From Curtobacterium poinsettiae (lineage in GTDB: Bacteria > Actinomycetota > Actinomycetes > Actinomycetales > Microbacteriaceae): a stretch of 64,000 nt of DNA. The stretch spans positions 1-64,000 of the forward strand of contig NZ_CP106879.1 in assembly GCF_025677645.1 (NCBI RefSeq), written 5' to 3'. Positions 1-64,000 of this stretch are shown in pieces. Within the stretch, counting starts at the first letter, position 1. Each line of letters starts with the position of its first letter. The notes under the pieces are model-generated. The model had not been told where the DNA came from. It saw nothing but the letters and a program-made list of their open reading frames with translations, and did no database searches. Both the position numbers and the translations under genes were made by a program.

Positions 1-5
1 CGTTA

Positions 6-125
6 AGTCCGGCGGCGTCCTACTCTCCCACAAGGTCCCCCTTGCAGTACCATCGGCGCTGAGAGGCTTAGCTTCCGGGTTCGGAATGTGACCGGGCGTT
101 TCCCTCTCGCTATGACCACCGGAAC
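6..125 (-). rRNA. rrf: 5S ribosomal RNA
   Basis: The minus strand reads as a typical actinobacterial 5S rRNA of about 120 nt, with the conserved segments CATAGCGAGAGGGAAACGCC and CCGAACCCGGAAGCTAAG. It is the third gene of the rRNA operon, about 155 nt after the end of 23S. The ends are set by similarity and may be off by a few nt. The operon terminator lies outside the window. Confidence 0.95.
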
Positions 126-280
126 ACTCTCGACCATGGATCTTGGTCTCAAAGCTGTCCCGACTGCTGTCTCCCGTGTGGAAGACAGAGCGGTGTATTC
201 AGTTTCGATTCCCGATCGTCTGTCGGGAACCACAAAGTGGACGCGAGCCCGTGCAACACGTGCACGGAAATCAGTGTGTT

Positions 281-5357
<5,077 letters not shown>

Positions 5358-5501
5358 AAAAATACAGACCCAACACCCGAAGGCATCAGACCGAGTTGAT
5401 TCTGACTGTTGACTGTCTACTGACAATCTTCAATCCAAAAGGAATTGCTTCATGACCCAGCCGGACAAACCGACCAGGCACGAGGTCAATCAATAAATTG
5501 G

Positions 5502-5539
5502 CATTGACAATGTGCACGCTGTTGAGTTCTCAAGGACCA
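5502..5539 (-). promoter_or_regulatory. rRNA leader antitermination (boxA-like) region
   Basis: The minus strand contains CCTTGAGAACTCAACAG followed by GCGTGCACATTG, which resembles the conserved leader element of actinobacterial rRNA operons (box B/box A region). A related TTGAGAACT motif recurs in the 16S-23S spacer. The assignment is by resemblance only. Confidence 0.6.
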
Positions 5540-5669
5540 GACGCACTTGCTCCTCGGCTCGAGTTCGAGCTTCAGCCACAAGGCTTGTGTTCTTGGCTTG
5601 CCACCGGTTGTTCGTCGGACCCGAAGGTCCAGTGGCTCATCCCGAGGGGAGAGAACCGGTGGGCTTGTC

Positions 5670-5698
5670 ATCCTAGGCGTCGAAGCGATCCGGCGCAA
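5670..5698 (-). promoter_or_regulatory. rRNA promoter P2 (proximal)
   Basis: On the minus strand a -35 TTGCGC (5693-5698) is followed by a 17-bp spacer and a -10 TAGGAT (5670-5675). Spacing and hexamers fit a housekeeping sigma promoter. Tandem promoters are common for rRNA operons. Confidence 0.55.
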
Positions 5699-5801
5699 GG
5701 CCTGATCTGAACTTCAGTGGAGGATGGTCCCGCTTGAGGGCCGACGTGCTCTGGGCTTTCGCTCCAGCCGCTCCGCCGCACCTTTGGGGTGACGAGTAAG
5801 A

Positions 5802-5831
5802 ACTATACGCAGCCCTGAGCGGGTGCGCCAA
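5802..5831 (-). promoter_or_regulatory. rRNA promoter P1 (distal)
   Basis: On the minus strand a -35 TTGGCG (5826-5831) is separated by 18 bp from a -10 TATAGT (5802-5807). This is one of the best promoter matches in the window and points at the rRNA operon. Confidence 0.65.
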
Positions 5832-5889
5832 GCCAGCTCCCATCCCGGGCGTGTCGCGTTGTGCAACACACGTCGCCCGGACGCAGCGA

Positions 5890-5916
5890 TGCCCGGTTCC
5901 ACAGGGGAACCGGGCA
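5890..5916 (-). terminator. tyrS terminator hairpin
   Basis: A perfect 11-bp inverted repeat (5890-5900 with 5906-5916, arm TGCCCGGTTCC, loop 5 nt) lies 25 nt past the tyrS stop and just before rRNA promoter P1. There is no U-tract, which is usual for actinobacterial terminators. Confidence 0.6.
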
Positions 5917-5940
5917 CCACAGGCGGTCGAGCAACCGGGA

Positions 5941-7254
5941 TCAGGCGAGTGTCACGCCGGCGAGGGTCTTCTTGCCACGGCGCAGCACGAGCACTCCCCC
6001 GGGCAGGGCGAGATCGGACAGCGGGGCGGCCGGGTCGTCGGCCCGGACGTTGTTCACGTAGACACCGCCCTGTTCGATCGCGCGGCGGGCTTCACCGAGG
6101 GACTTCACGAGTTCGGTCTCCACGAGTGCACGTGCAACGTCCGCTCCGGAGTCGAGCGTGACCGACCCCGGCAGCGCGGCGATCGCCGACCGCAGGGTCT
6201 CCGGGTCGAGCGCGCCGAGCTCGCCGTTGCCGAACAACGCGGCTGCGGCATCGATCGCCGCCTGGGTCGCCGCCACCCCGTGCACGATCGAGGTGACCTC
6301 GAACGCCAGGGTCCGCTGGGCCGCTCGTCGGAAGGGTTCGTCGGCGACGGCCTGCTCGAGTCGTTCGATCTCGGCACGCGTCAGGAACGTGAACTGCCGC
6401 AGCCGGGCGATCACGTCGGCATCCGCCGTGTTGAGCCAGAACTGGTAGAGCGCGTACGGCGAGGTCATCTCGGCATCGAGCCAGATCGCGTTGCCCTCGC
6501 TCTTGCCGAACTTCGTGCCGTCGGAGTTCGTGATGAGCGGGGTACCGAGGGCGTGCACCGTCGCACCTTCGGCGCGACGAATGAGCTCGGTGCCGGAGGT
6601 CAGGTTGCCCCACTGGTCCGAGCCGCCGGTCTGCAGCGTGCACCCGTACTGGCGCCAGAGCTCGCGGTAGTCGAGCCCCTGCAGGATCTGGTAGCTGAAC
6701 TCGGTGTAGCTGATCCCCGCATCGGAGTTCAGCCGCGCGGCCACCGCGTCCTTCTTGAGCATCGAGTTGACGCGGAAGTACTTGCCGACGTCACGAAGGA
6801 AGTCGATCGCGGACAAGGGGGCGGTCCAGTCGAGGTTGTTCACCAGGCGGACACCGTTGTCGCCGTCCGGGCTGAGGAACCGGGACACCTGTGCCTGCAG
6901 CCGGGACACCCACTCCGCCACGGTCTCCGGGGTGTTCAGCGTGCGCTCGGCCGTGGGTCGGGGATCGCCGATGAGGCCGGTCGACCCGCCCACCAACGCG
7001 AGCGGCTTGTGCCCGGCGAGCTGCAGCCGCCGCATGGTCAGGAGCTGCAGGAGGTTGCCGCAGTGCAGCGACGGCGCCGTCGGGTCGAAGCCGCAGTAGT
7101 ACGTGATCGGCTCACCGTCGAGGGCCTCTTGCAGCGCGGTCTCGTCGGTCGAGACCTGCACCAGACCGCGCCACTGCAGTTCGTCCCACACCGAGTCGAA
7201 GGCCGGGTCGTTCTGCTGGCGCGTCAGGACGTCTTGAGCGGTATCACTGGACAC
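5941..7254 (-). CDS. tyrS: Tyrosyl-tRNA synthetase
   Basis: Cytoplasmic class I aminoacyl-tRNA synthetase that charges tRNA-Tyr with tyrosine. The 437-aa protein has the HIGH-type motif HCGN (about residues 64-67), the KMSKS-type loop KFGKS (248-252) and a C-terminal S4 RNA-binding domain (about 370-437), the normal bacterial TyrRS layout and length. The start is GTG at 7254. A -10-like TACGAT (7261-7266) sits 6 nt upstream, which suggests a leaderless mRNA. It lies between mpg and the rRNA operon, so a translation gene directly precedes the rRNA promoters. Confidence 0.96.
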   Translation of the reverse strand: MSSDTAQDVLTRQQNDPAFDSVWDELQWRGLVQVSTDETALQEALDGEPITYYCGFDPTAPSLHCGNLLQLLTMRRLQLAGHKPLALVGGSTGLIGDPRPTAERTLNTPETVAEWVSRLQAQVSRFLSPDGDNGVRLVNNLDWTAPLSAIDFLRDVGKYFRVNSMLKKDAVAARLNSDAGISYTEFSYQILQGLDYRELWRQYGCTLQTGGSDQWGNLTSGTELIRRAEGATVHALGTPLITNSDGTKFGKSEGNAIWLDAEMTSPYALYQFWLNTADADVIARLRQFTFLTRAEIERLEQAVADEPFRRAAQRTLAFEVTSIVHGVAATQAAIDAAAALFGNGELGALDPETLRSAIAALPGSVTLDSGADVARALVETELVKSLGEARRAIEQGGVYVNNVRADDPAAPLSDLALPGGVLVLRRGKKTLAGVTLA

Positions 7255-7260
7255 CCCGCC

Positions 7261-7266
7261 ATCGTA
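7261..7266 (-). promoter_or_regulatory. tyrS -10 element (leaderless)
   Basis: TACGAT lies 6 nt before the GTG start of tyrS on the minus strand, so transcription would begin at or next to the start codon. No good -35 was seen. It is one of many such TANNNT boxes in the window. Confidence 0.45.
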
Positions 7267-7317
7267 GCGGCGACGGACGTCCGGCAGGCGCGGCAGCCGG
7301 GAGGCCCGGGGCCGGGT

Positions 7318-10731
<3,414 letters not shown>

Positions 10732-10749
10732 TGGTGTTCGATCCGTCGG

Positions 10750-11673
10750 CTAGTCGTTGGCGAGCAGCCAGGCCAGCAGCGCCTTCTGGGCGTGCAGACG
10801 GTTCTCCGCCTCGTCCCAGATGATGCTGCGCGGGCCGTCGATGACGTCGGCGGTCACCTCGAACCCACGGTCGGCCGGCAGGCAGTGCATGAAGACTGCA
10901 TCGTCGGCGGCGTGCGCCATGAGCGCGTCGTCGACGCGGTACCCCGCGAAGGTGTCGAGACGCGACTGCTTCTCGGACTCCTTGCCCATCGACACCCAGG
11001 TGTCGGTGACGACCACGTCGGCACCCGCGACCGCGGCCACCGGGTCGGTCACCACGAGGACGGAGCCGCCCGTGACGGCGGCGCGTTCCTCGGCGTCGGT
11101 GACGACCTGCGCCGACGGGGAGAACTCGGCGGGGGCTGCGACACGGACGTGCATGCCCGCGGTCGCCCCGGCGAGCAGGTACGACTGCGCCATGTTGCTC
11201 GCACCGTCGCCGATGAACGCCACGGTCTGCCCGGCGAGGGCACCGCGGTGCTCACGGATGGTGAGCAGGTCGGCGAGGAGCTGGCAGGGGTGGAAGTCGT
11301 CGGACAGCGCGTTGACGACGGGGACCGTCGTGCCGGCGGCCATCTCCTCGAGCCCGGCCTGACCGTAGGTGCGCCACACGATCGCCGACACCATGCGCTC
11401 GAGCACGCGGGCGGTGTCCGACGGGGTCTCCTTGCCGCCGAGCTGGCTGTTCGCCGTCGAGATGATCAGTGGGCTGCCGCCGAGGTCGGAGATGCCGACG
11501 TGGAAGGACACCCGGGTGCGGGTCGACGACTTGTCGAAGATCACCGCGACGCTCTGCGGACCGGCCAGCGGCTGCTCCGCCCAGCGGTCGGCCTTCATGC
11601 GGTCGGCGATGTCGAGGATCGCGGACTGCTCGGCCTGGCTCAGGTCGTCGTCACGGAGGAAGTGGCGGGTCAT
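10750..11673 (-). CDS. argF: Ornithine carbamoyltransferase
   Basis: Makes citrulline from ornithine and carbamoyl phosphate. The 307-aa protein has the carbamoyl-phosphate site STRTR (50-54), HPCQ (128-131) and the ornithine site HCLPA (263-267), all intact. Its ATG overlaps the argD stop (ATGA), indicating translational coupling. The gene that usually follows in related operons, argR, is absent: only 18 bp separate argF from argG. Confidence 0.97.
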   Translation of the reverse strand: MTRHFLRDDDLSQAEQSAILDIADRMKADRWAEQPLAGPQSVAVIFDKSSTRTRVSFHVGISDLGGSPLIISTANSQLGGKETPSDTARVLERMVSAIVWRTYGQAGLEEMAAGTTVPVVNALSDDFHPCQLLADLLTIREHRGALAGQTVAFIGDGASNMAQSYLLAGATAGMHVRVAAPAEFSPSAQVVTDAEERAAVTGGSVLVVTDPVAAVAGADVVVTDTWVSMGKESEKQSRLDTFAGYRVDDALMAHAADDAVFMHCLPADRGFEVTADVIDGPRSIIWDEAENRLHAQKALLAWLLAND

Positions 11674-12893
11674 GCGGTGGGCTCCTGCGCTGCGGCGACG
11701 GCCGCGAGGCTCTGGGCGAGGGTCGACAGGAACTCGTCGATCTCGGCGTCGGACACGATGAGCGGCGGTGCGATGCGCAGGCTCGACTCGTTGGGGGCGT
11801 TGATGATGAGGCCACGCTCGAGGGCGGCGGCGTTGACGGCCGGGCCGATCGGACCGGTCAGACCGACGCCGATGAGCAGGCCGGTGCCACGGACCTCTTC
11901 CACCAGCGGGGAACCGATGGCGCGGATGCCGTCACGGATCCGCTCGCCCTTGACCACTGCGCCGGCGACCAGGTCGGCGCGCTCGATCTCCTCGAGCACC
12001 GCGTTCGCGACGCGGGTGCCGAGCGGGTTGCCGCCGAAGGTCGAACCGTGCTGCCCGGCCGAGAACAGGTCGGACGCCCAGCCGAACGTGACGAGGGCGC
12101 CGATGGGGAAGCCGCCGGCGATCCCCTTGGCGACGGTGATGGCGTCCGGCGTCACACCGTGGCCCTGGAACGCGAACCAGTTGCCGGTCCGGCCGACACC
12201 CGTCTGGATCTCGTCGAGGATCAGCAGTGCGCCGTGCTCCGCGGTCAGTCGGCGTGCCGCCAGCAGGAAGCCCTCGGGCAGGTCGACCACGCCGGCCTCG
12301 CCCTTGATGGGTTCGAGGACCAGGGCGGCGACGGAGTCGTCGATCGACGCTTCGAGCGCCTCGATCGAGGTGTCGATGTGCTCGACGCCCGGGATCATCG
12401 GCAGGAAGTCCTGCTGCAGCGCGGGCTTGCCGGTGAGCGCGAGCGCACCCATGGTGCGGCCGTGGAAGCCCTGCTTGAGCGCGATGATCCGGGTCTTCGT
12501 GCCATCCGCACCCTTGTTGAGGCGGGCCAGCTTGAACGCGGCTTCGTTCGCCTCGGCGCCGGAGTTGCCGAAGTAGACACGGCCCGCGTCGCCCGCGCCG
12601 GTGATGCGCTTGAGGCGCTCGGCGAGTTCGAGCTGCGGCGGAGTGGCGAAGTAGTTCGACACGTGCACGAGCTTCGCGGCCTGGTCGGCGATCGCCTCGA
12701 CGAGCGCGGGGTGCGCGTGACCGAGCGAGTTCACCGCGATGCCTGCGAGGAAGTCGAGGTACTCGTTGCCGTCGACGTCCCAGACGCGGCAGCCCTGGCC
12801 ACGCTCGAGCATGATCTTCGGCGGGGTCAGGGATCGCATGAGCGACGCCCCGAACCGGTCGTTCCAGGTCTCGGTCTGCGTCTCGGTGCTCAC
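11670..12893 (-). CDS. argD: Acetylornithine aminotransferase
   Basis: PLP-dependent class III aminotransferase that converts N-acetylglutamate semialdehyde to N-acetylornithine. In the 407-aa protein the PLP lysine is in [14 protein letters not shown] (Lys256), with the aspartate in LILDEIQTG (224-232) and the phosphate-binding GNSGAEANE (109-117). The GTG start at 12893 overlaps the argB stop (GTGA), which is why it was chosen over upstream in-frame ATGs. Confidence 0.96.
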
Positions 12894-13942
12894 TGCTGGT
12901 GTCCCTTCTCGTCCGTACCCGCCACGTGCTGGCCGGTACTGCTGTCGATCGACGGCGACGCCACGCGACGGCCGATCTCGGCGTGGGTCATCTGGTTCTC
13001 GGTTCGTCGGCTCGGGTCCGGGATCACCTCGGTTCCCGCACCCCGCAGGGTGAAGACCTCGAGCAGGATCGAGTGCGGGATCCGGCCGTCGATGATGGTC
13101 GCACCGCCGACCCCGCCGACCACGGCGTCGAGGCACGCGGTCATCTTGGGGATCATCCCCGACTCGAGACTCGGCAGGAGTGCACGGAGCTCGTCGACCG
13201 CGATGAGGTCGACGATCGAGTCACGGTCGGGCCAGTTGCGGTACAGACCGGGCACGTCGGTGAGCATCATGAGCTTCGAGGCCCGGAGCGCGATCGCCAG
13301 GGCACCGGCCGCCGCGTCCGCGTTCACGTTGAGGGCCTGGTCGGGGTGCGCGTCGTCGATCGCGATGCTCGAGACGACCGGGATCCGGCCGGCCTCGATC
13401 GCGGCGAGCACACCCGACGGGTCGACGTGGGTGATGTCCCCGACGTGGCCGAGGTCGTACTCCTGCCCGTCGACGACGACGCCCTTCTTCTCGCCGGTGA
13501 ACAGCGAGCCGCCGTCGCCGAACACGCCGACGGCCAGGCCCTCGCCGTGTTCGTTCATCAAGTCGACGATCTCGCGGTTGACCTCGCCCGCCAGGACGTC
13601 GCGGACGACGGTGATCGCCTCGGTCGTCGTGACACGGTAGCCGCCGCGGAACTCGGACTCGATGCCCTGTTCCTTGAGGGCGGCGGAGATCTGCGGGCCG
13701 CCGCCGTGCACGACGACGGGGTGCAGGCCGGCGTAGCGCAGGTAGACCATGTCCTCGGCGAAGGCGCGCTTCAGGTCCTCGTTCACCATGGCGTTGCCGC
13801 CGAACTTGACCACGACGACCTTGCCCGAGAAGCGCTTCAGCCAGGGCAGCGACTCGATGAGCGTCGCGGCCTTGACCGCGGCGAACTCGTGTTCTTCTTC
13901 CTTCGTGAGGGGCGTCCCGGCCCCTTCGGTGTCGTTCGCCAT
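12890..13942 (-). CDS. argB: Acetylglutamate kinase
   Basis: Phosphorylates N-acetylglutamate, the usual control point of arginine synthesis. The 350-aa protein has the amino-acid-kinase motifs [10 protein letters not shown] (about 43-52), [11 protein letters not shown] (about 76-86) and [12 protein letters not shown] (about 225-236). The catalytic core ends near residue 309 and is followed by about 40 residues of polar tail (rich in Ser, Thr, His, Gln) that most homologues lack. Its ATG shares one base with the argJ stop (TGATG). Confidence 0.96.
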
Positions 13943-15141
13943 CAGCTGGAGTACGCGCTGTTCTCGTGCACGTAGTCGTGCGTGAGGTCGTTGGTCAGGA
14001 TCGTGGCCGAGTGCGCGCCGACACCGAGGTCGATGCGCACGTGGGTGTCACGCGGGGTCAGGTCGACGGAGTCGCTCGGCTCGTCGGGTGCGCCCGCGTG
14101 GCAGACCCGGATGCCGTTCATGCTGACGTCCACCGCGTACGGGTCGAACTCGGCGTCGGTGGTGCCGATCGCTGCGAGCACCCGGCCCCAGTTCGGGTCG
14201 TTGCCGAAGACGGCCGCCTTGAACAGGTTGTTCCGGGCGACGCTCCGACCGACGGTCACGGCGTCGTCCTCGGTCGCGGCGTGCACGACCTCGATCGCGA
14301 TGTCGTGGCTCGCGCCCTCGGCGTCCTGCTGCAGCTGGCGGGCCAGGTCGGCACACACCGCGGTCAGGGCCTCCTGGAAGTCACCGACCTCGGGCGTCAC
14401 GCCGCTCGCACCCGACGACAGCAGGACGACCGTGTCGTTCGTCGACATGCAGCCGTCGGAGTCGACCCGGTCGAACGTGATGCGGGTGGCGGCGCGGAGC
14501 GCCTGGTCGAGCTGGTCCGGAGTCTGCACGGCGTCGGTCGTGATGACGACGAGCATCGTTGCGAGACCCGGGGCGAGCATCCCCGCGCCCTTGGCCATGC
14601 CGCCGACGGTCCAGCCGTCCTCGGTCACGACGGACTGCTTGGCCTTCGTGTCCGTCGTCATGATCGCGGTCGCCGCATCGGGACCGCCGTCGCCACTGAG
14701 TGCCGCACTCGCCAGCTCGACGCCGCGGAGCACGTTGTCGCGGAAGGTCTGGTCGCCCACACCGATGAGCCCGGTGGAGCAGACGACGACGTTGCCGGCT
14801 CCGATCCCGAGGGCATCGCCCACGGCTTCGGCCGTCAGGTGCGTGGTCTGGAAGCCGAACGGGCCGGTGAAGCAGTTCGCGCCGCCGGAGTTCAGGACGA
14901 CGGCACGGGCGACGCCGTCCCCGACGACCTGGCGGGACCAGATGACGGGGTGCGCCTGGGCTCGGTTGCTGGTGAAGACGGCGGCCACGGCTGCGTCGGG
15001 CCCGTCGTTGACGACGAGGGCCACGTCCGGCTTGCCGCTCGTCTTCAGGCCTGCGGTGACACCGGCGGCGCGGAAGCCCGCTGCCGCGGTGACGCCCTGG
15101 AGGCCCGGCTCGGTCTGGGTGGTCGTGCCTGCGTCGGTCAC
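13942..15141 (-). CDS. argJ: Bifunctional ornithine acetyltransferase / N-acetylglutamate synthase
   Basis: Recycles the acetyl group from N-acetylornithine to glutamate; bifunctional forms also use acetyl-CoA. The 399-aa proprotein carries the self-cleavage site in [18 protein letters not shown], with the Ala194-Thr195 bond as the expected cut and Thr195 as the new N-terminal nucleophile. The GTG at 15141 overlaps the argC stop (GTGA) and was preferred over a longer open frame. No argA-type synthase is seen in the window. Confidence 0.95.
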
Positions 15142-16235
15142 GGTGCGACTCCGTCCACGCTGAGGCCCGTGGTCTCGGGGAGACCGAGGGCGATGTTCGC
15201 CGACTGGACGGCGGCGCCGGCCGTGCCCTTGGCGAGGTTGTCGAGCGCGGTCACCGCGACGACGCGGCCGGCGGCCTCGTCGACGGCGATGCCGACGAGC
15301 GCGGTGTTCGCACCGATGGTGTCCGCGACCCGGGGGAACTCGCCTTCGGGCAGCAGGTGCACGAAGGGTTCGTCGGCGTACGCCTGTTCCCACGCGAGCC
15401 GGACGTCGCGTGCGCTGACGCCGGGCGAGAGCTTCGCGGTGGTGGTCGCCAGGATCCCCCGCGACATCGGGACCAGGACCGGCGTGAACGAGATCGTCAC
15501 GTCGGCGGCCCCCGCGACCTGCAGGTTCTGCTGGATCTCGGGGACGTGCCGGTGCGAGCCACCGACGGCGTAGGCGCTGGCGGACCCCATGATCTCGGAG
15601 GCCAGGTAGGTGGTGCTGAGCTTCTTGCCGGCGCCACTCGGACCGACGCTGAGCACGGCGACGAGGTCGTCGGACTCGACGAGGCCGGCCTGGACGCCCG
15701 GCTGGATGCCGAGCGTCACCGCGGTGACGTTGCAGCCGGGGACCGCGATGCGCTTCGTGCCGACCAGGGCGGAACGCTGCTTGCCCTGCGACGCGATGTC
15801 GTCGACCTCGCGCCATTCATCGGCCGAACCCGGGGTGGGCGCCGCGAGCAGGAGCTCGGGCAGCCCGTAGGACCACGCACCGAAGTAGTCGCCGCCGTAG
15901 AACCGCTCCCACGCCGCCGGGTCCGTCAGACGGTGGTCTGCGCCGCAGTCGACGACGAGCGCATCATCGCCGAGTTCCGCGGTGATCGCACCCGATTGGC
16001 CGTGCGGCAGCGCCAGGAACACCACGTCGTGCCCGCGCAGCGTCTCGGCCGTCGTCTCCGCCAGGGTCAGGTGCGACAGCGAACGGAGGTGCGGCTGGGT
16101 CGCGATCAGGGGCTGCCCGGCGTTCGAGAACGCCGTCACCGTCCTGACCTCGAACTCGGGATGGGCGGAGAGCACGCGCAGGAGCTCACCACCCGCGTAG
16201 CCGGAGGCTCCCGCCACGGCGACGGATACGGACAT
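15138..16235 (-). CDS. argC: N-acetyl-gamma-glutamyl-phosphate reductase
   Basis: NADPH-dependent reduction of N-acetylglutamyl phosphate to the semialdehyde. The 365-aa protein has an N-terminal Rossmann motif [12 protein letters not shown] (9-20) and the catalytic cysteine in VPGCNVT (Cys168). It is the first arg gene of the block argC-J-B-D-F-G-H and starts 77 bp after pheT. I saw neither a clear ARG-box palindrome nor a strong promoter in that gap, so read-through from pheST or a cryptic promoter are both possible. Confidence 0.96.
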
Positions 16236-16312
16236 GGGATTCCACCTTTGGTCGGACTGGTCGTCGAGAGAGTCGGAGGCGGCGACCCCGGGCGGTGCTG
16301 ATCCCGTGTGGG

Positions 16313-18805
16313 TCAGTCGCGCAGGGTCGCCCCGAATCGCTCGCCGGCACGTCGGACAGCGCCGTCACGGGCCTCGGTGGCCTCGGCAGCGGTCAGCGTG
16401 CGGTCCGTGGCACGGAAGCGCAGGGCGAACGTCAGGGACTTCTGTCCCTCGTCCACGCCGGAGCCCCGGTAGTCATCCACGAGCCGAGCATACTCCAACA
16501 GGTCTCCGGCGCCAGAGCGCACCGCATCCAGCACGTCACCGGCCGGCACACCGGCGTCGACGACGAGCGAGAGGTCCTGCGTGGCTGCCGGGTACGAGAC
16601 GATCGGCGCGACCGCGACGAGTTCCGGGGCCGCGGCGACCAGCGCGTCGAGGTCGAGCTCGACGACCGCCACCACGCGGGGCAGGACGGCGGCCTCGGCC
16701 AGTTCGGGCAGGAGCTCTCCGGCGAGGCCCACGACCGTGCCGTCGACGAGCAGCGACGCGGCACGGCCCGGGTGCAGGGACGGGTGGGTCGTCTGCGCGA
16801 CGGTGAGTTCGACACCGACGGCCCAGGCGACCTGGCGGGCCGCATCGATCGCGTCGGCGATGCCGAACGGTTCCGCCGTGGTGCCGGGCTGCTTGACGAC
16901 CCGGTGGCCGGTCAGCAGTGCGGCGACGTGGAAGGGCTGGGCGGGCAGCGAGGCGTCCAGCGCCTCGAGCGCCGCACGATCGGGCCGGGCGGCACCCGCC
17001 GGGACCTCATCGGTGCCGAGCGTCACGCCCGTCACCGGCAGGAACACCCGGGACGTCTCGTAGAGCGCGACGTCGACGAGCCCGCGCGACACGTTGCGAC
17101 GGGCTGCGTCGACCAGGGCCGGGACGCCGCTCCGGCGCAGGAGGTTCTGCTCGCTGTCCAGGGCGTTGGCGAGCACGACGCTCGGTCCGCCCTGCGGGTC
17201 GATCCCCGGGTAAGCGTCCTGCGTGGCCACCGACACGAACGGTGCCGTGACGACCTCGGTCAGGCCCGCGGCGGCCAGCGCCGCGGCGACCCGACGACGA
17301 GCCTGCTGGTGCCGGGTCAGGCCCCGACCGGGCGGAGCGACCGGCAGCACGCTCGGGATCCGGTCGTAGCCGACGATGCGCGCGACCTCTTCGACGAGGG
17401 TGGTGTCGTCGGTCAGGTCGGGACGCCAGGTGGGCGGGGTGACCGAGAGCTGCTCGTCGTCGGCCTCGACCGTGGCACCGATCGCACGGAGCGTGTCGAT
17501 GACCTCGGCGTCGGTGTAGTCGACGCCGACGAGGTCGGCGGGACGCGAGAGCCGCATCGTCACGGTCGCCCGCGGCTCGGTGTCGACGAGCGTGGACCCG
17601 AGGGCGTCGGCGGTGCCGCCGGCGAGCTCGACGAGGAGCTCGACGGCACGGTTCGCCGCGGCCTCGGCCACCTGCGGGTCGACTCCACGCTCGAAGCGAC
17701 GGGATGCCTCGCTGGGGAGCTTGTGGCGACGAGCGGTGCGGGCGATGGAGACCTGGTCGAACCCGGCGGCCTCGATCAGGACGTCGGTCGTGCTCGCCGA
17801 GATCTCAGTGCGGGCTCCGCCCATGACGCCGGCGAGGCCGATCGGGCCGTCGTCGTCGGTGATCACGAGGTCTTCCGGGTCGAGCTTCCGGACCGTGCCG
17901 TCGAGGGTCTCGAGCGTCTCGCCAGTGATCGCCCGGCGCACGCCGAGGCCGCCCGCGACGGTCTGCAGGTCGTAGCCGTGGAGCGGCTGGCCGAGCTCGA
18001 ACATGACGTAGTTCGTGATGTCGACGGGCAGGGAGATGGAGCGCACCCCGGCAAGCGAGAGGCGCGAAACCATCCAGGCCGGTGTCTTCGCGGCCGGATC
18101 GATCCCGCGCACGACGCGCGTGACGAACGTCGACGCTCCGACGTGACCCCGGATCGGGGCCTGGTCGTCGATCGTGACCCGGAAGCCCTCGGCCGCACGC
18201 GGCGCGACGCGGTCGACGGGGTCGTGGAAGCTGGCTCCGGTGGCGTGCGCGTACTCACGGGCGACCCCGCGCATGCTGAGCACGTAGCCGCGGTCCGGCG
18301 TGACGTTGATCTCGACCGCGGCGTCGTCGAGGCCGAGGAGCGCGATGGCGTCGGCGCCGACGGTGGGGTCCATGCCGAGGTCGGCGAACCGCAGGATGCC
18401 GTCGTGCTCGTCACCGAGCCCGAGCTCGCGGGCCGAGGCGATCATGCCGTCTGACACGTGCCCGTAGGTCTTGCGGGCGGCGATCGGGAACGGCCCGGGC
18501 AGGACTGCGCCGGGCAGCGTGACGACGACGAGGTCGCCGACGTCGAAGTTGTGCGCGCCGCAGACGATGCCGCGCGGCTCGGCTTCACCGACGTCCACCT
18601 GGCACCAGTTGATGGTCTTGCCGTTCTTCTGCGGCTCGGGGACGCGCTCCAGGACCCGGCCGACCACGATGGGACCGGTCAGGTCGAAGGTGTGGACGCC
18701 CTCTTCCTCGAAGCCGACCGACACGAGCGCCGCGTGGACGTGCTCGAGGGTGACGTCCTCGGGGAGGTCGACGGACTCACCGAGCCAACGGAGTGGGACG
18801 CGCAT
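16313..18805 (-). CDS. pheT: Phenylalanyl-tRNA synthetase beta subunit
   Basis: Large subunit of the (alpha-beta)2 enzyme that charges tRNA-Phe. At 830 aa it has the full bacterial layout: an EMAP-II-like tRNA-binding domain (about 40-150), B3/B4 editing domain, B5 domain, a catalytic-like core, and a C-terminal FDX-ACB anticodon-binding domain (about 735-830). Its ATG shares one base with the pheS stop, so the two subunits are translationally coupled. Confidence 0.96.
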
Positions 18806-19845
18806 CAGACCACCGTTCCGAACTGCTGCGAGAAGCGGATGTCGCCCTCGAGGAAGTCACGCATGTCGTTCAGGCCGTTGCGGAACTGCAGTGTCCGCTC
18901 GATGCCCATACCGAACGCGAAGCCCTGGTACTCGTCCGGGTCGATCCCGGCGGCACGCAGGACGTTGGGGTTCACCATGCCGCAGCCACCCCACTCGACC
19001 CACCGCGCGCCGCCCTTGGCGTTCGGCTGCCAGACGTCCATCTCGGCGCTGGGCTCGGTGAACGGGAAGTAGTTCGGGCGGAGCCGGATCTGTGCCTCGG
19101 CGCCGAACATCTGCCGGGCGAAGTGCTCGAGCGTGCCGCGCAGGTGCGCCATCGTCAGGCCCTTGTCGATCGCGATGCCCTCGACCTGGGTGAAGACCGG
19201 CAGGTGCGTGGCATCGAGCTCGTCGGCACGGTAGACGCGGCCCGGCGCGATGACGTACAGCGGGAGGTCACGCGACAGCAGCGACCGCACCTGCACCGGG
19301 GAGGTGTGGGTGCGCATGACCAGGTGCCGGTCGACGGGCTCGACGAAGATCGTGTCCGCCATGGCCCGGGCCGGGTGGTCCTGGTCGAAGTTGAGCGCGT
19401 CGAAGTTGAACCACTCGTGCTCGAGCTCGGGGCCTTCCGCCACTTCCCACCCCATGCCGACGAAGATGTCGGCGACGGCTTCGTTCAGCAGCGAGAGCGG
19501 GTGGCGGGAGCCGACGGCGCGGTGGACCGGCAACGCGGTGACGTCGACGCGCTCGGCTTCGAGCCGTGCGCGCTCCTCGGCCACCGCGAGCACGGATTCC
19601 TGCTCGGCGATCGCCGCGTTCACCCGCCCACGGGCCTGCCCGACGAGCTTGCCCGCCGCGGCCTTCTGCTCCGGCGGCACACTGCGCATCGATGCGTTCA
19701 TCCGCGCCAACGGTGACTGCTCACCGGTGTGCTCGGCCCTGGCCTGCTTCAGTTCGGCGACCGTCGTCGTGGCACGGACGGCGGCGAGGGCCGCGTCCAC
19801 CGCGTCGGCGACGGCCGATTCACTGATCTCGAGAGGTTCTGACAC
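18805..19845 (-). CDS. pheS: Phenylalanyl-tRNA synthetase alpha subunit
   Basis: Catalytic class II subunit of PheRS. The 346-aa protein has an N-terminal coiled coil (about 1-90) and class II motifs, including HPLSLLNEAV (about 112-121), MRTHTSPVQ and the Phe-site GFAFGMGIERTLQ near the C-terminus. The GTG at 19845 gives the normal family length; longer frames have no homology-like content. A -10-like TAGGCT (19854-19859) 8 nt upstream suggests a leaderless transcript. Confidence 0.95.
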   Translation of the reverse strand: MSEPLEISESAVADAVDAALAAVRATTTVAELKQARAEHTGEQSPLARMNASMRSVPPEQKAAAGKLVGQARGRVNAAIAEQESVLAVAEERARLEAERVDVTALPVHRAVGSRHPLSLLNEAVADIFVGMGWEVAEGPELEHEWFNFDALNFDQDHPARAMADTIFVEPVDRHLVMRTHTSPVQVRSLLSRDLPLYVIAPGRVYRADELDATHLPVFTQVEGIAIDKGLTMAHLRGTLEHFARQMFGAEAQIRLRPNYFPFTEPSAEMDVWQPNAKGGARWVEWGGCGMVNPNVLRAAGIDPDEYQGFAFGMGIERTLQFRNGLNDMRDFLEGDIRFSQQFGTVV

Positions 19846-19853
19846 GAGACCCA

Positions 19854-19859
19854 AGCCTA
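19854..19859 (-). promoter_or_regulatory. pheS -10 element (leaderless)
   Basis: TAGGCT lies 8 nt before the pheS GTG start on the minus strand. No convincing -35 was found. It is consistent with a leaderless pheST mRNA. Confidence 0.4.
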
Positions 19860-19937
19860 CCGGCCGTCGGGATACCACCCACCTGCACCGAGCGGACGGT
19901 GGATGGCCGACGCCGACGACCGGTCCGTGGAGGAGCG

Positions 19938-20789
19938 TCAGTTCCGGAGCGCGAAGGCCGACTCGTACAGGCAGACCGACGCGGCGGTGGCGAGGTTCAT
20001 CGACTCTGCCTGTCCGTAGATCGGCACCTTGACGGCCCGGTCGACGAGGGCGAGGTCCTCGGCGGTCAGCCCGCGGGCCTCGTTGCCGAAGACCCACGCG
20101 GTCGGTCCGTCGAGCATCCCCTCGGCACGGACCACCGGCAGGTCGTCGCCGGAGACGTCCGCCGCGAGCACCGTGTACCCGAGGGCCTTCGCCCGCTCGA
20201 TCGTGTCCGCCAGGGTCACGCCGACGGACACCGGGACGTGGAACAGGGACCCGGTCGTCGACCGGACGACCTTCGGGTTGTACGGGTCGACCGAGCGCCC
20301 GGTCAGGACCACCGCGTCGGCACCGGCGGCGTCGGCGGCCCGGATGATCGTGCCGGCGTTCCCCGGGTCCCGCACCTCTTCGAGGATGGCGACCAGTCCG
20401 GGCAACGCGGCCTGCTCGTCGGACGCGTCACGGGCCTCCCGGTCGGCGGCGGCCGCAGCGCGGTCCGGGAAGACGTCCTTCACCGACGTCGGGAACTGCT
20501 GGCACACCGCCACCACGCCCTGCGGCGTGACCGTGTCGGCCATCGCGTCGAGCACCTGCTCGGTCACGAACCAGGTGTCCACGGGCGCATCGTCGAGCCC
20601 GTAGCGGGCAGCGGCGGTCGGGGTCACGTACAGCTCGCGCAGGAGCTCCGGGGCGTACTCCAGCGCTTCGCGGACCGCTTGGGGCCCTTCCAGCAGGAAC
20701 AGGCCGGTCTCGGCCCGGACGTCCTTCTTGGCCAGGGCCGCGACGGCCTTCACGCGTCCGGCACGGGGGTTCTCGAGGAGATCGCTCAC
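19938..20789 (-). CDS. TrmH/SpoU-family RNA 2'-O-methyltransferase
   Basis: SPOUT-class methyltransferase that uses S-adenosylmethionine to 2'-O-methylate rRNA or tRNA. The 283-aa protein has an N-terminal substrate-binding domain (about 1-110) and the three SpoU motifs: DPGNAGTIIRAADAAGA (motif 1), VFGNEARGL (motif 2) and PIYGQAESMNLATAASV (motif 3, near the C-terminus). It lies between rplT and pheS, the usual actinobacterial place for this gene. The exact RNA target cannot be told from sequence. Confidence 0.9.
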   Translation of the reverse strand: MSDLLENPRAGRVKAVAALAKKDVRAETGLFLLEGPQAVREALEYAPELLRELYVTPTAAARYGLDDAPVDTWFVTEQVLDAMADTVTPQGVVAVCQQFPTSVKDVFPDRAAAAADREARDASDEQAALPGLVAILEEVRDPGNAGTIIRAADAAGADAVVLTGRSVDPYNPKVVRSTTGSLFHVPVSVGVTLADTIERAKALGYTVLAADVSGDDLPVVRAEGMLDGPTAWVFGNEARGLTAEDLALVDRAVKVPIYGQAESMNLATAASVCLYESAFALRN

Positions 20790-20808
20790 GACCCAAGTCT
20801 AGGAACGA

Positions 20809-20838
20809 CGAAACCCCCGCCGTGCGGCGGGGGTTTCG
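20809..20838 (-). terminator. rplT terminator
   Basis: A perfect 13-bp stem (20809-20821 with 20826-20838, arm CGAAACCCCCGCC) with a GTGC loop, 17 nt after the rplT stop. The A/T pairs at the base and the G+C-rich top make it a strong intrinsic-type terminator for the infC-rpmI-rplT operon. Confidence 0.8.
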
Positions 20839-20854
20839 CGAGCAGAAGAACTGA

Positions 20855-21238
20855 CTACGCAGCCTTCGGGGCCGAGGTGTCGGCCGGGAGGGCCTTCTTC
20901 GCGGTCTCGACGAGCGCCGTGAAGGTCTCGGGGTTGTTCACCGCGAGGTCGGCGAGGATACGACGGTCGACCTCGACGCCGGCCAGGTTGAGACCCTGGA
21001 TGAGGCGGTTGTAGGTCAGGCCGTTCGCACGGGACGCAGCGTTGATGCGCTGGATCCAGAGGCGACGGAACTCGCCCTTCTTCGCGTGACGGTCGCGGTA
21101 CGCGTAGACGAGGGAGTGGGTGACCTGCTCCTTGGCCTTGCGGTACAGGCGCGAACGCTGGCCGCGGTAGCCCTCGGCGCGTTCGAGGATGACGCGGCGC
21201 TTCTTGGCGGCGTTGACCGCTCTCTTTACTCGTGCCAT
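20855..21238 (-). CDS. rplT: 50S ribosomal protein L20
   Basis: Binds 23S rRNA early in large-subunit assembly. The 127-aa protein begins [15 protein letters not shown] and contains the conserved [17 protein letters not shown] and [13 protein letters not shown]. It has a short Ala/Pro-rich C-terminal tail. Third gene of infC-rpmI-rplT and followed by a strong terminator (20809-20838). Confidence 0.98.
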
Positions 21239-21265
21239 TGCACTATTCCTTTACGATCCGGGGGC

Positions 21266-21460
21266 TCAGTGGCCGAGGAGCTTCTTGACGTTCTTCGCGT
21301 CAGCCTTGGAGAGGACCTGGTCCTCGTTCAGGCGGGCCTTGCGCTTGGCGCTCTTGACCTCGAGGTTGTGACGCATACCGGCCTGCTGCTTCATGATCTT
21401 GCCGGTACCGGTGACCTTGAAGCGCTTCTTCGACCCGGAGTGGGTCTTCTGCTTGGGCAT
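21266..21460 (-). CDS. rpmI: 50S ribosomal protein L35
   Basis: Small basic 64-aa ribosomal protein beginning [18 protein letters not shown] and ending in VKKLLGH, the normal family length. It lies between infC and rplT in the universally conserved order. Confidence 0.98.
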
Positions 21461-21520
21461 GGTGGTGCCTTTCCGTGGGATGGATGGGGGGCCGCGTCGT
21501 TGCGGGGTCGGTCCGGAGAC

Positions 21521-22180
<660 letters not shown>

Positions 22181-22186
22181 GCGGAG

Positions 22187-22192
22187 CTCCTT
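22187..22192 (-). promoter_or_regulatory. infC ribosome binding site that sets an ATC start
   Basis: AAGGAG on the minus strand, 6 nt upstream of ATC at 22180-22178. No ATG or GTG lies at a suitable distance. It is the strongest Shine-Dalgarno near the gene and decides the start. Confidence 0.75.
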
Positions 22193-22480
22193 CAATCAGG
22201 TGGTGGCCGTCCGGGGCGTTTGCCCTGGACGACAGCACGAGAGAGGAGATCTGACGCACGGGATGTCGACCCGTTCGGCAGCCGCCCTGCATCGGGTCCG
22301 TCGGACCCGACCGACGAGCACAACTCGTGCACTCGCGGAGCGGTGGTGACCCGGTAGCCTGGTGGAACGCGGCCGCGGGTGGGAGAGACTCCTCTTTCGT
22401 GACACCGTCCGGACGCTCTCAGGAATACCTGGGGGCACACGGACAGCATCTGCCGCGGGCAAGCCTAGCAGAGGAGCACC
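22193..22480. other. infC / DUF1844 divergent intergenic region
   Basis: About 285 bp between two divergent genes. It must hold the infC-rpmI-rplT promoter and the leader RNA of that operon. The minus strand contains several short inverted repeats (for example GGGTCCGACGGACCC near 22295-22309), possibly leader structure, but I could not identify a known L20-leader fold or a convincing -35/-10 pair. Confidence 0.4.
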
Positions 22481-22837
22481 GTGAGCGACACCCCGACCGA
22501 CGAGGACAGCATCGGCATCGACGCCGCCAGGGACATCGCGGAGGTGCCGGCGGTCGAACTCATCAACACCGTTGCGGTGCACCTGCTCAGTGCCGCGGCC
22601 GTGAAGGTCGGCCTGGCCGACGACCCACAGGAGCAGACCGACCTGGACGAGGCGCGGAAGCTCATCACCGCGCTGGCCGGACTGGTCACGGCCGCCGCGA
22701 CCGAGATCGGCGACCACCACGCCCGCCCGCTCCGCGACGGGCTGCGGTCGCTGCAGCTCGCCTTCCGCGAGGCGTCGGCGATCCCGGACCCGATCGGTGC
22801 CGGACCGGGCGAGAAGTACACGGGTCCCGTCAACTAG
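22481..22837 (+). CDS. DUF1844 protein
   Basis: 118-aa protein of the actinobacterial DUF1844 family, typically found next to infC. It has an acidic N-terminus, a predicted helical core (ELINTVAVHLLSAAAVKVGL, about residues 28-47), and a second long helix (LDEARKLITALAGLV). The GTG start at 22481 is preceded by GAGGAG. Its function is not known. It is divergent from infC and ends at a shared terminator with the maltokinase gene. Confidence 0.8.
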   Translation: MSDTPTDEDSIGIDAARDIAEVPAVELINTVAVHLLSAAAVKVGLADDPQEQTDLDEARKLITALAGLVTAAATEIGDHHARPLRDGLRSLQLAFREASAIPDPIGAGPGEKYTGPVN

Positions 22838-22855
22838 ACGACGTCACCAGGTGGC

Positions 22856-22897
22856 GGACGGGAGGCCCGTGGCGGTGTCGCCACGGGCCTCCCGTCC
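22856..22897. terminator. Bidirectional terminator palindrome (GGAGGC family)
   Basis: A perfect 19-bp stem (22856-22874 with 22879-22897) and a GTGT loop between the convergent DUF1844 and maltokinase genes. The arm contains GGGAGGCCCGT, a one-mismatch form of the dispersed 11-mer described in the findings. It can serve both strands. Confidence 0.8.
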
Positions 22898-22912
22898 GTC
22901 CGTGGGTCGCGC

Positions 22913-24250
22913 TCAGGACCCGCTGTCGCCGACCAGGCGCGCGACGGCCGCGAGCGGGATGCCGACCCAGTCGGGCCGGTTGCGGGTCTCGTAGACGACC
23001 TCGTAGACCGCCTTGTCGAGCTCGAAGGCGTCGAGCAGTGCGCTGTGGGCGGCGAGGTCCGCGCCGGCGCCCTGCTGGTAGCCCTCGAGGAAACGGGCTC
23101 GCGCCTCGGCCGCCCAGGCGGCCGCGTCGACCGGTTCGGCGTCGTGCGCCAGCGCACCCGCGACGTAGTCGAACGAGCGGAGCATGCCCGCGACGTCGCG
23201 CAGGGTGACGTCCGGCAGCGAGCGTTCGTCGAGGGGGCGGAGCGGTTCGCCCTCGAAGTCCAGGAAGACCCACCCGCGGGGGTCCGGTGCCGACAGGACC
23301 TGTCCGAGGTGCAGGTCACCGTGGATGCGCTGCAGGTCCGGCCACGCGGCATCGGCGGCACGGTCGTAGACCGCACGGACGGCGTCGGCGTGGTCGGCGA
23401 CGGCCGGGGCCTCGCGGGCGGCGGTGTCGAGCCGGGCGTGCATCGTCGCGACGGCGGCGTCCCGTCGGGGGGCGTCTGCCGGTTCCGTCGGCAGCGCTCC
23501 GGCCAGGGTGCGGTGCACGTCGGCGAGCGCGGTGCCGAGCTGCTCGGCGCGGTCACCGAACGGGGCGCCGACCTGCGCCTCCTGCAGGGCGACGCGCCAG
23601 GCGTCGTCGAGCCCGGGCAGGAACTCCTGGGCGAAGGCGAGGTGTCCGGTCGCCGTGCCGTCCGGGCGTCCGACGTCGGGCCAGTCGGCGCGGAGCGCAC
23701 CGTAGACCCGCGGCACCCGCGTGCTGCCCGCCGCCGTGAGGGCGAGCTGCGTGGTCACGTCGGGGTTGTCGCCGTGGTGCAGCACGCGGAAGACCTTGAT
23801 GATGACGCGGTCGCCGGACTCGGTGTCGCAGATGACCGACGTGTTGGACTGCTCGCCCGTCAGGACGCGGGCCGCGGTGACCCGGCCGATCGGGCTGAGG
23901 CTGTCCGGTGCCGCGTCGATGCGTGCGGCGAGTGCCGACACCCACGCGAGGTCGGTGGTGGCGTCGACGATCGCGCCGTCGCGGTCGCTGGTGATCGGTG
24001 ACTGGTAGAGGACGGGGACCGCGGGGGCCTCGTCGAGCACCAGCCGCGTCCCGTCGTCGGTGGAGATCGTCCGGAGGCGTGGCACGGACCCCTTCGAGGC
24101 GTACCAGCGGCGGTCGGCGATCCAGGACTCGAGGTCGCGGTCGCTCGGCGTGCTGGTGTCGGGGGCGCTCGTGACTGCGCTGGTGTCTGCGCTCGTGACT
24201 GCGCTGGTGTCTGCGCGGGTGTCGGGGGCGCTGGGTGCTCCGTCGCTCAT
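22913..24250 (-). CDS. Maltokinase-like phosphotransferase
   Basis: 445-aa protein of the Mak/Pep2 maltokinase family, which makes maltose 1-phosphate for alpha-glucan synthesis. The N-terminal cap has the signature WIADRRWYASKG (about 43-54), the APH-type catalytic loop is IHGDLHLGQVL (309-319), the metal-binding DFE is at 331-333, and the C-terminus has DKAVYEVVYETRNRPDW, typical of the family. ATG at 24250 was chosen because no upstream sequence looks coding. Residues 14-29 are an 8-residue perfect repeat from two 24-nt tandem copies (24167-24214). No treS or glgE is nearby, so it is an orphan here. Related sugar kinases are possible. Confidence 0.85.
   Translation of the reverse strand: MSDGAPSAPDTRADTSAVTSADTSAVTSAPDTSTPSDRDLESWIADRRWYASKGSVPRLRTISTDDGTRLVLDEAPAVPVLYQSPITSDRDGAIVDATTDLAWVSALAARIDAAPDSLSPIGRVTAARVLTGEQSNTSVICDTESGDRVIIKVFRVLHHGDNPDVTTQLALTAAGSTRVPRVYGALRADWPDVGRPDGTATGHLAFAQEFLPGLDDAWRVALQEAQVGAPFGDRAEQLGTALADVHRTLAGALPTEPADAPRRDAAVATMHARLDTAAREAPAVADHADAVRAVYDRAADAAWPDLQRIHGDLHLGQVLSAPDPRGWVFLDFEGEPLRPLDERSLPDVTLRDVAGMLRSFDYVAGALAHDAEPVDAAAWAAEARARFLEGYQQGAGADLAAHSALLDAFELDKAVYEVVYETRNRPDWVGIPLAAVARLVGDSGS
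24167..24214. repeat. Two perfect 24-nt tandem repeats in the maltokinase 5' end
   Basis: Copies at 24167-24190 and 24191-24214 are identical (unit begins GCTCGTGACTGCGC) and encode two copies of ADTSAVTS. Degenerate flanking copies suggest slippage has varied the number of units. Confidence 0.9.
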
Positions 24251-24378
24251 GCAGCGGAACCTACGCGCCGTGCCCTGGCGAGGTGCCGAGTCCCCCACAG
24301 GACGGGACGGAGACCGCTCCGTCCACAGAACCCCGCTGCCCCCGGTCTGACACGCGTGCATCGGACGACACTTGCGGC

Positions 24379-25851
24379 ATGCCCCGATCCGCTGCTGCTC
24401 CTCCCCCCGCCGCTGACGCTGCACGTGCGCTCCCCGACCCCCGCCAGACCTGGCGGGTCCTCGACGACCGCAGGCTCCCCGCACTCGAGCCGTTCGCCGC
24501 CGACGTGCGCCGCCACGAAGCGGTGACGGTGCGCGAGACGGTGTGGGACTCCGACGACCGGGTGCTCGCCGCCGAGGGCGTCGTGCTCACACGCTTGTCG
24601 GACGGCACCTGGACGATCGACCGGGGTGCCGACGGGGTCGGCCCGGAACCGCTCGACGGCGCCTCCGACGATCCCCCACGGGACGCCGTCGAGGTGTTCC
24701 TGCGTGGTCGTCCGCTGCGGGTGGTCCTGGTCCGTGACACCACCACGACGCTCGTGACCCTCCGCGGCAGGGACGGCCGGGTGCGGGCCGAGGTCGCCGA
24801 CGTGCGCGTGGACGACGGCGACCCGGACACCACCGTGCTGCGGTCGTCGCGGTGGTGGGCCCTGACGGACGACGGACACGACGGTGCCACGGCACGAGCG
24901 GCCGGACGAGCGTTGCACGACGCTGCGACCGATCCGGTGGACGTCGCGTCGGCTCCGCTCCCCCGGGGCCCGGAGCCCGCCCCGGAGCGCCGACGCGGCC
25001 GAGCGAAGCGCCCCCGGCCGGACACCGCCGCGGGGTTCGTCCTGCGGGTGCTCGATGCCCTGCGGCGTGACCTCGTGGCGGCGGACCCCCGGGTACGAGC
25101 CGACGAACCCGAGGCCGTACACGACCTGCGGAAGGTGCTGCGACGCCTGCGGAGTGTGCTCGCGGCGTTCCGCGGCGCGCTCGACCGTCAGGCGACGGAG
25201 CAACTCCGTGCCGCCCTGGCCGAGACCGGGCGGGTCGCCGGGACCGCTCGCGACGCCGAGGTGCTGCACGCCGGCCTGTCCCGGTCGGCGGCACGCGCCC
25301 CCGACGGGTACGTGGACGCGGAGACCCTCGACCGCATCGGTTCGGAGACCGCGGAACGCCGCGGCGTCGCTGCGGCCGAGCTGCGGCGAGCGCTGCGTTC
25401 CGACGCCTGGTTCCGGACACTCGACGCCCTCGACGACCTGCTGCTGCGGGCGCCGGCCGGCCCGCACGCGGACGACGACGGGGCCACGTTCGTCAGCCGG
25501 CACATCCGGCACGAGCGGGCACGCGTCGGTCGGCTGCTCGGTGACACCGGCGATGACCTCGACACCCTGCACGAGGTCCGGAAGGCCGCGCGCCGGTTGC
25601 GCTACGCCCTGCAGGCGGCCGGTGATCTTCCTGACGTCGGGAAACGCCGGCTCGGTCGACTGCGACGGGTGCAGGAGACCCTGGGCGAGACGCTCGACGC
25701 CGCGCACGCGGCCGATGCGTACCGACGGCTGGCAGCCGTGGCGGCGCAGCACGGTGAGGACACGTTCGGGTACGGCGTCCTGGCGACGACCGAGCAAGCG
25801 GCCAGCACGCAGGGGCTGCACCGATCGCGGAAGCTGCTCGCGCGGCTCTGA
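24379..25851 (+). CDS. CHAD-domain protein with degenerate CYTH-like N-terminus
   Basis: 490-aa protein. The C-terminal half (about 220-490) is a CHAD domain, a helical bundle that binds inorganic polyphosphate, with the paired basic-histidine motifs VHDLRKVLRRLR and LHEVRKAARRLRYAL. The N-terminal half (about 20-200) resembles CYTH triphosphate-tunnel enzymes (DSDDRVLAAEGVVLTRL and similar), but I see no clear ExExK metal motif, so it is probably not an active triphosphatase. ATG at 24379 fits the Ala/Pro-rich N-terminus. Role inferred: polyphosphate-granule association. Confidence 0.8.
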   Translation: MPRSAAAPPPAADAARALPDPRQTWRVLDDRRLPALEPFAADVRRHEAVTVRETVWDSDDRVLAAEGVVLTRLSDGTWTIDRGADGVGPEPLDGASDDPPRDAVEVFLRGRPLRVVLVRDTTTTLVTLRGRDGRVRAEVADVRVDDGDPDTTVLRSSRWWALTDDGHDGATARAAGRALHDAATDPVDVASAPLPRGPEPAPERRRGRAKRPRPDTAAGFVLRVLDALRRDLVAADPRVRADEPEAVHDLRKVLRRLRSVLAAFRGALDRQATEQLRAALAETGRVAGTARDAEVLHAGLSRSAARAPDGYVDAETLDRIGSETAERRGVAAAELRRALRSDAWFRTLDALDDLLLRAPAGPHADDDGATFVSRHIRHERARVGRLLGDTGDDLDTLHEVRKAARRLRYALQAAGDLPDVGKRRLGRLRRVQETLGETLDAAHAADAYRRLAAVAAQHGEDTFGYGVLATTEQAASTQGLHRSRKLLARL

Positions 25852-25871
25852 CCGGGTGCGAGAATCGGGCC

Positions 25872-26327
25872 GTGCCGCACTACTTCGAGGACCTCGCTGC
25901 CGGGCAGACCTTCACCACGCCGGGACGCACCATCACCGAGGCGGACGTGGTGTCGTTCGCCTCGTGGACGAACGACAACAACCAGGTGCACACGGACGTC
26001 GAGTTCGCGGGGAGGACCCGGTACGGGCAGCGGATCGTGCACGGGTTGCTCGGCACCTCGCTGTGCCTCGGGCTCATCGCACGCACGGGTGTGTTCGAGG
26101 GGTCCGCGGTGGCACTGCTCGGGATCGATCAGTGGCGCTTCACCGAGCCGGTGTTCATCGGGGACACCGTGACCTGCACCGTCGAGGTCCTCGGCACCCG
26201 GCTGACGAGTTCGGGCACGACCGGGATCGTCGAACGAGCGGTGGCCCTGCGGAACCAGCACGGCACGGTCGTCCAGCAGGGACGGATGGACGTCATGGTC
26301 CTGACCCGCGACGCCGCGATCGGTTGA
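25872..26327 (+). CDS. MaoC-like hot-dog dehydratase
   Basis: 151-aa single hot-dog-fold protein of the MaoC/(R)-specific enoyl-CoA hydratase family. The catalytic segment is seen as WTNDNNQVHTDVEFA (Asp/Asn and His, about 34-48) followed by RIVHGLLGTSLC. Starts at GTG 25872, 20 nt after the CHAD gene, so the two may be co-transcribed. The acyl-CoA substrate is unknown. Confidence 0.85.
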   Translation: MPHYFEDLAAGQTFTTPGRTITEADVVSFASWTNDNNQVHTDVEFAGRTRYGQRIVHGLLGTSLCLGLIARTGVFEGSAVALLGIDQWRFTEPVFIGDTVTCTVEVLGTRLTSSGTTGIVERAVALRNQHGTVVQQGRMDVMVLTRDAAIG

Positions 26328-26381
26328 TCGACCGCTCGACGAGCGCCAGCGGAACCTGCTCTGCGCAATCCCGGCGCTCTC

Positions 26382-26397
26382 TTTACAACGATGTACC
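26382..26397. promoter_or_regulatory. Possible LacI-family operator upstream of the GH2 gene
   Basis: TTTACAACGATGTACC, an imperfect dyad with the core TACAxCGxTGTA, lies 20 nt before the GH2 start in an otherwise G+C-rich gap. Its form matches operators of actinobacterial LacI-type sugar regulators. No regulator gene is adjacent. Confidence 0.45.
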
Positions 26398-26416
26398 AGC
26401 ACGGGAGCATGGACGC

Positions 26417-28309
26417 ATGAGCACGCTCGACGGCATCGTGGCCGCACCTGACTCCGCTTCCGCCCCCGGCCTCCCCCTCGCCTCGCGACAGGACGGCACG
26501 TACCCCCGGCCGCAGATGCTCCGCACCGCCTGGGCCGACCTCGACGGCACGTGGTCGTTCCGGAACGACGGCGACGACGACGCCTGGCGCACCGGCTTCA
26601 CCGACGCCCGGGACATCGTGGTCCCGTTCCCGCCCGAGTCCCCGGCCTCGGGCATCGACGAACCCGGCTTCCAGCCCGTGGTCTGGTACTCCCGCGCGAT
26701 CACCCGCTCGGAGCTCGACGCCGCCGGGTTCGGCATCGGCGCGCCCCGGCTCGTCCTGCACTTCGGCGCCGTCGACCACCGCGCGCGCGTCTGGATCGAC
26801 GGGCAGTTCATCGGCGGACACGAGGGCGGCCACACCCCGTTCTCCTTCGACGTCACCGAGGCGCTGGCCACCGACCCCGACGCCGTGCACACCCTGGTGG
26901 TCCGCGCCGAGGACGACCCGCACGACCTGACCCAGCCGCGCGGCAAGCAGGACTGGCACGAGGACCCGCACGCGATCTGGTACCGCCGGACCACCGGGAT
27001 CTGGCAGACGGTCTGGCTCGAGGCCGTGCCGACCGCCTCGATCGCGTCCCTGCGCTGGACGAACGTCGACCACGCGACCATGCGGCTGACGGTCGGGCTC
27101 GACGGACACCGTACGGGCGGTGAGCGCCTGCGCGTCGAGGCCCGCTGGGACGACCGCGACGAGCACCTCGCCACGATCGAGACCACGGTCGGCGAGACCG
27201 GCGACGAGTTCGACGTGGTCGTGCCGATCGCACGGCAGACGAACGGGCAGGCCGAGGACGAGCTGCACTGGACGCCGGACACGCCCCGGCTGATCGACGC
27301 CACGGTCACGCTGCTGCCGCGCTCCGGCTCCGGCTCCGGCTCCGGTACGACGGCGAGCACGGGCGCGCTCGACGCCGTCGCCAGCTACTTCGGGATCCGG
27401 ACGGTCGGGGTCGACGGCGGCGCGTTCCTGCTCAACGGCCGACGCCACGACGTCCGCAGTGTCCTCAACCAGGGCTACTGGCCCGAGTCGCACATCGCTG
27501 CCCCGTCCCGTCCAGCACTCCGCCGCGAGGTCGAACTCATCAAGGAGCTCGGCTTCAACGCAGCCCGCAACCACCAGAAGATCGAGGACCCGCGGTTCCT
27601 GTACTGGGCCGACCGACTCGGACTCATGGTGTGGGGTGAGGCCCCCGGCGCGTACGCGTTCTCCCCCCGCGCCGTGCAGCGTCTGGTGCGCGAGTGGATG
27701 GACGCCGTCGAGCGTGACGCCTCGCACCCGTCGATCGTCACCTGGGTGCCCGCCAACGAGAGCTGGGGCGTGCAGCACATCGCCACCGACCCGGCGCAGC
27801 AGGCCTACGCCCGGGCCCTCGCCGACGTCACGCGAGCGTTGGACCCGACGCGTCCGGTGATCTCCAACGACGGGTGGGAGCACACGAACTCCGACATCGT
27901 CACGATCCACGACTACGAGGGCGACGGACCCCGGCTCGCGGCCACCTACGCGGACGAGACCGCACGGACCCGGCTCCTCGGTGGCATCGGTCCGGCGGAT
28001 CGCCGCATCCTCGTCGGCGGTGCCGAAGACCTCGGCCAGCCGGTCATGCTCACCGAGTTCGGGGGTGTGAACTACCAGCCGGGCGTCCAGCGCGAGGACG
28101 GCTGGGGCTACACGTCGGCCAGTGACGGCGACGACTGGGTGGCCCGGATCACCGCGCTGTACGACGCGATCCGTGCGAGCTCGTTCCTCGCCGGGTCCTG
28201 CTACACGCAGCTCACCGACACCATGCAGGAGACGAACGGCCTGCTCAACGCAGACCGGTCCCCGAAGGTGCCGATCGAGCAGATCCGTCGCGCGGTCACG
28301 GGGCACTAG
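26417..28309 (+). CDS. Glycoside hydrolase family 2 protein
   Basis: 630-aa beta-glycosidase-type enzyme with the three GH2 domains: jelly-roll sugar-binding (about 25-200, with WYSR and IWYRRTTGIWQTVWLE), immunoglobulin-like (about 205-330) and TIM barrel (about 335-630). The acid/base is Glu448 in VPANESWG and the nucleophile Glu547 in VMLTEFGG. There is no signal peptide, so it acts in the cytoplasm. A SGSGSGSG linker (302-310) splits the second domain from the barrel. ATG at 26417 follows GGGAG; a nearer ATG at 26409 stops after three codons. Substrate (galactoside, glucuronide or mannoside) cannot be told. Confidence 0.88.
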   Translation: MSTLDGIVAAPDSASAPGLPLASRQDGTYPRPQMLRTAWADLDGTWSFRNDGDDDAWRTGFTDARDIVVPFPPESPASGIDEPGFQPVVWYSRAITRSELDAAGFGIGAPRLVLHFGAVDHRARVWIDGQFIGGHEGGHTPFSFDVTEALATDPDAVHTLVVRAEDDPHDLTQPRGKQDWHEDPHAIWYRRTTGIWQTVWLEAVPTASIASLRWTNVDHATMRLTVGLDGHRTGGERLRVEARWDDRDEHLATIETTVGETGDEFDVVVPIARQTNGQAEDELHWTPDTPRLIDATVTLLPRSGSGSGSGTTASTGALDAVASYFGIRTVGVDGGAFLLNGRRHDVRSVLNQGYWPESHIAAPSRPALRREVELIKELGFNAARNHQKIEDPRFLYWADRLGLMVWGEAPGAYAFSPRAVQRLVREWMDAVERDASHPSIVTWVPANESWGVQHIATDPAQQAYARALADVTRALDPTRPVISNDGWEHTNSDIVTIHDYEGDGPRLAATYADETARTRLLGGIGPADRRILVGGAEDLGQPVMLTEFGGVNYQPGVQREDGWGYTSASDGDDWVARITALYDAIRASSFLAGSCYTQLTDTMQETNGLLNADRSPKVPIEQIRRAVTGH

Positions 28310-28329
28310 CCGGGAGGCCCGCACTTCGT

Positions 28330-28376
28330 GAGCAGCAGTGGTCGGGTCCGGCAGACGGACCAGACCACTGCTGCTC
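28330..28376 (+). terminator. GH2 terminator (nested hairpin)
   Basis: A perfect 14-bp outer stem (28330-28343 with 28363-28376, arm GAGCAGCAGTGGTC) encloses a second 6-bp stem (28345-28350 with 28356-28361). It lies 21 nt after the GH2 stop. Confidence 0.7.
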
Positions 28377-28459
28377 CCGCTCCACTCGGGTCGCCTCGCG
28401 CCGGGCGGGTGGCGACTCGCGATGCGGGGTGCGGCCCGCGGTCTGGGAGGATCGGGCGG

Positions 28460-29680
28460 GTGACGAACGTGGCGGAAGCGAGCCGGGCCTCCAGGCAGGG
28501 GTTCCGCAGCCTGCTGACCGGACGGCACAGCGCCTGGACCGCACCGCTGCTGATCTGGGCGGGCTCGCGGGTGGTCAGCACCGTGCTGCTGGCGACCGTG
28601 TACCTGCTGGCGACCGCGAACGGCTGGCCGTTCGCCTCGTACCGGCAGGATCCCTCGTTCTTCACGTTCTCGGGCTCGTGGGACGCATCGTTCTACCGGA
28701 TCATCGCCGAGCACGGGTACCCGGCGACACTGCCGACCGATGACTCCGGGCACGTCCTGCCGAACGCGTGGGCGTTCCTGCCGGTGTTCCCCGCCGTGGT
28801 GCGGGTCGTGATGACGCTGACCGGAGCGTCGTTCTGGGTCGCCGGGGTCGTGGTGGCGTCGATGGCCGGAGCGGGTGCCTGCGTGCTGCTGTACCGGCTG
28901 GTGCTCGCCGTCGGGTGCTCGCACCGGGCCCGCTGGGCGACCGGACTGTTCGCGTTCGCACCGACGGGGTTCCTGCTGCAGGTCGCCTACGCGGAGAGCC
29001 TGCTGCTCGTGCTGCTGTTCGGCGCCCTGCTCGCCCTGGTCCGGCGTCGGTACTGGCTGATCGCGCCGCTCGGTGTCGTGGCGGCGTTCACGAAGCCCGG
29101 GGTCCTCGCGCTGGCGCTGGCGTTGGCCGTGCACCTGGTCCTGCGGTGGGTGGCGTGGCGCCGGCAGCGGGACGCGTTCCCGTGGCGAGACCGGTTCGCG
29201 ATCGTGGTGTCGGGCCTGGTCGTCGCTGCTGCGGGGCTGGCGTGGCCCGTCATCGCGACGGCCGTGACGGGGCGCCCGAACGCGTACCTGGACACCGAGC
29301 TGTCGTGGTGGGTGGGGTTCGTCGGCCGCCAGCACTTCGCGCCGCTGACGCCGTGGTTCACGATGGCGTCGACGTGGCTCGGGCCGCTCGGCATCGTGCT
29401 CGTCGTGGTGGTGCTCGCCGGCGCCGTGTGGTTCTTCGCGCGCAGGAGCACCAGGGCCCTGGGCACCGACGTGCTCGCATTCACGGCCTCCTACGGGCTG
29501 TACCTGGTGGCGGTGTTCCTGCCGCAGCAGTCGTTGCCGCGGTTGCTCATGCCGATGGCGCCGCTGCTCGGCTCGGACGTCTTCGTGGGGACCCGGCGGC
29601 GGGCGGTGACGTGGCTGGTCGTCGGGGTGTGCCTGCAGCCGGTCGCGATCGTGCTGCTGTGGTTCCTCGGCTACCCGTGA
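28460..29680 (+). CDS. Multi-pass membrane protein, mannosyltransferase-like
   Basis: 406-aa integral membrane protein with about 9-10 hydrophobic segments. The first extracytoplasmic loop carries WDASFYRIIAEHGYP (about 75-89), which matches the PIG-V/GPI-mannosyltransferase-like GT-C proteins of Actinobacteria, where an acidic residue near WD lies in the active site. GTG at 28460 is preceded by GGGAGGA. The N-terminal segment ASRASRQ is encoded by a copy of the dispersed 11-mer (28483-28493). Predicted to use a polyprenol-linked sugar in envelope glycan or protein glycosylation; donor and acceptor unknown. Confidence 0.65.
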   Translation: MTNVAEASRASRQGFRSLLTGRHSAWTAPLLIWAGSRVVSTVLLATVYLLATANGWPFASYRQDPSFFTFSGSWDASFYRIIAEHGYPATLPTDDSGHVLPNAWAFLPVFPAVVRVVMTLTGASFWVAGVVVASMAGAGACVLLYRLVLAVGCSHRARWATGLFAFAPTGFLLQVAYAESLLLVLLFGALLALVRRRYWLIAPLGVVAAFTKPGVLALALALAVHLVLRWVAWRRQRDAFPWRDRFAIVVSGLVVAAAGLAWPVIATAVTGRPNAYLDTELSWWVGFVGRQHFAPLTPWFTMASTWLGPLGIVLVVVVLAGAVWFFARRSTRALGTDVLAFTASYGLYLVAVFLPQQSLPRLLMPMAPLLGSDVFVGTRRRAVTWLVVGVCLQPVAIVLLWFLGYP

Positions 29681-29701
29681 GCGGTGCGGTCATTCGGCTG
29701 T

Positions 29702-29771
29702 GCAAGACACCGGTGTTCGCCGGTTGCACACGCGCAGACCGCGGTGCGACGCGCGAACACCGGTGTCTTGC
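29702..29771. terminator. ACACCGGTGT palindromic element, copy 1
   Basis: A perfect 19-nt inverted repeat (29702-29720 with 29753-29771), each arm containing the self-complementary ACACCGGTGT. The 32-nt loop has an inner stem (GTTGCAC with GTGCGAC). It lies between convergent genes 21 nt after a stop codon and could terminate both. A related element lies at 37052-37121. Confidence 0.7.
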
Positions 29772-29779
29772 GGGCCGCG

Positions 29780-30832
29780 TCAGCGCTCCGCGTCGAAGGT
29801 GTGGAACCAGGCCGATCCACCGGGGTGCTGCACCGTGATCATCTCGTCGAGGTCGCGGTAGGGGCCGTCCTGGTTGTGGCTCGCCGACTTGATGCGGATG
29901 GTGCCGTCGGGCTCGGTGAAGACCTCGGACACGATGGTGGTGTGGTCCGGTGAGCCGTTGGCGTTCCAGTCGAAGAACACGATGTCGCCGACCCTGACCT
30001 TGTCGCGCTCGTCGGACGACCGCCGGGTGAGCCCGAACTCCGCCGCGTTGGTCTCGAGCCACGGGTCCATCGTCGGGCAGTAGGTCCACGTCGCACTGTG
30101 CTCGGCACCGGCCGCACGGTTGTACCAGTCGGACCGCTGCTCCCACCCGCGGGCGATGAGCGTCTGGCTGACGTAGTTCGCGCAGTCGCCACCGATGGGG
30201 TTCATCGTGCCGTACTCGGCGAGGTTGTAGTCCTTCCAGTACCGCATCGCGTAGGCGAGCTGCCGGTCGACGTCGGTCAGTGCCGCGTAGGCGAGGGTGG
30301 TCGAGGCGACCGCGCTGCCCGCAGCGGGCGTCGCTGCGGCGGTCGGCGTCGGCGTGGTGGTCGCGGTGTCCTGGGTGGCGCCGCTCTGCCCGTCGTTCGC
30401 GGCGCTGCCGTTGCCGTCGGAAGACCGGTTGACCGAGGGGCTCGGCTCGATCGACTCGGTGAAGAGTTCGACGTCGGCGTCACCGGCCGTGTACATCGCC
30501 TGGTGCGGGGCCGTGAAGGTCACCTTCGACGCGGTCGCTGTGACGTCGCGCGCAGCGACACCGCCGACGGTGACGCCCTTGACGGCGGCGAGTCCGGTCC
30601 CCGTCACGGTGATCGTGACGCCGCCGGCGAGTGGGACCTGAGCCGGAGTGACGGGCTTCGCCGTCGGGGTGGACGTTGCGTCCCCACCACCGGAGCTCCC
30701 GCGCCCGCCGCCCCTACCGTTGCCCGAGTCGCCGCCCTTGTCGCTGCCGGAGGAGCACGCCGCGACGGCGAGCCCGATCCCGGCGACACCGGCGAGGGAC
30801 AGGAGTGCGCGGCGGTTCATCGAGGCAGTCAT
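29780..30832 (-). CDS. Lipoprotein with TIG-like and amidase-type domains
   Basis: 350-aa exported lipoprotein. The signal peptide NRRALLSLAGVAGIGLAVAAC ends in a lipobox with the cysteine near residue 26, followed by a Gly/Ser/Asp linker. Residues about 55-125 look like an IPT/TIG immunoglobulin fold (PLAGGVTITVTGTGLAAVKG). After a Thr/Pro-rich linker, residues about 185-350 match the putative amidase domain (Amidase_6): YAMRYWKDYNLAEY, then GGDCANYVSQ with the likely catalytic cysteine, and HTTIVSEV with a histidine. Probably cleaves cell-wall peptides. ATG at 30832 was chosen; ATG at 30820 is equally possible. Confidence 0.8.
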   Translation of the reverse strand: MTASMNRRALLSLAGVAGIGLAVAACSSGSDKGGDSGNGRGGGRGSSGGGDATSTPTAKPVTPAQVPLAGGVTITVTGTGLAAVKGVTVGGVAARDVTATASKVTFTAPHQAMYTAGDADVELFTESIEPSPSVNRSSDGNGSAANDGQSGATQDTATTTPTPTAAATPAAGSAVASTTLAYAALTDVDRQLAYAMRYWKDYNLAEYGTMNPIGGDCANYVSQTLIARGWEQRSDWYNRAAGAEHSATWTYCPTMDPWLETNAAEFGLTRRSSDERDKVRVGDIVFFDWNANGSPDHTTIVSEVFTEPDGTIRIKSASHNQDGPYRDLDEMITVQHPGGSAWFHTFDAER

Positions 30833-30841
30833 GACACGACC

Positions 30842-30847
30842 AGCGTA
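30842..30847 (-). promoter_or_regulatory. -10 element of the TIG/amidase gene
   Basis: TACGCT on the minus strand, 9 nt before ATG 30832, consistent with leaderless transcription. No clear -35. Confidence 0.35.
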
Positions 30848-30937
30848 AGCGACACCTCCGTCGTTCCGACACGGCATGATCGTGTTCGGGGGCGAGCGTC
30901 CTCCGTGTCCCAGCGGACCCGTTCGGAAGGAACACAC

Positions 30938-31321
30938 ATGCCCGAGAGCCACGACTTCTTCGTCGCCACCGATCCCGAGACCGCCCGTGCGCAGGTGCGC
31001 GAGGCCCTGGCCCGCGAGGGCTACACCGTCGACGACGCCGAGCAGGGTGCACTCCGCGCGACCCGCGGCAGCCTCGGCCTGACGCTGCTCATCGGTGGGA
31101 TGGCGAACGACCGCACGTTCCACACCCGGCTGGACGTGCAGATCATGATCGCCCCGGACGGCCGGACCGTCGCCCGACTGCTGCGCGGCTCGGGCAAGTC
31201 CGCGATCAAGGGCGGCGCGCTCGGCATCTCGCGCGGCAACCGTGCCTTCGAGCAGGCAGCGAACGCGATCCACACCACCTTCGCGCAGTCCGGCGTGCTG
31301 ACGGAGAGCATCGCCGGCTGA
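30938..31321 (+). CDS. Conserved small protein, function unknown
   Basis: 127-aa soluble protein with no motif I recognise. Sequence alternates amphipathic helix (ETARAQVREALAREGY) and beta segments (GLTLLIGGMANDRTFHTRLDVQIMI), so it could be a small alpha/beta domain. The ATG is preceded by GGAAGGA. Divergent from the TIG/amidase lipoprotein and ended by the palindrome at 31358-31405. Confidence 0.75.
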   Translation: MPESHDFFVATDPETARAQVREALAREGYTVDDAEQGALRATRGSLGLTLLIGGMANDRTFHTRLDVQIMIAPDGRTVARLLRGSGKSAIKGGALGISRGNRAFEQAANAIHTTFAQSGVLTESIAG

Positions 31322-31357
31322 CACGTCGACCTCGGGGACGGGCCCACGCGACCCCCA

Positions 31358-31405
31358 GACGGACGGGAGGCCCGGTGCCAGCTGGCACCGGGCCTCCCGT
31401 CCGTC
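31358..31405. terminator. Perfect 48-nt palindrome, bidirectional terminator (GGAGGC family)
   Basis: A perfect palindrome (arm 31358-31381, mirror 31382-31405) with no loop bases in the DNA. It contains GGGAGGCCCGG and its mirror. It lies between convergent genes ending at 31321 and 31427. Confidence 0.8.
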
Positions 31406-31426
31406 GGTCAGTTCAGGTCAGGTCGA

Positions 31427-32254
31427 TCAGGTGCAGGAGACGTTGCGGTCGATGGTGCCGGAGCCGTAGGGCACCTCGACCTGGACCATCGCGATGGTGC
31501 CGCCGGGCAGCGGGGTGCCGGAGCAGGCCTTCCGCGCCTTGGTGACCGTGCTCCGGCCGAGCGCGATCCAGTTCGAGCGACCGTAGAGCGGGCTGTTCGA
31601 CTTGACCGTGCCGGCGATGGTCTTCCACTGCGAACCGGTCGAGTAGAGGCCGATCCGCTTGATGCCGGCGGTCTTGAGCCCGACGATCATGCCCTGCATC
31701 GCCGCGCGGTTCTGGGCGGTGTCACGCTGGTACGACAGACCCGTCTCGACGTCGATCCACCAGCGGTAGGCGGACGGGTTCGGGACACCACGGCTCTGGA
31801 CGTCGTCGTACCCGCGCGCGTAGCCGTACATGAACGAGCACGCCAGGGTGACCTGCTTCTTGCCGCCCTTGGTCACGCACTTGCCGAACGGGTTGGTGGG
31901 CACCGTGCCCTGGTAGCGGTTCGACGTGGGCCAGACCGACGCCTTGAGACCCGGGTTGGCGAACAGCGCGTACAGCTGCGTCTTCGGCTGGGCCGAACCC
32001 CCGACGGACTTCGCCGACCAGGCGAGCTGTTCGGCGAGGCACGGGTTCGTGGTGTTGCCGAGGGACTCGTTGACGCCCACGATGCCGAACGCCTGGTCGG
32101 TCGGCACCTGGCTGCCGCACTGCGGCCAGGAGATGTCGACACCCAGCGGCGTGACCGCTGCGGATGCGCCCGACGACGGGCCGGCGACGGCGATGCCGGC
32201 GGCCACCACCACCGTGGTCGCGATGGTCGCGACGAGACGACTGATACGGAACAT
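31427..32254 (-). CDS. Secreted GH25-like / DUF1906-like protein
   Basis: 275-aa exported protein with a cleavable signal peptide (hydrophobic core VATIATTVVVAAGIAVAG, about 8-25). The mature part begins LGVDISWPQCG and has a second acidic motif RWWIDVETGLSY, placed like the acidic residues of GH25-type TIM-barrel muramidases; the repeated Trp/Tyr and Gly pattern agrees. Four to six cysteines suggest disulfides. Activity on peptidoglycan is inferred only. ATG at 32254 puts the signal peptide directly at the N-terminus. Confidence 0.6.
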   Translation of the reverse strand: MFRISRLVATIATTVVVAAGIAVAGPSSGASAAVTPLGVDISWPQCGSQVPTDQAFGIVGVNESLGNTTNPCLAEQLAWSAKSVGGSAQPKTQLYALFANPGLKASVWPTSNRYQGTVPTNPFGKCVTKGGKKQVTLACSFMYGYARGYDDVQSRGVPNPSAYRWWIDVETGLSYQRDTAQNRAAMQGMIVGLKTAGIKRIGLYSTGSQWKTIAGTVKSNSPLYGRSNWIALGRSTVTKARKACSGTPLPGGTIAMVQVEVPYGSGTIDRNVSCT

Positions 32255-32415
32255 GCTCTCCCCCTGATCGGGCCGAACCGGTCGGCCGCGCCCCACCGGC
32301 GCACGGGGAGTCTAGGGCGGTGCGTCGGACAACACACCACCCCTGTCCGTGAACTGTGTCCAACGGTGCACCCGAGTGGGCCTGTGGAGGACGATCGCCC
32401 CGAAACGGCCGGCAA

Positions 32416-32453
32416 CGAGAACGGCCCGGAACCTGGGTTCCGGGCCGTTCTCG
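32416..32453 (-). terminator. tRNA-Ala terminator
   Basis: A perfect 17-bp stem (32416-32432 with 32437-32453) with a CTGG loop, 12 nt past the CCA end of the tRNA gene on the minus strand. Confidence 0.75.
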
Positions 32454-32464
32454 TGGTTGCCACC

Positions 32465-32540
32465 TGGTGGAGCTAAGGGGATTCGAACCCCTGACCTTCT
32501 CATTGCGAACGAGACGCGCTACCAACTGCGCCATAGCCCC
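32465..32540 (-). tRNA. tRNA-Ala (anticodon CGC)
   Basis: The minus strand folds as a full cloverleaf: acceptor GGGGCTA with TAGCTCC, D arm GCGC...GCGC, anticodon stem TCTCG with TGAGA around loop TTCGCAA (anticodon CGC, reads GCG), T arm AGGGG-TTCGAAT-CCCCT. The discriminator base is A and CCA is encoded. Confidence 0.96.
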
Positions 32541-32552
32541 AAGTGCTCGATC

Positions 32553-32582
32553 ACATTAGCACCCCCGGTCGGCCCAGCCGAA
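32553..32582 (-). promoter_or_regulatory. tRNA-Ala promoter
   Basis: -35 TTCGGC (32577-32582), 18-bp spacer, -10 TAATGT (32553-32558) on the minus strand, 12 nt before the mature 5' end of the tRNA. Confidence 0.55.
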
Positions 32583-32613
32583 ATCGCAGGTGGCCCGTCG
32601 GGCGTGCCGCGGG

Positions 32614-33723
32614 TCAGACCGCGCGGCGCCGTCGCATGATCGCGTCGAGGTCGGCCTGCTGGTAGGCGTCGTCGTCGAGGACCCCCATGCCGGCCCACTT
32701 GCTCGGCGGACCGGCCGGAGCGGCGGGTGCGTCGGCAGCAGGAGCAGCAGCAGCAGCAGAGGCAGCGGCAGCAGGAGCAGCGGGCGCCCGCAGCCCGAGC
32801 CGCTCGGCCAGACGCCCCTGGTCGTGCGCGGACAGCGACGCCGCAGCCTCTTCGAGTTCGGGTCGCATCCGCGACACCCGTGCCAGTGACGGGTCGGACT
32901 CGCCGGCGCGGATGGCCGAGGCTTCGGCCTCGGCTTCCGCCTTGGCCGCAGCGACGCGCTCCTTCAGCCGGGCGGCGAGTTCCGCCGACGATTCGGGCGA
33001 CGCGGCCGGTGCTGTCGGCCGCTCCACGTAGAGGGGCTTGGGCACGTGGTTCGGGGTCCACGAGCGGTCTGCTGCGGGCTCGGCAGGCTGCTCGGTCGAC
33101 AGGGGCGGTGCCGGGTCCGTCCATGCGGTGGACGGCCGGGAGGCGCGGGTCGCGCCCGTCTCGGCGGCCGCGAGACGCTGCTTCCGCGCCGTCGCCACCT
33201 GGTGCAGCTGGGCCAGGACCGCTGCGGACCCACCGGCGGCGACGAGTCCGGCGACACCGACGAGCCAGAGCGACGGTGCAGCGACGAAGACCACGAGGGC
33301 CACGACGATGCCGAGCGTGCCGAACAGGGTCGCCCCGAGCCGGGAACGGCGCATGCGCATCGCGGTCAGGGCCGGCACGGCGGACGCCCGCTCGAGCACG
33401 GGGGCCTGCTCGGCCAGGCGGCGGGTGATCTCACGCTGCCGCGCGGCCTCGTGGGCTCGGACGATGGCGGTGCGCTTGGCCTCTTCGGACCGGGCGACGC
33501 GCTGCGCCTGGGCGAGGGACTTCGCGTTCATCTCGATGCGGACCTCGTCCGGCAGCTCGGCGGTCTGCGCGAGGATCCGGAGGGTCTGCTGCAGCCGGAT
33601 GGCGTTCCGCTCGGTGGCCAGGTACTGGCGACGGGCGGCCCACGACGGCATCAGGTAGACGAGCCAGAGGACGGCCGCGACGAGCAGGACGATGCCGCCA
33701 CCCCACGAGCCGATTCCTGCCAT
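32614..33723 (-). CDS. Membrane-anchored coiled-coil protein, function unknown
   Basis: 369-aa protein. One membrane span at the N-terminus (WGGGIVLLVAAVLWLVYLMP, about 7-26), an Arg/Glu/Gln-rich region likely to form a coiled coil (about 30-115), then a pair of membrane segments (about 135-185: LFGTLGIVVALVVFVAAPSL and VGVAGLVAAGGSAAV). The C-terminal half is low-complexity and Ala/Glu/Lys-rich, with a poly-Ala stretch near 325, and ends in MRRRRAV. The family is common in Actinobacteria but I know no function. ATG 33723 puts the first span at the N-terminus. Confidence 0.75.
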   Translation of the reverse strand: MAGIGSWGGGIVLLVAAVLWLVYLMPSWAARRQYLATERNAIRLQQTLRILAQTAELPDEVRIEMNAKSLAQAQRVARSEEAKRTAIVRAHEAARQREITRRLAEQAPVLERASAVPALTAMRMRRSRLGATLFGTLGIVVALVVFVAAPSLWLVGVAGLVAAGGSAAVLAQLHQVATARKQRLAAAETGATRASRPSTAWTDPAPPLSTEQPAEPAADRSWTPNHVPKPLYVERPTAPAASPESSAELAARLKERVAAAKAEAEAEASAIRAGESDPSLARVSRMRPELEEAAASLSAHDQGRLAERLGLRAPAAPAAAASAAAAAPAADAPAAPAGPPSKWAGMGVLDDDAYQQADLDAIMRRRRAV

Positions 33724-33841
33724 GCGAACACGGTAGGGGCGGCGGTTCCCGCGCCGCGTCATTGCCGGACGCGTGTTGCGCGTGTCGGGGCGGAATCCGT
33801 GGGAGACGAGCCGCGCCTCCAGGCCCGTCGGACCCGGGACG

Positions 33842-34501
33842 TCAGATGCGGGGCGTCGTGTCCAGCGGCAGTGCCGCCTCGTCGCGTGCGGCGAGCGGAA
33901 CGGTCCCCGCGCCGGGCGGCACCCGCCCCTGGACCCAGCGCTCGAGGACGCCCCCGCGGACCTCCTCCGCCACCAGCGCGAAGCAGAAGTGGTCGCGCCA
34001 GTCCCCGTTGATGTGGATGTACCGGCGACGGAGTCCCTCGTACCGGAAGCCGAGCTTCTCGACGACGCGCAGGCTCGGGGCGTTCTCCGGCCGGATGCAG
34101 ATCTCGATCCGGTGCACGCCGAGCGAGCGGAAGCAGTGGTCGACGGCGAGGGCGACCGAGATCGGCGTCACGTTGTGGCCGGCGGCGTCCTCGACGACCC
34201 AGTAGCCGATGGAGGCACTCGCGAGCGAGCCGTAGGAGATGCCGGAGACGTTGAGCTGCCCGACGAAGCGGCCGTCGAGCTCCATCGCGAACGGGAGTCC
34301 GAGTCCCGCGCGGGCGTTGGCCTGGAGCGCGCGGATGCTGCCCCGGACGTCGGTGGAGACGTGTCCGGAGGGGTTCGTGGCCTCCCAGGTGCGGAGCCAC
34401 GAGCGGTTCGTCGCGAGCGCCGCGTCGAGGTCGCGGGTGTCGCGGAGCCGGAGGGGCCGGATGGTGACCCGCCCGTGGGACAGGGTCGGGATCGTCGTCA
34501 T
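33842..34501 (-). CDS. RimJ/RimL-type GNAT acetyltransferase
   Basis: 219-aa acetyltransferase that moves an acetyl group from acetyl-CoA to an amino group. The N-terminus (VTIRPLRLRDTRDL, about 11-24) and the segments GYWVVEDAAGHNVTPISVALAVDHCFRSLGVHRIEICI (about 98-135) and NAPSLRVVEKLGF match the ribosomal-protein-N-acetyltransferase subfamily. It lies upstream of the coiled-coil membrane protein in the same direction. The substrate is unknown. Confidence 0.88.
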   Translation of the reverse strand: MTTIPTLSHGRVTIRPLRLRDTRDLDAALATNRSWLRTWEATNPSGHVSTDVRGSIRALQANARAGLGLPFAMELDGRFVGQLNVSGISYGSLASASIGYWVVEDAAGHNVTPISVALAVDHCFRSLGVHRIEICIRPENAPSLRVVEKLGFRYEGLRRRYIHINGDWRDHFCFALVAEEVRGGVLERWVQGRVPPGAGTVPLAARDEAALPLDTTPRI

Positions 34502-34544
34502 CGATGGGTTCCTCCGGGGTCCCGCCGCTGTGCGGGACGGGGTG

Positions 34545-34582
34545 TCCCGCCCGGGTCCGTGGTGTGACGGACCCGGGCGGGA
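34545..34582 (-). terminator. galU terminator
   Basis: A perfect 15-bp stem (34545-34559 with 34568-34582, arm TCCCGCCCGGGTCCG) and an 8-nt loop, 8 nt past the galU stop. Confidence 0.75.
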
Positions 34583-34589
34583 TGGCCGA

Positions 34590-35480
34590 CTATTCGCCCG
34601 CGTTGAACTCCTTCAGCCACGACTTGAGGTCGGGGCCGAGGTCATCGCGGTCCGAGGCGAGCTGCACGATCGCCTTGATGTAGTCGAGTTTGTCACCGGT
34701 GTCGTACCGGCGTCCACGGAAGACGACGCCGTACACGCCGCCGGTCCACTCCTCGGCGCTCGCCATCTTCATGAGCGCGTCGGTCAGCTGGATCTCGCCG
34801 CCCTTGCCCGGCTCCTGCTTCTCGAGGACGTCGAAGACCTCGGGACGGATGACGTAGCGGCCGATGATGGCCAGGTTCGAGGGTGCCTCGCCCTGCGGGG
34901 GCTTCTCGACGAGCCCGGTGATCTTCACCACGTCGTCGGTGTCGGTCGGCTCGACCGTGGCGATGCCGTACAGGTGGGTCTGCGACTCGGGGACCTCGAG
35001 CAGGGCCACGATGGTGGCGTTCTTCTCGCCCTGGACCTCGATCATGCGCTTGAGGAGCGGGTCGCGGGCGTCGATGATGTCGTCACCGAGGAGCACGGCG
35101 AACGGCTCGCGGCCCACGTGCATCTTGGCGCGGAGCACCGCGTGGCCGAGGCCGAGCGGGTCGCCCTGTCGCACGTAGTGCATGTCGGCGAGGTCCGTCG
35201 ACTGGTTCACCTTCTGCAGCTTCTCGTGGTCGCCCTTCTTGCGGAGGGTCTCCTCGAGCTCCGACACGTGGTCGAAGTGGTTCTCGAGCGCGTTCTTGTT
35301 GCGCCCGGTGATCATCAGCACGTCGGTCAGCCCGGCGCCGACAGCCTCTTCCACCACGTACTGGATGGCCGGCTTGTCGACGACGGGGAGCATCTCCTTC
35401 GGCATCGCCTTGGTCGCGGGGAGGAAGCGGGTACCCAGCCCTGCGGCCGGGATCACCGCCTTCGAAATCTGGAAGCCCAT
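34590..35480 (-). CDS. galU: UTP-glucose-1-phosphate uridylyltransferase
   Basis: Makes UDP-glucose from UTP and glucose 1-phosphate for envelope glycans and glycolipids. The 296-aa protein has the nucleotide-binding signature AAGLGTRFLPATKAMPKEML (about 12-31), the lysine/aspartate motifs VLLGDDII and VEKPP, and GRYVIRPEVFDVL. ATG at 35480 gives the normal length. A TACGGT (35487-35492) lies 6 nt upstream, so the mRNA is probably leaderless. Divergent from the cyclo-ligase gene. Confidence 0.95.
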   Translation of the reverse strand: MGFQISKAVIPAAGLGTRFLPATKAMPKEMLPVVDKPAIQYVVEEAVGAGLTDVLMITGRNKNALENHFDHVSELEETLRKKGDHEKLQKVNQSTDLADMHYVRQGDPLGLGHAVLRAKMHVGREPFAVLLGDDIIDARDPLLKRMIEVQGEKNATIVALLEVPESQTHLYGIATVEPTDTDDVVKITGLVEKPPQGEAPSNLAIIGRYVIRPEVFDVLEKQEPGKGGEIQLTDALMKMASAEEWTGGVYGVVFRGRRYDTGDKLDYIKAIVQLASDRDDLGPDLKSWLKEFNAGE

Positions 35481-35486
35481 GGTCAG

Positions 35487-35587
35487 ACCGTATCCGATCC
35501 CCCTTTCGAGGGCATGTCGTCGCTCCGGGGGACACGGCACCCCGCGGGTTCCCGGCGGGAAGCCGCAACCGTACCCCTCGGTAGACT
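35487..35587. promoter_or_regulatory. Divergent galU / cyclo-ligase promoter region
   Basis: Minus-strand -10 TACGGT (35487-35492) sits 6 nt before the galU ATG and plus-strand -10 TAGACT (35582-35587) sits 7 nt before the cyclo-ligase ATG. Both predict leaderless mRNAs. No strong -35 hexamers were found. Confidence 0.45.
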
Positions 35588-35594
35588 CCTGCGC

Positions 35595-36179
35595 ATGATC
35601 GCCGATCTCGGGAACGAGAAGCGCGCCCTGCGAGCCGAACTCCGGCAGCGGCGGCGCACCCGGACCACGACCGAACGCGACGCGGACACCCAGACCCTGA
35701 CCGCGACCCTGCAGCGCTTCGTCGAGGAGCGCCAGGTGACGTCCCTCGCCCTGTACCTGTCCGCCCCGGACGAGCCGAACGTCCGGCCGTTCCTGAACTG
35801 GGCGTTCGGGCAGGGCCTCCGCGTGCTGCTGCCGGTCACCCGCGAGGACGGCCTGCTCGACTGGGCCGTGGGCGACGGCGAGAGCGAGACCGAGAGCGTG
35901 CTCGGCCTGCCCGAGGTCGTCGGCGAGGTCCTGTCCCCGCTCGCGATCAACGACGTCGACGCGATCCTCGCCCCGGCGGCGGCGGTCGGGCACGACGGCG
36001 TCCGCATGGGCTGGGGGCGCGGCTACTACGACAAGACCCTCGGGTCCATGGCGAACCGCCCGCCCGTCTATGCTGTGATCTTCGACGCGGAGTACCTCGA
36101 CGAGGTCCCGCGCGAACCCCACGACGAACCCGTCGACGGCATCATCACGCCGTCGCGCATCATCACGTTCCGGAGCTGA
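35595..36179 (+). CDS. 5-formyltetrahydrofolate cyclo-ligase
   Basis: Converts 5-formyl-THF to 5,10-methenyl-THF with ATP, returning a stored folate to one-carbon metabolism. The 194-aa protein has the N-terminal basic helix (NEKRALRAELRQRRR), YLSAPDEPNVRP, and the substrate/Mg signature RMGWGRGYYDK (about 135-145). ATG 35595 is set by length and by the TAGACT box 7 nt upstream. Followed by the FmdB-type gene after a single base. Confidence 0.93.
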   Translation: MIADLGNEKRALRAELRQRRRTRTTTERDADTQTLTATLQRFVEERQVTSLALYLSAPDEPNVRPFLNWAFGQGLRVLLPVTREDGLLDWAVGDGESETESVLGLPEVVGEVLSPLAINDVDAILAPAAAVGHDGVRMGWGRGYYDKTLGSMANRPPVYAVIFDAEYLDEVPREPHDEPVDGIITPSRIITFRS

Positions 36180-36180
36180 C

Positions 36181-36471
36181 GTGCCCATCTACTCGTACCG
36201 TTGCACCGAGTGCGACAACGCGTTCGACATCAAGCAGTCCTTCTCCGACGCCACCCTGACGGAGTGCCCGGTCTGCGGCGGCGTCCTGCGCAAGGTGTTC
36301 TCCCCCGTCGGCGTGACCTTCAACGGCGGCGGCTTCTACCGCACCGACTCGCGCCCGACCCCGGGATCCGAGGGCTCGTCGAGCACCCCCGCGAAGTCCG
36401 AACCGAAGACGGCCGAGCCGGCGAAGAAAGCCGAGTCGAAGCCGAGCACGCCGAAGCCCGCATCGTCCTGA
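36181..36471 (+). CDS. FmdB-type zinc-ribbon protein
   Basis: 96-aa protein with the FmdB zinc ribbon MPIYSYRCTECDNAF...CPVCGG (CxxC pairs at about 8-11 and 29-32), followed by a flexible Pro/Lys/Ser-rich tail. Starts with GTG one base after the cyclo-ligase stop. The family is often called a regulatory protein, but its role is not established. It lies just before mscL, a conserved actinobacterial arrangement. Confidence 0.88.
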   Translation: MPIYSYRCTECDNAFDIKQSFSDATLTECPVCGGVLRKVFSPVGVTFNGGGFYRTDSRPTPGSEGSSSTPAKSEPKTAEPAKKAESKPSTPKPASS

Positions 36472-36497
36472 CGCGGACTGCGCTCCCCGGATAGGTT
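36468..36497 (+). promoter_or_regulatory. mscL promoter candidate
   Basis: -35 CTGACG (36468-36473, overlapping the stop of the FmdB gene), 18-bp spacer, -10 TAGGTT (36492-36497). It leaves a leader of about 45 nt with GGAAGGAGA just before the mscL ATG. Confidence 0.45.
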
Positions 36498-36547
36498 GGG
36501 CGCGTCGCCACCCGGCGGCCGTCCTCGACCCGGAAGGAGACCCTCGC

Positions 36548-37042
36548 ATGAAGGGCTTCAAGGAGTTCCTGCTCCGCGGCAACGTCATCGACCTGGCCGT
36601 CGCAGTCGTCATCGGTGCGGCGTTCACCGCGATCGTCACCACGATCGTCAACGCCCTGATCAACCCGCTCATCGGTGCGGTGTTCAACGCGTCGAGCCTG
36701 GACAAGGCACTGGTCGTGGCGATCCCCACAGTCTCCGGCGGTGACGCGGAACTGCAGTTCGGCGCGATCATCGGCGCAGTGCTCAACTTCGTCATCGTCG
36801 CCGCGGTCGTCTACTTCGCGCTCGTCGTGCCCGTCAACCACCTGAAGAAGGTGGCGTTCGAGCGCGTCAAGAACGACGAGCAGCAGACCCCGCAGGACGT
36901 CCCCCCGACCGACGTCGAGGTGCTGCTCGAGATCCGCGACCTGCTCCGCCCGCAGACCGGCGGCGCCACGAGCACCGGGGCGCACATCGCCCCGTCGAAC
37001 GCTCCGGAGGGCCCCGGCATCGGCGGCTCGACGAAGTTCTAG
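36548..37042 (+). CDS. mscL: Large-conductance mechanosensitive channel
   Basis: Homopentameric membrane channel that opens at high membrane tension after osmotic downshock. The 164-aa protein has the N-terminal amphipathic helix MKGFKEFLLRGNVIDLAV, TM1 (VAVVIGAAFTAIVTTIVNAL, about 18-37), the periplasmic loop and TM2 (FGAIIGAVLNFVIVAAVVYF, about 72-91). It has a long cytoplasmic C-terminus (about 100-164). A strong GGAAGGAG precedes the ATG. Confidence 0.95.
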   Translation: MKGFKEFLLRGNVIDLAVAVVIGAAFTAIVTTIVNALINPLIGAVFNASSLDKALVVAIPTVSGGDAELQFGAIIGAVLNFVIVAAVVYFALVVPVNHLKKVAFERVKNDEQQTPQDVPPTDVEVLLEIRDLLRPQTGGATSTGAHIAPSNAPEGPGIGGSTKF

Positions 37043-37051
37043 CCCCGGCGC

Positions 37052-37121
37052 CGCGAGACACCGGTGTTCGCGCGCTGCACACCCGTGAACCGCGGTGCGC
37101 AGCGTCGACACCGGTGTTCTG
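37052..37121. terminator. ACACCGGTGT palindromic element, copy 2
   Basis: Two copies of ACACCGGTGT (37058-37067 and 37109-37118) flank an inner stem (CGCTGCAC with GTGCGCAGCG, one bulge). Layout, spacing and the middle sequence ACCGCGGTGCG match copy 1 at 29702-29771, although the outer arms pair less perfectly. Again between convergent genes, about 10 nt after the mscL stop. Confidence 0.65.
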
Positions 37122-37136
37122 CGGAGAGGGGCCTCG

Positions 37137-37721
37137 TCAGGCGGCGGGGACCGCGCGGCGCTTCGCGAACATCGCGACGGCGTACTGGGCGCCGGCGAGC
37201 ACGTGGCCCGCGGTGCCGAGGTAGACGAACACCAGGGCGACCACCCGGACCCAGGGCGCGTTCTCGTCGACGGTGTGCACCGCGGAGAACAGCAGCACCG
37301 GCAGCCCGACGAACAACAGGGCCGACCGGATCTTGCCCGTCCACGTGACGTCGAGGTCCGGGTTGCCGTGGAACAGCACGCTCGACAGGACGACGAGCAC
37401 CAGGTCGACGAGCACGACGACGGCCACCACCCACCAGGGCAGCAGGCCGACGAGCACCAGGGACAGCACGATCGCGATGATGGCCAGCCGGTCGGCGACG
37501 GGGTCGATCGCCTTGCCGAGCTTGGAACCCTGGTCGAACTTCCGGGCGATGAAGCCGTCGGCCCAGTCGCTCACGCCGATCACGACGAGGGCGACGAGCG
37601 CCCACCCCGGGTGTCCGGCGACGACGAGGCCGATGAACACCGGGATCAGCACGAGGCGGAACAGCGTGATCAGGTTCGGCCAGGTCTGCCAGTCGGGGCG
37701 CTGCCGCGCGGTGTCAGTCAT
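37137..37721 (-). CDS. CDP-alcohol phosphatidyltransferase
   Basis: 194-aa integral membrane enzyme that joins a CDP-diacylglycerol phosphatidyl group to an alcohol. The full motif D-x2-DG-x2-AR-x8-G-x3-D-x3-D is intact (DWADGFIARKFDQGSKLG followed by KAIDPVAD, about 52-77), with about five membrane spans. Family members include PgsA and cardiolipin-type synthases; the acceptor cannot be fixed. ATG 37721 was preferred to GTG 37724, because TAGCCT (37730-37735) lies 8 nt upstream of it. Confidence 0.88.
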   Translation of the reverse strand: MTDTARQRPDWQTWPNLITLFRLVLIPVFIGLVVAGHPGWALVALVVIGVSDWADGFIARKFDQGSKLGKAIDPVADRLAIIAIVLSLVLVGLLPWWVVAVVVLVDLVLVVLSSVLFHGNPDLDVTWTGKIRSALLFVGLPVLLFSAVHTVDENAPWVRVVALVFVYLGTAGHVLAGAQYAVAMFAKRRAVPAA

Positions 37722-37739
37722 CACGGGCCAGGCTACCGG

Positions 37740-37994
37740 TTACCAGTGCGGGGGGACGTCGCGCCGGAGCTGGTCGTCGTTCTCACCGTCGCGGTGGCGC
37801 GCCGGTTCCGGCGGCGGCGTCGGGTCGTAGCCCGCCACCGGCTGGGTGGTGACGCGTCTGCGGCGCCGCACCGGGCCTCCAGGCGGCTCGTCCGTCTCGC
37901 CTCCGTCAGCGGTGGGACGGACGGGAGGCGCGGCTGACGACGCGTCGTCGGCCCGCGTCCACGTGCCCACCAGCTGGTCCGTCTCCGGCGTCAC
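37740..37994 (-). CDS. Small hypothetical protein downstream of the helicase-like gene
   Basis: 84-aa acidic/basic, probably disordered protein that begins at GTG 37994 (TPETDQLVGTW) and ends in RRDVPPHW. C-termini of the form ...PPHW recur in small actinobacterial proteins, which supports it as a real gene. It starts 29 bp after the helicase-like stop and is probably co-transcribed. It contains two single copies of the dispersed 11-mer (37871-37881, 37923-37933). Confidence 0.55.
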   Translation of the reverse strand: MTPETDQLVGTWTRADDASSAAPPVRPTADGGETDEPPGGPVRRRRRVTTQPVAGYDPTPPPEPARHRDGENDDQLRRDVPPHW

Positions 37995-38023
37995 CGGACC
38001 GGCGGGCCGCGAGGCCCGGCGGC

Positions 38024-41000
38024 TCACCGGCGGGCGGGGATCGGTGGGATGGAGATCTCCTGCGTGGCGCCGCGGTCGACACCGAGCACCGCGGCGACGG
38101 TGTTCGCGACGCGGTCCGGGTCGGAGAACAGCTGGAAGGCGTGCACGCGCACGTAGTGCCAGCCGAGTCGACGGAGGACCTCCGGCCGGAGGCGCAGGGA
38201 CTCGCGCAGCGATCCCTTGACCAGCGACGCATCGGTCTCGATCGTGACGCACACCCCGCCGTGCGCGGCGACGAGGCCGAGCTTGCCGCGGTGTCCGAGC
38301 GCCACCGGGATGCCGCGCATCTCGAGGCGCCGGGCCAGGTCGACGAGCAGCGGATCGGAGTCGTCCGGCACGTACTCGGCGGTGGTGCGGGCACGCACCT
38401 CGGCCAGGATCTCGGCGAGGGCGACGGTGCCGTGGCCCATGCGCTCGGCCTCGATGTCCGACGGCTGGAAGCAGGTGACGATGACCATCGAGCGACGCGC
38501 GCGGGTCATCGCGACCGCCAGCAGCCGCTCGCCGCCGGGCTTGCCGAGCGGACCGAAGTCGCGCAGCACACGGCCGTGCGGGGTACGGCCGTAGCCGATG
38601 GAGAACACGACGCGGTCGCGGCTCTGCGCCACCGACTGCTCGAGCGTCGCCACGATGAACGGCTCGGCACGGTCGCCGATGACGAACTCGGTCAGGTCCT
38701 TGTGGCCCTGGGCGGCGGTCAGCACGGCCTGCTCGACGCGCACGGCGTGCTTCGCCGACGCGGTGATGACCATGAGCGACTCGGTCGGACGGGTGCGCGC
38801 GTGGTCGATGACGAGCCGGACCACGCGGTCGACCTCGGCGTCGACGCTCTCGACGGCACCGGACTCGGGGTCGGGCACGGCCTTGCCGTCGCTGACGTAG
38901 TCGAGCGCGATCGAGCCGTGCCCGAGGAACGAGCCGGCCCAGGGCAGGGACTCGATCTTGCCACCGTAGAAGCGACGGTTCACGAGCTCGGCCAGGTCCT
39001 CGCCGCCGGCGCGGTACGACCGCGACAGCGACAGGGTCGGCAGCAGGGTGGACAGCTTCGCCAGGGCGGAGTCGGCGTGGAACGCGTCGAGCGTGCCCTC
39101 GTCGACCTGCAGCGCCCGGTGCTCGGGGTCCACGGCGATGCGGAAGGGCGACGGCGTCTGGGTCACCGGGTCGCCGAACACGACGGTCTGACGGGCGCGA
39201 CGGACGGCGCCGACGGTCTCGGCGATCGTCACGGCACCGGCGTCGACCAGGATCACGGTGTCGAAGGGCATCGTGTCGGCGATCTGCGGCACCTCGTACG
39301 GGCTGGCGAGCCAGACCGGTGCGATCGACCGGGACAGGTGCGGTGCGGAGTCCTGCAGCAGGCGCGAGGTGATCGCGCCGTCGCGGAGCTGGGTCTTGAG
39401 CGCGGTCGCTTCTTCGGGCCAGTCGACGAGACCGACCTTCCAGTTCTCGGCGAGCTGCCACGCCAGGCCCTGGGAGACCCCGGCCGCGTGGGCGTCGTCC
39501 ACCAGGCGGAAGTCGGCCTCGACCCGGTCGAGCATGTCGGTGTTCGCGCCGAGCAGCGCCCGATCGGACTCGAGCATGGTCTCGAGGGCGGACTGCCACC
39601 AGGCGAGCTCGAGCTCGGCGGGCACCTGCACGTCCGGCACGTGCCGGTTCGCCAGGTCGGTGATGAGCGGCTCGAGCTGCAGGTCGCGCAGGGTCTGCAT
39701 GAGCTCGGTGCGCTCCTGCAGGTTGTGCAGGACGTCGGACTCGGCGGCCAGCTCGGCGATGGTCGGGACGAGCTGGTCGACCGGGGTGTTCGCGAGCTGG
39801 CGGTCACGCTCGGTGCGGCCCAGCGGCTCGTCGAGGCGCGCGAGGTCCTCGGCGACGTTCGAGAACAGCACCTGGACGTCGGCGATGCCCGTGGGCACCT
39901 CGGGGTTCACGCCGGCGGCGACGTAGCGCTGCCAGAGCACCCGCTGCTGCTGGACGCGGGTCAGGGCCTCGTGCAGGTCGGACACGTGCACGCCCGGGCG
40001 GACGTACTCGCGGGCGAGCTTCTTGAGCCGACGACGGTTGGTCGACGACATCGGGGCGCCCTCGCCGCGCGGGGCGGTGGCGGCCACGAGCTCGGACACC
40101 GAGCGGTCGAAGACCACCGGCAGGAAGCGGTCGAGCGTGTCACGGATCTCGGTGAGCAGGCGCAGGTAGATGCCGAGCTCGTTGATCGTCGTGAACTGGC
40201 GCATGTGCGTCGAGCTCACCAGGTCGTGGGCGCGGCGGAGCAGGGTCGGCAGGCCGTCGGCGTCGAGGTCCTTCGCGATGCGGTGCGCACGCTGGGCACC
40301 GTCGCTCGAACCGAACTTCGCGCCGTACCAGGGCGAGTCGTCGGGGCCGTAGCGGAACTCGCCGAGGTTCGCGGCGCTGACCATCGTCTCGGCGACGCGC
40401 GAGCGACCCTCGACCATCGAGGCGACGGACTGCTTCGACAGGCGCGCGGTGGTCGACGGGGCGACGGGCAGCAGCGACAGGCGCGACAGCTCCACCAGGC
40501 AGTCGAGCACCGAGACGCCGAAGTCGGGGTCCTTGCGGGTGAGCGATCCGCGGTAGTCCTTCAGCACCTTGCGCAGGCGGACCAGGGCGTCGTCGACCTC
40601 GCGGAGGTTCGGACGCGCGGCCTTCTCGTTCCGGGCGATGGCACGGACGACGTCGCGGCGCAGGGTCGACGGCGTGACTGCGACCCCGGGCAGCTGGACC
40701 TCGCCGAAGCGGGCGGCGATCCCCCGCAGGGTCGCGCGGCGCGGGCTCACGACGAGCACGCGCTTGTTCGCGGCGACCAGGCCGCCCAGGGCGTTCACGA
40801 TGGTCTGGGTGCCACCGGTGCCGGGCAGGGTCTTCACGACGATGGAGTTGCCGGCCGTGATCTGCGCGATCACGTTCTCCTGCTCGTCGTCGGCGTCGAG
40901 CAGGAGCGTGTCGGTCTCCGGGCTGCGCTCGTCCGACGGGGTCTGCTCGACCGGGTGGTAGGACTGCTCGACCTGCCACTTCGCGCTCGGGTTGCCGGCG

Positions 41001-41866
41001 AGGGCGTCGAGCACGGGGTGCGACAGGTCGCCGGTGTCCTCGACCATGCCGGTGGCGACCTCGGCGAAGGTGGACACTACGAGGCGGGCGTGCACCGAGA
41101 AGCCGGGGATGTGCGCGGTCAGGCCACGCAGGCGGTCGATGACGGGGTTCGGCGTGAACGAGCCGTCCTGCTGCGCGAGGGCCACGAAGGACTGTGCGTC
41201 GAGGATGACCCCGAACTGCTCGTGCAGCGCGTCGGCGAGACCCGGGTTGAGCACCGGTTCGCCGAGCAGGCGCACCTCGAAGTCGCGTCCGTGCCGGCGG
41301 ATCGCGAGGGGGCGCAGGAGCACCGGGCCGCGGAACTGCTCGTCGCCGTGCTGCCAGTCGGCCATGCCGATGCCGAGCTTCACGGCGTCGATGCCGCGCA
41401 CGGTGGCGAGCTCGGTGCCCTTCGCCTCGACGTGTCCGGCAGCCACGCGGGCGGCACGGAGCGCCACCTCGTCGCGGATCAGGCTCGACAGCAGGGTCGT
41501 CTTGCCGGTGATGAACTGCGCGAGACCGCCCGGGTGGGTGGTCGAGAGCTCGATGCGGGCGCGCGGGTGGTCGCTGAAGTGCGTGAGCGGGCTCGTGCCG
41601 CCGACGCCGGTCAGCTGGGTGCGCCAGCCGTCCCACGTCGGTTCGGCCGCGTTGCCGGCCTGCAGCCGCGGGTCACCGAGGCTGATCGCCTGCGGGCTCG
41701 TCATCTGCAGCTCCGGGCGGAGCGTGCGGTCCGGCTCGTCGGTCCGTTCCTGGTCCACGTCCTGCTGCTCGTCTCGGTCGTCGTCGGGGCGCGCGCGGGC
41801 ACCCTCGACGGGGACGTCGTCGTTCACGTCGTCCTCACCGTCGGTCACCCTGTCCGCTCGCCACAC
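38024..41866 (-). CDS. Giant superfamily I helicase-like protein with degenerate ATPase motifs
   Basis: 1280-aa protein with the layout of actinobacterial AAA/SF1 proteins: N-terminal unknown domain (about 60-340), split helicase core, and a C-terminal Vsr/DUF559-type nuclease-like region (about 1200-1280). The core keeps motif VI (AVAMTRARRSMVIVT, near 1119), the SRSYR arginine and VFGDPVTQTP (Q motif). The Walker A is LPGTGGTQT (near 347-355), with Gly in place of the catalytic Lys, and the Walker B is VDAGAV instead of DEA. ATP hydrolysis is therefore doubtful. The start is GTG 41866, 7 nt after TACAGT (41874-41879); GTG 41848 is possible. Confidence 0.75.
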   Translation of the reverse strand: MWRADRVTDGEDDVNDDVPVEGARARPDDDRDEQQDVDQERTDEPDRTLRPELQMTSPQAISLGDPRLQAGNAAEPTWDGWRTQLTGVGGTSPLTHFSDHPRARIELSTTHPGGLAQFITGKTTLLSSLIRDEVALRAARVAAGHVEAKGTELATVRGIDAVKLGIGMADWQHGDEQFRGPVLLRPLAIRRHGRDFEVRLLGEPVLNPGLADALHEQFGVILDAQSFVALAQQDGSFTPNPVIDRLRGLTAHIPGFSVHARLVVSTFAEVATGMVEDTGDLSHPVLDALAGNPSAKWQVEQSYHPVEQTPSDERSPETDTLLLDADDEQENVIAQITAGNSIVVKTLPGTGGTQTIVNALGGLVAANKRVLVVSPRRATLRGIAARFGEVQLPGVAVTPSTLRRDVVRAIARNEKAARPNLREVDDALVRLRKVLKDYRGSLTRKDPDFGVSVLDCLVELSRLSLLPVAPSTTARLSKQSVASMVEGRSRVAETMVSAANLGEFRYGPDDSPWYGAKFGSSDGAQRAHRIAKDLDADGLPTLLRRAHDLVSSTHMRQFTTINELGIYLRLLTEIRDTLDRFLPVVFDRSVSELVAATAPRGEGAPMSSTNRRRLKKLAREYVRPGVHVSDLHEALTRVQQQRVLWQRYVAAGVNPEVPTGIADVQVLFSNVAEDLARLDEPLGRTERDRQLANTPVDQLVPTIAELAAESDVLHNLQERTELMQTLRDLQLEPLITDLANRHVPDVQVPAELELAWWQSALETMLESDRALLGANTDMLDRVEADFRLVDDAHAAGVSQGLAWQLAENWKVGLVDWPEEATALKTQLRDGAITSRLLQDSAPHLSRSIAPVWLASPYEVPQIADTMPFDTVILVDAGAVTIAETVGAVRRARQTVVFGDPVTQTPSPFRIAVDPEHRALQVDEGTLDAFHADSALAKLSTLLPTLSLSRSYRAGGEDLAELVNRRFYGGKIESLPWAGSFLGHGSIALDYVSDGKAVPDPESGAVESVDAEVDRVVRLVIDHARTRPTESLMVITASAKHAVRVEQAVLTAAQGHKDLTEFVIGDRAEPFIVATLEQSVAQSRDRVVFSIGYGRTPHGRVLRDFGPLGKPGGERLLAVAMTRARRSMVIVTCFQPSDIEAERMGHGTVALAEILAEVRARTTAEYVPDDSDPLLVDLARRLEMRGIPVALGHRGKLGLVAAHGGVCVTIETDASLVKGSLRESLRLRPEVLRRLGWHYVRVHAFQLFSDPDRVANTVAAVLGVDRGATQEISIPPIPARR

Positions 41867-41873
41867 ATCCGAC

Positions 41874-41879
41874 ACTGTA
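41874..41879 (-). promoter_or_regulatory. -10 element of the helicase-like gene
   Basis: TACAGT, 7 nt before GTG 41866 on the minus strand. It supports a leaderless start at that codon. Confidence 0.4.
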
Positions 41880-41939
41880 GGCGGAACCGGACGGCCTCTC
41901 TGGCAATGAACCGAGGTTTCGGGGTTTCCGCACGGACCT

Positions 41940-42003
41940 GACCGCCGTCCGGCCGGACGTGACCGCCGTCCGGCCGGACGTGCGCCACCGTCCGACCCGA
42001 CGT
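41940..42003. repeat. 21-nt tandem repeat in a divergent promoter region
   Basis: Two perfect copies of a 21-nt unit (41940-41960 and 41961-41981, GACCGCCGTCCGGCCGGACGT) and a third degenerate 22-nt copy (41982-42003). Each unit contains the dyad GTCCGGCCGGAC. It lies between the helicase-like gene and the CitE-like gene. Confidence 0.85.
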
Positions 42004-42054
42004 GCGGCGCGCCCGATCCGACGGCAGCCCGGTCCGGTGTGGTACCAACGGGGC

Positions 42055-42927
42055 ATGGCCATCGACGACCGCACCACTCCGTCCGCCCCCACGCCGAACC
42101 GGCGTCGATCGGTCCCCGCCGAGATCTCACGGTCGTGGCTGCTGGTGTCCGGCACCGCCACCGACCGGTTCGACAAGTCCCAGCGCTCCCGCGCCGACCA
42201 GATCATCCTGGACATCGAGGACGCCGTCGACCCCGCCGCGAAGCCCTCGGCCCGGCAGGGCGTCGCCGCCTGGCTCGCCGGCGGTGGCGAGGCCTGGGTG
42301 CGGATCAACGACGTCACCACGGACTTCTGGGCGGACGATGTCGAGGAGCTCCGGGGCCTGCCCGGGCTGCAGGGCGTCATGCTCGCCAAGACCGAGTCCC
42401 CCGCCCAGGTCACCGACACCTGGCACCGGCTCGGCGGCCACACGCCGGTGATCGCCCTCGTCGAGTCGGCCCTGGGCATCGAGGAGTCCGTGTCGATCGC
42501 CAGGGCGCAGGGCGCGTTCCGCCTGGCCTTCGGTTCCGGCGACTACCGCCGCGACACCGGGACCAGCGCCGACACGCTCGCGATGGCGTACCCGCGGTCG
42601 AAGCTGGTCGTCGCCTCGCGCGTCGGCGACCTGCCGGGTCCGATCGACGGCCCCACGGTCGGGTCGTCGCACCCGATCCTCCGCGAGCAGTCGCAGGTGG
42701 CCGTGTCGCTCGGCCTCACCGGCAAGCTCTGCCTGGACACCGAGCAGCTCCCCGTCATCAACGAGGTCATCTCCCCCACGCCGACCGACGTCGCCTGGGC
42801 GCAGGACTTCCTCGACGACTTCGAGGCCCGCGGCCGGGTCATCCGCGACGGTTCCGACCTGCCGCGGCTCGGTCGGGCGCAGAAGATCCAGCGGCTCGCA
42901 CAGGCGTTCGGGGTCGAGGCGCGGTAG
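42055..42927 (+). CDS. HpcH/HpaI aldolase / citrate-lyase-beta-like protein
   Basis: 290-aa TIM-barrel protein of the CitE-like CoA-ester lyase group. Recognisable segments are RSWLLVSGT (about 26-34), IILDIEDAV (metal/CoA-site, about 49-57), RIN, LAKTE and VIALVESALGI. No citD/citF partners are nearby, so it is not part of a citrate lyase; actinobacterial single-gene members act on other acyl-CoA esters such as malyl- or citramalyl-CoA. Starts at ATG 42055. Confidence 0.8.
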   Translation: MAIDDRTTPSAPTPNRRRSVPAEISRSWLLVSGTATDRFDKSQRSRADQIILDIEDAVDPAAKPSARQGVAAWLAGGGEAWVRINDVTTDFWADDVEELRGLPGLQGVMLAKTESPAQVTDTWHRLGGHTPVIALVESALGIEESVSIARAQGAFRLAFGSGDYRRDTGTSADTLAMAYPRSKLVVASRVGDLPGPIDGPTVGSSHPILREQSQVAVSLGLTGKLCLDTEQLPVINEVISPTPTDVAWAQDFLDDFEARGRVIRDGSDLPRLGRAQKIQRLAQAFGVEAR

Positions 42928-42937
42928 GACTGCACGC

Positions 42938-43405
42938 ATGACCTGGTCCAACGTCCCCGGCCCTCCGCCGCAGTCCTCCTCCGGCCCCACGGACGCGCAG
43001 CGCGCGGCGTGGGAGCGCGGTGGCACCACGCTGTTCCCGCCGGCGAAGCTCGCCGACCGGATCTCGACGGTGCTGCTCCTGGTGTTCGGTGCCGTCATGA
43101 CCGCGATCACGGCGGTCGTCGGCATCGTCGCGATCGCCTCGGCCACGGCCGAGTGCGACGCCGCGTCGGGCTGCACGCCCGGCGGGTACTTCGGTGGCGC
43201 GGCCATCGCGGTCGGTGGCGCCTTCGTCATCGGGGTCGCCACGATCGTGCTGTCGATCGGCGCGTGGATCCGGCGGAAGCCGTCGTGGTGGATCGCGGCG
43301 ATCGGCTTCGTGCTCGCGATCGTCGTCATCGCCTGGGGCGGGGCCGTGTTCGTGGACGCCGTCGACAGCGGTTCCGCTTCGTCGTCGGTGTCCGCCGGCG
43401 CCTGA
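42938..43405 (+). CDS. Small membrane protein (DUF6264-like), function unknown
   Basis: 155-aa protein with a Pro-rich N-terminus, the motif PPAKLADRIST (about 34-44) and three membrane spans (about 45-68, 85-110, 116-140). The pattern is like a Microbacteriaceae family I associate with DUF6264, but the name is from memory. Starts 10 bp after the CitE-like gene. Confidence 0.65.
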   Translation: MTWSNVPGPPPQSSSGPTDAQRAAWERGGTTLFPPAKLADRISTVLLLVFGAVMTAITAVVGIVAIASATAECDAASGCTPGGYFGGAAIAVGGAFVIGVATIVLSIGAWIRRKPSWWIAAIGFVLAIVVIAWGGAVFVDAVDSGSASSSVSAGA

Positions 43406-43480
43406 CCGGCGCACCGACACCACCCTTCCGACCGGACACCGTCGTCCGACGTGTGTCGGGGCGGAGAACGCGAGTGCGTT

Positions 43481-43526
43481 CCGGACTGGAGGCGCGGGGC
43501 GGGGCCGCCACGCGCCTCCAGTCCGG
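43481..43526 (+). terminator. Terminator palindrome (GGAGGC family)
   Basis: A perfect 16-bp stem (43481-43496 with 43511-43526; arm CCGGACTGGAGGCGCG) encloses an inner 5-bp stem. It contains TGGAGGCGCGG. It ends 7 nt before the -10 of the next gene, so terminator and promoter are nested back to back. Confidence 0.7.
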
Positions 43527-43533
43527 ACCGGGG

Positions 43534-43539
43534 TAGCGT
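43534..43539 (+). promoter_or_regulatory. -10 element of the FAD-monooxygenase-like gene
   Basis: TAGCGT, 7 nt before ATG 43547, a leaderless arrangement. The -35 region coincides with the right arm of the palindrome 43481-43526. Confidence 0.45.
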
Positions 43540-43546
43540 CCCGGGC

Positions 43547-44794
43547 ATGGTGACGGTGTCGCGGACGACGGTCGCGGTGGTCGGTGGCGGCCCCGCAGGG
43601 GTCGTCCTCGGGCTGCTGCTCGCCCGCGCCGGCGTCGAGGTGCGCGTGCTCGAGCGGCACGACGACTTCAACCGGGACTTCCGGGGCGACACGGTGCACG
43701 CCTCGACCATCCGTCTGCTCGACGAACTCGGACTCGGTGCACCGTTCCGGGCGCTGCCGCAGTCACGTCTCGACGACTTCTCGCTGCCGATGCCGGACGG
43801 CTCCCGGCTGCTGCTCGGTGACTTCTCGCGTCTCGCACCTCCGTACGACCACGTGGCGATGGTGCCGCAGTGGGACCTGCTCGACCTGCTCGTGACCGCA
43901 GCCCGTCAGGAGCCGTCGTTCCGCATCTCGACGGGCCTGGCGGCGACCGGGCTCATCGAGGAGAACGGGGTCGTGACCGGGGTCCACCTGCGGCCGCGGG
44001 ACGGGACCGGCGAACCCGAGGAACTCCGCGCCGACGTCGTGATCGCCTGCGACGGGCGGAACTCGGTGCTGCGTCGCGCCGCCGGCCTCGTGCCGCGAGC
44101 GTTCCGGGTGCCGTTCGACACCTGGTGGTTCCGGTTGCCCCGGCACCCCGGGGACGCGGCGAGCGCCCTCACCCCCGCGTTCTCCGACCGGGACGTGCTG
44201 CTGAGCTTCCCGCGGCCCGACTACCACCAGGTCGCGTACTTCGCGCCAAAGGGCTCGGACGCGGCCCTGCGCGCCGCGGGGGTTGAGGCCTTCCGTGCCC
44301 GGGTGGCGCGGCTCCGACCGGACTTCGCGGACCGGGTCGACGCGATCGCCTCGATGGACGACGTGCACGTGCTCGACGTCCGCATGGACCGCCTGCGCCG
44401 GTGGTGGCGGCCGGGGCTGCTCTGCATCGGGGACGCCGCACACGCGATGTCGCCCGCCGGCGGGGTCGGCATCAACCTCGCGGTGCAGGACGCGGTGGCG
44501 ACGGCGACGATCCTGGTGCCGGCGCTCCGACGGGGACTCCGCGGTGGTGGCCTCGACCGGGCGCTCGCGGCCGTCCAGCGTCGTCGGACCCCGCCCGCCG
44601 CCCTGGTGCAGGCCGCGCAGGCGGTGCTGCACCGGGTCGTGTTCGAGCGCGCCTTCGCCGGGCACCTGCGGGACGGACCGCCGCTGCTGCCGGTGCTCCT
44701 CGCGCGCTGGGTCCCGCCGGTCCGGGGCGTCTACGCCCGCGGCATCGCGTTCGGCCCGCTGCCGGAACACGCGCCGGAGTGGGCGCGTCGGTGA
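43547..44794 (+). CDS. FAD-dependent aromatic hydroxylase-type oxidoreductase
   Basis: 415-aa flavoprotein of the PHBH-like FAD_binding_3 family. It shows the dinucleotide fold VVGGGPAGVVLGLLLARAG (about 9-27), the FAD/NADPH motif IACDGRNSVLRRAAGL (DG motif, about 165-180) and the second FAD motif CIGDAAHAMSPAGGVGINLA (about 290-309). No signal peptide. Substrate unknown; the family hydroxylates aromatic compounds and tailors natural products. Starts at ATG 43547 just after TAGCGT. Confidence 0.87.
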   Translation: MVTVSRTTVAVVGGGPAGVVLGLLLARAGVEVRVLERHDDFNRDFRGDTVHASTIRLLDELGLGAPFRALPQSRLDDFSLPMPDGSRLLLGDFSRLAPPYDHVAMVPQWDLLDLLVTAARQEPSFRISTGLAATGLIEENGVVTGVHLRPRDGTGEPEELRADVVIACDGRNSVLRRAAGLVPRAFRVPFDTWWFRLPRHPGDAASALTPAFSDRDVLLSFPRPDYHQVAYFAPKGSDAALRAAGVEAFRARVARLRPDFADRVDAIASMDDVHVLDVRMDRLRRWWRPGLLCIGDAAHAMSPAGGVGINLAVQDAVATATILVPALRRGLRGGGLDRALAAVQRRRTPPAALVQAAQAVLHRVVFERAFAGHLRDGPPLLPVLLARWVPPVRGVYARGIAFGPLPEHAPEWARR

Positions 44795-44861
44795 CGGACG
44801 CCCGTGGCGCGTCGGTGCGGGAACTGGGCGTCGGCACCGGGGCTGGGCGCATGCTGGGCCG

Positions 44862-45740
44862 ATGAAGCAACGAGTCATCGGAGACGTGTCCGTCAGTGCC
44901 ATCGGTCTGGGCGGGATGCCCATGTCGATCGAGGGCCGACCGGACGAGCGTCAGTCCATCGCCACGATCCACGCAGCGCTCGAGAACGGTGTCACGCTCA
45001 TCGACACCGCCGACGCATACCACCTGGGCGGCCACGACGAGGTGGGGCACAACGAGGAGCTCATCGCGCGGGCCGTCCGGGAGTACCACGACGACACCTC
45101 GGACGTGCTCATCGCGACGAAGGGCGGACACCTGCGTCCCGAAGCCGGCAACTGGGCGCAGAACGGGCACCCGGAGTACCTGAAGGAGGCGGCGAAGGCC
45201 TCGGCGAAGCGGCTCGGCGTCGAGCAGATCGGCCTGTACCAGTTCCACCGGCCCGACCCGGCGGTGCCGTACGCCGACTCGATCGGGGCGCTCGCCGAGC
45301 TGCTCGACGAGGGCGTCATCCGGATGGCGGGCATCTCGAACGCCGACCCGGACCAGATCCGCACCGCGAACGAGGTGCTCGGCGGACGCCTGGCGTCGGT
45401 GCAGAACCAGTACTCGCCGAAGTTCCGGTCGAGCGAGCCGGAGCTCGAACTGTGCGACGAGCTCGGCATCGCGTTCCTGCCGTGGAGCCCCCTCGGTGGC
45501 ATCGGGAGCGCGGCGGACCTCGGCACGGCGTTCGAGGACTTCGCCTACATCGCTCGCGACCGTGGGGTCACCCCGCAGGTCATCGCGCTGGCGTGGGAGC
45601 TGCAGAAGAGCGACGTCGTCGTGCCGATCCCCGGTGCGTCCCGGCCGCAGTCGATCCTGAACTCGATCACCGCGCCGACCGTGCGGCTGCGGCCGGAGGA
45701 CGTCGCACGCCTCGACGCCTCACAGCCCGCGGCCGTCTGA
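44862..45740 (+). CDS. Aldo/keto reductase
   Basis: 292-aa NADPH-dependent TIM-barrel oxidoreductase. The catalytic tetrad is visible: Asp and Tyr in LIDTADAYHLG (about 45-55), Lys in IATKGG (about 85-90) and His in LYQFHRPDP. The C-terminal NADP-binding IPGASRPQSILNS is also present. The substrate carbonyl is unknown. It is 67 bp after the flavoprotein gene and ended by the hairpin at 45766-45808. Confidence 0.9.
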   Translation: MKQRVIGDVSVSAIGLGGMPMSIEGRPDERQSIATIHAALENGVTLIDTADAYHLGGHDEVGHNEELIARAVREYHDDTSDVLIATKGGHLRPEAGNWAQNGHPEYLKEAAKASAKRLGVEQIGLYQFHRPDPAVPYADSIGALAELLDEGVIRMAGISNADPDQIRTANEVLGGRLASVQNQYSPKFRSSEPELELCDELGIAFLPWSPLGGIGSAADLGTAFEDFAYIARDRGVTPQVIALAWELQKSDVVVPIPGASRPQSILNSITAPTVRLRPEDVARLDASQPAAV

Positions 45741-45765
45741 CGCCCGTTCCCCCGGACGGGGAAGC

Positions 45766-45808
45766 ACGACGCCCCGCCGCTCCGGGTCCAGGAGCGGCGG
45801 GGCGTCGT
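45766..45808. terminator. Bidirectional terminator
   Basis: A perfect 18-bp stem (45766-45783 with 45791-45808, arm ACGACGCCCCGCCGCTCC) and a 7-nt loop between the convergent aldo/keto reductase and lipoprotein genes. Confidence 0.8.
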
Positions 45809-45833
45809 CATGCGTGGCTGGGCGGGCGCTCGC

Positions 45834-46322
45834 TCAGCTCTTGGCGGGGCAGACCGCCGAGACCTGGTCGAGCGTGGTCTGCACCTCGGACTGGGCCTTC
45901 GTGACCTCGGTGCTGTCCTCGGCCGCGCCGGAGCGGATGGCGGAGCTGTAGCCCTTCGCCGCGCCGGAGAAGTCCTCGAACGTGTCGTGCACCTGGTCGT
46001 TCGAGACCTTCTCCAGCGCCGAGTCGATGCGCTGGACGAATTCGTCGATGAGCGCCGCGCGGGCCTTCGGCTCGGCCGGGGCAGAGTTCGAACCCTGCTC
46101 CTTCAGGAACGACGCGAGTTCGTTCTCGAGCAGGGAGCAGGCTTCCGCCTTGGTCTGGGCGGGTGCCGCAGCGGCGGTCTTCGAGGCCGACGGGGCGCTG
46201 GACGAGCCCGAGTCGCGGCCGGACGAGCCGCCGTCGGAGGAACCGCCGTCGCCGCCCGAGCAGCCGGCGAGCAGCGTGAGTGCCAGGCCGGCGGTGGCCA
46301 GTGCGGTGAGGGTGCGACGCAT
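45834..46322 (-). CDS. Lipoprotein (tandem paralogue 1)
   Basis: 162-aa predicted lipoprotein. Signal peptide MRRTLTALATAGLALTLLAG with lipobox LLAGC (Cys21), then a Gly/Ser/Asp linker (about 22-50) and a helical domain (about 58-162) with two cysteines that may pair. No known domain. It shares one base with the upstream lipoprotein gene (TGATG) and has a near-identical signal peptide, which indicates gene duplication. Confidence 0.75.
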   Translation of the reverse strand: MRRTLTALATAGLALTLLAGCSGGDGGSSDGGSSGRDSGSSSAPSASKTAAAAPAQTKAEACSLLENELASFLKEQGSNSAPAEPKARAALIDEFVQRIDSALEKVSNDQVHDTFEDFSGAAKGYSSAIRSGAAEDSTEVTKAQSEVQTTLDQVSAVCPAKS

Positions 46323-46729
46323 CAGGAGTTGCACTCCTTCTGGAACGCGTTGCCGGCGTCCTGCACCTTGGTGCTGGACTTCGTCAGGGCCGAGACGTCG
46401 GCCGACTGCGGGTCGTCGGCGATGTCCTCGATGTCGTCGACCAGGTCGCCGTACGCCTCTTCGAAGGCGTCGCCCTTGGCCTTCAGGTCGTCGTCCGACA
46501 GGTCGTCGACGCCGTCGGAGATCTTCTCGTCGAGCTCCTTGAGCTTCGTGACGGCGGCGTCCGGGTCGGACTGCAGGTTCGCGGCCTCGGACTGCACGCC
46601 CTGGGCGGCGGACTTGACGGTCTTCTCGAACTGCGTGCACTGCTCGGCCTTGGACGGCCCGGTCGAGCAGCCGGCGAGCAGCGTGAGTGCGAGGCCGGCG
46701 GCGGCCAGCGCGATGAGCTTCTTGGGCAT
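46322..46729 (-). CDS. Lipoprotein (tandem paralogue 2)
   Basis: 135-aa predicted lipoprotein. Signal peptide MPKKLIALAAAGLALTLLAG with Cys21, then directly a helical, acidic domain with heptad-like repeats (KLKELDEKISDGVDDLSDDDL). The signal region matches paralogue 1 almost base for base. Function unknown; secreted helical-bundle lipoproteins of this size sometimes act in envelope stress. Confidence 0.75.
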   Translation of the reverse strand: MPKKLIALAAAGLALTLLAGCSTGPSKAEQCTQFEKTVKSAAQGVQSEAANLQSDPDAAVTKLKELDEKISDGVDDLSDDDLKAKGDAFEEAYGDLVDDIEDIADDPQSADVSALTKSSTKVQDAGNAFQKECNS

Positions 46730-46864
46730 GGTGGAGAGTCCCCTCGATCTGTCCGCACTCCCCCGGATGAGGTGCAGATCCGTCATCGAGCGTACAGGGA
46801 ACATCCACAGGGAGACCGGCGGTGGTTGTGGGCGACCGGCAGGCGGCCGGAGGCGGGTGGCGCG

Positions 46865-46870
46865 TACCGT
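46865..46870 (+). promoter_or_regulatory. -10 element of the quinone oxidoreductase gene
   Basis: TACCGT lies 7 nt before ATG 46878, consistent with a leaderless mRNA. Confidence 0.4.
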
Positions 46871-46877
46871 CGAGGGC

Positions 46878-47843
46878 ATGCGAGCCATCACGTTCGACGA
46901 CGCCACCATGTCCGTCACCGACCTGCCCGACCCGGAACCCGGCACGGACGAGGTCCTGATCGAGGTCGCCGCGGCTGGCGTCAACAACGCCGACCTGCAG
47001 CAGCGTGCGGGCAACTACCCGCCGCCGCCGGGGGCGTCGGAGATCCTCGGGCTCGAGGTCTCCGGCACCGTGCGGGCCGTCGGCGGGGGCGTCACGACCG
47101 TGGCGGTGGGCGACCGGGTGTGCGCGCTCCTCTCCGGCGGCGGGTACGCGGCACTCGTGGTCGCGCCGGTCACCCAGGTGCTGCCGGTCCCCGAGGGCGT
47201 CGACCTGGTCGATGCGGCCGGACTGCCCGAGGCCGCCTGCACCGTCTATTCCAACATCGGCATGCTCGCCGGGCTCCGACCGGGGCAGACGCTCCTGGTG
47301 CACGGCGGTACTGGTGGCATGGGGTCGCACGCGGTGCTGTGGGCGAAGGCCCTCGGTGCGACCGTGATCGCGACGAGCGGCGGCGACCGCAAGGTCGCCG
47401 CGTCCCGTGACCTCGGCGCCGACCTGGTGGTCGACCACCGCACGGAGGACTTCGTGGAACGCGTCCTGGCGTTCACCGATGGCGTGGGTGTCGACGTGGT
47501 GCTCGACGTCGTCGGACCGTCCTACCTGGAGCGGAACCTGCAGGCCCTCGCCCCGAACGGGCACGTCGCGGTCATCGCCTCCGGCAGCGGCCGCACCGCC
47601 GAGCTCGACTTCGGGGTGCTGATGCGGAAGCGCGCGACGATCAGCGGCACGACCCTGCGCGCACGGCCGCTCGCCGAGAAGGCCGCCATCGTCGAGGCGG
47701 TCCGCTACAACGTCTGGCCGCTCGTCGCCGACGGCCGGGTGCTGCCGGTCATCGACTCGGTGCTGCCCCTGGCCGAGGTCGAGGAGGCTCACCGTCGCGT
47801 GCGCGACGGCGAGGTGATCGGCAAGGTGCTGCTGACGCCCTAG
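46878..47843 (+). CDS. Zinc-free quinone oxidoreductase (PIG3-like)
   Basis: 321-aa NADPH-dependent medium-chain reductase. The N-terminal GroES-like domain has GVNNADLQQRAGNYPPPPG (PIG3 signature), and the Rossmann domain has LLVHGGTGGMGSHAV (about 139-153). No zinc-binding cysteine cluster is seen, as in quinone reductases. Its stop (TAG) and the stop of the opposite ABC ATPase share the four bases CTAG (47840-47843). Confidence 0.9.
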   Translation: MRAITFDDATMSVTDLPDPEPGTDEVLIEVAAAGVNNADLQQRAGNYPPPPGASEILGLEVSGTVRAVGGGVTTVAVGDRVCALLSGGGYAALVVAPVTQVLPVPEGVDLVDAAGLPEAACTVYSNIGMLAGLRPGQTLLVHGGTGGMGSHAVLWAKALGATVIATSGGDRKVAASRDLGADLVVDHRTEDFVERVLAFTDGVGVDVVLDVVGPSYLERNLQALAPNGHVAVIASGSGRTAELDFGVLMRKRATISGTTLRARPLAEKAAIVEAVRYNVWPLVADGRVLPVIDSVLPLAEVEEAHRRVRDGEVIGKVLLTP

Positions 47844-48616
47844 ACGTGCACGCGGGCGAGGAACTCGACGAGCGCCGGGTGCTGCGGGTGGTCGAGGACG
47901 TCGGCCGGGGACCCCTGCTCGACGACCTCGCCGCGGTGCAGGAACACGATCCGGTCGGCGACGTTCCGTGCGAAGTGCATCTCGTGCGTCGTCATCAGGA
48001 TCGTCGAACCCTGTCGCTTCAGCTCCGTGACCAGGTCGAGCACCTCGCCGACGAGCTGCGGGTCGAGGGCGCTCGTGACCTCGTCGAGCAGCAGGAGTTC
48101 CGGGTCCGACGCGATCGCCCGGACGATGGCGACGCGCTGCTGCTGCCCGCCGGACAGGCGGTCGGGGTACGCATCCGCGAACGAGGCGAGCCCGATCCGG
48201 TCGAGCAGCCGGCGCGCGGTCTCCTCGGCCTGGGCTCGTCCGATGCCGTGCACCTGGCGGGACGCAAGCGTGACGTTGTCGAGCACGCTCATGTGCGGGA
48301 ACAGGTTGAACTGCTGGAACACCACGCCGATGCGCGCCCGCACGGCGTCGACGGCGACGCGCGGGTCGGCGATGTCCGTGCCCTGCAGCAGGATCTCGCC
48401 GTCGTCGATGCCCTCGAGCAGGTTGACCGTCTTGAGCAGCGTCGACTTGCCGGAGCCCGAGGCCCCGATGACGCAGATGACCTGGTGGCGGTGGACCGTC
48501 AGGTCGATCCCGCGCAGGACCTCGTGCTCGCCGAAGGCCTTGCGCAACCCGCGTAGTTCGAGGACCGCGGCGTCCGCACCAGACGCACCACGGGCCTCCA
48601 GGCCGGCCTCGCTCAT
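47840..48616 (-). CDS. Polar amino acid ABC transporter, ATP-binding protein
   Basis: 258-aa ATPase of the PAAT (GlnQ/HisP) family. Walker A GASGSGSGKSTLL (about 51-62), Q-loop VVFQQFNLFP, signature RLSGGQQQRVAIVRA, Walker B LLLLDEVTSALD and the switch histidine TTHEM are all intact. ATG 48616 overlaps the permease stop (ATGA). The N-terminal GLEARGASG is encoded by a one-mismatch copy of the dispersed 11-mer. Confidence 0.93.
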   Translation of the reverse strand: MSEAGLEARGASGADAAVLELRGLRKAFGEHEVLRGIDLTVHRHQVICVIGASGSGKSTLLKTVNLLEGIDDGEILLQGTDIADPRVAVDAVRARIGVVFQQFNLFPHMSVLDNVTLASRQVHGIGRAQAEETARRLLDRIGLASFADAYPDRLSGGQQQRVAIVRAIASDPELLLLDEVTSALDPQLVGEVLDLVTELKRQGSTILMTTHEMHFARNVADRIVFLHRGEVVEQGSPADVLDHPQHPALVEFLARVHV

Positions 48617-49491
48617 ACGGTCCCTCCGATCTGCTCGCGCCGCTGCTGGCGACGCGCGATCGCGTCCGTGACGCGGATCAGCGGCAGGCTGATCACCACG
48701 AACAGCAGCCCGGCGACGAAGTACGGCGTGAAGTTGTAGGTCTCGGCCTGCGCGATCTGGGCGGAGCGGACCGCGTCGACGGCCCCGAGGATCGACACCA
48801 GACCGACGTCCTTCTGCATCGACACGAAGTCGTTCATGAGCGCCGGGGTGACCTTGCGGATCGCCTGCGGCAGCACCACGAGCCGCAGGGTCTTGGCGTG
48901 CGAGAGTCCGAGCGACCGGGCGGCCAGGCGCTGGGAGGGGTGCACGGCCTCCATGCCGGCGCGGAGCACCTCGGCGATGTACGACGAGTAGGTCAGGGTG
49001 ATCGCGATCGTGCCCCAGACCTCGGCGGGGAGCCGCGGGAACACCCCGAGCCCGGGGATGCCGTAGCCGACCAGGTAGAGCACGATGATGAGCGGCAGGC
49101 CGCGGAACAGGTCCGTGTAGCCGGTCGCGAGCATCCGCAGCGGGAAGAACACCGGGTTGCGCAGGCCGCGGACGACCGCGAGCAGCGTGCCGAACACGGC
49201 GACGCCGATGGCGCTGAAGAACAGGATCCGGACGTTCAGCCAGAGGCCCACCAGGATGTCCGGGAACGTGTCGACCGCGGTCTGCGGGTCGAAGAACGAC
49301 TGCTGCACCGCCGCCCACCCGGGGGTGTTCACGACGCCGAAGTACACGACGGCGAGCACGACCAGCGTGGAGACGACCGACACCACGACGGAGCGACGGC
49401 CGCGCTGGCGACGGTAGAGCCGACGCTCGAGCTCGACCTGGCTCGGCGCGGGTGCGGCGACCGGGGTGCCGGCCCCTGCTGGCAGGGTCAT
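48613..49491 (-). CDS. Polar amino acid ABC transporter, permease
   Basis: 292-aa HisM/GlnP-type permease. An extended basic cytoplasmic N-terminus (about 1-33) precedes the membrane domain (five to six spans), which has the PAAT signature TDLFRGLPLIIVLYLVGYG and the EAA loop VLRAGMEAVHPSQRLAARSLGLS. A single permease gene suggests a homodimer. It starts 4 bp after the binding protein. Confidence 0.92.
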   Translation of the reverse strand: MTLPAGAGTPVAAPAPSQVELERRLYRRQRGRRSVVVSVVSTLVVLAVVYFGVVNTPGWAAVQQSFFDPQTAVDTFPDILVGLWLNVRILFFSAIGVAVFGTLLAVVRGLRNPVFFPLRMLATGYTDLFRGLPLIIVLYLVGYGIPGLGVFPRLPAEVWGTIAITLTYSSYIAEVLRAGMEAVHPSQRLAARSLGLSHAKTLRLVVLPQAIRKVTPALMNDFVSMQKDVGLVSILGAVDAVRSAQIAQAETYNFTPYFVAGLLFVVISLPLIRVTDAIARRQQRREQIGGTV

Positions 49492-49495
49492 CCGG

Positions 49496-50317
49496 TTACT
49501 TCAGGACCGGCGTACCGGTCTCCGACGAGAGCCACTTGGTCTGCAGGTCCTGCAGGGTGCCGTCGTCGTCGAGGGTCTTCAGAGCCTCGTCGACCTTGCT
49601 CGTCAGCTCCGAGTCCTTCGGCAGGACGAAGCCGAACTGGTCGCCCTCGCCGTCATCGGGGAACTGCGCGGACACGGTGCCGTCGTCGACCTGGGCCGAG
49701 GCCATGTAGAACGCCGTCGGCAGGTCGGTGACGATCGCGTCGATCTGCCCGGACTTCAGCGCGAGCACGGCGTCGTCGTTGGAGTTGAACACCTGCGGCG
49801 TGACGCCGAGGACGTCCTTGACGCTCGCGATGCTCGTCGAACCGGTCGCGACGCCGATGGCGTCCTGCTTGAGCGCGGCGATCGTGGTGTCACCGGCGGC
49901 CTTCGACCCGGACGTCGTCACGACCGCCTGGGTCGTCGTGTAGTAGGCGCTCGACATGTCGACGGCCTTCTTGCGCTTCGCGTCGATCGAGAACTGCTGG
50001 ACGTTGAGGTCCCAGTCCTTCGGCCCCGGTGCGATGGCGCTGTCGAAGGTGCTGCGCTTCCAGACGACGTCGGACTTGCCGTAGCCCATCTCCTTCGCGA
50101 CCGCGTAGGCCACGGCGGACTCGAAGCCCTTGCCGGACTGCGGCTCGTTGTCCTCGACCCAGGGCGAGTAGGCCGGGTCACCGGTGGCGATCGTGAGCTT
50201 GCCGTCGGTCACGGTGCCGTCGGAGTTGCTGCTGCCCCCGGCGGAGCAGGCCGACAGGGCGAGGGCGGCGACCGCGGCGGTGGCGACGGCGAGGGTGAAG
50301 CGGAGGTGACGGGTCAC
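49496..50317 (-). CDS. Polar amino acid ABC transporter, substrate-binding lipoprotein
   Basis: 273-aa lipoprotein of the family 3 solute-binding proteins. Signal peptide ending in the lipobox LALSAC (about 21-26), then two alpha/beta lobes: GKGFESAVAYAVAKEMGY (ligand-site start), FDSAIAPGPKDWDLNVQQFSI and VATGSTSIASVKDVLG. GTG at 50317 is chosen as the start of the signal peptide. The ligand, likely a polar amino acid, cannot be fixed. A 24-bp near-palindrome (50363-50386) lies over the likely promoter. Confidence 0.92.
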   Translation of the reverse strand: MTRHLRFTLAVATAAVAALALSACSAGGSSNSDGTVTDGKLTIATGDPAYSPWVEDNEPQSGKGFESAVAYAVAKEMGYGKSDVVWKRSTFDSAIAPGPKDWDLNVQQFSIDAKRKKAVDMSSAYYTTTQAVVTTSGSKAAGDTTIAALKQDAIGVATGSTSIASVKDVLGVTPQVFNSNDDAVLALKSGQIDAIVTDLPTAFYMASAQVDDGTVSAQFPDDGEGDQFGFVLPKDSELTSKVDEALKTLDDDGTLQDLQTKWLSSETGTPVLK

Positions 50318-50355
50318 GGTCGGGCCTTCGTGCGAGGGGTGTGGGGGCAGGTCGA

Positions 50356-50386
50356 AGTGTACTTCGCGGTGGGATACCAACGCGAA
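50356..50386 (-). promoter_or_regulatory. Operator-like 24-bp palindrome over the ABC operon promoter
   Basis: TTCGCGGTGGGATACCAACG... at 50363-50386 is a dyad with 20 of 24 matching positions. A minus-strand -10 TACACT (50356-50361) lies just downstream, and its -35 region falls inside the palindrome. This is the geometry of a repressor site. Confidence 0.5.
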
Positions 50387-50400
50387 ACCGTGTCACGGTG

Positions 50401-50919
50401 CTACTCGGCGGCAGCGTCTCCGTCGTCGGCCATCGTGAAGTCGTCGAACGAGAAGCCCGGCGACACCAGGCAGCTCAGCAGCACCTCGCCGTCGCCCGGG
50501 ATCGTCCGCTGCCACACGCCGCCGCGCACGAACGCCTGCGCGTCGTTCACGCGGTCGCGGCCGGCGTCCGGGCCGAGGGTGATCGTCGCACTGGGTTCGG
50601 GGACGTCGCCGTCGCCGCCGAGCTGCAGGTCGACGGTGTCCGGCCCGTGCCACATCCAGATCTCGTCGCTCGTGACCCGGTGCCAGGCGGAGGCCTCGCC
50701 CGGGGGCAGCAGGAAGTGGATCAGGGTGGCGGCGGGACGCTCCCCCGCAGGGGTGGTGACCGTCGCCGGCGAGGTCCAGGTGCGGACGTACCAGCCGCCC
50801 TCGGGGTGCGGTTCCATGCCGAGGGCGATCGCGCGCTTCGGCACGTCGAGCCACTCGATCAGCTCACCGGTGACGGTTCGGCGTGCGGCCATGCCGGGGT
50901 GGGGTGCGGACTCGGTCAT
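50401..50919 (-). CDS. DUF985 cupin protein
   Basis: 172-aa single-domain cupin of the DUF985/YML079 type, recognised by ALGMEPHPEGGWYVRTW (about 33-49) and the double-stranded beta-helix segments THFLLPPGEASAWHRV and SDEIWMWHGPD. A metal or sugar-nucleotide-like ligand has been proposed for the fold, but no reaction is known. The ATG overlaps the amidohydrolase stop (ATGA), so the genes are translationally coupled. Confidence 0.85.
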   Translation of the reverse strand: MTESAPHPGMAARRTVTGELIEWLDVPKRAIALGMEPHPEGGWYVRTWTSPATVTTPAGERPAATLIHFLLPPGEASAWHRVTSDEIWMWHGPDTVDLQLGGDGDVPEPSATITLGPDAGRDRVNDAQAFVRGGVWQRTIPGDGEVLLSCLVSPGFSFDDFTMADDGDAAAE

Positions 50920-52310
50920 CGTTCCTCCTGGGAAGGGACTGGCGGCGGAGCGACCGCCGTGGACGGTGCGGGCGGTTCGGTGACGACGCCCGCCGCGGCG
51001 CGGACGACCCCGCGGATCACGGTGGCGGCCGCCCGCCCGGCGCCGTCCTCGACGAGCTCGGCGAGCGCGTCCGGCACCGTGCGGGCGTCGACGTCGAACA
51101 CCGCCAGGTCGGCGCGCGCCCCGACGGCGAGGTGTCCGATGCGGTCCGGTCCGACGGCCAGCCCCATCGCGTGCGCACCACCGAGGGTCGCCGCGGCGAG
51201 CAGTCGCTCGTGCAGGTCGCGGTGCCCGTAGCCCTGGGCGCGGGCGATCCGGTGCAGCGCGGTGACGTCGGCCATCAGGTCGAGGGACGGCGACGACGAC
51301 AGGGAGTCGGTGCCGATGGCGATCGGGCTCCCCTCGCGCAGGTAGTCGGCGACGGGCGGCGGGTCGAGGCCGATGACGGCGTTGGATCGCGGGCACAGCG
51401 CCACCGCCGTGCCGCGGGCGCGCAGGAGCGCCCGGTCGGCGGCGGTCATGTACACGCCGTGGGCGATGTGGCAGTCCGGACCGAGCACGCCGAGGCGGTC
51501 GACGAACGCGGTCGCGCTCGCACCGAAGCCCAGGGCTCGCAGCGCCCGGAACGACGGCACGTTCGCCAGGTGCCAGTCGTTCCCGTGGCCGACGCCGTCG
51601 ACCCCGTCGAGCCCGGGAACCGGACCGAGGGCGGTGCGCTCCCCCTCGAACGCCGCCTCACCGAGGTGCAGGTGCAGCCGCAGGCCGCGCTGCCGCACGA
51701 TGTCGGGCAGCTCCAGCAGCGGGGCGACCTCGAGCGAGTACGGCGCGTGCGGCGACAGGCCCGCACCGGGTGTCGTGGGGATCCGGTCGAGTTCGTCCAG
51801 CACCTGGTCGCGACCGTGCGACTGCCAGGCGTCGTTCTCCCAGTCCATCACCTCCCAGTACGCGATGCCGCCGAGCCCGGCGTCCTGCAGCGCGGTCGAG
51901 GCCTCGATGTCGGTGACGATGTCCGCGATGCTCGTCACGCCGGCCAGGATCGACGCCCGTGCGCCGTCCGCGGCTTCGGCTCGCCAGTCGTGCGGTTCGG
52001 CGTAGTCGACGTTGAACGCAGCAGCCCAGTCCTCGAACCCGTCGTACTGGCGCCGGCCGACACCGGCCATCCCGGTGTACTGCAGGTGCGAGTGCGCGTT
52101 CACGAGTCCGGGCAGGAGCGCGCCACGCCACTGCCGCTCGGTGAAGGCAGCGCCGGACCCGGTGAGCTGGTCGATCACCCACGACCGGTCGCCGACGTGC
52201 AGGATCCGGCCGTCCTGCACGGCGACCGCGCCGTCGGCGATCGGTGGCGCCGTCATCGGGACCACGACGCGCGCCGAGTGCACCGTGACCGGGTGCTGTC
52301 GGGCGCTCAC
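50916..52310 (-). CDS. Amidohydrolase, adenosine/SAH-deaminase-like
   Basis: 464-aa zinc amidohydrolase of the ATZ/TRZ deaminase branch. Metal and catalytic residues are intact: VNAHSHLQ (His73, His75), HLHLGE (His213/215, Glu218), IAHG (His284) and GTDS (Asp335). SPHAPYS (186-192) matches the family that deaminates adenosine-ring compounds such as S-adenosylhomocysteine, 5'-deoxyadenosine or aminofutalosine. GTG start overlaps the stop of the SahH-like gene (GTGA), strong evidence of joint function. Confidence 0.85.
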   Translation of the reverse strand: MSARQHPVTVHSARVVVPMTAPPIADGAVAVQDGRILHVGDRSWVIDQLTGSGAAFTERQWRGALLPGLVNAHSHLQYTGMAGVGRRQYDGFEDWAAAFNVDYAEPHDWRAEAADGARASILAGVTSIADIVTDIEASTALQDAGLGGIAYWEVMDWENDAWQSHGRDQVLDELDRIPTTPGAGLSPHAPYSLEVAPLLELPDIVRQRGLRLHLHLGEAAFEGERTALGPVPGLDGVDGVGHGNDWHLANVPSFRALRALGFGASATAFVDRLGVLGPDCHIAHGVYMTAADRALLRARGTAVALCPRSNAVIGLDPPPVADYLREGSPIAIGTDSLSSSPSLDLMADVTALHRIARAQGYGHRDLHERLLAAATLGGAHAMGLAVGPDRIGHLAVGARADLAVFDVDARTVPDALAELVEDGAGRAAATVIRGVVRAAAGVVTEPPAPSTAVAPPPVPSQEER

Positions 52311-54019
52311 GCCGGGTCTCCGAAACGGTGCGTCCGGACGTCCGGCTCGCGGTCCGCGGGGTGTTCAGGGGGAAGGATGGGAGGCCCGACATGCGTTCCG
52401 AAGGCGGCGAGCGCCGCGCGGGCGGTGACGTCGTCGACCGCGGGGTCGATCGGCACGACGGCACGCTCCAGCTCGTCGCCGCGTTCCAGGAGCATCCGGA
52501 CGGCGCCGAGCTGCACGGCGAACGACAGGTCCATGATCTCGACCGGGTTGCCCTCGGCCGCGGTGATGTTGATGCAGCCGCCGTCGTCGAGCACGATCGG
52601 CCCGCCGTCGGCCCCGGGGAACACGAACCGCTCGGCCTTCGGGCCCACGTCCCGCCGCCGGACCCCGGCGGCGATGGCGTCGTCGATGGCGATCTCCTGG
52701 TCGACCCCGCCGGCGACGGCGAGGACCGCGCCGTCCGCGCAGGCACGGAGCACGTCGAGGTCGATGGTGTCCGGCACCCCGGTGGCGCTCATGACGAGGT
52801 CGGCGTCCCGCACCGCCTCGACGAGCGGGGCCACGGTGTACCCGGCGAACCGCGCCTGCAGGGCGCGGACCGGGTCGGTCTCGGCGACCGTCACCCGGAA
52901 CCCGAGGGCGGTGAGCACCAGGGCGACCCCCTCGCCGACGTGCCCGAACCCGGCGACGACCGCCGCGCCTCCCGAGACAACGCGGTGTGTGCCGGACGCG
53001 AGCCCGTCGACCAGGTCGAGCACCGCGAACACCGTCGACTGCCCGGTGCCGTACCGGTTGTCGAAGAACGTCTTGGTGCGGGCGTCGTTCACCGCGATCA
53101 CCGGGATGCCGAGCTCGCCGCGCGCTGTCAGTACACGCAGGGGCCGCAGGCCGCTCGTGGTCTCCTCGGCGGCCCCGAGCATCGTCGGCAGCAGGTCGGG
53201 GCGCTCCTGGTGGGCGAGCCGGATGACGTGCGAGCCGTCGTCGAGCAGGATGTGCGGCGCGGTGTCGAGCATCGCGAGGGCCAGCTGCTTCTGCTCGGGG
53301 AGCGTCGCCGTGCTGCTCGCGAAGACCGTCAGTCCGGCGGACCGCAGTGCGTCGGCGACGGCGTCGTCGGTCTCGTCGGCGTGGGCGTAGACGACGACCT
53401 CGGCACCGGCGTCACGGAGCAGCAGGCTCAGCACCGCCGTCTTGGGCTCGAGGAACATCGCGACGCCGATGCGTGTGCCGCGCAGGAGCCCGCCGTCGCG
53501 GAGTTCCGCGGCGACCGACCGGGCGACCGGCATCGACCGTCGTGCCCAGCGCAGGCGGGCGTCCGCTGCGGGGTCGTCCTCGGGGTCGCGGCCGGTGGAC
53601 ACCAGGAAGACGTCGTCGGACAGCATCGGGACGGCGAGCACGCCGGGGCGGGCGGGTGCGACGGGGCCGAAGGCGTCCTCGTCGACGGCGGGCAGGTGTC
53701 GGCCGGCGTCGATGACGACCAGGGTGGTGCCGCGCGGGCGGTCGGTGGCCTGCTCGACCGCGGCGGTCGATTCCTCGGGCGTGCCGAGGCACCAGAGCTG
53801 GTCGACGAGGTCGGACGGCTGCTGCTGCTGCTGGTCCGCCTGCTCGGCCTCGCGCGCACCGAGTGCGGTCAGCAGGTGCCGCAGTGCCGCGGCGTCCCGG
53901 GGGTCGCCGCCGACGATGCGGAACCGGCGGGCGGCGACGAGCAGGTTGGTCGCCGCGGCGAACCGCCGCACGGCCGCCGATGCCCAGGCCAGCGTCGCGG
54001 GGTCGGGTGCTGGCGGCAT
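52307..54019 (-). CDS. Divergent adenosylhomocysteinase-like protein
   Basis: 570-aa protein related to S-adenosylhomocysteine hydrolase. NAD-binding GFGHVGEG (357-364), EETTSG (285-290) and TKTFFDN (Lys316, Asp320, Asn321) are kept. By eye, the substrate loop that reads CLHMTVQTAV in true SahH is AMFLEPKTAV here (His55 and Thr57 equivalents become Phe189 and Glu191), and DDGGD becomes DDGSH (260-264). The C-terminal KPDHYRY tail is absent, and an N-terminal region of about 150 residues with a poly-Gln run (63-67) is extra. It is probably not a standard SAH hydrolase. Confidence 0.8.
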   Translation of the reverse strand: MPPAPDPATLAWASAAVRRFAAATNLLVAARRFRIVGGDPRDAAALRHLLTALGAREAEQADQQQQQPSDLVDQLWCLGTPEESTAAVEQATDRPRGTTLVVIDAGRHLPAVDEDAFGPVAPARPGVLAVPMLSDDVFLVSTGRDPEDDPAADARLRWARRSMPVARSVAAELRDGGLLRGTRIGVAMFLEPKTAVLSLLLRDAGAEVVVYAHADETDDAVADALRSAGLTVFASSTATLPEQKQLALAMLDTAPHILLDDGSHVIRLAHQERPDLLPTMLGAAEETTSGLRPLRVLTARGELGIPVIAVNDARTKTFFDNRYGTGQSTVFAVLDLVDGLASGTHRVVSGGAAVVAGFGHVGEGVALVLTALGFRVTVAETDPVRALQARFAGYTVAPLVEAVRDADLVMSATGVPDTIDLDVLRACADGAVLAVAGGVDQEIAIDDAIAAGVRRRDVGPKAERFVFPGADGGPIVLDDGGCINITAAEGNPVEIMDLSFAVQLGAVRMLLERGDELERAVVPIDPAVDDVTARAALAAFGTHVGPPILPPEHPADREPDVRTHRFGDPA

Positions 54020-54061
54020 GTGCCAATCGTAGGGCGAGCGGCAGCGGCGCTCCGGCGCGGG

Positions 54062-55027
54062 TCAGCGCAGGCGGTCGGGTCCGGGTGTCCCGTCCCAGCC
54101 GGCGGGTGCCTGCGTTCCGTCCCACCCGACGGGTGCCGACAGGGCCTGCGTGCGTCCCCGGTGGTGCCGGAGCACCCCGACCAGCACGGCGACGCCGATG
54201 ACGCTCACGATCGCGAGCCCGATCACGTAGACGGTCGTCACGATCCCGCCGACCGCCGCCGGCACCATGCCGGACTGCGCGGCCGAGAACGGGACCCCGG
54301 ACACGACGAACGCGATCAGCGTGGCGATCGTGCCGTTCGCGTCCCACAGCCCGTGCAGCACCGAGACGACCACGTACGCCACGATCGGCGGCCACGACCA
54401 GCGGAAGCGAGCGCGTCCGGTGGCGGCGCCGAACAGCACCGCACCGAGGATCGCGGTCCACAGCACGTGCCCGACCGGCGCGAGCACCGCGCGGACCACC
54501 TCGGTCTGCAGGAGCGACGCCAGGTCGATCCCCCGGGCCGTGATCGCCGCGTTGAAGGCGTAGCCGGCGGACTCGAACGCGGCGAACCCGGCACCGATCG
54601 TCGCGCCGAGCAGCGCACCCTGCCTCGCCGTCTTCGGGCGGACGCGCCACCCCACGACGACGAGCAGGACGCCCTTCACGAACTCCTCGACGAACCCGAC
54701 GACCAGGTACAGCCCCGCTCCCTGCTCCAGGTCGGCCTCGAGCAGTGACGCCCCGAGTACCCCGAGGATCCCGCCCACGAAGAACGCCGTGACGAGCTGC
54801 ATGGTGCTGACCGTGCCGGTGACCCGCTCGATCACGAACAGCACGACGGTGAACGGCACGAGGAAGCTGCCGAGCAGGATGATCGTCGGCACGAGGTTCG
54901 TGTTCTGCGTCGACACCGTGACGATGATCGTGACGACCCACAGCAGGAAACCGACGAGCAGCGTCTTCCACCACCAGCCGTGGCGGTGGTGGGGGTGTGC
55001 GACGGGCGTGTCCCAGGGCAGGCTCAT
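54062..55027 (-). CDS. PrsW-family intramembrane protease
   Basis: 321-aa membrane protein with about 8-9 spans. The family motifs are present: FVEEFVKG (about 112-119), FAAFESAGYAF, HVLWTAILGA and a histidine in VSVLHGLWDA. The related B. subtilis PrsW cuts an anti-sigma factor, but no sigma/anti-sigma pair is nearby here. The C-terminus contains a short duplicated segment (PVGWDGTQ / PAGWDGTP). Lies 42 bp upstream of the SahH-like gene, same strand. Confidence 0.88.
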   Translation of the reverse strand: MSLPWDTPVAHPHHRHGWWWKTLLVGFLLWVVTIIVTVSTQNTNLVPTIILLGSFLVPFTVVLFVIERVTGTVSTMQLVTAFFVGGILGVLGASLLEADLEQGAGLYLVVGFVEEFVKGVLLVVVGWRVRPKTARQGALLGATIGAGFAAFESAGYAFNAAITARGIDLASLLQTEVVRAVLAPVGHVLWTAILGAVLFGAATGRARFRWSWPPIVAYVVVSVLHGLWDANGTIATLIAFVVSGVPFSAAQSGMVPAAVGGIVTTVYVIGLAIVSVIGVAVLVGVLRHHRGRTQALSAPVGWDGTQAPAGWDGTPGPDRLR

Positions 55028-55089
55028 GGGCTCATCGTGCTCCGGGCAGGGCGAGGGGTGTCACGGGAATGCCCCGGGGCGCTCCGACG

Positions 55090-55095
55090 TACTCT
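55090..55095 (+). promoter_or_regulatory. -10 element of the glutaredoxin-like gene
   Basis: TACTCT lies 6 nt before ATG 55102, a leaderless arrangement. Confidence 0.4.
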
Positions 55096-55101
55096 CTGCA
55101 C

Positions 55102-55371
55102 ATGAGCGATGCGACGAATGCCCCCGACCGCGTGACCATGTTCGGTGCCGACTGGTGCCGCGACTGCCGTCGGTCCAAGGCGCTGCTCGACACCCTCGGC
55201 GTGGACTACGAGTACGTCGACGTGGAGCAGGACCTGTCCGCGGCCGACCGTGCCGAGGCCATCAGCGGCCGGAAGAACATCCCCGTCGTGGTGCTGCCCA
55301 ACGGCAAGCACTTCGTCGAGCCGTCGGACGCCGAGCTGCGGGCCGAGCTCGAGGCCTCCGGCGTCGTCTGA
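55102..55371 (+). CDS. Glutaredoxin-like protein
   Basis: 89-aa thioredoxin-fold protein. The active site is DWCRDCRRS (Cys at about 19 and 22), with the cis-proline in IPVVVLPNG. It is close to the actinobacterial mycoredoxin/NrdH-like group, which reduces mixed disulfides with mycothiol. Starts at ATG 55102. Confidence 0.87.
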   Translation: MSDATNAPDRVTMFGADWCRDCRRSKALLDTLGVDYEYVDVEQDLSAADRAEAISGRKNIPVVVLPNGKHFVEPSDAELRAELEASGVV

Positions 55372-55474
55372 TCGGCGAACCCGACAGTCTTCCCAGGAAG
55401 CCCGGAGTTTCCTCGGAGGTCGGCCCTGACTCCGGCAACCATGCCGCGGCAACCGCACCCACGAGGAGGACACC

Positions 55475-55750
55475 GTGCTCGGTCTCATCATCAGCTTGAT
55501 CATCATCGGACTCATCGCCGGCGCTCTCGCCCGGCTCATCATCCCCGGCAAGCAGAACATCGGCATCCTCATGACGATCGTCCTGGGCATCGTCGGATCG
55601 TTCGTCGGCGGTTTCCTCGGGTTCCTGATCTTCCAGCACGACCCGATGGACGGCTTCTTCCAGCCGGCCGGCATCATCGGCTCGATCATCGGCGCGATCA
55701 TCGTGCTGTTCATCTACACCCGCGTCGCGGGCCGCGGCTCGCGCCGCTAG
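55475..55750 (+). CDS. GlsB/YeaQ/YmgE-family membrane protein
   Basis: 91-aa protein with three membrane spans and the family signature GLIAGALARLIIPGKQNIG (about 12-30) followed by GIVGSFVGGFLG. GTG start at 55475 preceded by AGGAGGA. The family is linked to stress responses and is named transglycosylase-associated without a proven activity. Confidence 0.88.
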   Translation: MLGLIISLIIIGLIAGALARLIIPGKQNIGILMTIVLGIVGSFVGGFLGFLIFQHDPMDGFFQPAGIIGSIIGAIIVLFIYTRVAGRGSRR

Positions 55751-55788
55751 GCACGACGCCGCCGGTCCGACCGGCGAACCACCACAGT

Positions 55789-55822
55789 CACCCCGAACCG
55801 CGTTCCCACGTGGTTCGGGGTG
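55789..55822 (+). terminator. GlsB-family gene terminator with T-tract
   Basis: An 11-bp stem (55789-55799 with 55812-55822, arm CACCCCGAACC), a loop with a 3-bp inner stem, followed by ATTTTG. It is the most E. coli-like terminator in the window. Confidence 0.75.
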
Positions 55823-55860
55823 ATTTTGCACGTGCGGGGTGCGATCGGGTCGTGTCGCCT

Positions 55861-55917
55861 ACCACGGCCTGGAGGCGCGGTGCGGGCCGGACCCGCACCG
55901 CGCCTCCAGGCCGTGGT
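55861..55917. terminator. 26-bp perfect stem, terminator (GGAGGC family)
   Basis: Arms 55861-55886 and 55892-55917 pair perfectly around a 5-nt loop. The core TGGAGGCGCGG appears in both arms. It lies between the convergent GlsB-family and TetR genes, next to the U-tract terminator at 55789-55822. Confidence 0.8.
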
Positions 55918-55953
55918 CGCCCCGCGCCGGGGGCGACGCGATGGTCACGCTGG

Positions 55954-56547
55954 TCAGGCGGTGGCGAGCCGCCCCATCTCGGCGACGACCGCACGAAGCC
56001 GCGCCGCGAGCTCGTCGCGGGAGCCGTCCGCCGATCGGTGGGCCGACTCGATCACAGCCGCCATCACGAGAGTGGTCGCGGTCCGTGCGGTGTCCTCGTC
56101 GACGCGCTCGGCGGCGACCGCCAGCACGGTCTGGCGCGCGTGCGCCATCCACTGCATCATCGCCGGGACCATCTCGAGGCGGGCCTGGACGAGCTCCTTC
56201 ATGCGCCGCCGGTCCTGCGGCAGGGTGACCGTCTGCGCGACGAGGTCGCAGAGGTCCGACACGAGCGGAGCGGTGGATCCGAGGAACGCTGCACGCGCCG
56301 TGTCCGAGACCGTCGTCGCCGGCAGTCCGAGCGCCGCTTCGGCCTTCGACGGGAAGTAGTTGAAGAACGTCCGCGGGGAGACGCCGGCGTCCGCGCAGAT
56401 CTGCTCGACCGTCACCCCGGCGAGCCCGCGGTCGGTGACCAGTGCGAGTGCCGACCGGTGGATGGCGGACCGGGTCTGCTGCTTCTTGCGTTCCCGCAGT
56501 CCGCACTCGGTCGCGACGAGGTCCTCGGTGGTGGTGGGCTGGTGCAC
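55954..56547 (-). CDS. TetR-family transcriptional regulator
   Basis: 197-aa regulator with an N-terminal TetR helix-turn-helix (about 20-66: RKKQQTRSAIHRSAL...VTVEQICADAGVSPRTFFNYFPSKAEA). The C-terminal ligand domain has MMQWMAHARQTVLAVAAERVDEDT, typical of actinobacterial regulators of EmrB/QacA efflux pumps. The GTG start lies 78 bp after the MFS stop, same strand. Likely represses the pump through the sites at 58756-58806. Confidence 0.9.
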   Translation of the reverse strand: MHQPTTTEDLVATECGLRERKKQQTRSAIHRSALALVTDRGLAGVTVEQICADAGVSPRTFFNYFPSKAEAALGLPATTVSDTARAAFLGSTAPLVSDLCDLVAQTVTLPQDRRRMKELVQARLEMVPAMMQWMAHARQTVLAVAAERVDEDTARTATTLVMAAVIESAHRSADGSRDELAARLRAVVAEMGRLATA

Positions 56548-56582
56548 GTGCTGCGCTCCGTCCTGTTCTCGGGTCCGTGCGA

Positions 56583-56620
56583 CGCCGGGCCTCCGCGTCG
56601 TGTGACGGGGAGGCCCGGCG
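56583..56620 (-). terminator. MFS terminator (GGAGGC family)
   Basis: A 12-bp stem (56583-56594 with 56609-56620) with an inner 4-bp stem, containing GGGAGGCCCGG. It lies just past the MFS stop and before tetR, so it probably lowers read-through into the regulator gene. Confidence 0.65.
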
Positions 56621-56624
56621 CGAC

Positions 56625-58685
56625 TCAGACCTGCGACCGACCGCCCTGGACGGGGATCGAACCGGTGACCGGGGCGGTGGGCGAGCCCATCGTGTCCGCG
56701 GCCCGCACGGCCTGCGCCTCGAGGTCGTCGGCGGTGCCGGCGTCGTCCGCCTGCTCCTGCAGGGCCGAGCTCTTGCGGAGCGGCGGCGCCTTGAAGAAGA
56801 AGCTCAGGACGAACGCGAGCAGGATCACCGCGAAGCCGACCCAGTAGACGGTCACGGCCGAGGCGTTGAACCCGGACATGAACGGCCGGGTCAGGGCGGC
56901 GTCGGCACCGTTCAGGTACGACGTGTCGCTCGTCTCGGCGTTCGAGTCGCTCGGGTCGTTCGCGCCCGTGTCGATCTGCTTCGACAGCTCCGGTGCGAGC
57001 TGGTCCACCCAGTAGGTGCGCTGCCCCGAGTCCGACCAGTCGACGACGAGCCGGCCGTCCTGCACGCTGGCGTGCGCCTTGTCGGCAGCGGCGGTGAGCG
57101 CCTGCTGCCGCACGGCGTCGGGAGCCCCGGCGGTGGCCTGGGTCACCTGGTCGGTGGCGGTGTCGAGACCGGACTGCACCTGCTGCTGGAGCGGGGTGAC
57201 GATCGGGTCCCAGATCTGGTCCATGACGCCCTGGTTCGCCTTCGCACCGGCGACCTCCGGGTCGAGCGCCGCACTGAGGGCGGGCTTGAGGTTCGACTCG
57301 TCCGCCGTGGCGTGCAGGATGTTCGTCGGCATGAGCGAGAACAGGACGGACAGCAGGACAGCGGTGCCGAGCGTGCCACCGATCTGGCGGAAGAACGTGG
57401 CGGACGACGTCGCCACACCCATGTCACGCGGCTGCACCGAGTTCTGCGAGGCCAGGGTGATGCTCTGCATGAGCTGGCCGAGCCCGAGGCCGATCAGGAA
57501 CATGCCGATCATCAGGAACCACAGCGGCTTGTCGATCGTCATGAACGTCAGGACGACGTAGCCGAGCGACACCAGGGCCGTGCCGATGACCGGGAAGATC
57601 CGGTACCGGCCGGTGCGGGCCACGATCTGCCCCGAGGCGATCGAGGCGATCATCAGGCCACCGATCATCGGCAGCGTCGCGAAGCCGGACTCGGTCGGCG
57701 TCAGGCCGGTGACGATCTGCAGGTACAGCGGGATGGTGAGCATCGCGCCGAACATCGCAAAGCCGACCAGGAAGCCCAGGATGGTCGCCATCGAGAACGT
57801 GCTGGAGCGGAAGAGCTTGAGCGGGATGATCGCGTCGTCCTGCATGCGGGTCTCGATCACCAGGAAGGCGACGAGGCCGAGCGCACCGATGACGTAGCAG
57901 GCGATCGCGCTGGCCGAACCCCAGCCCCACGTGCGGCCCTGCTCCGCGACGAGGAGCAGCGGCGCGAGCGTGACGATGACCGAGGTCGCGCCCCACCAGT
58001 CGATGCGCGGCTTGGCCTTGGCTTCGCCGAACTTCGGCAGGTGCAGGAACGCGATCACCATGAGGAGCGCGGCGACGCCGATCGGCACGTTGATCAGGAA
58101 CACCCAGCGCCAGCCGGTGATGCCGACGATCGAGCTCGCACCGGCGAACAGGCCGCCGATCAGCGGGCCGATCACGGACGAGATGCCGAAGACCGCCAGG
58201 AAGTAGCCCTGGTACTTCGCCCGTTCGCGGGGCGCGAGGATGTCGCCCATGATCGCGAGCGGCAGCGACATCAGCGCACCGGCACCGATGCCCTGGAACG
58301 CGCGGAAGGCAGCGAGCATGGTCATCGACGTCGACAGGGTCGAGAGCAGCGACCCGAGGATGAAGACCGCGATGCCGAAGATGTAGAGCGGGCGACGACC
58401 GAAGACGTCGGAGAGCTTGCCGTAGATCGGCGTGGTGATGGTCGACGCGATCAGGTAGGCCGTCGTGACCCAGGCCTGCTGGTCGAGGCCGTGCAGGTCG
58501 TCACCGATCGTGCGGATCGCCGTGCCGACGATGGTCTGGTCGAGGGACGACAGGAACATGCCCGCCATCAGGCCGTAGATGACGAGCAGGATCTGGCGGT
58601 GCGACATGATCGGCTTGCCCGGCGTGCTCGCCGGGGAGTCCTGTCGTCCGCGCGACACCTCGACGGGTGCGGTGGCAGTGGACAT
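56625..58685 (-). CDS. MFS drug efflux pump, DHA2 (EmrB/QacA) family
   Basis: 686-aa, 14-span proton-driven efflux transporter. Family motifs are intact: LDQTIVGTAIRTIG (motif D, about 48-61), GKLSDVFGRRPLY (motif A, about 90-102), and GISSVIGPLIGGLFAG (motif C, about 168-183). A large extracytoplasmic loop (about 470-600) lies before the last span, as in actinobacterial members of the family. Regulated, on layout, by the adjacent TetR protein. Substrates unknown. Confidence 0.93.
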   Translation of the reverse strand: MSTATAPVEVSRGRQDSPASTPGKPIMSHRQILLVIYGLMAGMFLSSLDQTIVGTAIRTIGDDLHGLDQQAWVTTAYLIASTITTPIYGKLSDVFGRRPLYIFGIAVFILGSLLSTLSTSMTMLAAFRAFQGIGAGALMSLPLAIMGDILAPRERAKYQGYFLAVFGISSVIGPLIGGLFAGASSIVGITGWRWVFLINVPIGVAALLMVIAFLHLPKFGEAKAKPRIDWWGATSVIVTLAPLLLVAEQGRTWGWGSASAIACYVIGALGLVAFLVIETRMQDDAIIPLKLFRSSTFSMATILGFLVGFAMFGAMLTIPLYLQIVTGLTPTESGFATLPMIGGLMIASIASGQIVARTGRYRIFPVIGTALVSLGYVVLTFMTIDKPLWFLMIGMFLIGLGLGQLMQSITLASQNSVQPRDMGVATSSATFFRQIGGTLGTAVLLSVLFSLMPTNILHATADESNLKPALSAALDPEVAGAKANQGVMDQIWDPIVTPLQQQVQSGLDTATDQVTQATAGAPDAVRQQALTAAADKAHASVQDGRLVVDWSDSGQRTYWVDQLAPELSKQIDTGANDPSDSNAETSDTSYLNGADAALTRPFMSGFNASAVTVYWVGFAVILLAFVLSFFFKAPPLRKSSALQEQADDAGTADDLEAQAVRAADTMGSPTAPVTGSIPVQGGRSQV

Positions 58686-58755
58686 GCGGGGTTCCTCACA
58701 GGGGATGTGGCGTGGTGGTCGTCGGCCTGGTCGGGACCCCGAACGGGTGCCAACC

Positions 58756-58770
58756 TTGCAGGCTCTGCAA
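58756..58770. promoter_or_regulatory. Operator O1 (TetR-type) at the MFS start site
   Basis: TTGCAGGCTCTGCAA, perfect 6-bp arms with a 3-bp centre, overlaps the last base of the MFS -10 (58770-58775) and the expected start point. A second similar site is O2 (58788-58806). Confidence 0.6.
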
Positions 58771-58799
58771 ATTTACATCGCGAGCACCTTTGCCGCCAA
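58770..58799 (-). promoter_or_regulatory. MFS pump promoter
   Basis: -35 TTGGCG (58794-58799), 18-bp spacer, -10 TAAATT (58770-58775) on the minus strand. Both hexamers are framed by operator-like palindromes. Confidence 0.6.
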
Positions 58800-58806
58800 C
58801 GCAAAG
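58788..58806. promoter_or_regulatory. Operator O2 (TetR-type) over the MFS -35
   Basis: CTTTGC-N7-GCAAAG; the 7-bp centre holds the -35 hexamer TTGGCG of the MFS promoter. The half-site TTGC/GCAA is shared with O1. Confidence 0.55.
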
Positions 58807-58842
58807 TTGCCGAGCATGCATGTTCGTGTACGGGTTCTCAGG

Positions 58843-58848
58843 TAGCGT
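58843..58848 (+). promoter_or_regulatory. -10 element of the APH-like gene
   Basis: TAGCGT lies 6 nt before ATG 58855 in the plus direction, facing away from the MFS promoter. Confidence 0.4.
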
Positions 58849-58854
58849 CGGCGC

Positions 58855-59736
58855 ATGGGGCGAACCAGCTGGACCGACGTACCGACGACGCTGCGGCAGC
58901 GGGTGGCGTGGGTGCTGGGCGGTCCGGTCGTGACCGCCGAGTCCCAGGCGAGCGGGTGGTCTCCTGGCAGCGCCGACCGGGTGACGACCGCGGGGGGACG
59001 ACGAGCCTTCGTGAAGACGGTGTCGCGCTCGCGCAACGAGGACGCGCTCGAGCTGCACCGTCGCGAAGCCGCGGTCATGGCACAACTGCCGACGACCGTG
59101 CAGGCGCCGCAGCTGCTCGACTCACTGCACACCACGGTCGACGGCGACGACTGGGTCGCGCTCGTGCTCGACGACGTCGCGGGCCAGCACCCGGGCCGGC
59201 ACCTCGACGGATCGGACACGGCGGCCGTGCTCGACGCGCTCCACACGCTGCCACCCGCGACCGGTGGGCTGGCGACGCTCCCCCGCATCGCCGAGGACCT
59301 GCGCGGCGAGTTCGGCGCCTGGGACCGGATGCTGGCCGACGACGCGGACGCCGCTCGCGTCGCAGAGGTCGTCCCGCCCCACGTCCTCGACGCCGGCACC
59401 GCGATCGCGCGCGCGGCTTCCGGGGCAGCAGCGCTCGTCTGGGTGGTCGACTGGCCCTGGGCGAGCGTGGGCGCGCACTGGCTCGACCCGCTGACCTACC
59501 TGCTCGACACGCTCGTCCGCGGCGAGGACGCCGACGTCGAGCGTCACCTCGCCACGCACCCGGTGTTCGCCGAGGTACCGGCCGACACGATCGACGCCGT
59601 GCTGGCCGGGCTCGCCGGGTTGTTCTTCGAGCACGCCCTGCAGCCGGCGCCGCCGAACATGCCCACGATCCGCGACTTCCAGCGGCGCGAGGGTGTGGCG
59701 GCCGCCGAGTGGCTGCTCCGGCGCTGGGCCGAGTGA
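58855..59736 (+). CDS. APH-like protein lacking the catalytic loop (probable pseudokinase)
   Basis: 293-aa protein of the aminoglycoside/choline phosphotransferase fold. It has the N-lobe with a likely ATP lysine (GRRAFVKTVS, about 47-56), QAPQLLDS, LVLDDVAGQHPG, and the metal-loop motif VVDWPWASVG (about 201-210). The catalytic loop that should read H-x-D-x-R-x-D-N about 10-15 residues before VVDWP is missing: the sequence runs IARAASGAAALVWVVDWP. Frame is intact. It may be a pseudokinase or a recently inactivated gene. It is divergent from the MFS pump. Confidence 0.75.
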   Translation: MGRTSWTDVPTTLRQRVAWVLGGPVVTAESQASGWSPGSADRVTTAGGRRAFVKTVSRSRNEDALELHRREAAVMAQLPTTVQAPQLLDSLHTTVDGDDWVALVLDDVAGQHPGRHLDGSDTAAVLDALHTLPPATGGLATLPRIAEDLRGEFGAWDRMLADDADAARVAEVVPPHVLDAGTAIARAASGAAALVWVVDWPWASVGAHWLDPLTYLLDTLVRGEDADVERHLATHPVFAEVPADTIDAVLAGLAGLFFEHALQPAPPNMPTIRDFQRREGVAAAEWLLRRWAE

Positions 59737-59794
59737 CAGCGTGCCCGCCCGAGCGGGGGACGCGTCTGTCCAGGGAGCGCAGCGCACCGGAGCG

Positions 59795-59800
59795 TACGGT
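59795..59800 (+). promoter_or_regulatory. -10 element of the 129-aa protein gene
   Basis: TACGGT lies 7 nt before ATG 59808, a leaderless arrangement. Confidence 0.4.
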
Positions 59801-59807
59801 CCACCGC

Positions 59808-60197
59808 ATGACTGATGAGCACCGCACCCCGCGTCCCGAAGACGACGCCGCGCGCCTCGGTCTCGTCGTCGTCGGAGAGGCAGCAGCCCTGCAGTCCGGC
59901 GACGAGGCGGCACTGGACGCGAGCGAGCAGAACATCCGCGACACCCTCGACGAACTGGTCGACGAGCCCCTGACCCCGCGGCAGGAGGAGGTCGTCGAGC
60001 GACTCGCCTCGGCCGGCGGCACCCTGACCGCCGGACTCAGCGGCGCCCTCGCCGCCCAGACCGGTCGCAGCGTCGACGACGTGCTCGAGGGCGCGGCCCG
60101 CAGCGTCGTCTGGCAGCAGCGGCTCGCGGACGCGCGTGAGGACGCCGGCGCACAGCAGCGCGACCCGCAGAACGGCAACGGGCGCGACGAGGGCTGA
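59808..60197 (+). CDS. Conserved hypothetical protein
   Basis: 129-aa acidic soluble protein with no known motif. It begins with charged residues (MTDEHRTPRPEDD), has long helices (about 18-58 and 85-112), and a Gly/Asn/Arg-rich tail. A TACGGT box 7 nt upstream supports the ATG. Convergent with the flotillin-like gene, 34 bp apart and without an obvious hairpin. Confidence 0.7.
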   Translation: MTDEHRTPRPEDDAARLGLVVVGEAAALQSGDEAALDASEQNIRDTLDELVDEPLTPRQEEVVERLASAGGTLTAGLSGALAAQTGRSVDDVLEGAARSVVWQQRLADAREDAGAQQRDPQNGNGRDEG

Positions 60198-60231
60198 TCC
60201 CCCGACGCGCCCGCTGCAGGCACCCGCTCGG

Positions 60232-61689
60232 CTACTCGGCCGGTTCGACCTGTGGCACCGACTGCTCGCGCACGACGGCACGGGCAGCCGCCTGGCCCGT
60301 CGCGGTGCTCTTCACGATGTCACTCAGGGTGAACCCGGCAGTGGCTCCGAGCAACGCATCGACCTCGCTGAACTGACTGACGACACTCTTCGACAGCGCA
60401 CCCGCGCCGTCGGAGGACACCACGGTGAGCGTGTCGATGTTGCCCATCGGGGCGGCGAGCTCGCGGGCGATGCTCGGCAGGGTCTCGATCGCCTTGACCC
60501 GCAGGACGGCCTCGGAGTGCTGCGCGAGCGCGTCGGCCTGCGCCTTGGTCGCATCGGCCTCGGCCTGACCCTTCGCACGGATCGCGTCGGCGGCGGCTTC
60601 ACCCTCGGCGCGTGATGCGTCGGCAGCGAGCTTGCGGGCGTCCGCCTCGGCCTTCGCCTCGGCCGCGACGGCCTCCGCGGAGATCCGACGGGCCTCGGCC
60701 TGGGCGCGTGCGGTCTCGACCTGGGCCGCAGCAGCGGCTTCGGCCTCGACGCGGGTCTTGCGCGCCTGGGCCTCGGCGACCGCGGAGACCTCGGACTCGA
60801 GCTCGGCACGGCGCAGCTCGGCACGCTTCTGCGCGGTGATCTGCTCCTGCTCGACGACGCCCTGGGCCGCACGAGCCTGGGCGAGCGGGCCGGCGGCAGC
60901 GGCTTCGGCGGACGCACGGTCGGCGTCGAGCTGCAGCGCGGCACGACGGATGGCCAGGGCGTTCTCGGCCTCGGCGATCGCCTGGTCTGCGGTCGCGCGG
61001 GCCTCTCGAGCCTCACGGTCGGCCTGGGCCTCGGCGTTCTCGGCTTCGAGTCGCACGCGTGCACGCTCCGCACGGCCGAGGTCGCTGATGTACTCGTTGC
61101 GGTCCGAGATGCCCTTGATCTCGAACGAGTCGACGTCGAGCCCCTGGCTGTGCAGGGCGTCCTTCGCGACGTCGAGCACGGCGACGGTGAGCTGGTCGCG
61201 CTTGCGGATGATGGTCGACACGTCGGTCGCGCCGATCGAGGCGCGGAGCGAGCCGGACAGGACCTCGCGCGCGAAGTCGTCGATCTTCTTCTCCTGCCCG
61301 AGGAACCGCTGTGCGGCCGCCCGGATCGAGGCGTCGGTCTCGCCGACCTTGACGAGCGCGACGGCCTCGACGTCGATGGTCACACCGCGGGAGTCCTGCG
61401 CGTTGACGTTGATGTCGATCGCACGCGAGCTGAGCGACAGCTTCGCGACCTTCTCGAAGAAGGGGCGGACGAGCACGCCCGCGCCGAGCACGACCTTGAT
61501 GCCGGATTCGACGGTCTCGGTGCCGTCGGCGTTCTTGACCTTGCGGGAGCGCTTGCCGGTGATGATGAGCGCTTCGTCGGCACCGGCGTTGCGGTAGACG
61601 ACCTTGGCGTAGATCAGCGCGATCACGGCGAGGACGATGATCCCCACGATGATCAGCGGGACGGCTCCGAGCGCGAACAGGACTTCCAT
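60232..61689 (-). CDS. Flotillin-like SPFH-domain membrane protein
   Basis: 485-aa protein with one N-terminal membrane span (LGAVPLIIVGIIVLAVIALIY, about 7-27), an SPFH/Band 7 domain (about 40-200; GIKVVLGAGVLVRPFFEKVAKLSL), and a long Ala/Glu/Arg-rich coiled coil (about 205-410), followed by a flotillin-type C-terminus (about 415-485). Scaffold of ordered membrane domains by family analogy. No NfeD partner is adjacent. ATG at 61689 follows AAGGGGGAG. Confidence 0.88.
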   Translation of the reverse strand: MEVLFALGAVPLIIVGIIVLAVIALIYAKVVYRNAGADEALIITGKRSRKVKNADGTETVESGIKVVLGAGVLVRPFFEKVAKLSLSSRAIDINVNAQDSRGVTIDVEAVALVKVGETDASIRAAAQRFLGQEKKIDDFAREVLSGSLRASIGATDVSTIIRKRDQLTVAVLDVAKDALHSQGLDVDSFEIKGISDRNEYISDLGRAERARVRLEAENAEAQADREAREARATADQAIAEAENALAIRRAALQLDADRASAEAAAAGPLAQARAAQGVVEQEQITAQKRAELRRAELESEVSAVAEAQARKTRVEAEAAAAAQVETARAQAEARRISAEAVAAEAKAEADARKLAADASRAEGEAAADAIRAKGQAEADATKAQADALAQHSEAVLRVKAIETLPSIARELAAPMGNIDTLTVVSSDGAGALSKSVVSQFSEVDALLGATAGFTLSDIVKSTATGQAAARAVVREQSVPQVEPAE

Positions 61690-61808
61690 GACTCCCCCTT
61701 GAGGACCAGGCGCCAACCTGGATTCCGCATCTGTTGTTTCCGTTGACTCCCATCCTAGGAGCGAACGTGGACAGCCGGAGCTTGCGGGGAGGCGTTGGGG
61801 AGAACAGG

Positions 61809-61848
61809 CGGGAGGCGCGGTGCAGGACCTCCTGCACCGCGCCTCCCG
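61809..61848 (-). terminator. nadE terminator (GGAGGC family)
   Basis: A perfect 18-bp stem (61809-61826 with 61831-61848; arm CGGGAGGCGCGGTGCAGG), 4-nt loop, 19 nt after the nadE stop. It has the exact core GGGAGGCGCGG in both arms. Confidence 0.75.
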
Positions 61849-61867
61849 TCCGGGGTCGCGTCAGCGT

Positions 61868-62698
61868 CTACGCAGCCGCACGCCACCAGTCGTCGAAGGG
61901 CGTCGCCGGGACCTGACGCTTGTGCTCGGTCGCGCGGTAGCGCGACTCGATCGCCTCGGCGACCTCGACCGGCACGTCGTGGCCCTGCAGGTACGCGTCG
62001 ATCTCGGCGTAGGTGAGTCCGAGGTTCGCCTCGTCGGTCTGCCCGGGCAGCTCGTCGAGCAGGTCAGCGGTGGGCGCCTTCTCGTACAGGCGGGCCGGTG
62101 CGCCGAGGTGCTCGAGCAGCTGCCGCCCCTGGCTCTTCGACAGCCCGGTGAGCGGGGTGAGGTCGACGCCGCCGTCGCCGTACTTGGTGAAGAAGCCCGT
62201 GACGGCCTCGGCCGCGTGGTCCGTGCCGACCACCAGCAGGCCGCGCTGCCCGGCGACCGCGTACTGGGCGACCATGCGCATGCGCGCCTTGACGTTGCCC
62301 TTCACGAAGTCGCTCAGCTCGACGCCCGAGGCCGCGGTGTCCTCCATGACCCCGTCGACCCCGTGCTCGATGTTCACGGTGATGCCCGGGTCGGCCGCGA
62401 TGAACCGCAGGGCGAGCTGGGCGTCGTCCTCGTCGGCCTGCACGCGGTAGGGCATGCGGACGGTCGTGAACTCGGCCGGGTGCCCCTCGGCGCGGAGCGA
62501 CTCGACCGCGAGCTGGGTCAGGCGGCCGGCCAGGGTGGAGTCCTGCCCGCCGCTGATGGCCAGGAGGTACCCCTTCGCCCCGGTCGTCAGCAGGTAGTCG
62601 CGCAGGAACCCGACACGACGGGCGACCTCCTGCTCCGGGTCGATGGTCGGCTGGACGTTGAGGTCCGCTGCGATGGCGGCTTGGAGTTCACGCACCAC
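61868..62698 (-). CDS. nadE: NH3-dependent NAD+ synthetase
   Basis: Last step of NAD synthesis: amidates nicotinic acid adenine dinucleotide with ammonia and ATP. The 276-aa protein has the PP-loop SGGQDST (about 49-55), [29 protein letters not shown] and [15 protein letters not shown], all typical of the short ammonia-using form without a glutaminase domain. Starts with GTG at 62698; the next GTG (62695) is 6 nt after GATACT (62702-62707) and may be the true leaderless start. Confidence 0.95.
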
Positions 62699-62849
62699 CC
62701 CAGTATCGCGCCGATCCGGCCAAGTGGACCGGCGGGTTCCCGAAGACGTCCATCGGATCGACCGGGAGGTCCCGGAGCGGCGGTGACCCCATCACCACGG
62801 GAAGCGGCGACCCCCGAACCCGATCCGGTCACCGCTCGGACCGGGATCG

Positions 62850-62878
62850 TTGACAGTTCAATGCCTAACAGTTAGAGT
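62850..62878 (+). promoter_or_regulatory. Consensus promoter of the MarR-MATE genes
   Basis: -35 TTGACA (62850-62855), 17-bp spacer, -10 TAGAGT (62873-62878), then 7 nt to ATG 62886. This is the closest match to consensus in the window and predicts a leaderless mRNA. Two dyads overlap it: TTGACAGTTCAA (62850-62861) and CTAACAGTTAG (62865-62875). Confidence 0.75.
62865..62875. promoter_or_regulatory. Probable MarR operator
   Basis: CTAACAGTTAG, a perfect 5-bp dyad around one base, overlaps the -10 of the marR promoter. With TTGACAGTTCAA over the -35 it gives a typical autorepression layout. Confidence 0.5.
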
Positions 62879-62885
62879 CCTGATC

Positions 62886-63323
62886 ATGCAGGCACCGGAC
62901 TTCACGACACCGCTCCAGCTCATGCGGTGGATCGGATGGGCGCAGCGCAAGGGCGCCGAGGAGTGGGTCCGTGAACGCGACCTCACCCACGAACAGTCGT
63001 TCGTGCTCGGGTACCTGCAGGAACACCCCGGCGCCATCCAGCGGGACATCGCCGAGGCCACCCGGACCAGCGCGGCCAGCGTCTCGAGTCTCCTGCAGGG
63101 GCTCGAGCGGCGTGGCCTGATCGAACGACGACCGGACGCCATGAACGGGCGGACGAAGACGGTGCACGCCACCCAGGCGGGCATCGACCTCATCGCCGGG
63201 TTCACCGACGCGATGGTCGCCCTCGACGACTCCCTGCTCGCTCCCCTCGACGCGGACGAACGCGCCACCCTGCAGCGACTGCTGCAGAAGGTGACCGCGG
63301 AACTCGCGCCGCCGACCCGCTAG
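62886..63323 (+). CDS. MarR-family transcriptional regulator
   Basis: 145-aa winged-helix regulator. The DNA-binding region is LTHEQSFVLGYLQEHPGAIQRDIAEATRTSAASVSSLLQGLERRGLIERRPDAMNGRTKTVHAT in pattern, with wing RRPDAMNGRTK (about 82-92). ATG 62886 is supported by the promoter 7 nt upstream. Lies upstream of the MATE pump in the same direction and probably represses both. Confidence 0.92.
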   Translation: MQAPDFTTPLQLMRWIGWAQRKGAEEWVRERDLTHEQSFVLGYLQEHPGAIQRDIAEATRTSAASVSSLLQGLERRGLIERRPDAMNGRTKTVHATQAGIDLIAGFTDAMVALDDSLLAPLDADERATLQRLLQKVTAELAPPTR

Positions 63324-63328
63324 CCGGA

Positions 63329-63396
63329 CCACCGCACCACCAGCGCCACCGCACCACCAGCGCCACCGCGCCACCCGCGCCACCGCACCGACCCGC
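63329..63396. repeat. 17-nt tandem repeat, four copies
   Basis: Copies at 63329-63345 and 63346-63362 are identical (CCACCGCACCACCAGCG); 63363-63379 and 63380-63396 are diverged. It lies between marR and the MATE gene. Direct repeats without spacers, so not a CRISPR. Confidence 0.85.
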
Positions 63397-63531
63397 TCCA
63401 TGCACCACGCGCCTCCCGGCCGGATCCGCCGGCGCGCCCTCGCGACCCCGCGACCCTGTCGGTCGCGCGCTCCCCCCTGCCGTGCCGGCGTCCGTCGGCG
63501 CGCCCACCGCCATGCCCGGAAGGGAACCGTC

Positions 63532-64000
63532 ATGTCCACCACCACCACCACCACCGCTGCGGCGACGAACCGCTGGTACCTCTCCGCTGCCCCGATCGCT
63601 CGAGCCCTGGTGCACCTGTGCGTGCCGATGGCCGCCGCGATGGTCGTCAGCGCCCTGTACAACGTCATCAACGCGGGCTTCATCGGCGCCCAGCACGACA
63701 CGTCCCTGCTCGCCGCGATCACCTTCGGCACGCCGCTGCTCGGATTGGTGATGGCCGTGGGCGGGGTGTTCGGCGTCGGCGGCAGCGCCTTGATGTCCCG
63801 GTTGCTCGGCGCATCGGAACACGACCCCGACAAGGCACGGGACATCAAGCACGTCGCCTCGTTCGCGCTGTGGGGAGCGGTCGTGACCGGTGCCGTGCTC
63901 GGCGTCGTCGGACTCCTGCTGCTCCGCCCGCTCGTCGCCGTCCTCGGTGCGGACGCGGCAGCGGTCCCCGCCACGAGCGAGTACGTCGCCGTGATGCTCG
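63532..64000 (+). CDS. MATE-family efflux transporter (partial, 3' end outside window)
   Basis: The first 156 codons are in the window. The protein starts with STTTTTTAAA, then RWYLSAAPIARALVHLCVPMAAAMVVSALYNVINAGFIG in pattern (first and second span) and GTPLLGLVMAVGGVFGVGGSALMSRLLG, characteristic of MATE transporters, which pump drugs or metabolites out using Na+ or H+. ATG 63532 follows GGAAGGGAA. It is 208 bp after marR, probably under the same promoter. Confidence 0.85.
   Translation, partial: MSTTTTTTAAATNRWYLSAAPIARALVHLCVPMAAAMVVSALYNVINAGFIGAQHDTSLLAAITFGTPLLGLVMAVGGVFGVGGSALMSRLLGASEHDPDKARDIKHVASFALWGAVVTGAVLGVVGLLLLRPLVAVLGADAAAVPATSEYVAVML

Follow-up and report, generated by a model that had tools for sequence, protein, structure and literature searches.

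The window, a stretch of 64,000 nucleotides of Curtobacterium poinsettiae, contains a six-gene operon coding for a SahH-like enzyme with an altered active site, an amidohydrolase, a DUF985 cupin and a three-gene amino-acid-type ABC importer. The operon is present across several bacterial phyla, and we tentatively read it as an import-and-salvage system for an exogenous adenosine-type nucleoside, an interpretation that falls a little short of probable. The features are as follows (coordinates, strand, description and basis):

52307..54019, minus strand: SahH-like enzyme ("SahB type"), 570 aa (NF004005 and TIGR00936 scores)
53834..54019, minus strand: N-terminal extension, residues 1-62, with a TNLLVA motif (hhalign, secondary structure)
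53441..53455, minus strand: FLEPK, residues 189-193, at the position of the HxExK signature (alignments)
52703..52711, minus strand: GGV, residues 437-439, at the position of the GHF molecular gate (alignments)
52544..52552, minus strand: GNP, residues 490-492, at the GHP position (alignments)
50916..52310, minus strand: amidohydrolase, predicted adenosine-type deaminase, 464 aa (profile match and residue alignment)
50401..50919, minus strand: DUF985 (Cupin_5) protein, 172 aa (profile match)
49496..50380, minus strand: solute-binding lipoprotein, SBP_bac_3, start codon uncertain (profile match)
48613..49491, minus strand: amino-acid-type ABC permease (profile match)
47840..48616, minus strand: amino-acid-type ABC ATPase, start inferred (profile match)

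Gene order and distribution

The open reading frames of the SahH-like protein and the amidohydrolase are both genuine and, as the earlier note had stated, overlap by GTGA; the amidohydrolase/DUF985 junction is an ATGA overlap preceded by an AGGAGG stretch. That note mentioned neither the ABC importer nor the N-terminal extension. A search for known RNAs or riboswitches gave only two sub-threshold matches within the window stretch and none reaching the gathering score in 8 related loci, and control of the operon by a riboswitch was therefore rejected.

All 47 loci that carry this SahH-like gene have the amidohydrolase gene downstream and on the same strand, a recurrence that places the gene pair beyond chance. 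The DUF985 gene was present in 41 of these loci and missing from two with a full second SahH and from four others, while the importer was of the amino-acid type in 39, of the ECF type in five and of the sugar type in two, its genes lying on the opposite strand in L171 and L177. Other neighbours included a nucleoside hydrolase close to the gene pair (2/47 loci), an NtaA/DmoA-type monooxygenase after the deaminase gene (L144), luxS adjoining the operon (two genomes) and mtnN adjoining it (read in one genome). A DNA pattern for GNPIEIMDLSF had no matches in 396 genomes, which says little because GNPVEIMD, the form in the window itself, does not fit the pattern.

Active site of the SahH-like enzyme

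The SahH-like protein scored 348.3 bits against NF004005 (cut-off 275) and 303.3 bits against TIGR00936 (NCBIfam), below the cut-off of 497.6, and its PF00670 NAD domain scored 100.4 bits. The 3'-oxidation residues E286, K316, D320 and N321 were invariant in 17 aligned sequences, and the TKxxxDN and EETTxG motifs, correctly recognized earlier as retained, read TKTFFDN and EETTSG in the alignments. The closest solved structures were S-inosylhomocysteine (SIH)-type enzymes, those of T. maritima (3x2f) and P. furiosus (7r37, inosine-bound), in matches (Foldseek, VIA-align) spanning residues 147-560 only.

The HxTxQ/E motif of canonical SAH hydrolase is missing and replaced by FLEPK. The earlier note had listed F189, E191 and H264 as changed positions; all are seen in the alignments, but E191, given there as a change from Thr57, is no odd loss and forms with K193 the ExK of HxExK, the signature of SIH-preferring enzymes (PMC10978960). 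The E191/K193 pair was kept in every family row covering the site, and 118 of 120 further short forms have both the Glu and the Lys (exceptions P0353 and P0355), whereas the His of the signature, replaced by F189 in the window protein, was found in 0/263 family rows (P0227 and L046 not covered) and 0/120 short forms. Overlooked earlier were the replacement of the His-Phe gate by Gly-Val at 438-439, of GHP by GNP at 491 and of the NAD-side Cys by Val at 361. Judged by sequence, four features are gone from the SahB clade: the catalytic His, the gate formed by His and Phe, the His of GHP and the NAD-adjacent Cys. The alignment with SahH and SIH enzymes that the note had proposed returned the SIH-type Glu and Lys, with the catalytic His and the gate both missing. 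The DHYRY tail is indeed missing, but this is not unusual, since archaeal-type enzymes are typically without it; the clade has a tail of its own, R-x-x-R-[YF], in 166/263 rows versus 0/77 outgroup rows.

SahB thus has in common with SIH hydrolases (3x2f, 7r37) the fold, the NAD domain, the Glu and Lys of HxExK and the 3'-oxidation residues, and a deaminase sometimes adjoins the SIH hydrolase as well, but SahB differs in the losses and the GNP and Val replacements listed above, in the N-terminal extension of its long forms and in its location in an importer operon. Canonical SAH hydrolase is similar in overall fold and NAD site but differs in motif, gate and catalytic His, and the window protein is 31% identical to the canonical enzyme of its own genome (L001). 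The angustmycin dehydratase AgmF is likewise a SAHH relative with another reaction; it depends on His56 and His299, both positions lost in SahB, and its H56A and H299A variants had their activity abolished (PMC8599513).

The N-terminal extension (helix 7-24, strand 32-36, helix 40-52) appears to be left over from a second SahH copy: it resembles the start of the SAHH NAD domain with an hhalign probability of 93 in the Demequina/Curtobacterium subset and 43 with all sequences, and two relatives carry a tandem SahA/SahB pair, one of them with a nucleoside hydrolase. Further hhalign comparisons gave 84.8 for SIHH, 79.2 for short SahB and 35.2 for two SahA sequences, so that an origin from SahA, as opposed to an old SahB/SIHH copy, is argued from gene position and not from scores. 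A duplicate of the NAD domain of SahB itself was a weak candidate source (probability 9, then 2.8) and was rejected.

Predicted deaminase, importer and a possible salvage route

The full deaminase residue set reported for the amidohydrolase was confirmed, H73, H75, H188, H213, H215, E218, H284 and D335 being invariant in the 12 sequences aligned, out of 17 operon amidohydrolases. The protein resembles the MTA/SAH deaminases (TM0936, 4f0r, 4dyk) and DR_0824 in metal-site residues, SPHAPY and sequence family, although it is 22-26% identical to the MtaD-type deaminases aligned; its kinship with DR_0824 made the aminofutalosine pathway a candidate, which was put aside. In the alignment, Trp152 occupies the position of Arg136 of the SAH deaminase TM0936, which lies at the substrate carboxylate, and the region of TM0936 Glu84, a ribose-binding residue, aligned ambiguously. 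In the ligand site of PAAT importers, an Arg typically binds the carboxylate and an Asp the amine; the Arg was present in 23/23 binding proteins and the Asp in 21/23, being absent from L067 and L037. This loss and the variation in importer type and strand make an amino-acid-bearing ligand uncertain. The DUF985 protein is a possible third step; crystal structures of its family include at least one with bound GDP (3LZZ), and the function of the family is, according to a passage in PMC8704077, largely unknown.

Canonical sahH, for which the earlier note had suggested a search, was found in the C. poinsettiae genome, and each of the 17 genomes examined has a further route for SAH (canonical sahH in 11, luxS in six), suggesting that the operon serves salvage and not housekeeping. 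The note had further proposed that an adenosine thioether is deaminated and then hydrolysed in its inosyl form. The order, a deaminase followed by a SahH-type step, is supported by the invariant gene pairing, the kept Glu and Lys, the SIH-type nearest structures and the two loci with a nucleoside hydrolase; an ordinary inosyl-homocysteine hydrolase is not supported, as the protein has lost the residues that act at C5' and Trp152 stands in the deaminase in place of Arg136. In the salvage route, the ABC importer would take up an exogenous adenosine-type nucleoside, the amidohydrolase would convert its adenine to hypoxanthine, and the SahH-like enzyme would hold the resulting nucleoside via Glu191/Lys193, oxidise its 3'-OH with bound NAD (Lys316, Asp320, Asn321, Glu286), abstract the C4' proton and then eliminate the 5' substituent. 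We regard the operon, its conservation, the kept and lost residues and the predicted fold as established, and we infer the reactions and the substrate, the likeliest candidate for which is SAH or a close SAH-type 5'-thioadenosine with a carboxylate, a possibility that we rate just below even. Against this explanation stand the loss of two His residues, the catalytic one and that of the gate, together with the Cys close by, the abolished activity of AgmF after the matching changes H56A and H299A, the absence of Arg136 from the deaminase, and the importer variation described above.

These same losses would suit a substrate beyond the SAH class (MTA, SAM or another 5'- or sugar-modified adenosine) handled by the same operon logic with rebuilt active sites; SAM is a sulfonium from which methionine would leave without an acid. 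The ECF or sugar-type importer in 7/47 loci and the monooxygenase in L144 point the same way, whereas the adjoining luxS and mtnN genes point to SAH and the importer Arg, present in 23/23 binding proteins, also counts against such a substrate; we consider this alternative credible but somewhat doubtful. An unlikely variant is a two-paralogue system in which SahB, a lyase without water-handling His and gate, would eject the 5' substituent to leave 4',5'-didehydro-5'-deoxyinosine, and SahA, which keeps those His residues, would hydrate it to inosine; in actinobacteria and bifidobacteria, the decay of SahA would have left a half-Rossmann fragment joined to SahB, with the DUF985 cupin taking over the finishing step.

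Several absent catalytic His residues would also fit a non-catalytic NAD-binding or regulatory protein, like the mammalian AHCYL proteins; this is improbable, given that Lys316, Asp320, Asn321, Glu286, Asp261, Glu191 and Lys193 are rarely changed among relatives in Actinomycetota, Clostridiales and Pseudomonadota and that an amidohydrolase accompanies the gene at every locus. That the protein is the genome's plain SAH hydrolase, as database names and the passed NF004005 cut-off would have it, is hardly believable in view of the canonical sahH of C. poinsettiae, the separate canonical sahH or luxS in 17/17 genomes and the missed TIGR00936 cut-off.

Naming and biological setting

Databases give the name adenosylhomocysteinase to SahB-type proteins of Bifidobacterium, Curtobacterium, Microbacterium and others; relatives also occur in Nordella and Kribbella. 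In a passage of PMC8660834, a Bifidobacterium longum model has an adenosylhomocysteinase gene serve as SAH hydrolase; this gene may or may not be of the SahB type. In the mostly open-access literature, the exact term 'S-inosylhomocysteine hydrolase' was not found, nor was the operon in searches on Bifidobacterium adenosylhomocysteinase, MtsT, gate mutants and SAH hydrolase-like nucleoside enzymes, and among the matches listed for SAH uptake by ABC transporters nothing concerned it. The operon is a candidate route by which thio-nucleosides are taken up, and it puts DUF985 in a concrete metabolic setting. Proteins named adenosylhomocysteinase within the SahB clade may not hydrolyse SAH, and the clade offers a test of how a well-studied mechanism shifts once the C5' residues go.

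Gene content and distribution of the operon

The SahH-like and amidohydrolase genes singled out in the earlier note, whose GTGA overlap was confirmed in the window sequence, belong to a larger system, a six-gene operon, which in the window comprises:

52307–54019, minus strand, SahH-like gene
50916–52310, minus strand, amidohydrolase gene
50401–50919, minus strand, DUF985 gene
49496–50380, minus strand, binding protein gene
48613–49491, minus strand, permease gene
47840–48616, minus strand, ATPase gene

The amidohydrolase and DUF985 genes overlap by ATGA. A PrsW-type membrane protease gene (54062–55027, same strand) lies 42 bases upstream of the SahH-like gene and precedes the operon in two more Curtobacterium loci (L044 and L045), while no match to it was found in loci L024–L043; in L045, a 263-aa ORF (12555–13346) separates the DUF985 and binding protein genes.

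Among the 120 matches listed for the SahH-like protein, those with an organism name were Curtobacterium. An order-level sample of 198 genomes gave 25 matches (E 1e-40 or better, own genome included), and in 16 of the 20 loci examined from the 24 other genomes the same six genes occurred in identical order, the remaining four (L040–L043) being other SAHH types. Among 398 genomes of the window's family there were 36 matches at 1e-80 (22 examined besides our own), and a public-genome scan yielded seven with the same signature among 80 relatives kept of 584. The tally of 47 loci includes the window and a Roseateles plasmid, with related species counted separately. Since loci were picked by the SahH-like gene alone, the amidohydrolase pairing was not built into the sample; an amidohydrolase was encoded on the same strand in all 47, adjoining or at most about 4 kb downstream. 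DUF985 genes were present in 41 loci, and the importer was of the amino-acid type in 39, ECF in five (including Rathayibacter tanaceti L046, whose S component matches PF07155) and sugar-type in two. L144 was negative in the importer test, but a sugar-type binding protein and permease-like matches lie close to its operon; the importer of L171 and L177 is encoded on the opposite strand. In amino-acid-type binding proteins an Arg binds the carboxylate and an Asp the amine of the ligand; the Arg was invariant in the operon binding proteins (23/23) and the Asp was kept in 21 of 23.

A search for a canonical sahH, as proposed in the earlier note, located one elsewhere in the genome (G000:C1:2904742–2906184). 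Eleven of 17 operon genomes carried a full canonical sahH and the remaining six luxS; the SahH-like operon is not housekeeping.

The SahH-like enzyme

In HMMER alignments with the T. maritima and P. furiosus enzymes, the window protein has FLEPK (residues 189–193) in place of HLEAK/HLEMK, DDGSH for DDGGD or DDGAD, GGV for GHF and GNP for GHP; in human SAHH the residue numbers are His55, Asp131, Cys195, His301 and His353. Many rows of a 341-row alignment were near-identical (Curtobacterium pattern in 117). Gly occupied the gate His position in 263 rows, His both motif and gate in 77, and one row (fragment P0135) was undecided; a motif His never occurred together with a lost gate (the motif lies outside the coverage of two family rows). 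When the rows were thinned at 75% identity (44 versus 57 rows, outgroup without L040 and L042), the losses persisted for the gate, the motif and GHP His, the Asp of position 264, the hinge Asn of position 338 and the Cys of position 361. The hinge Asn is retained in short forms (e.g. SahB of L148). Neither motif His nor gate His was found in 120 further short relatives, 118 of which carried Asn491. The 25 family rows formed one clade (SH-aLRT 99; quick-method tree, 54 rows), and the predicted model (pLDDT 83, pTM 0.84) matched SAHH structures across residues 147–560, best 3x2f and 7r37. Outgroup rows L041 and L043, which likewise have Asn in GNP, are a divergent, long-branched SAHH pair with an HEK motif, Asn in place of the catalytic Asp131 and Glu in place of Asp190.

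According to Koeppl et al. (PMC10978960), HxExK enzymes prefer S-inosylhomocysteine (SIH) and HxTxE(Q) enzymes SAH, the Glu and Lys of HxExK contact N1 and the C6 oxygen, respectively, and the gate His contacts O5'. Taken with these contacts, the aligned residues make the nucleobase clamp one of the inosyl type, with much of the C5' machinery gone. The gate is termed conserved across all SAHH reactions, and mutation of the hinge His is said to impair activity, in a 2026 review (PMC13406329). AgmF, an SAHH relative dehydrating angustmycin C, is described in PMC8599513 as inactivated by each of H56A, D129A, K184A, D188A and H299A; by alignment with other enzymes, both Asp and the Lys of this set are conserved in the SahH-like clade and both His are absent. 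The enzyme may thus differ from an ordinary SIH hydrolase, and two readings fit the lost His: either a different leaving group departs without the help of an acid, or the elimination is not followed by rehydration.

A plasmid of Roseateles sp. XES5 encodes, in order, a LacI regulator, SahA, SahB, sugar-type ABC genes, the amidohydrolase, an ATPase and a nucleoside hydrolase. Its SahB has the family signature; its SahA, the second SahH copy, retains HxExK, a GHH gate and GHP but shares Val361. The same pair occurs in L159, from the window's family. At SahA's usual place L144 has a separate 289-aa ORF weakly matching the SAHH NAD domain (28.3 bits, cut-off 27), upstream matches of this kind also occur in L161 and L162 (no match in L160 and L166), and in the database protein P0273 the rear part of a SahA continues in frame into a SahB. 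The window protein's N-terminal extension opens with a TNLLIAG-type hinge and the first Rossmann half of an SAHH NAD domain; hhalign gave this match a probability of 93 for the Demequina/Curtobacterium subset and 43 for all. From these pairs, pieces, fusion and hinge match, we infer that the extension is a decayed, fused second SahH copy.

Deaminase, DUF985 and substrate

The amidohydrolase metal residues were invariant in the 12 sequences aligned, and identity to the MtaD-type deaminases that adjoin HxExK enzymes was 22–26%. The functional residues E84, R136 and R148 of the SAH deaminase TM0936 were placed by counting in the alignment, which is ambiguous around E84; R136 is replaced by Trp152, which counts against a plain SAH deaminase. 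The proposed route, in which an adenosine thioether is deaminated and then hydrolysed in its inosyl form by the SahH-like partner, is upheld in part: the deaminase pairing and the inosyl-type clamp favour it, while the lost C5' machinery and Trp152 speak against it.

In five Bacillota loci (L069, L072, L078, L079 and L092), an ordinary HxExK SAHH gene is directly followed by an MtaD-type deaminase gene (start about 10245–10287), which suggests that bacteria other than the thermophiles treated in PMC10978960 also have the inosyl route. In L144, an NtaA/DmoA-type FMN monooxygenase gene (5865–7430, minus strand) adjoins the deaminase gene, hinting at an organosulfur product.

The window DUF985 protein is related to 1znp, 1yud, 3m3i and 3loi/3lzz, and 3LZZ is listed with GDP bound in a data-mining paper (PMC11594714); any action of the DUF985 protein on a product of the 6-oxopurine nucleoside type is guesswork. 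DUF985 is absent from both full-SahA loci, but also from L067, L144, L176 and L178.

In two luxS genomes (G173 and G028) luxS lies divergently beside the operon, in G173 with mtnN behind it (TIGR01704, 111.2 bits, cut-off 73.8). This arrangement, seen in just two related genomes, is the strongest indication of the SAH class, which we regard as a plausible substrate class for the operon, somewhat short of probable. That importer, deaminase and remodelled SahH act on an adenosine-type compound is, by comparison, highly likely.
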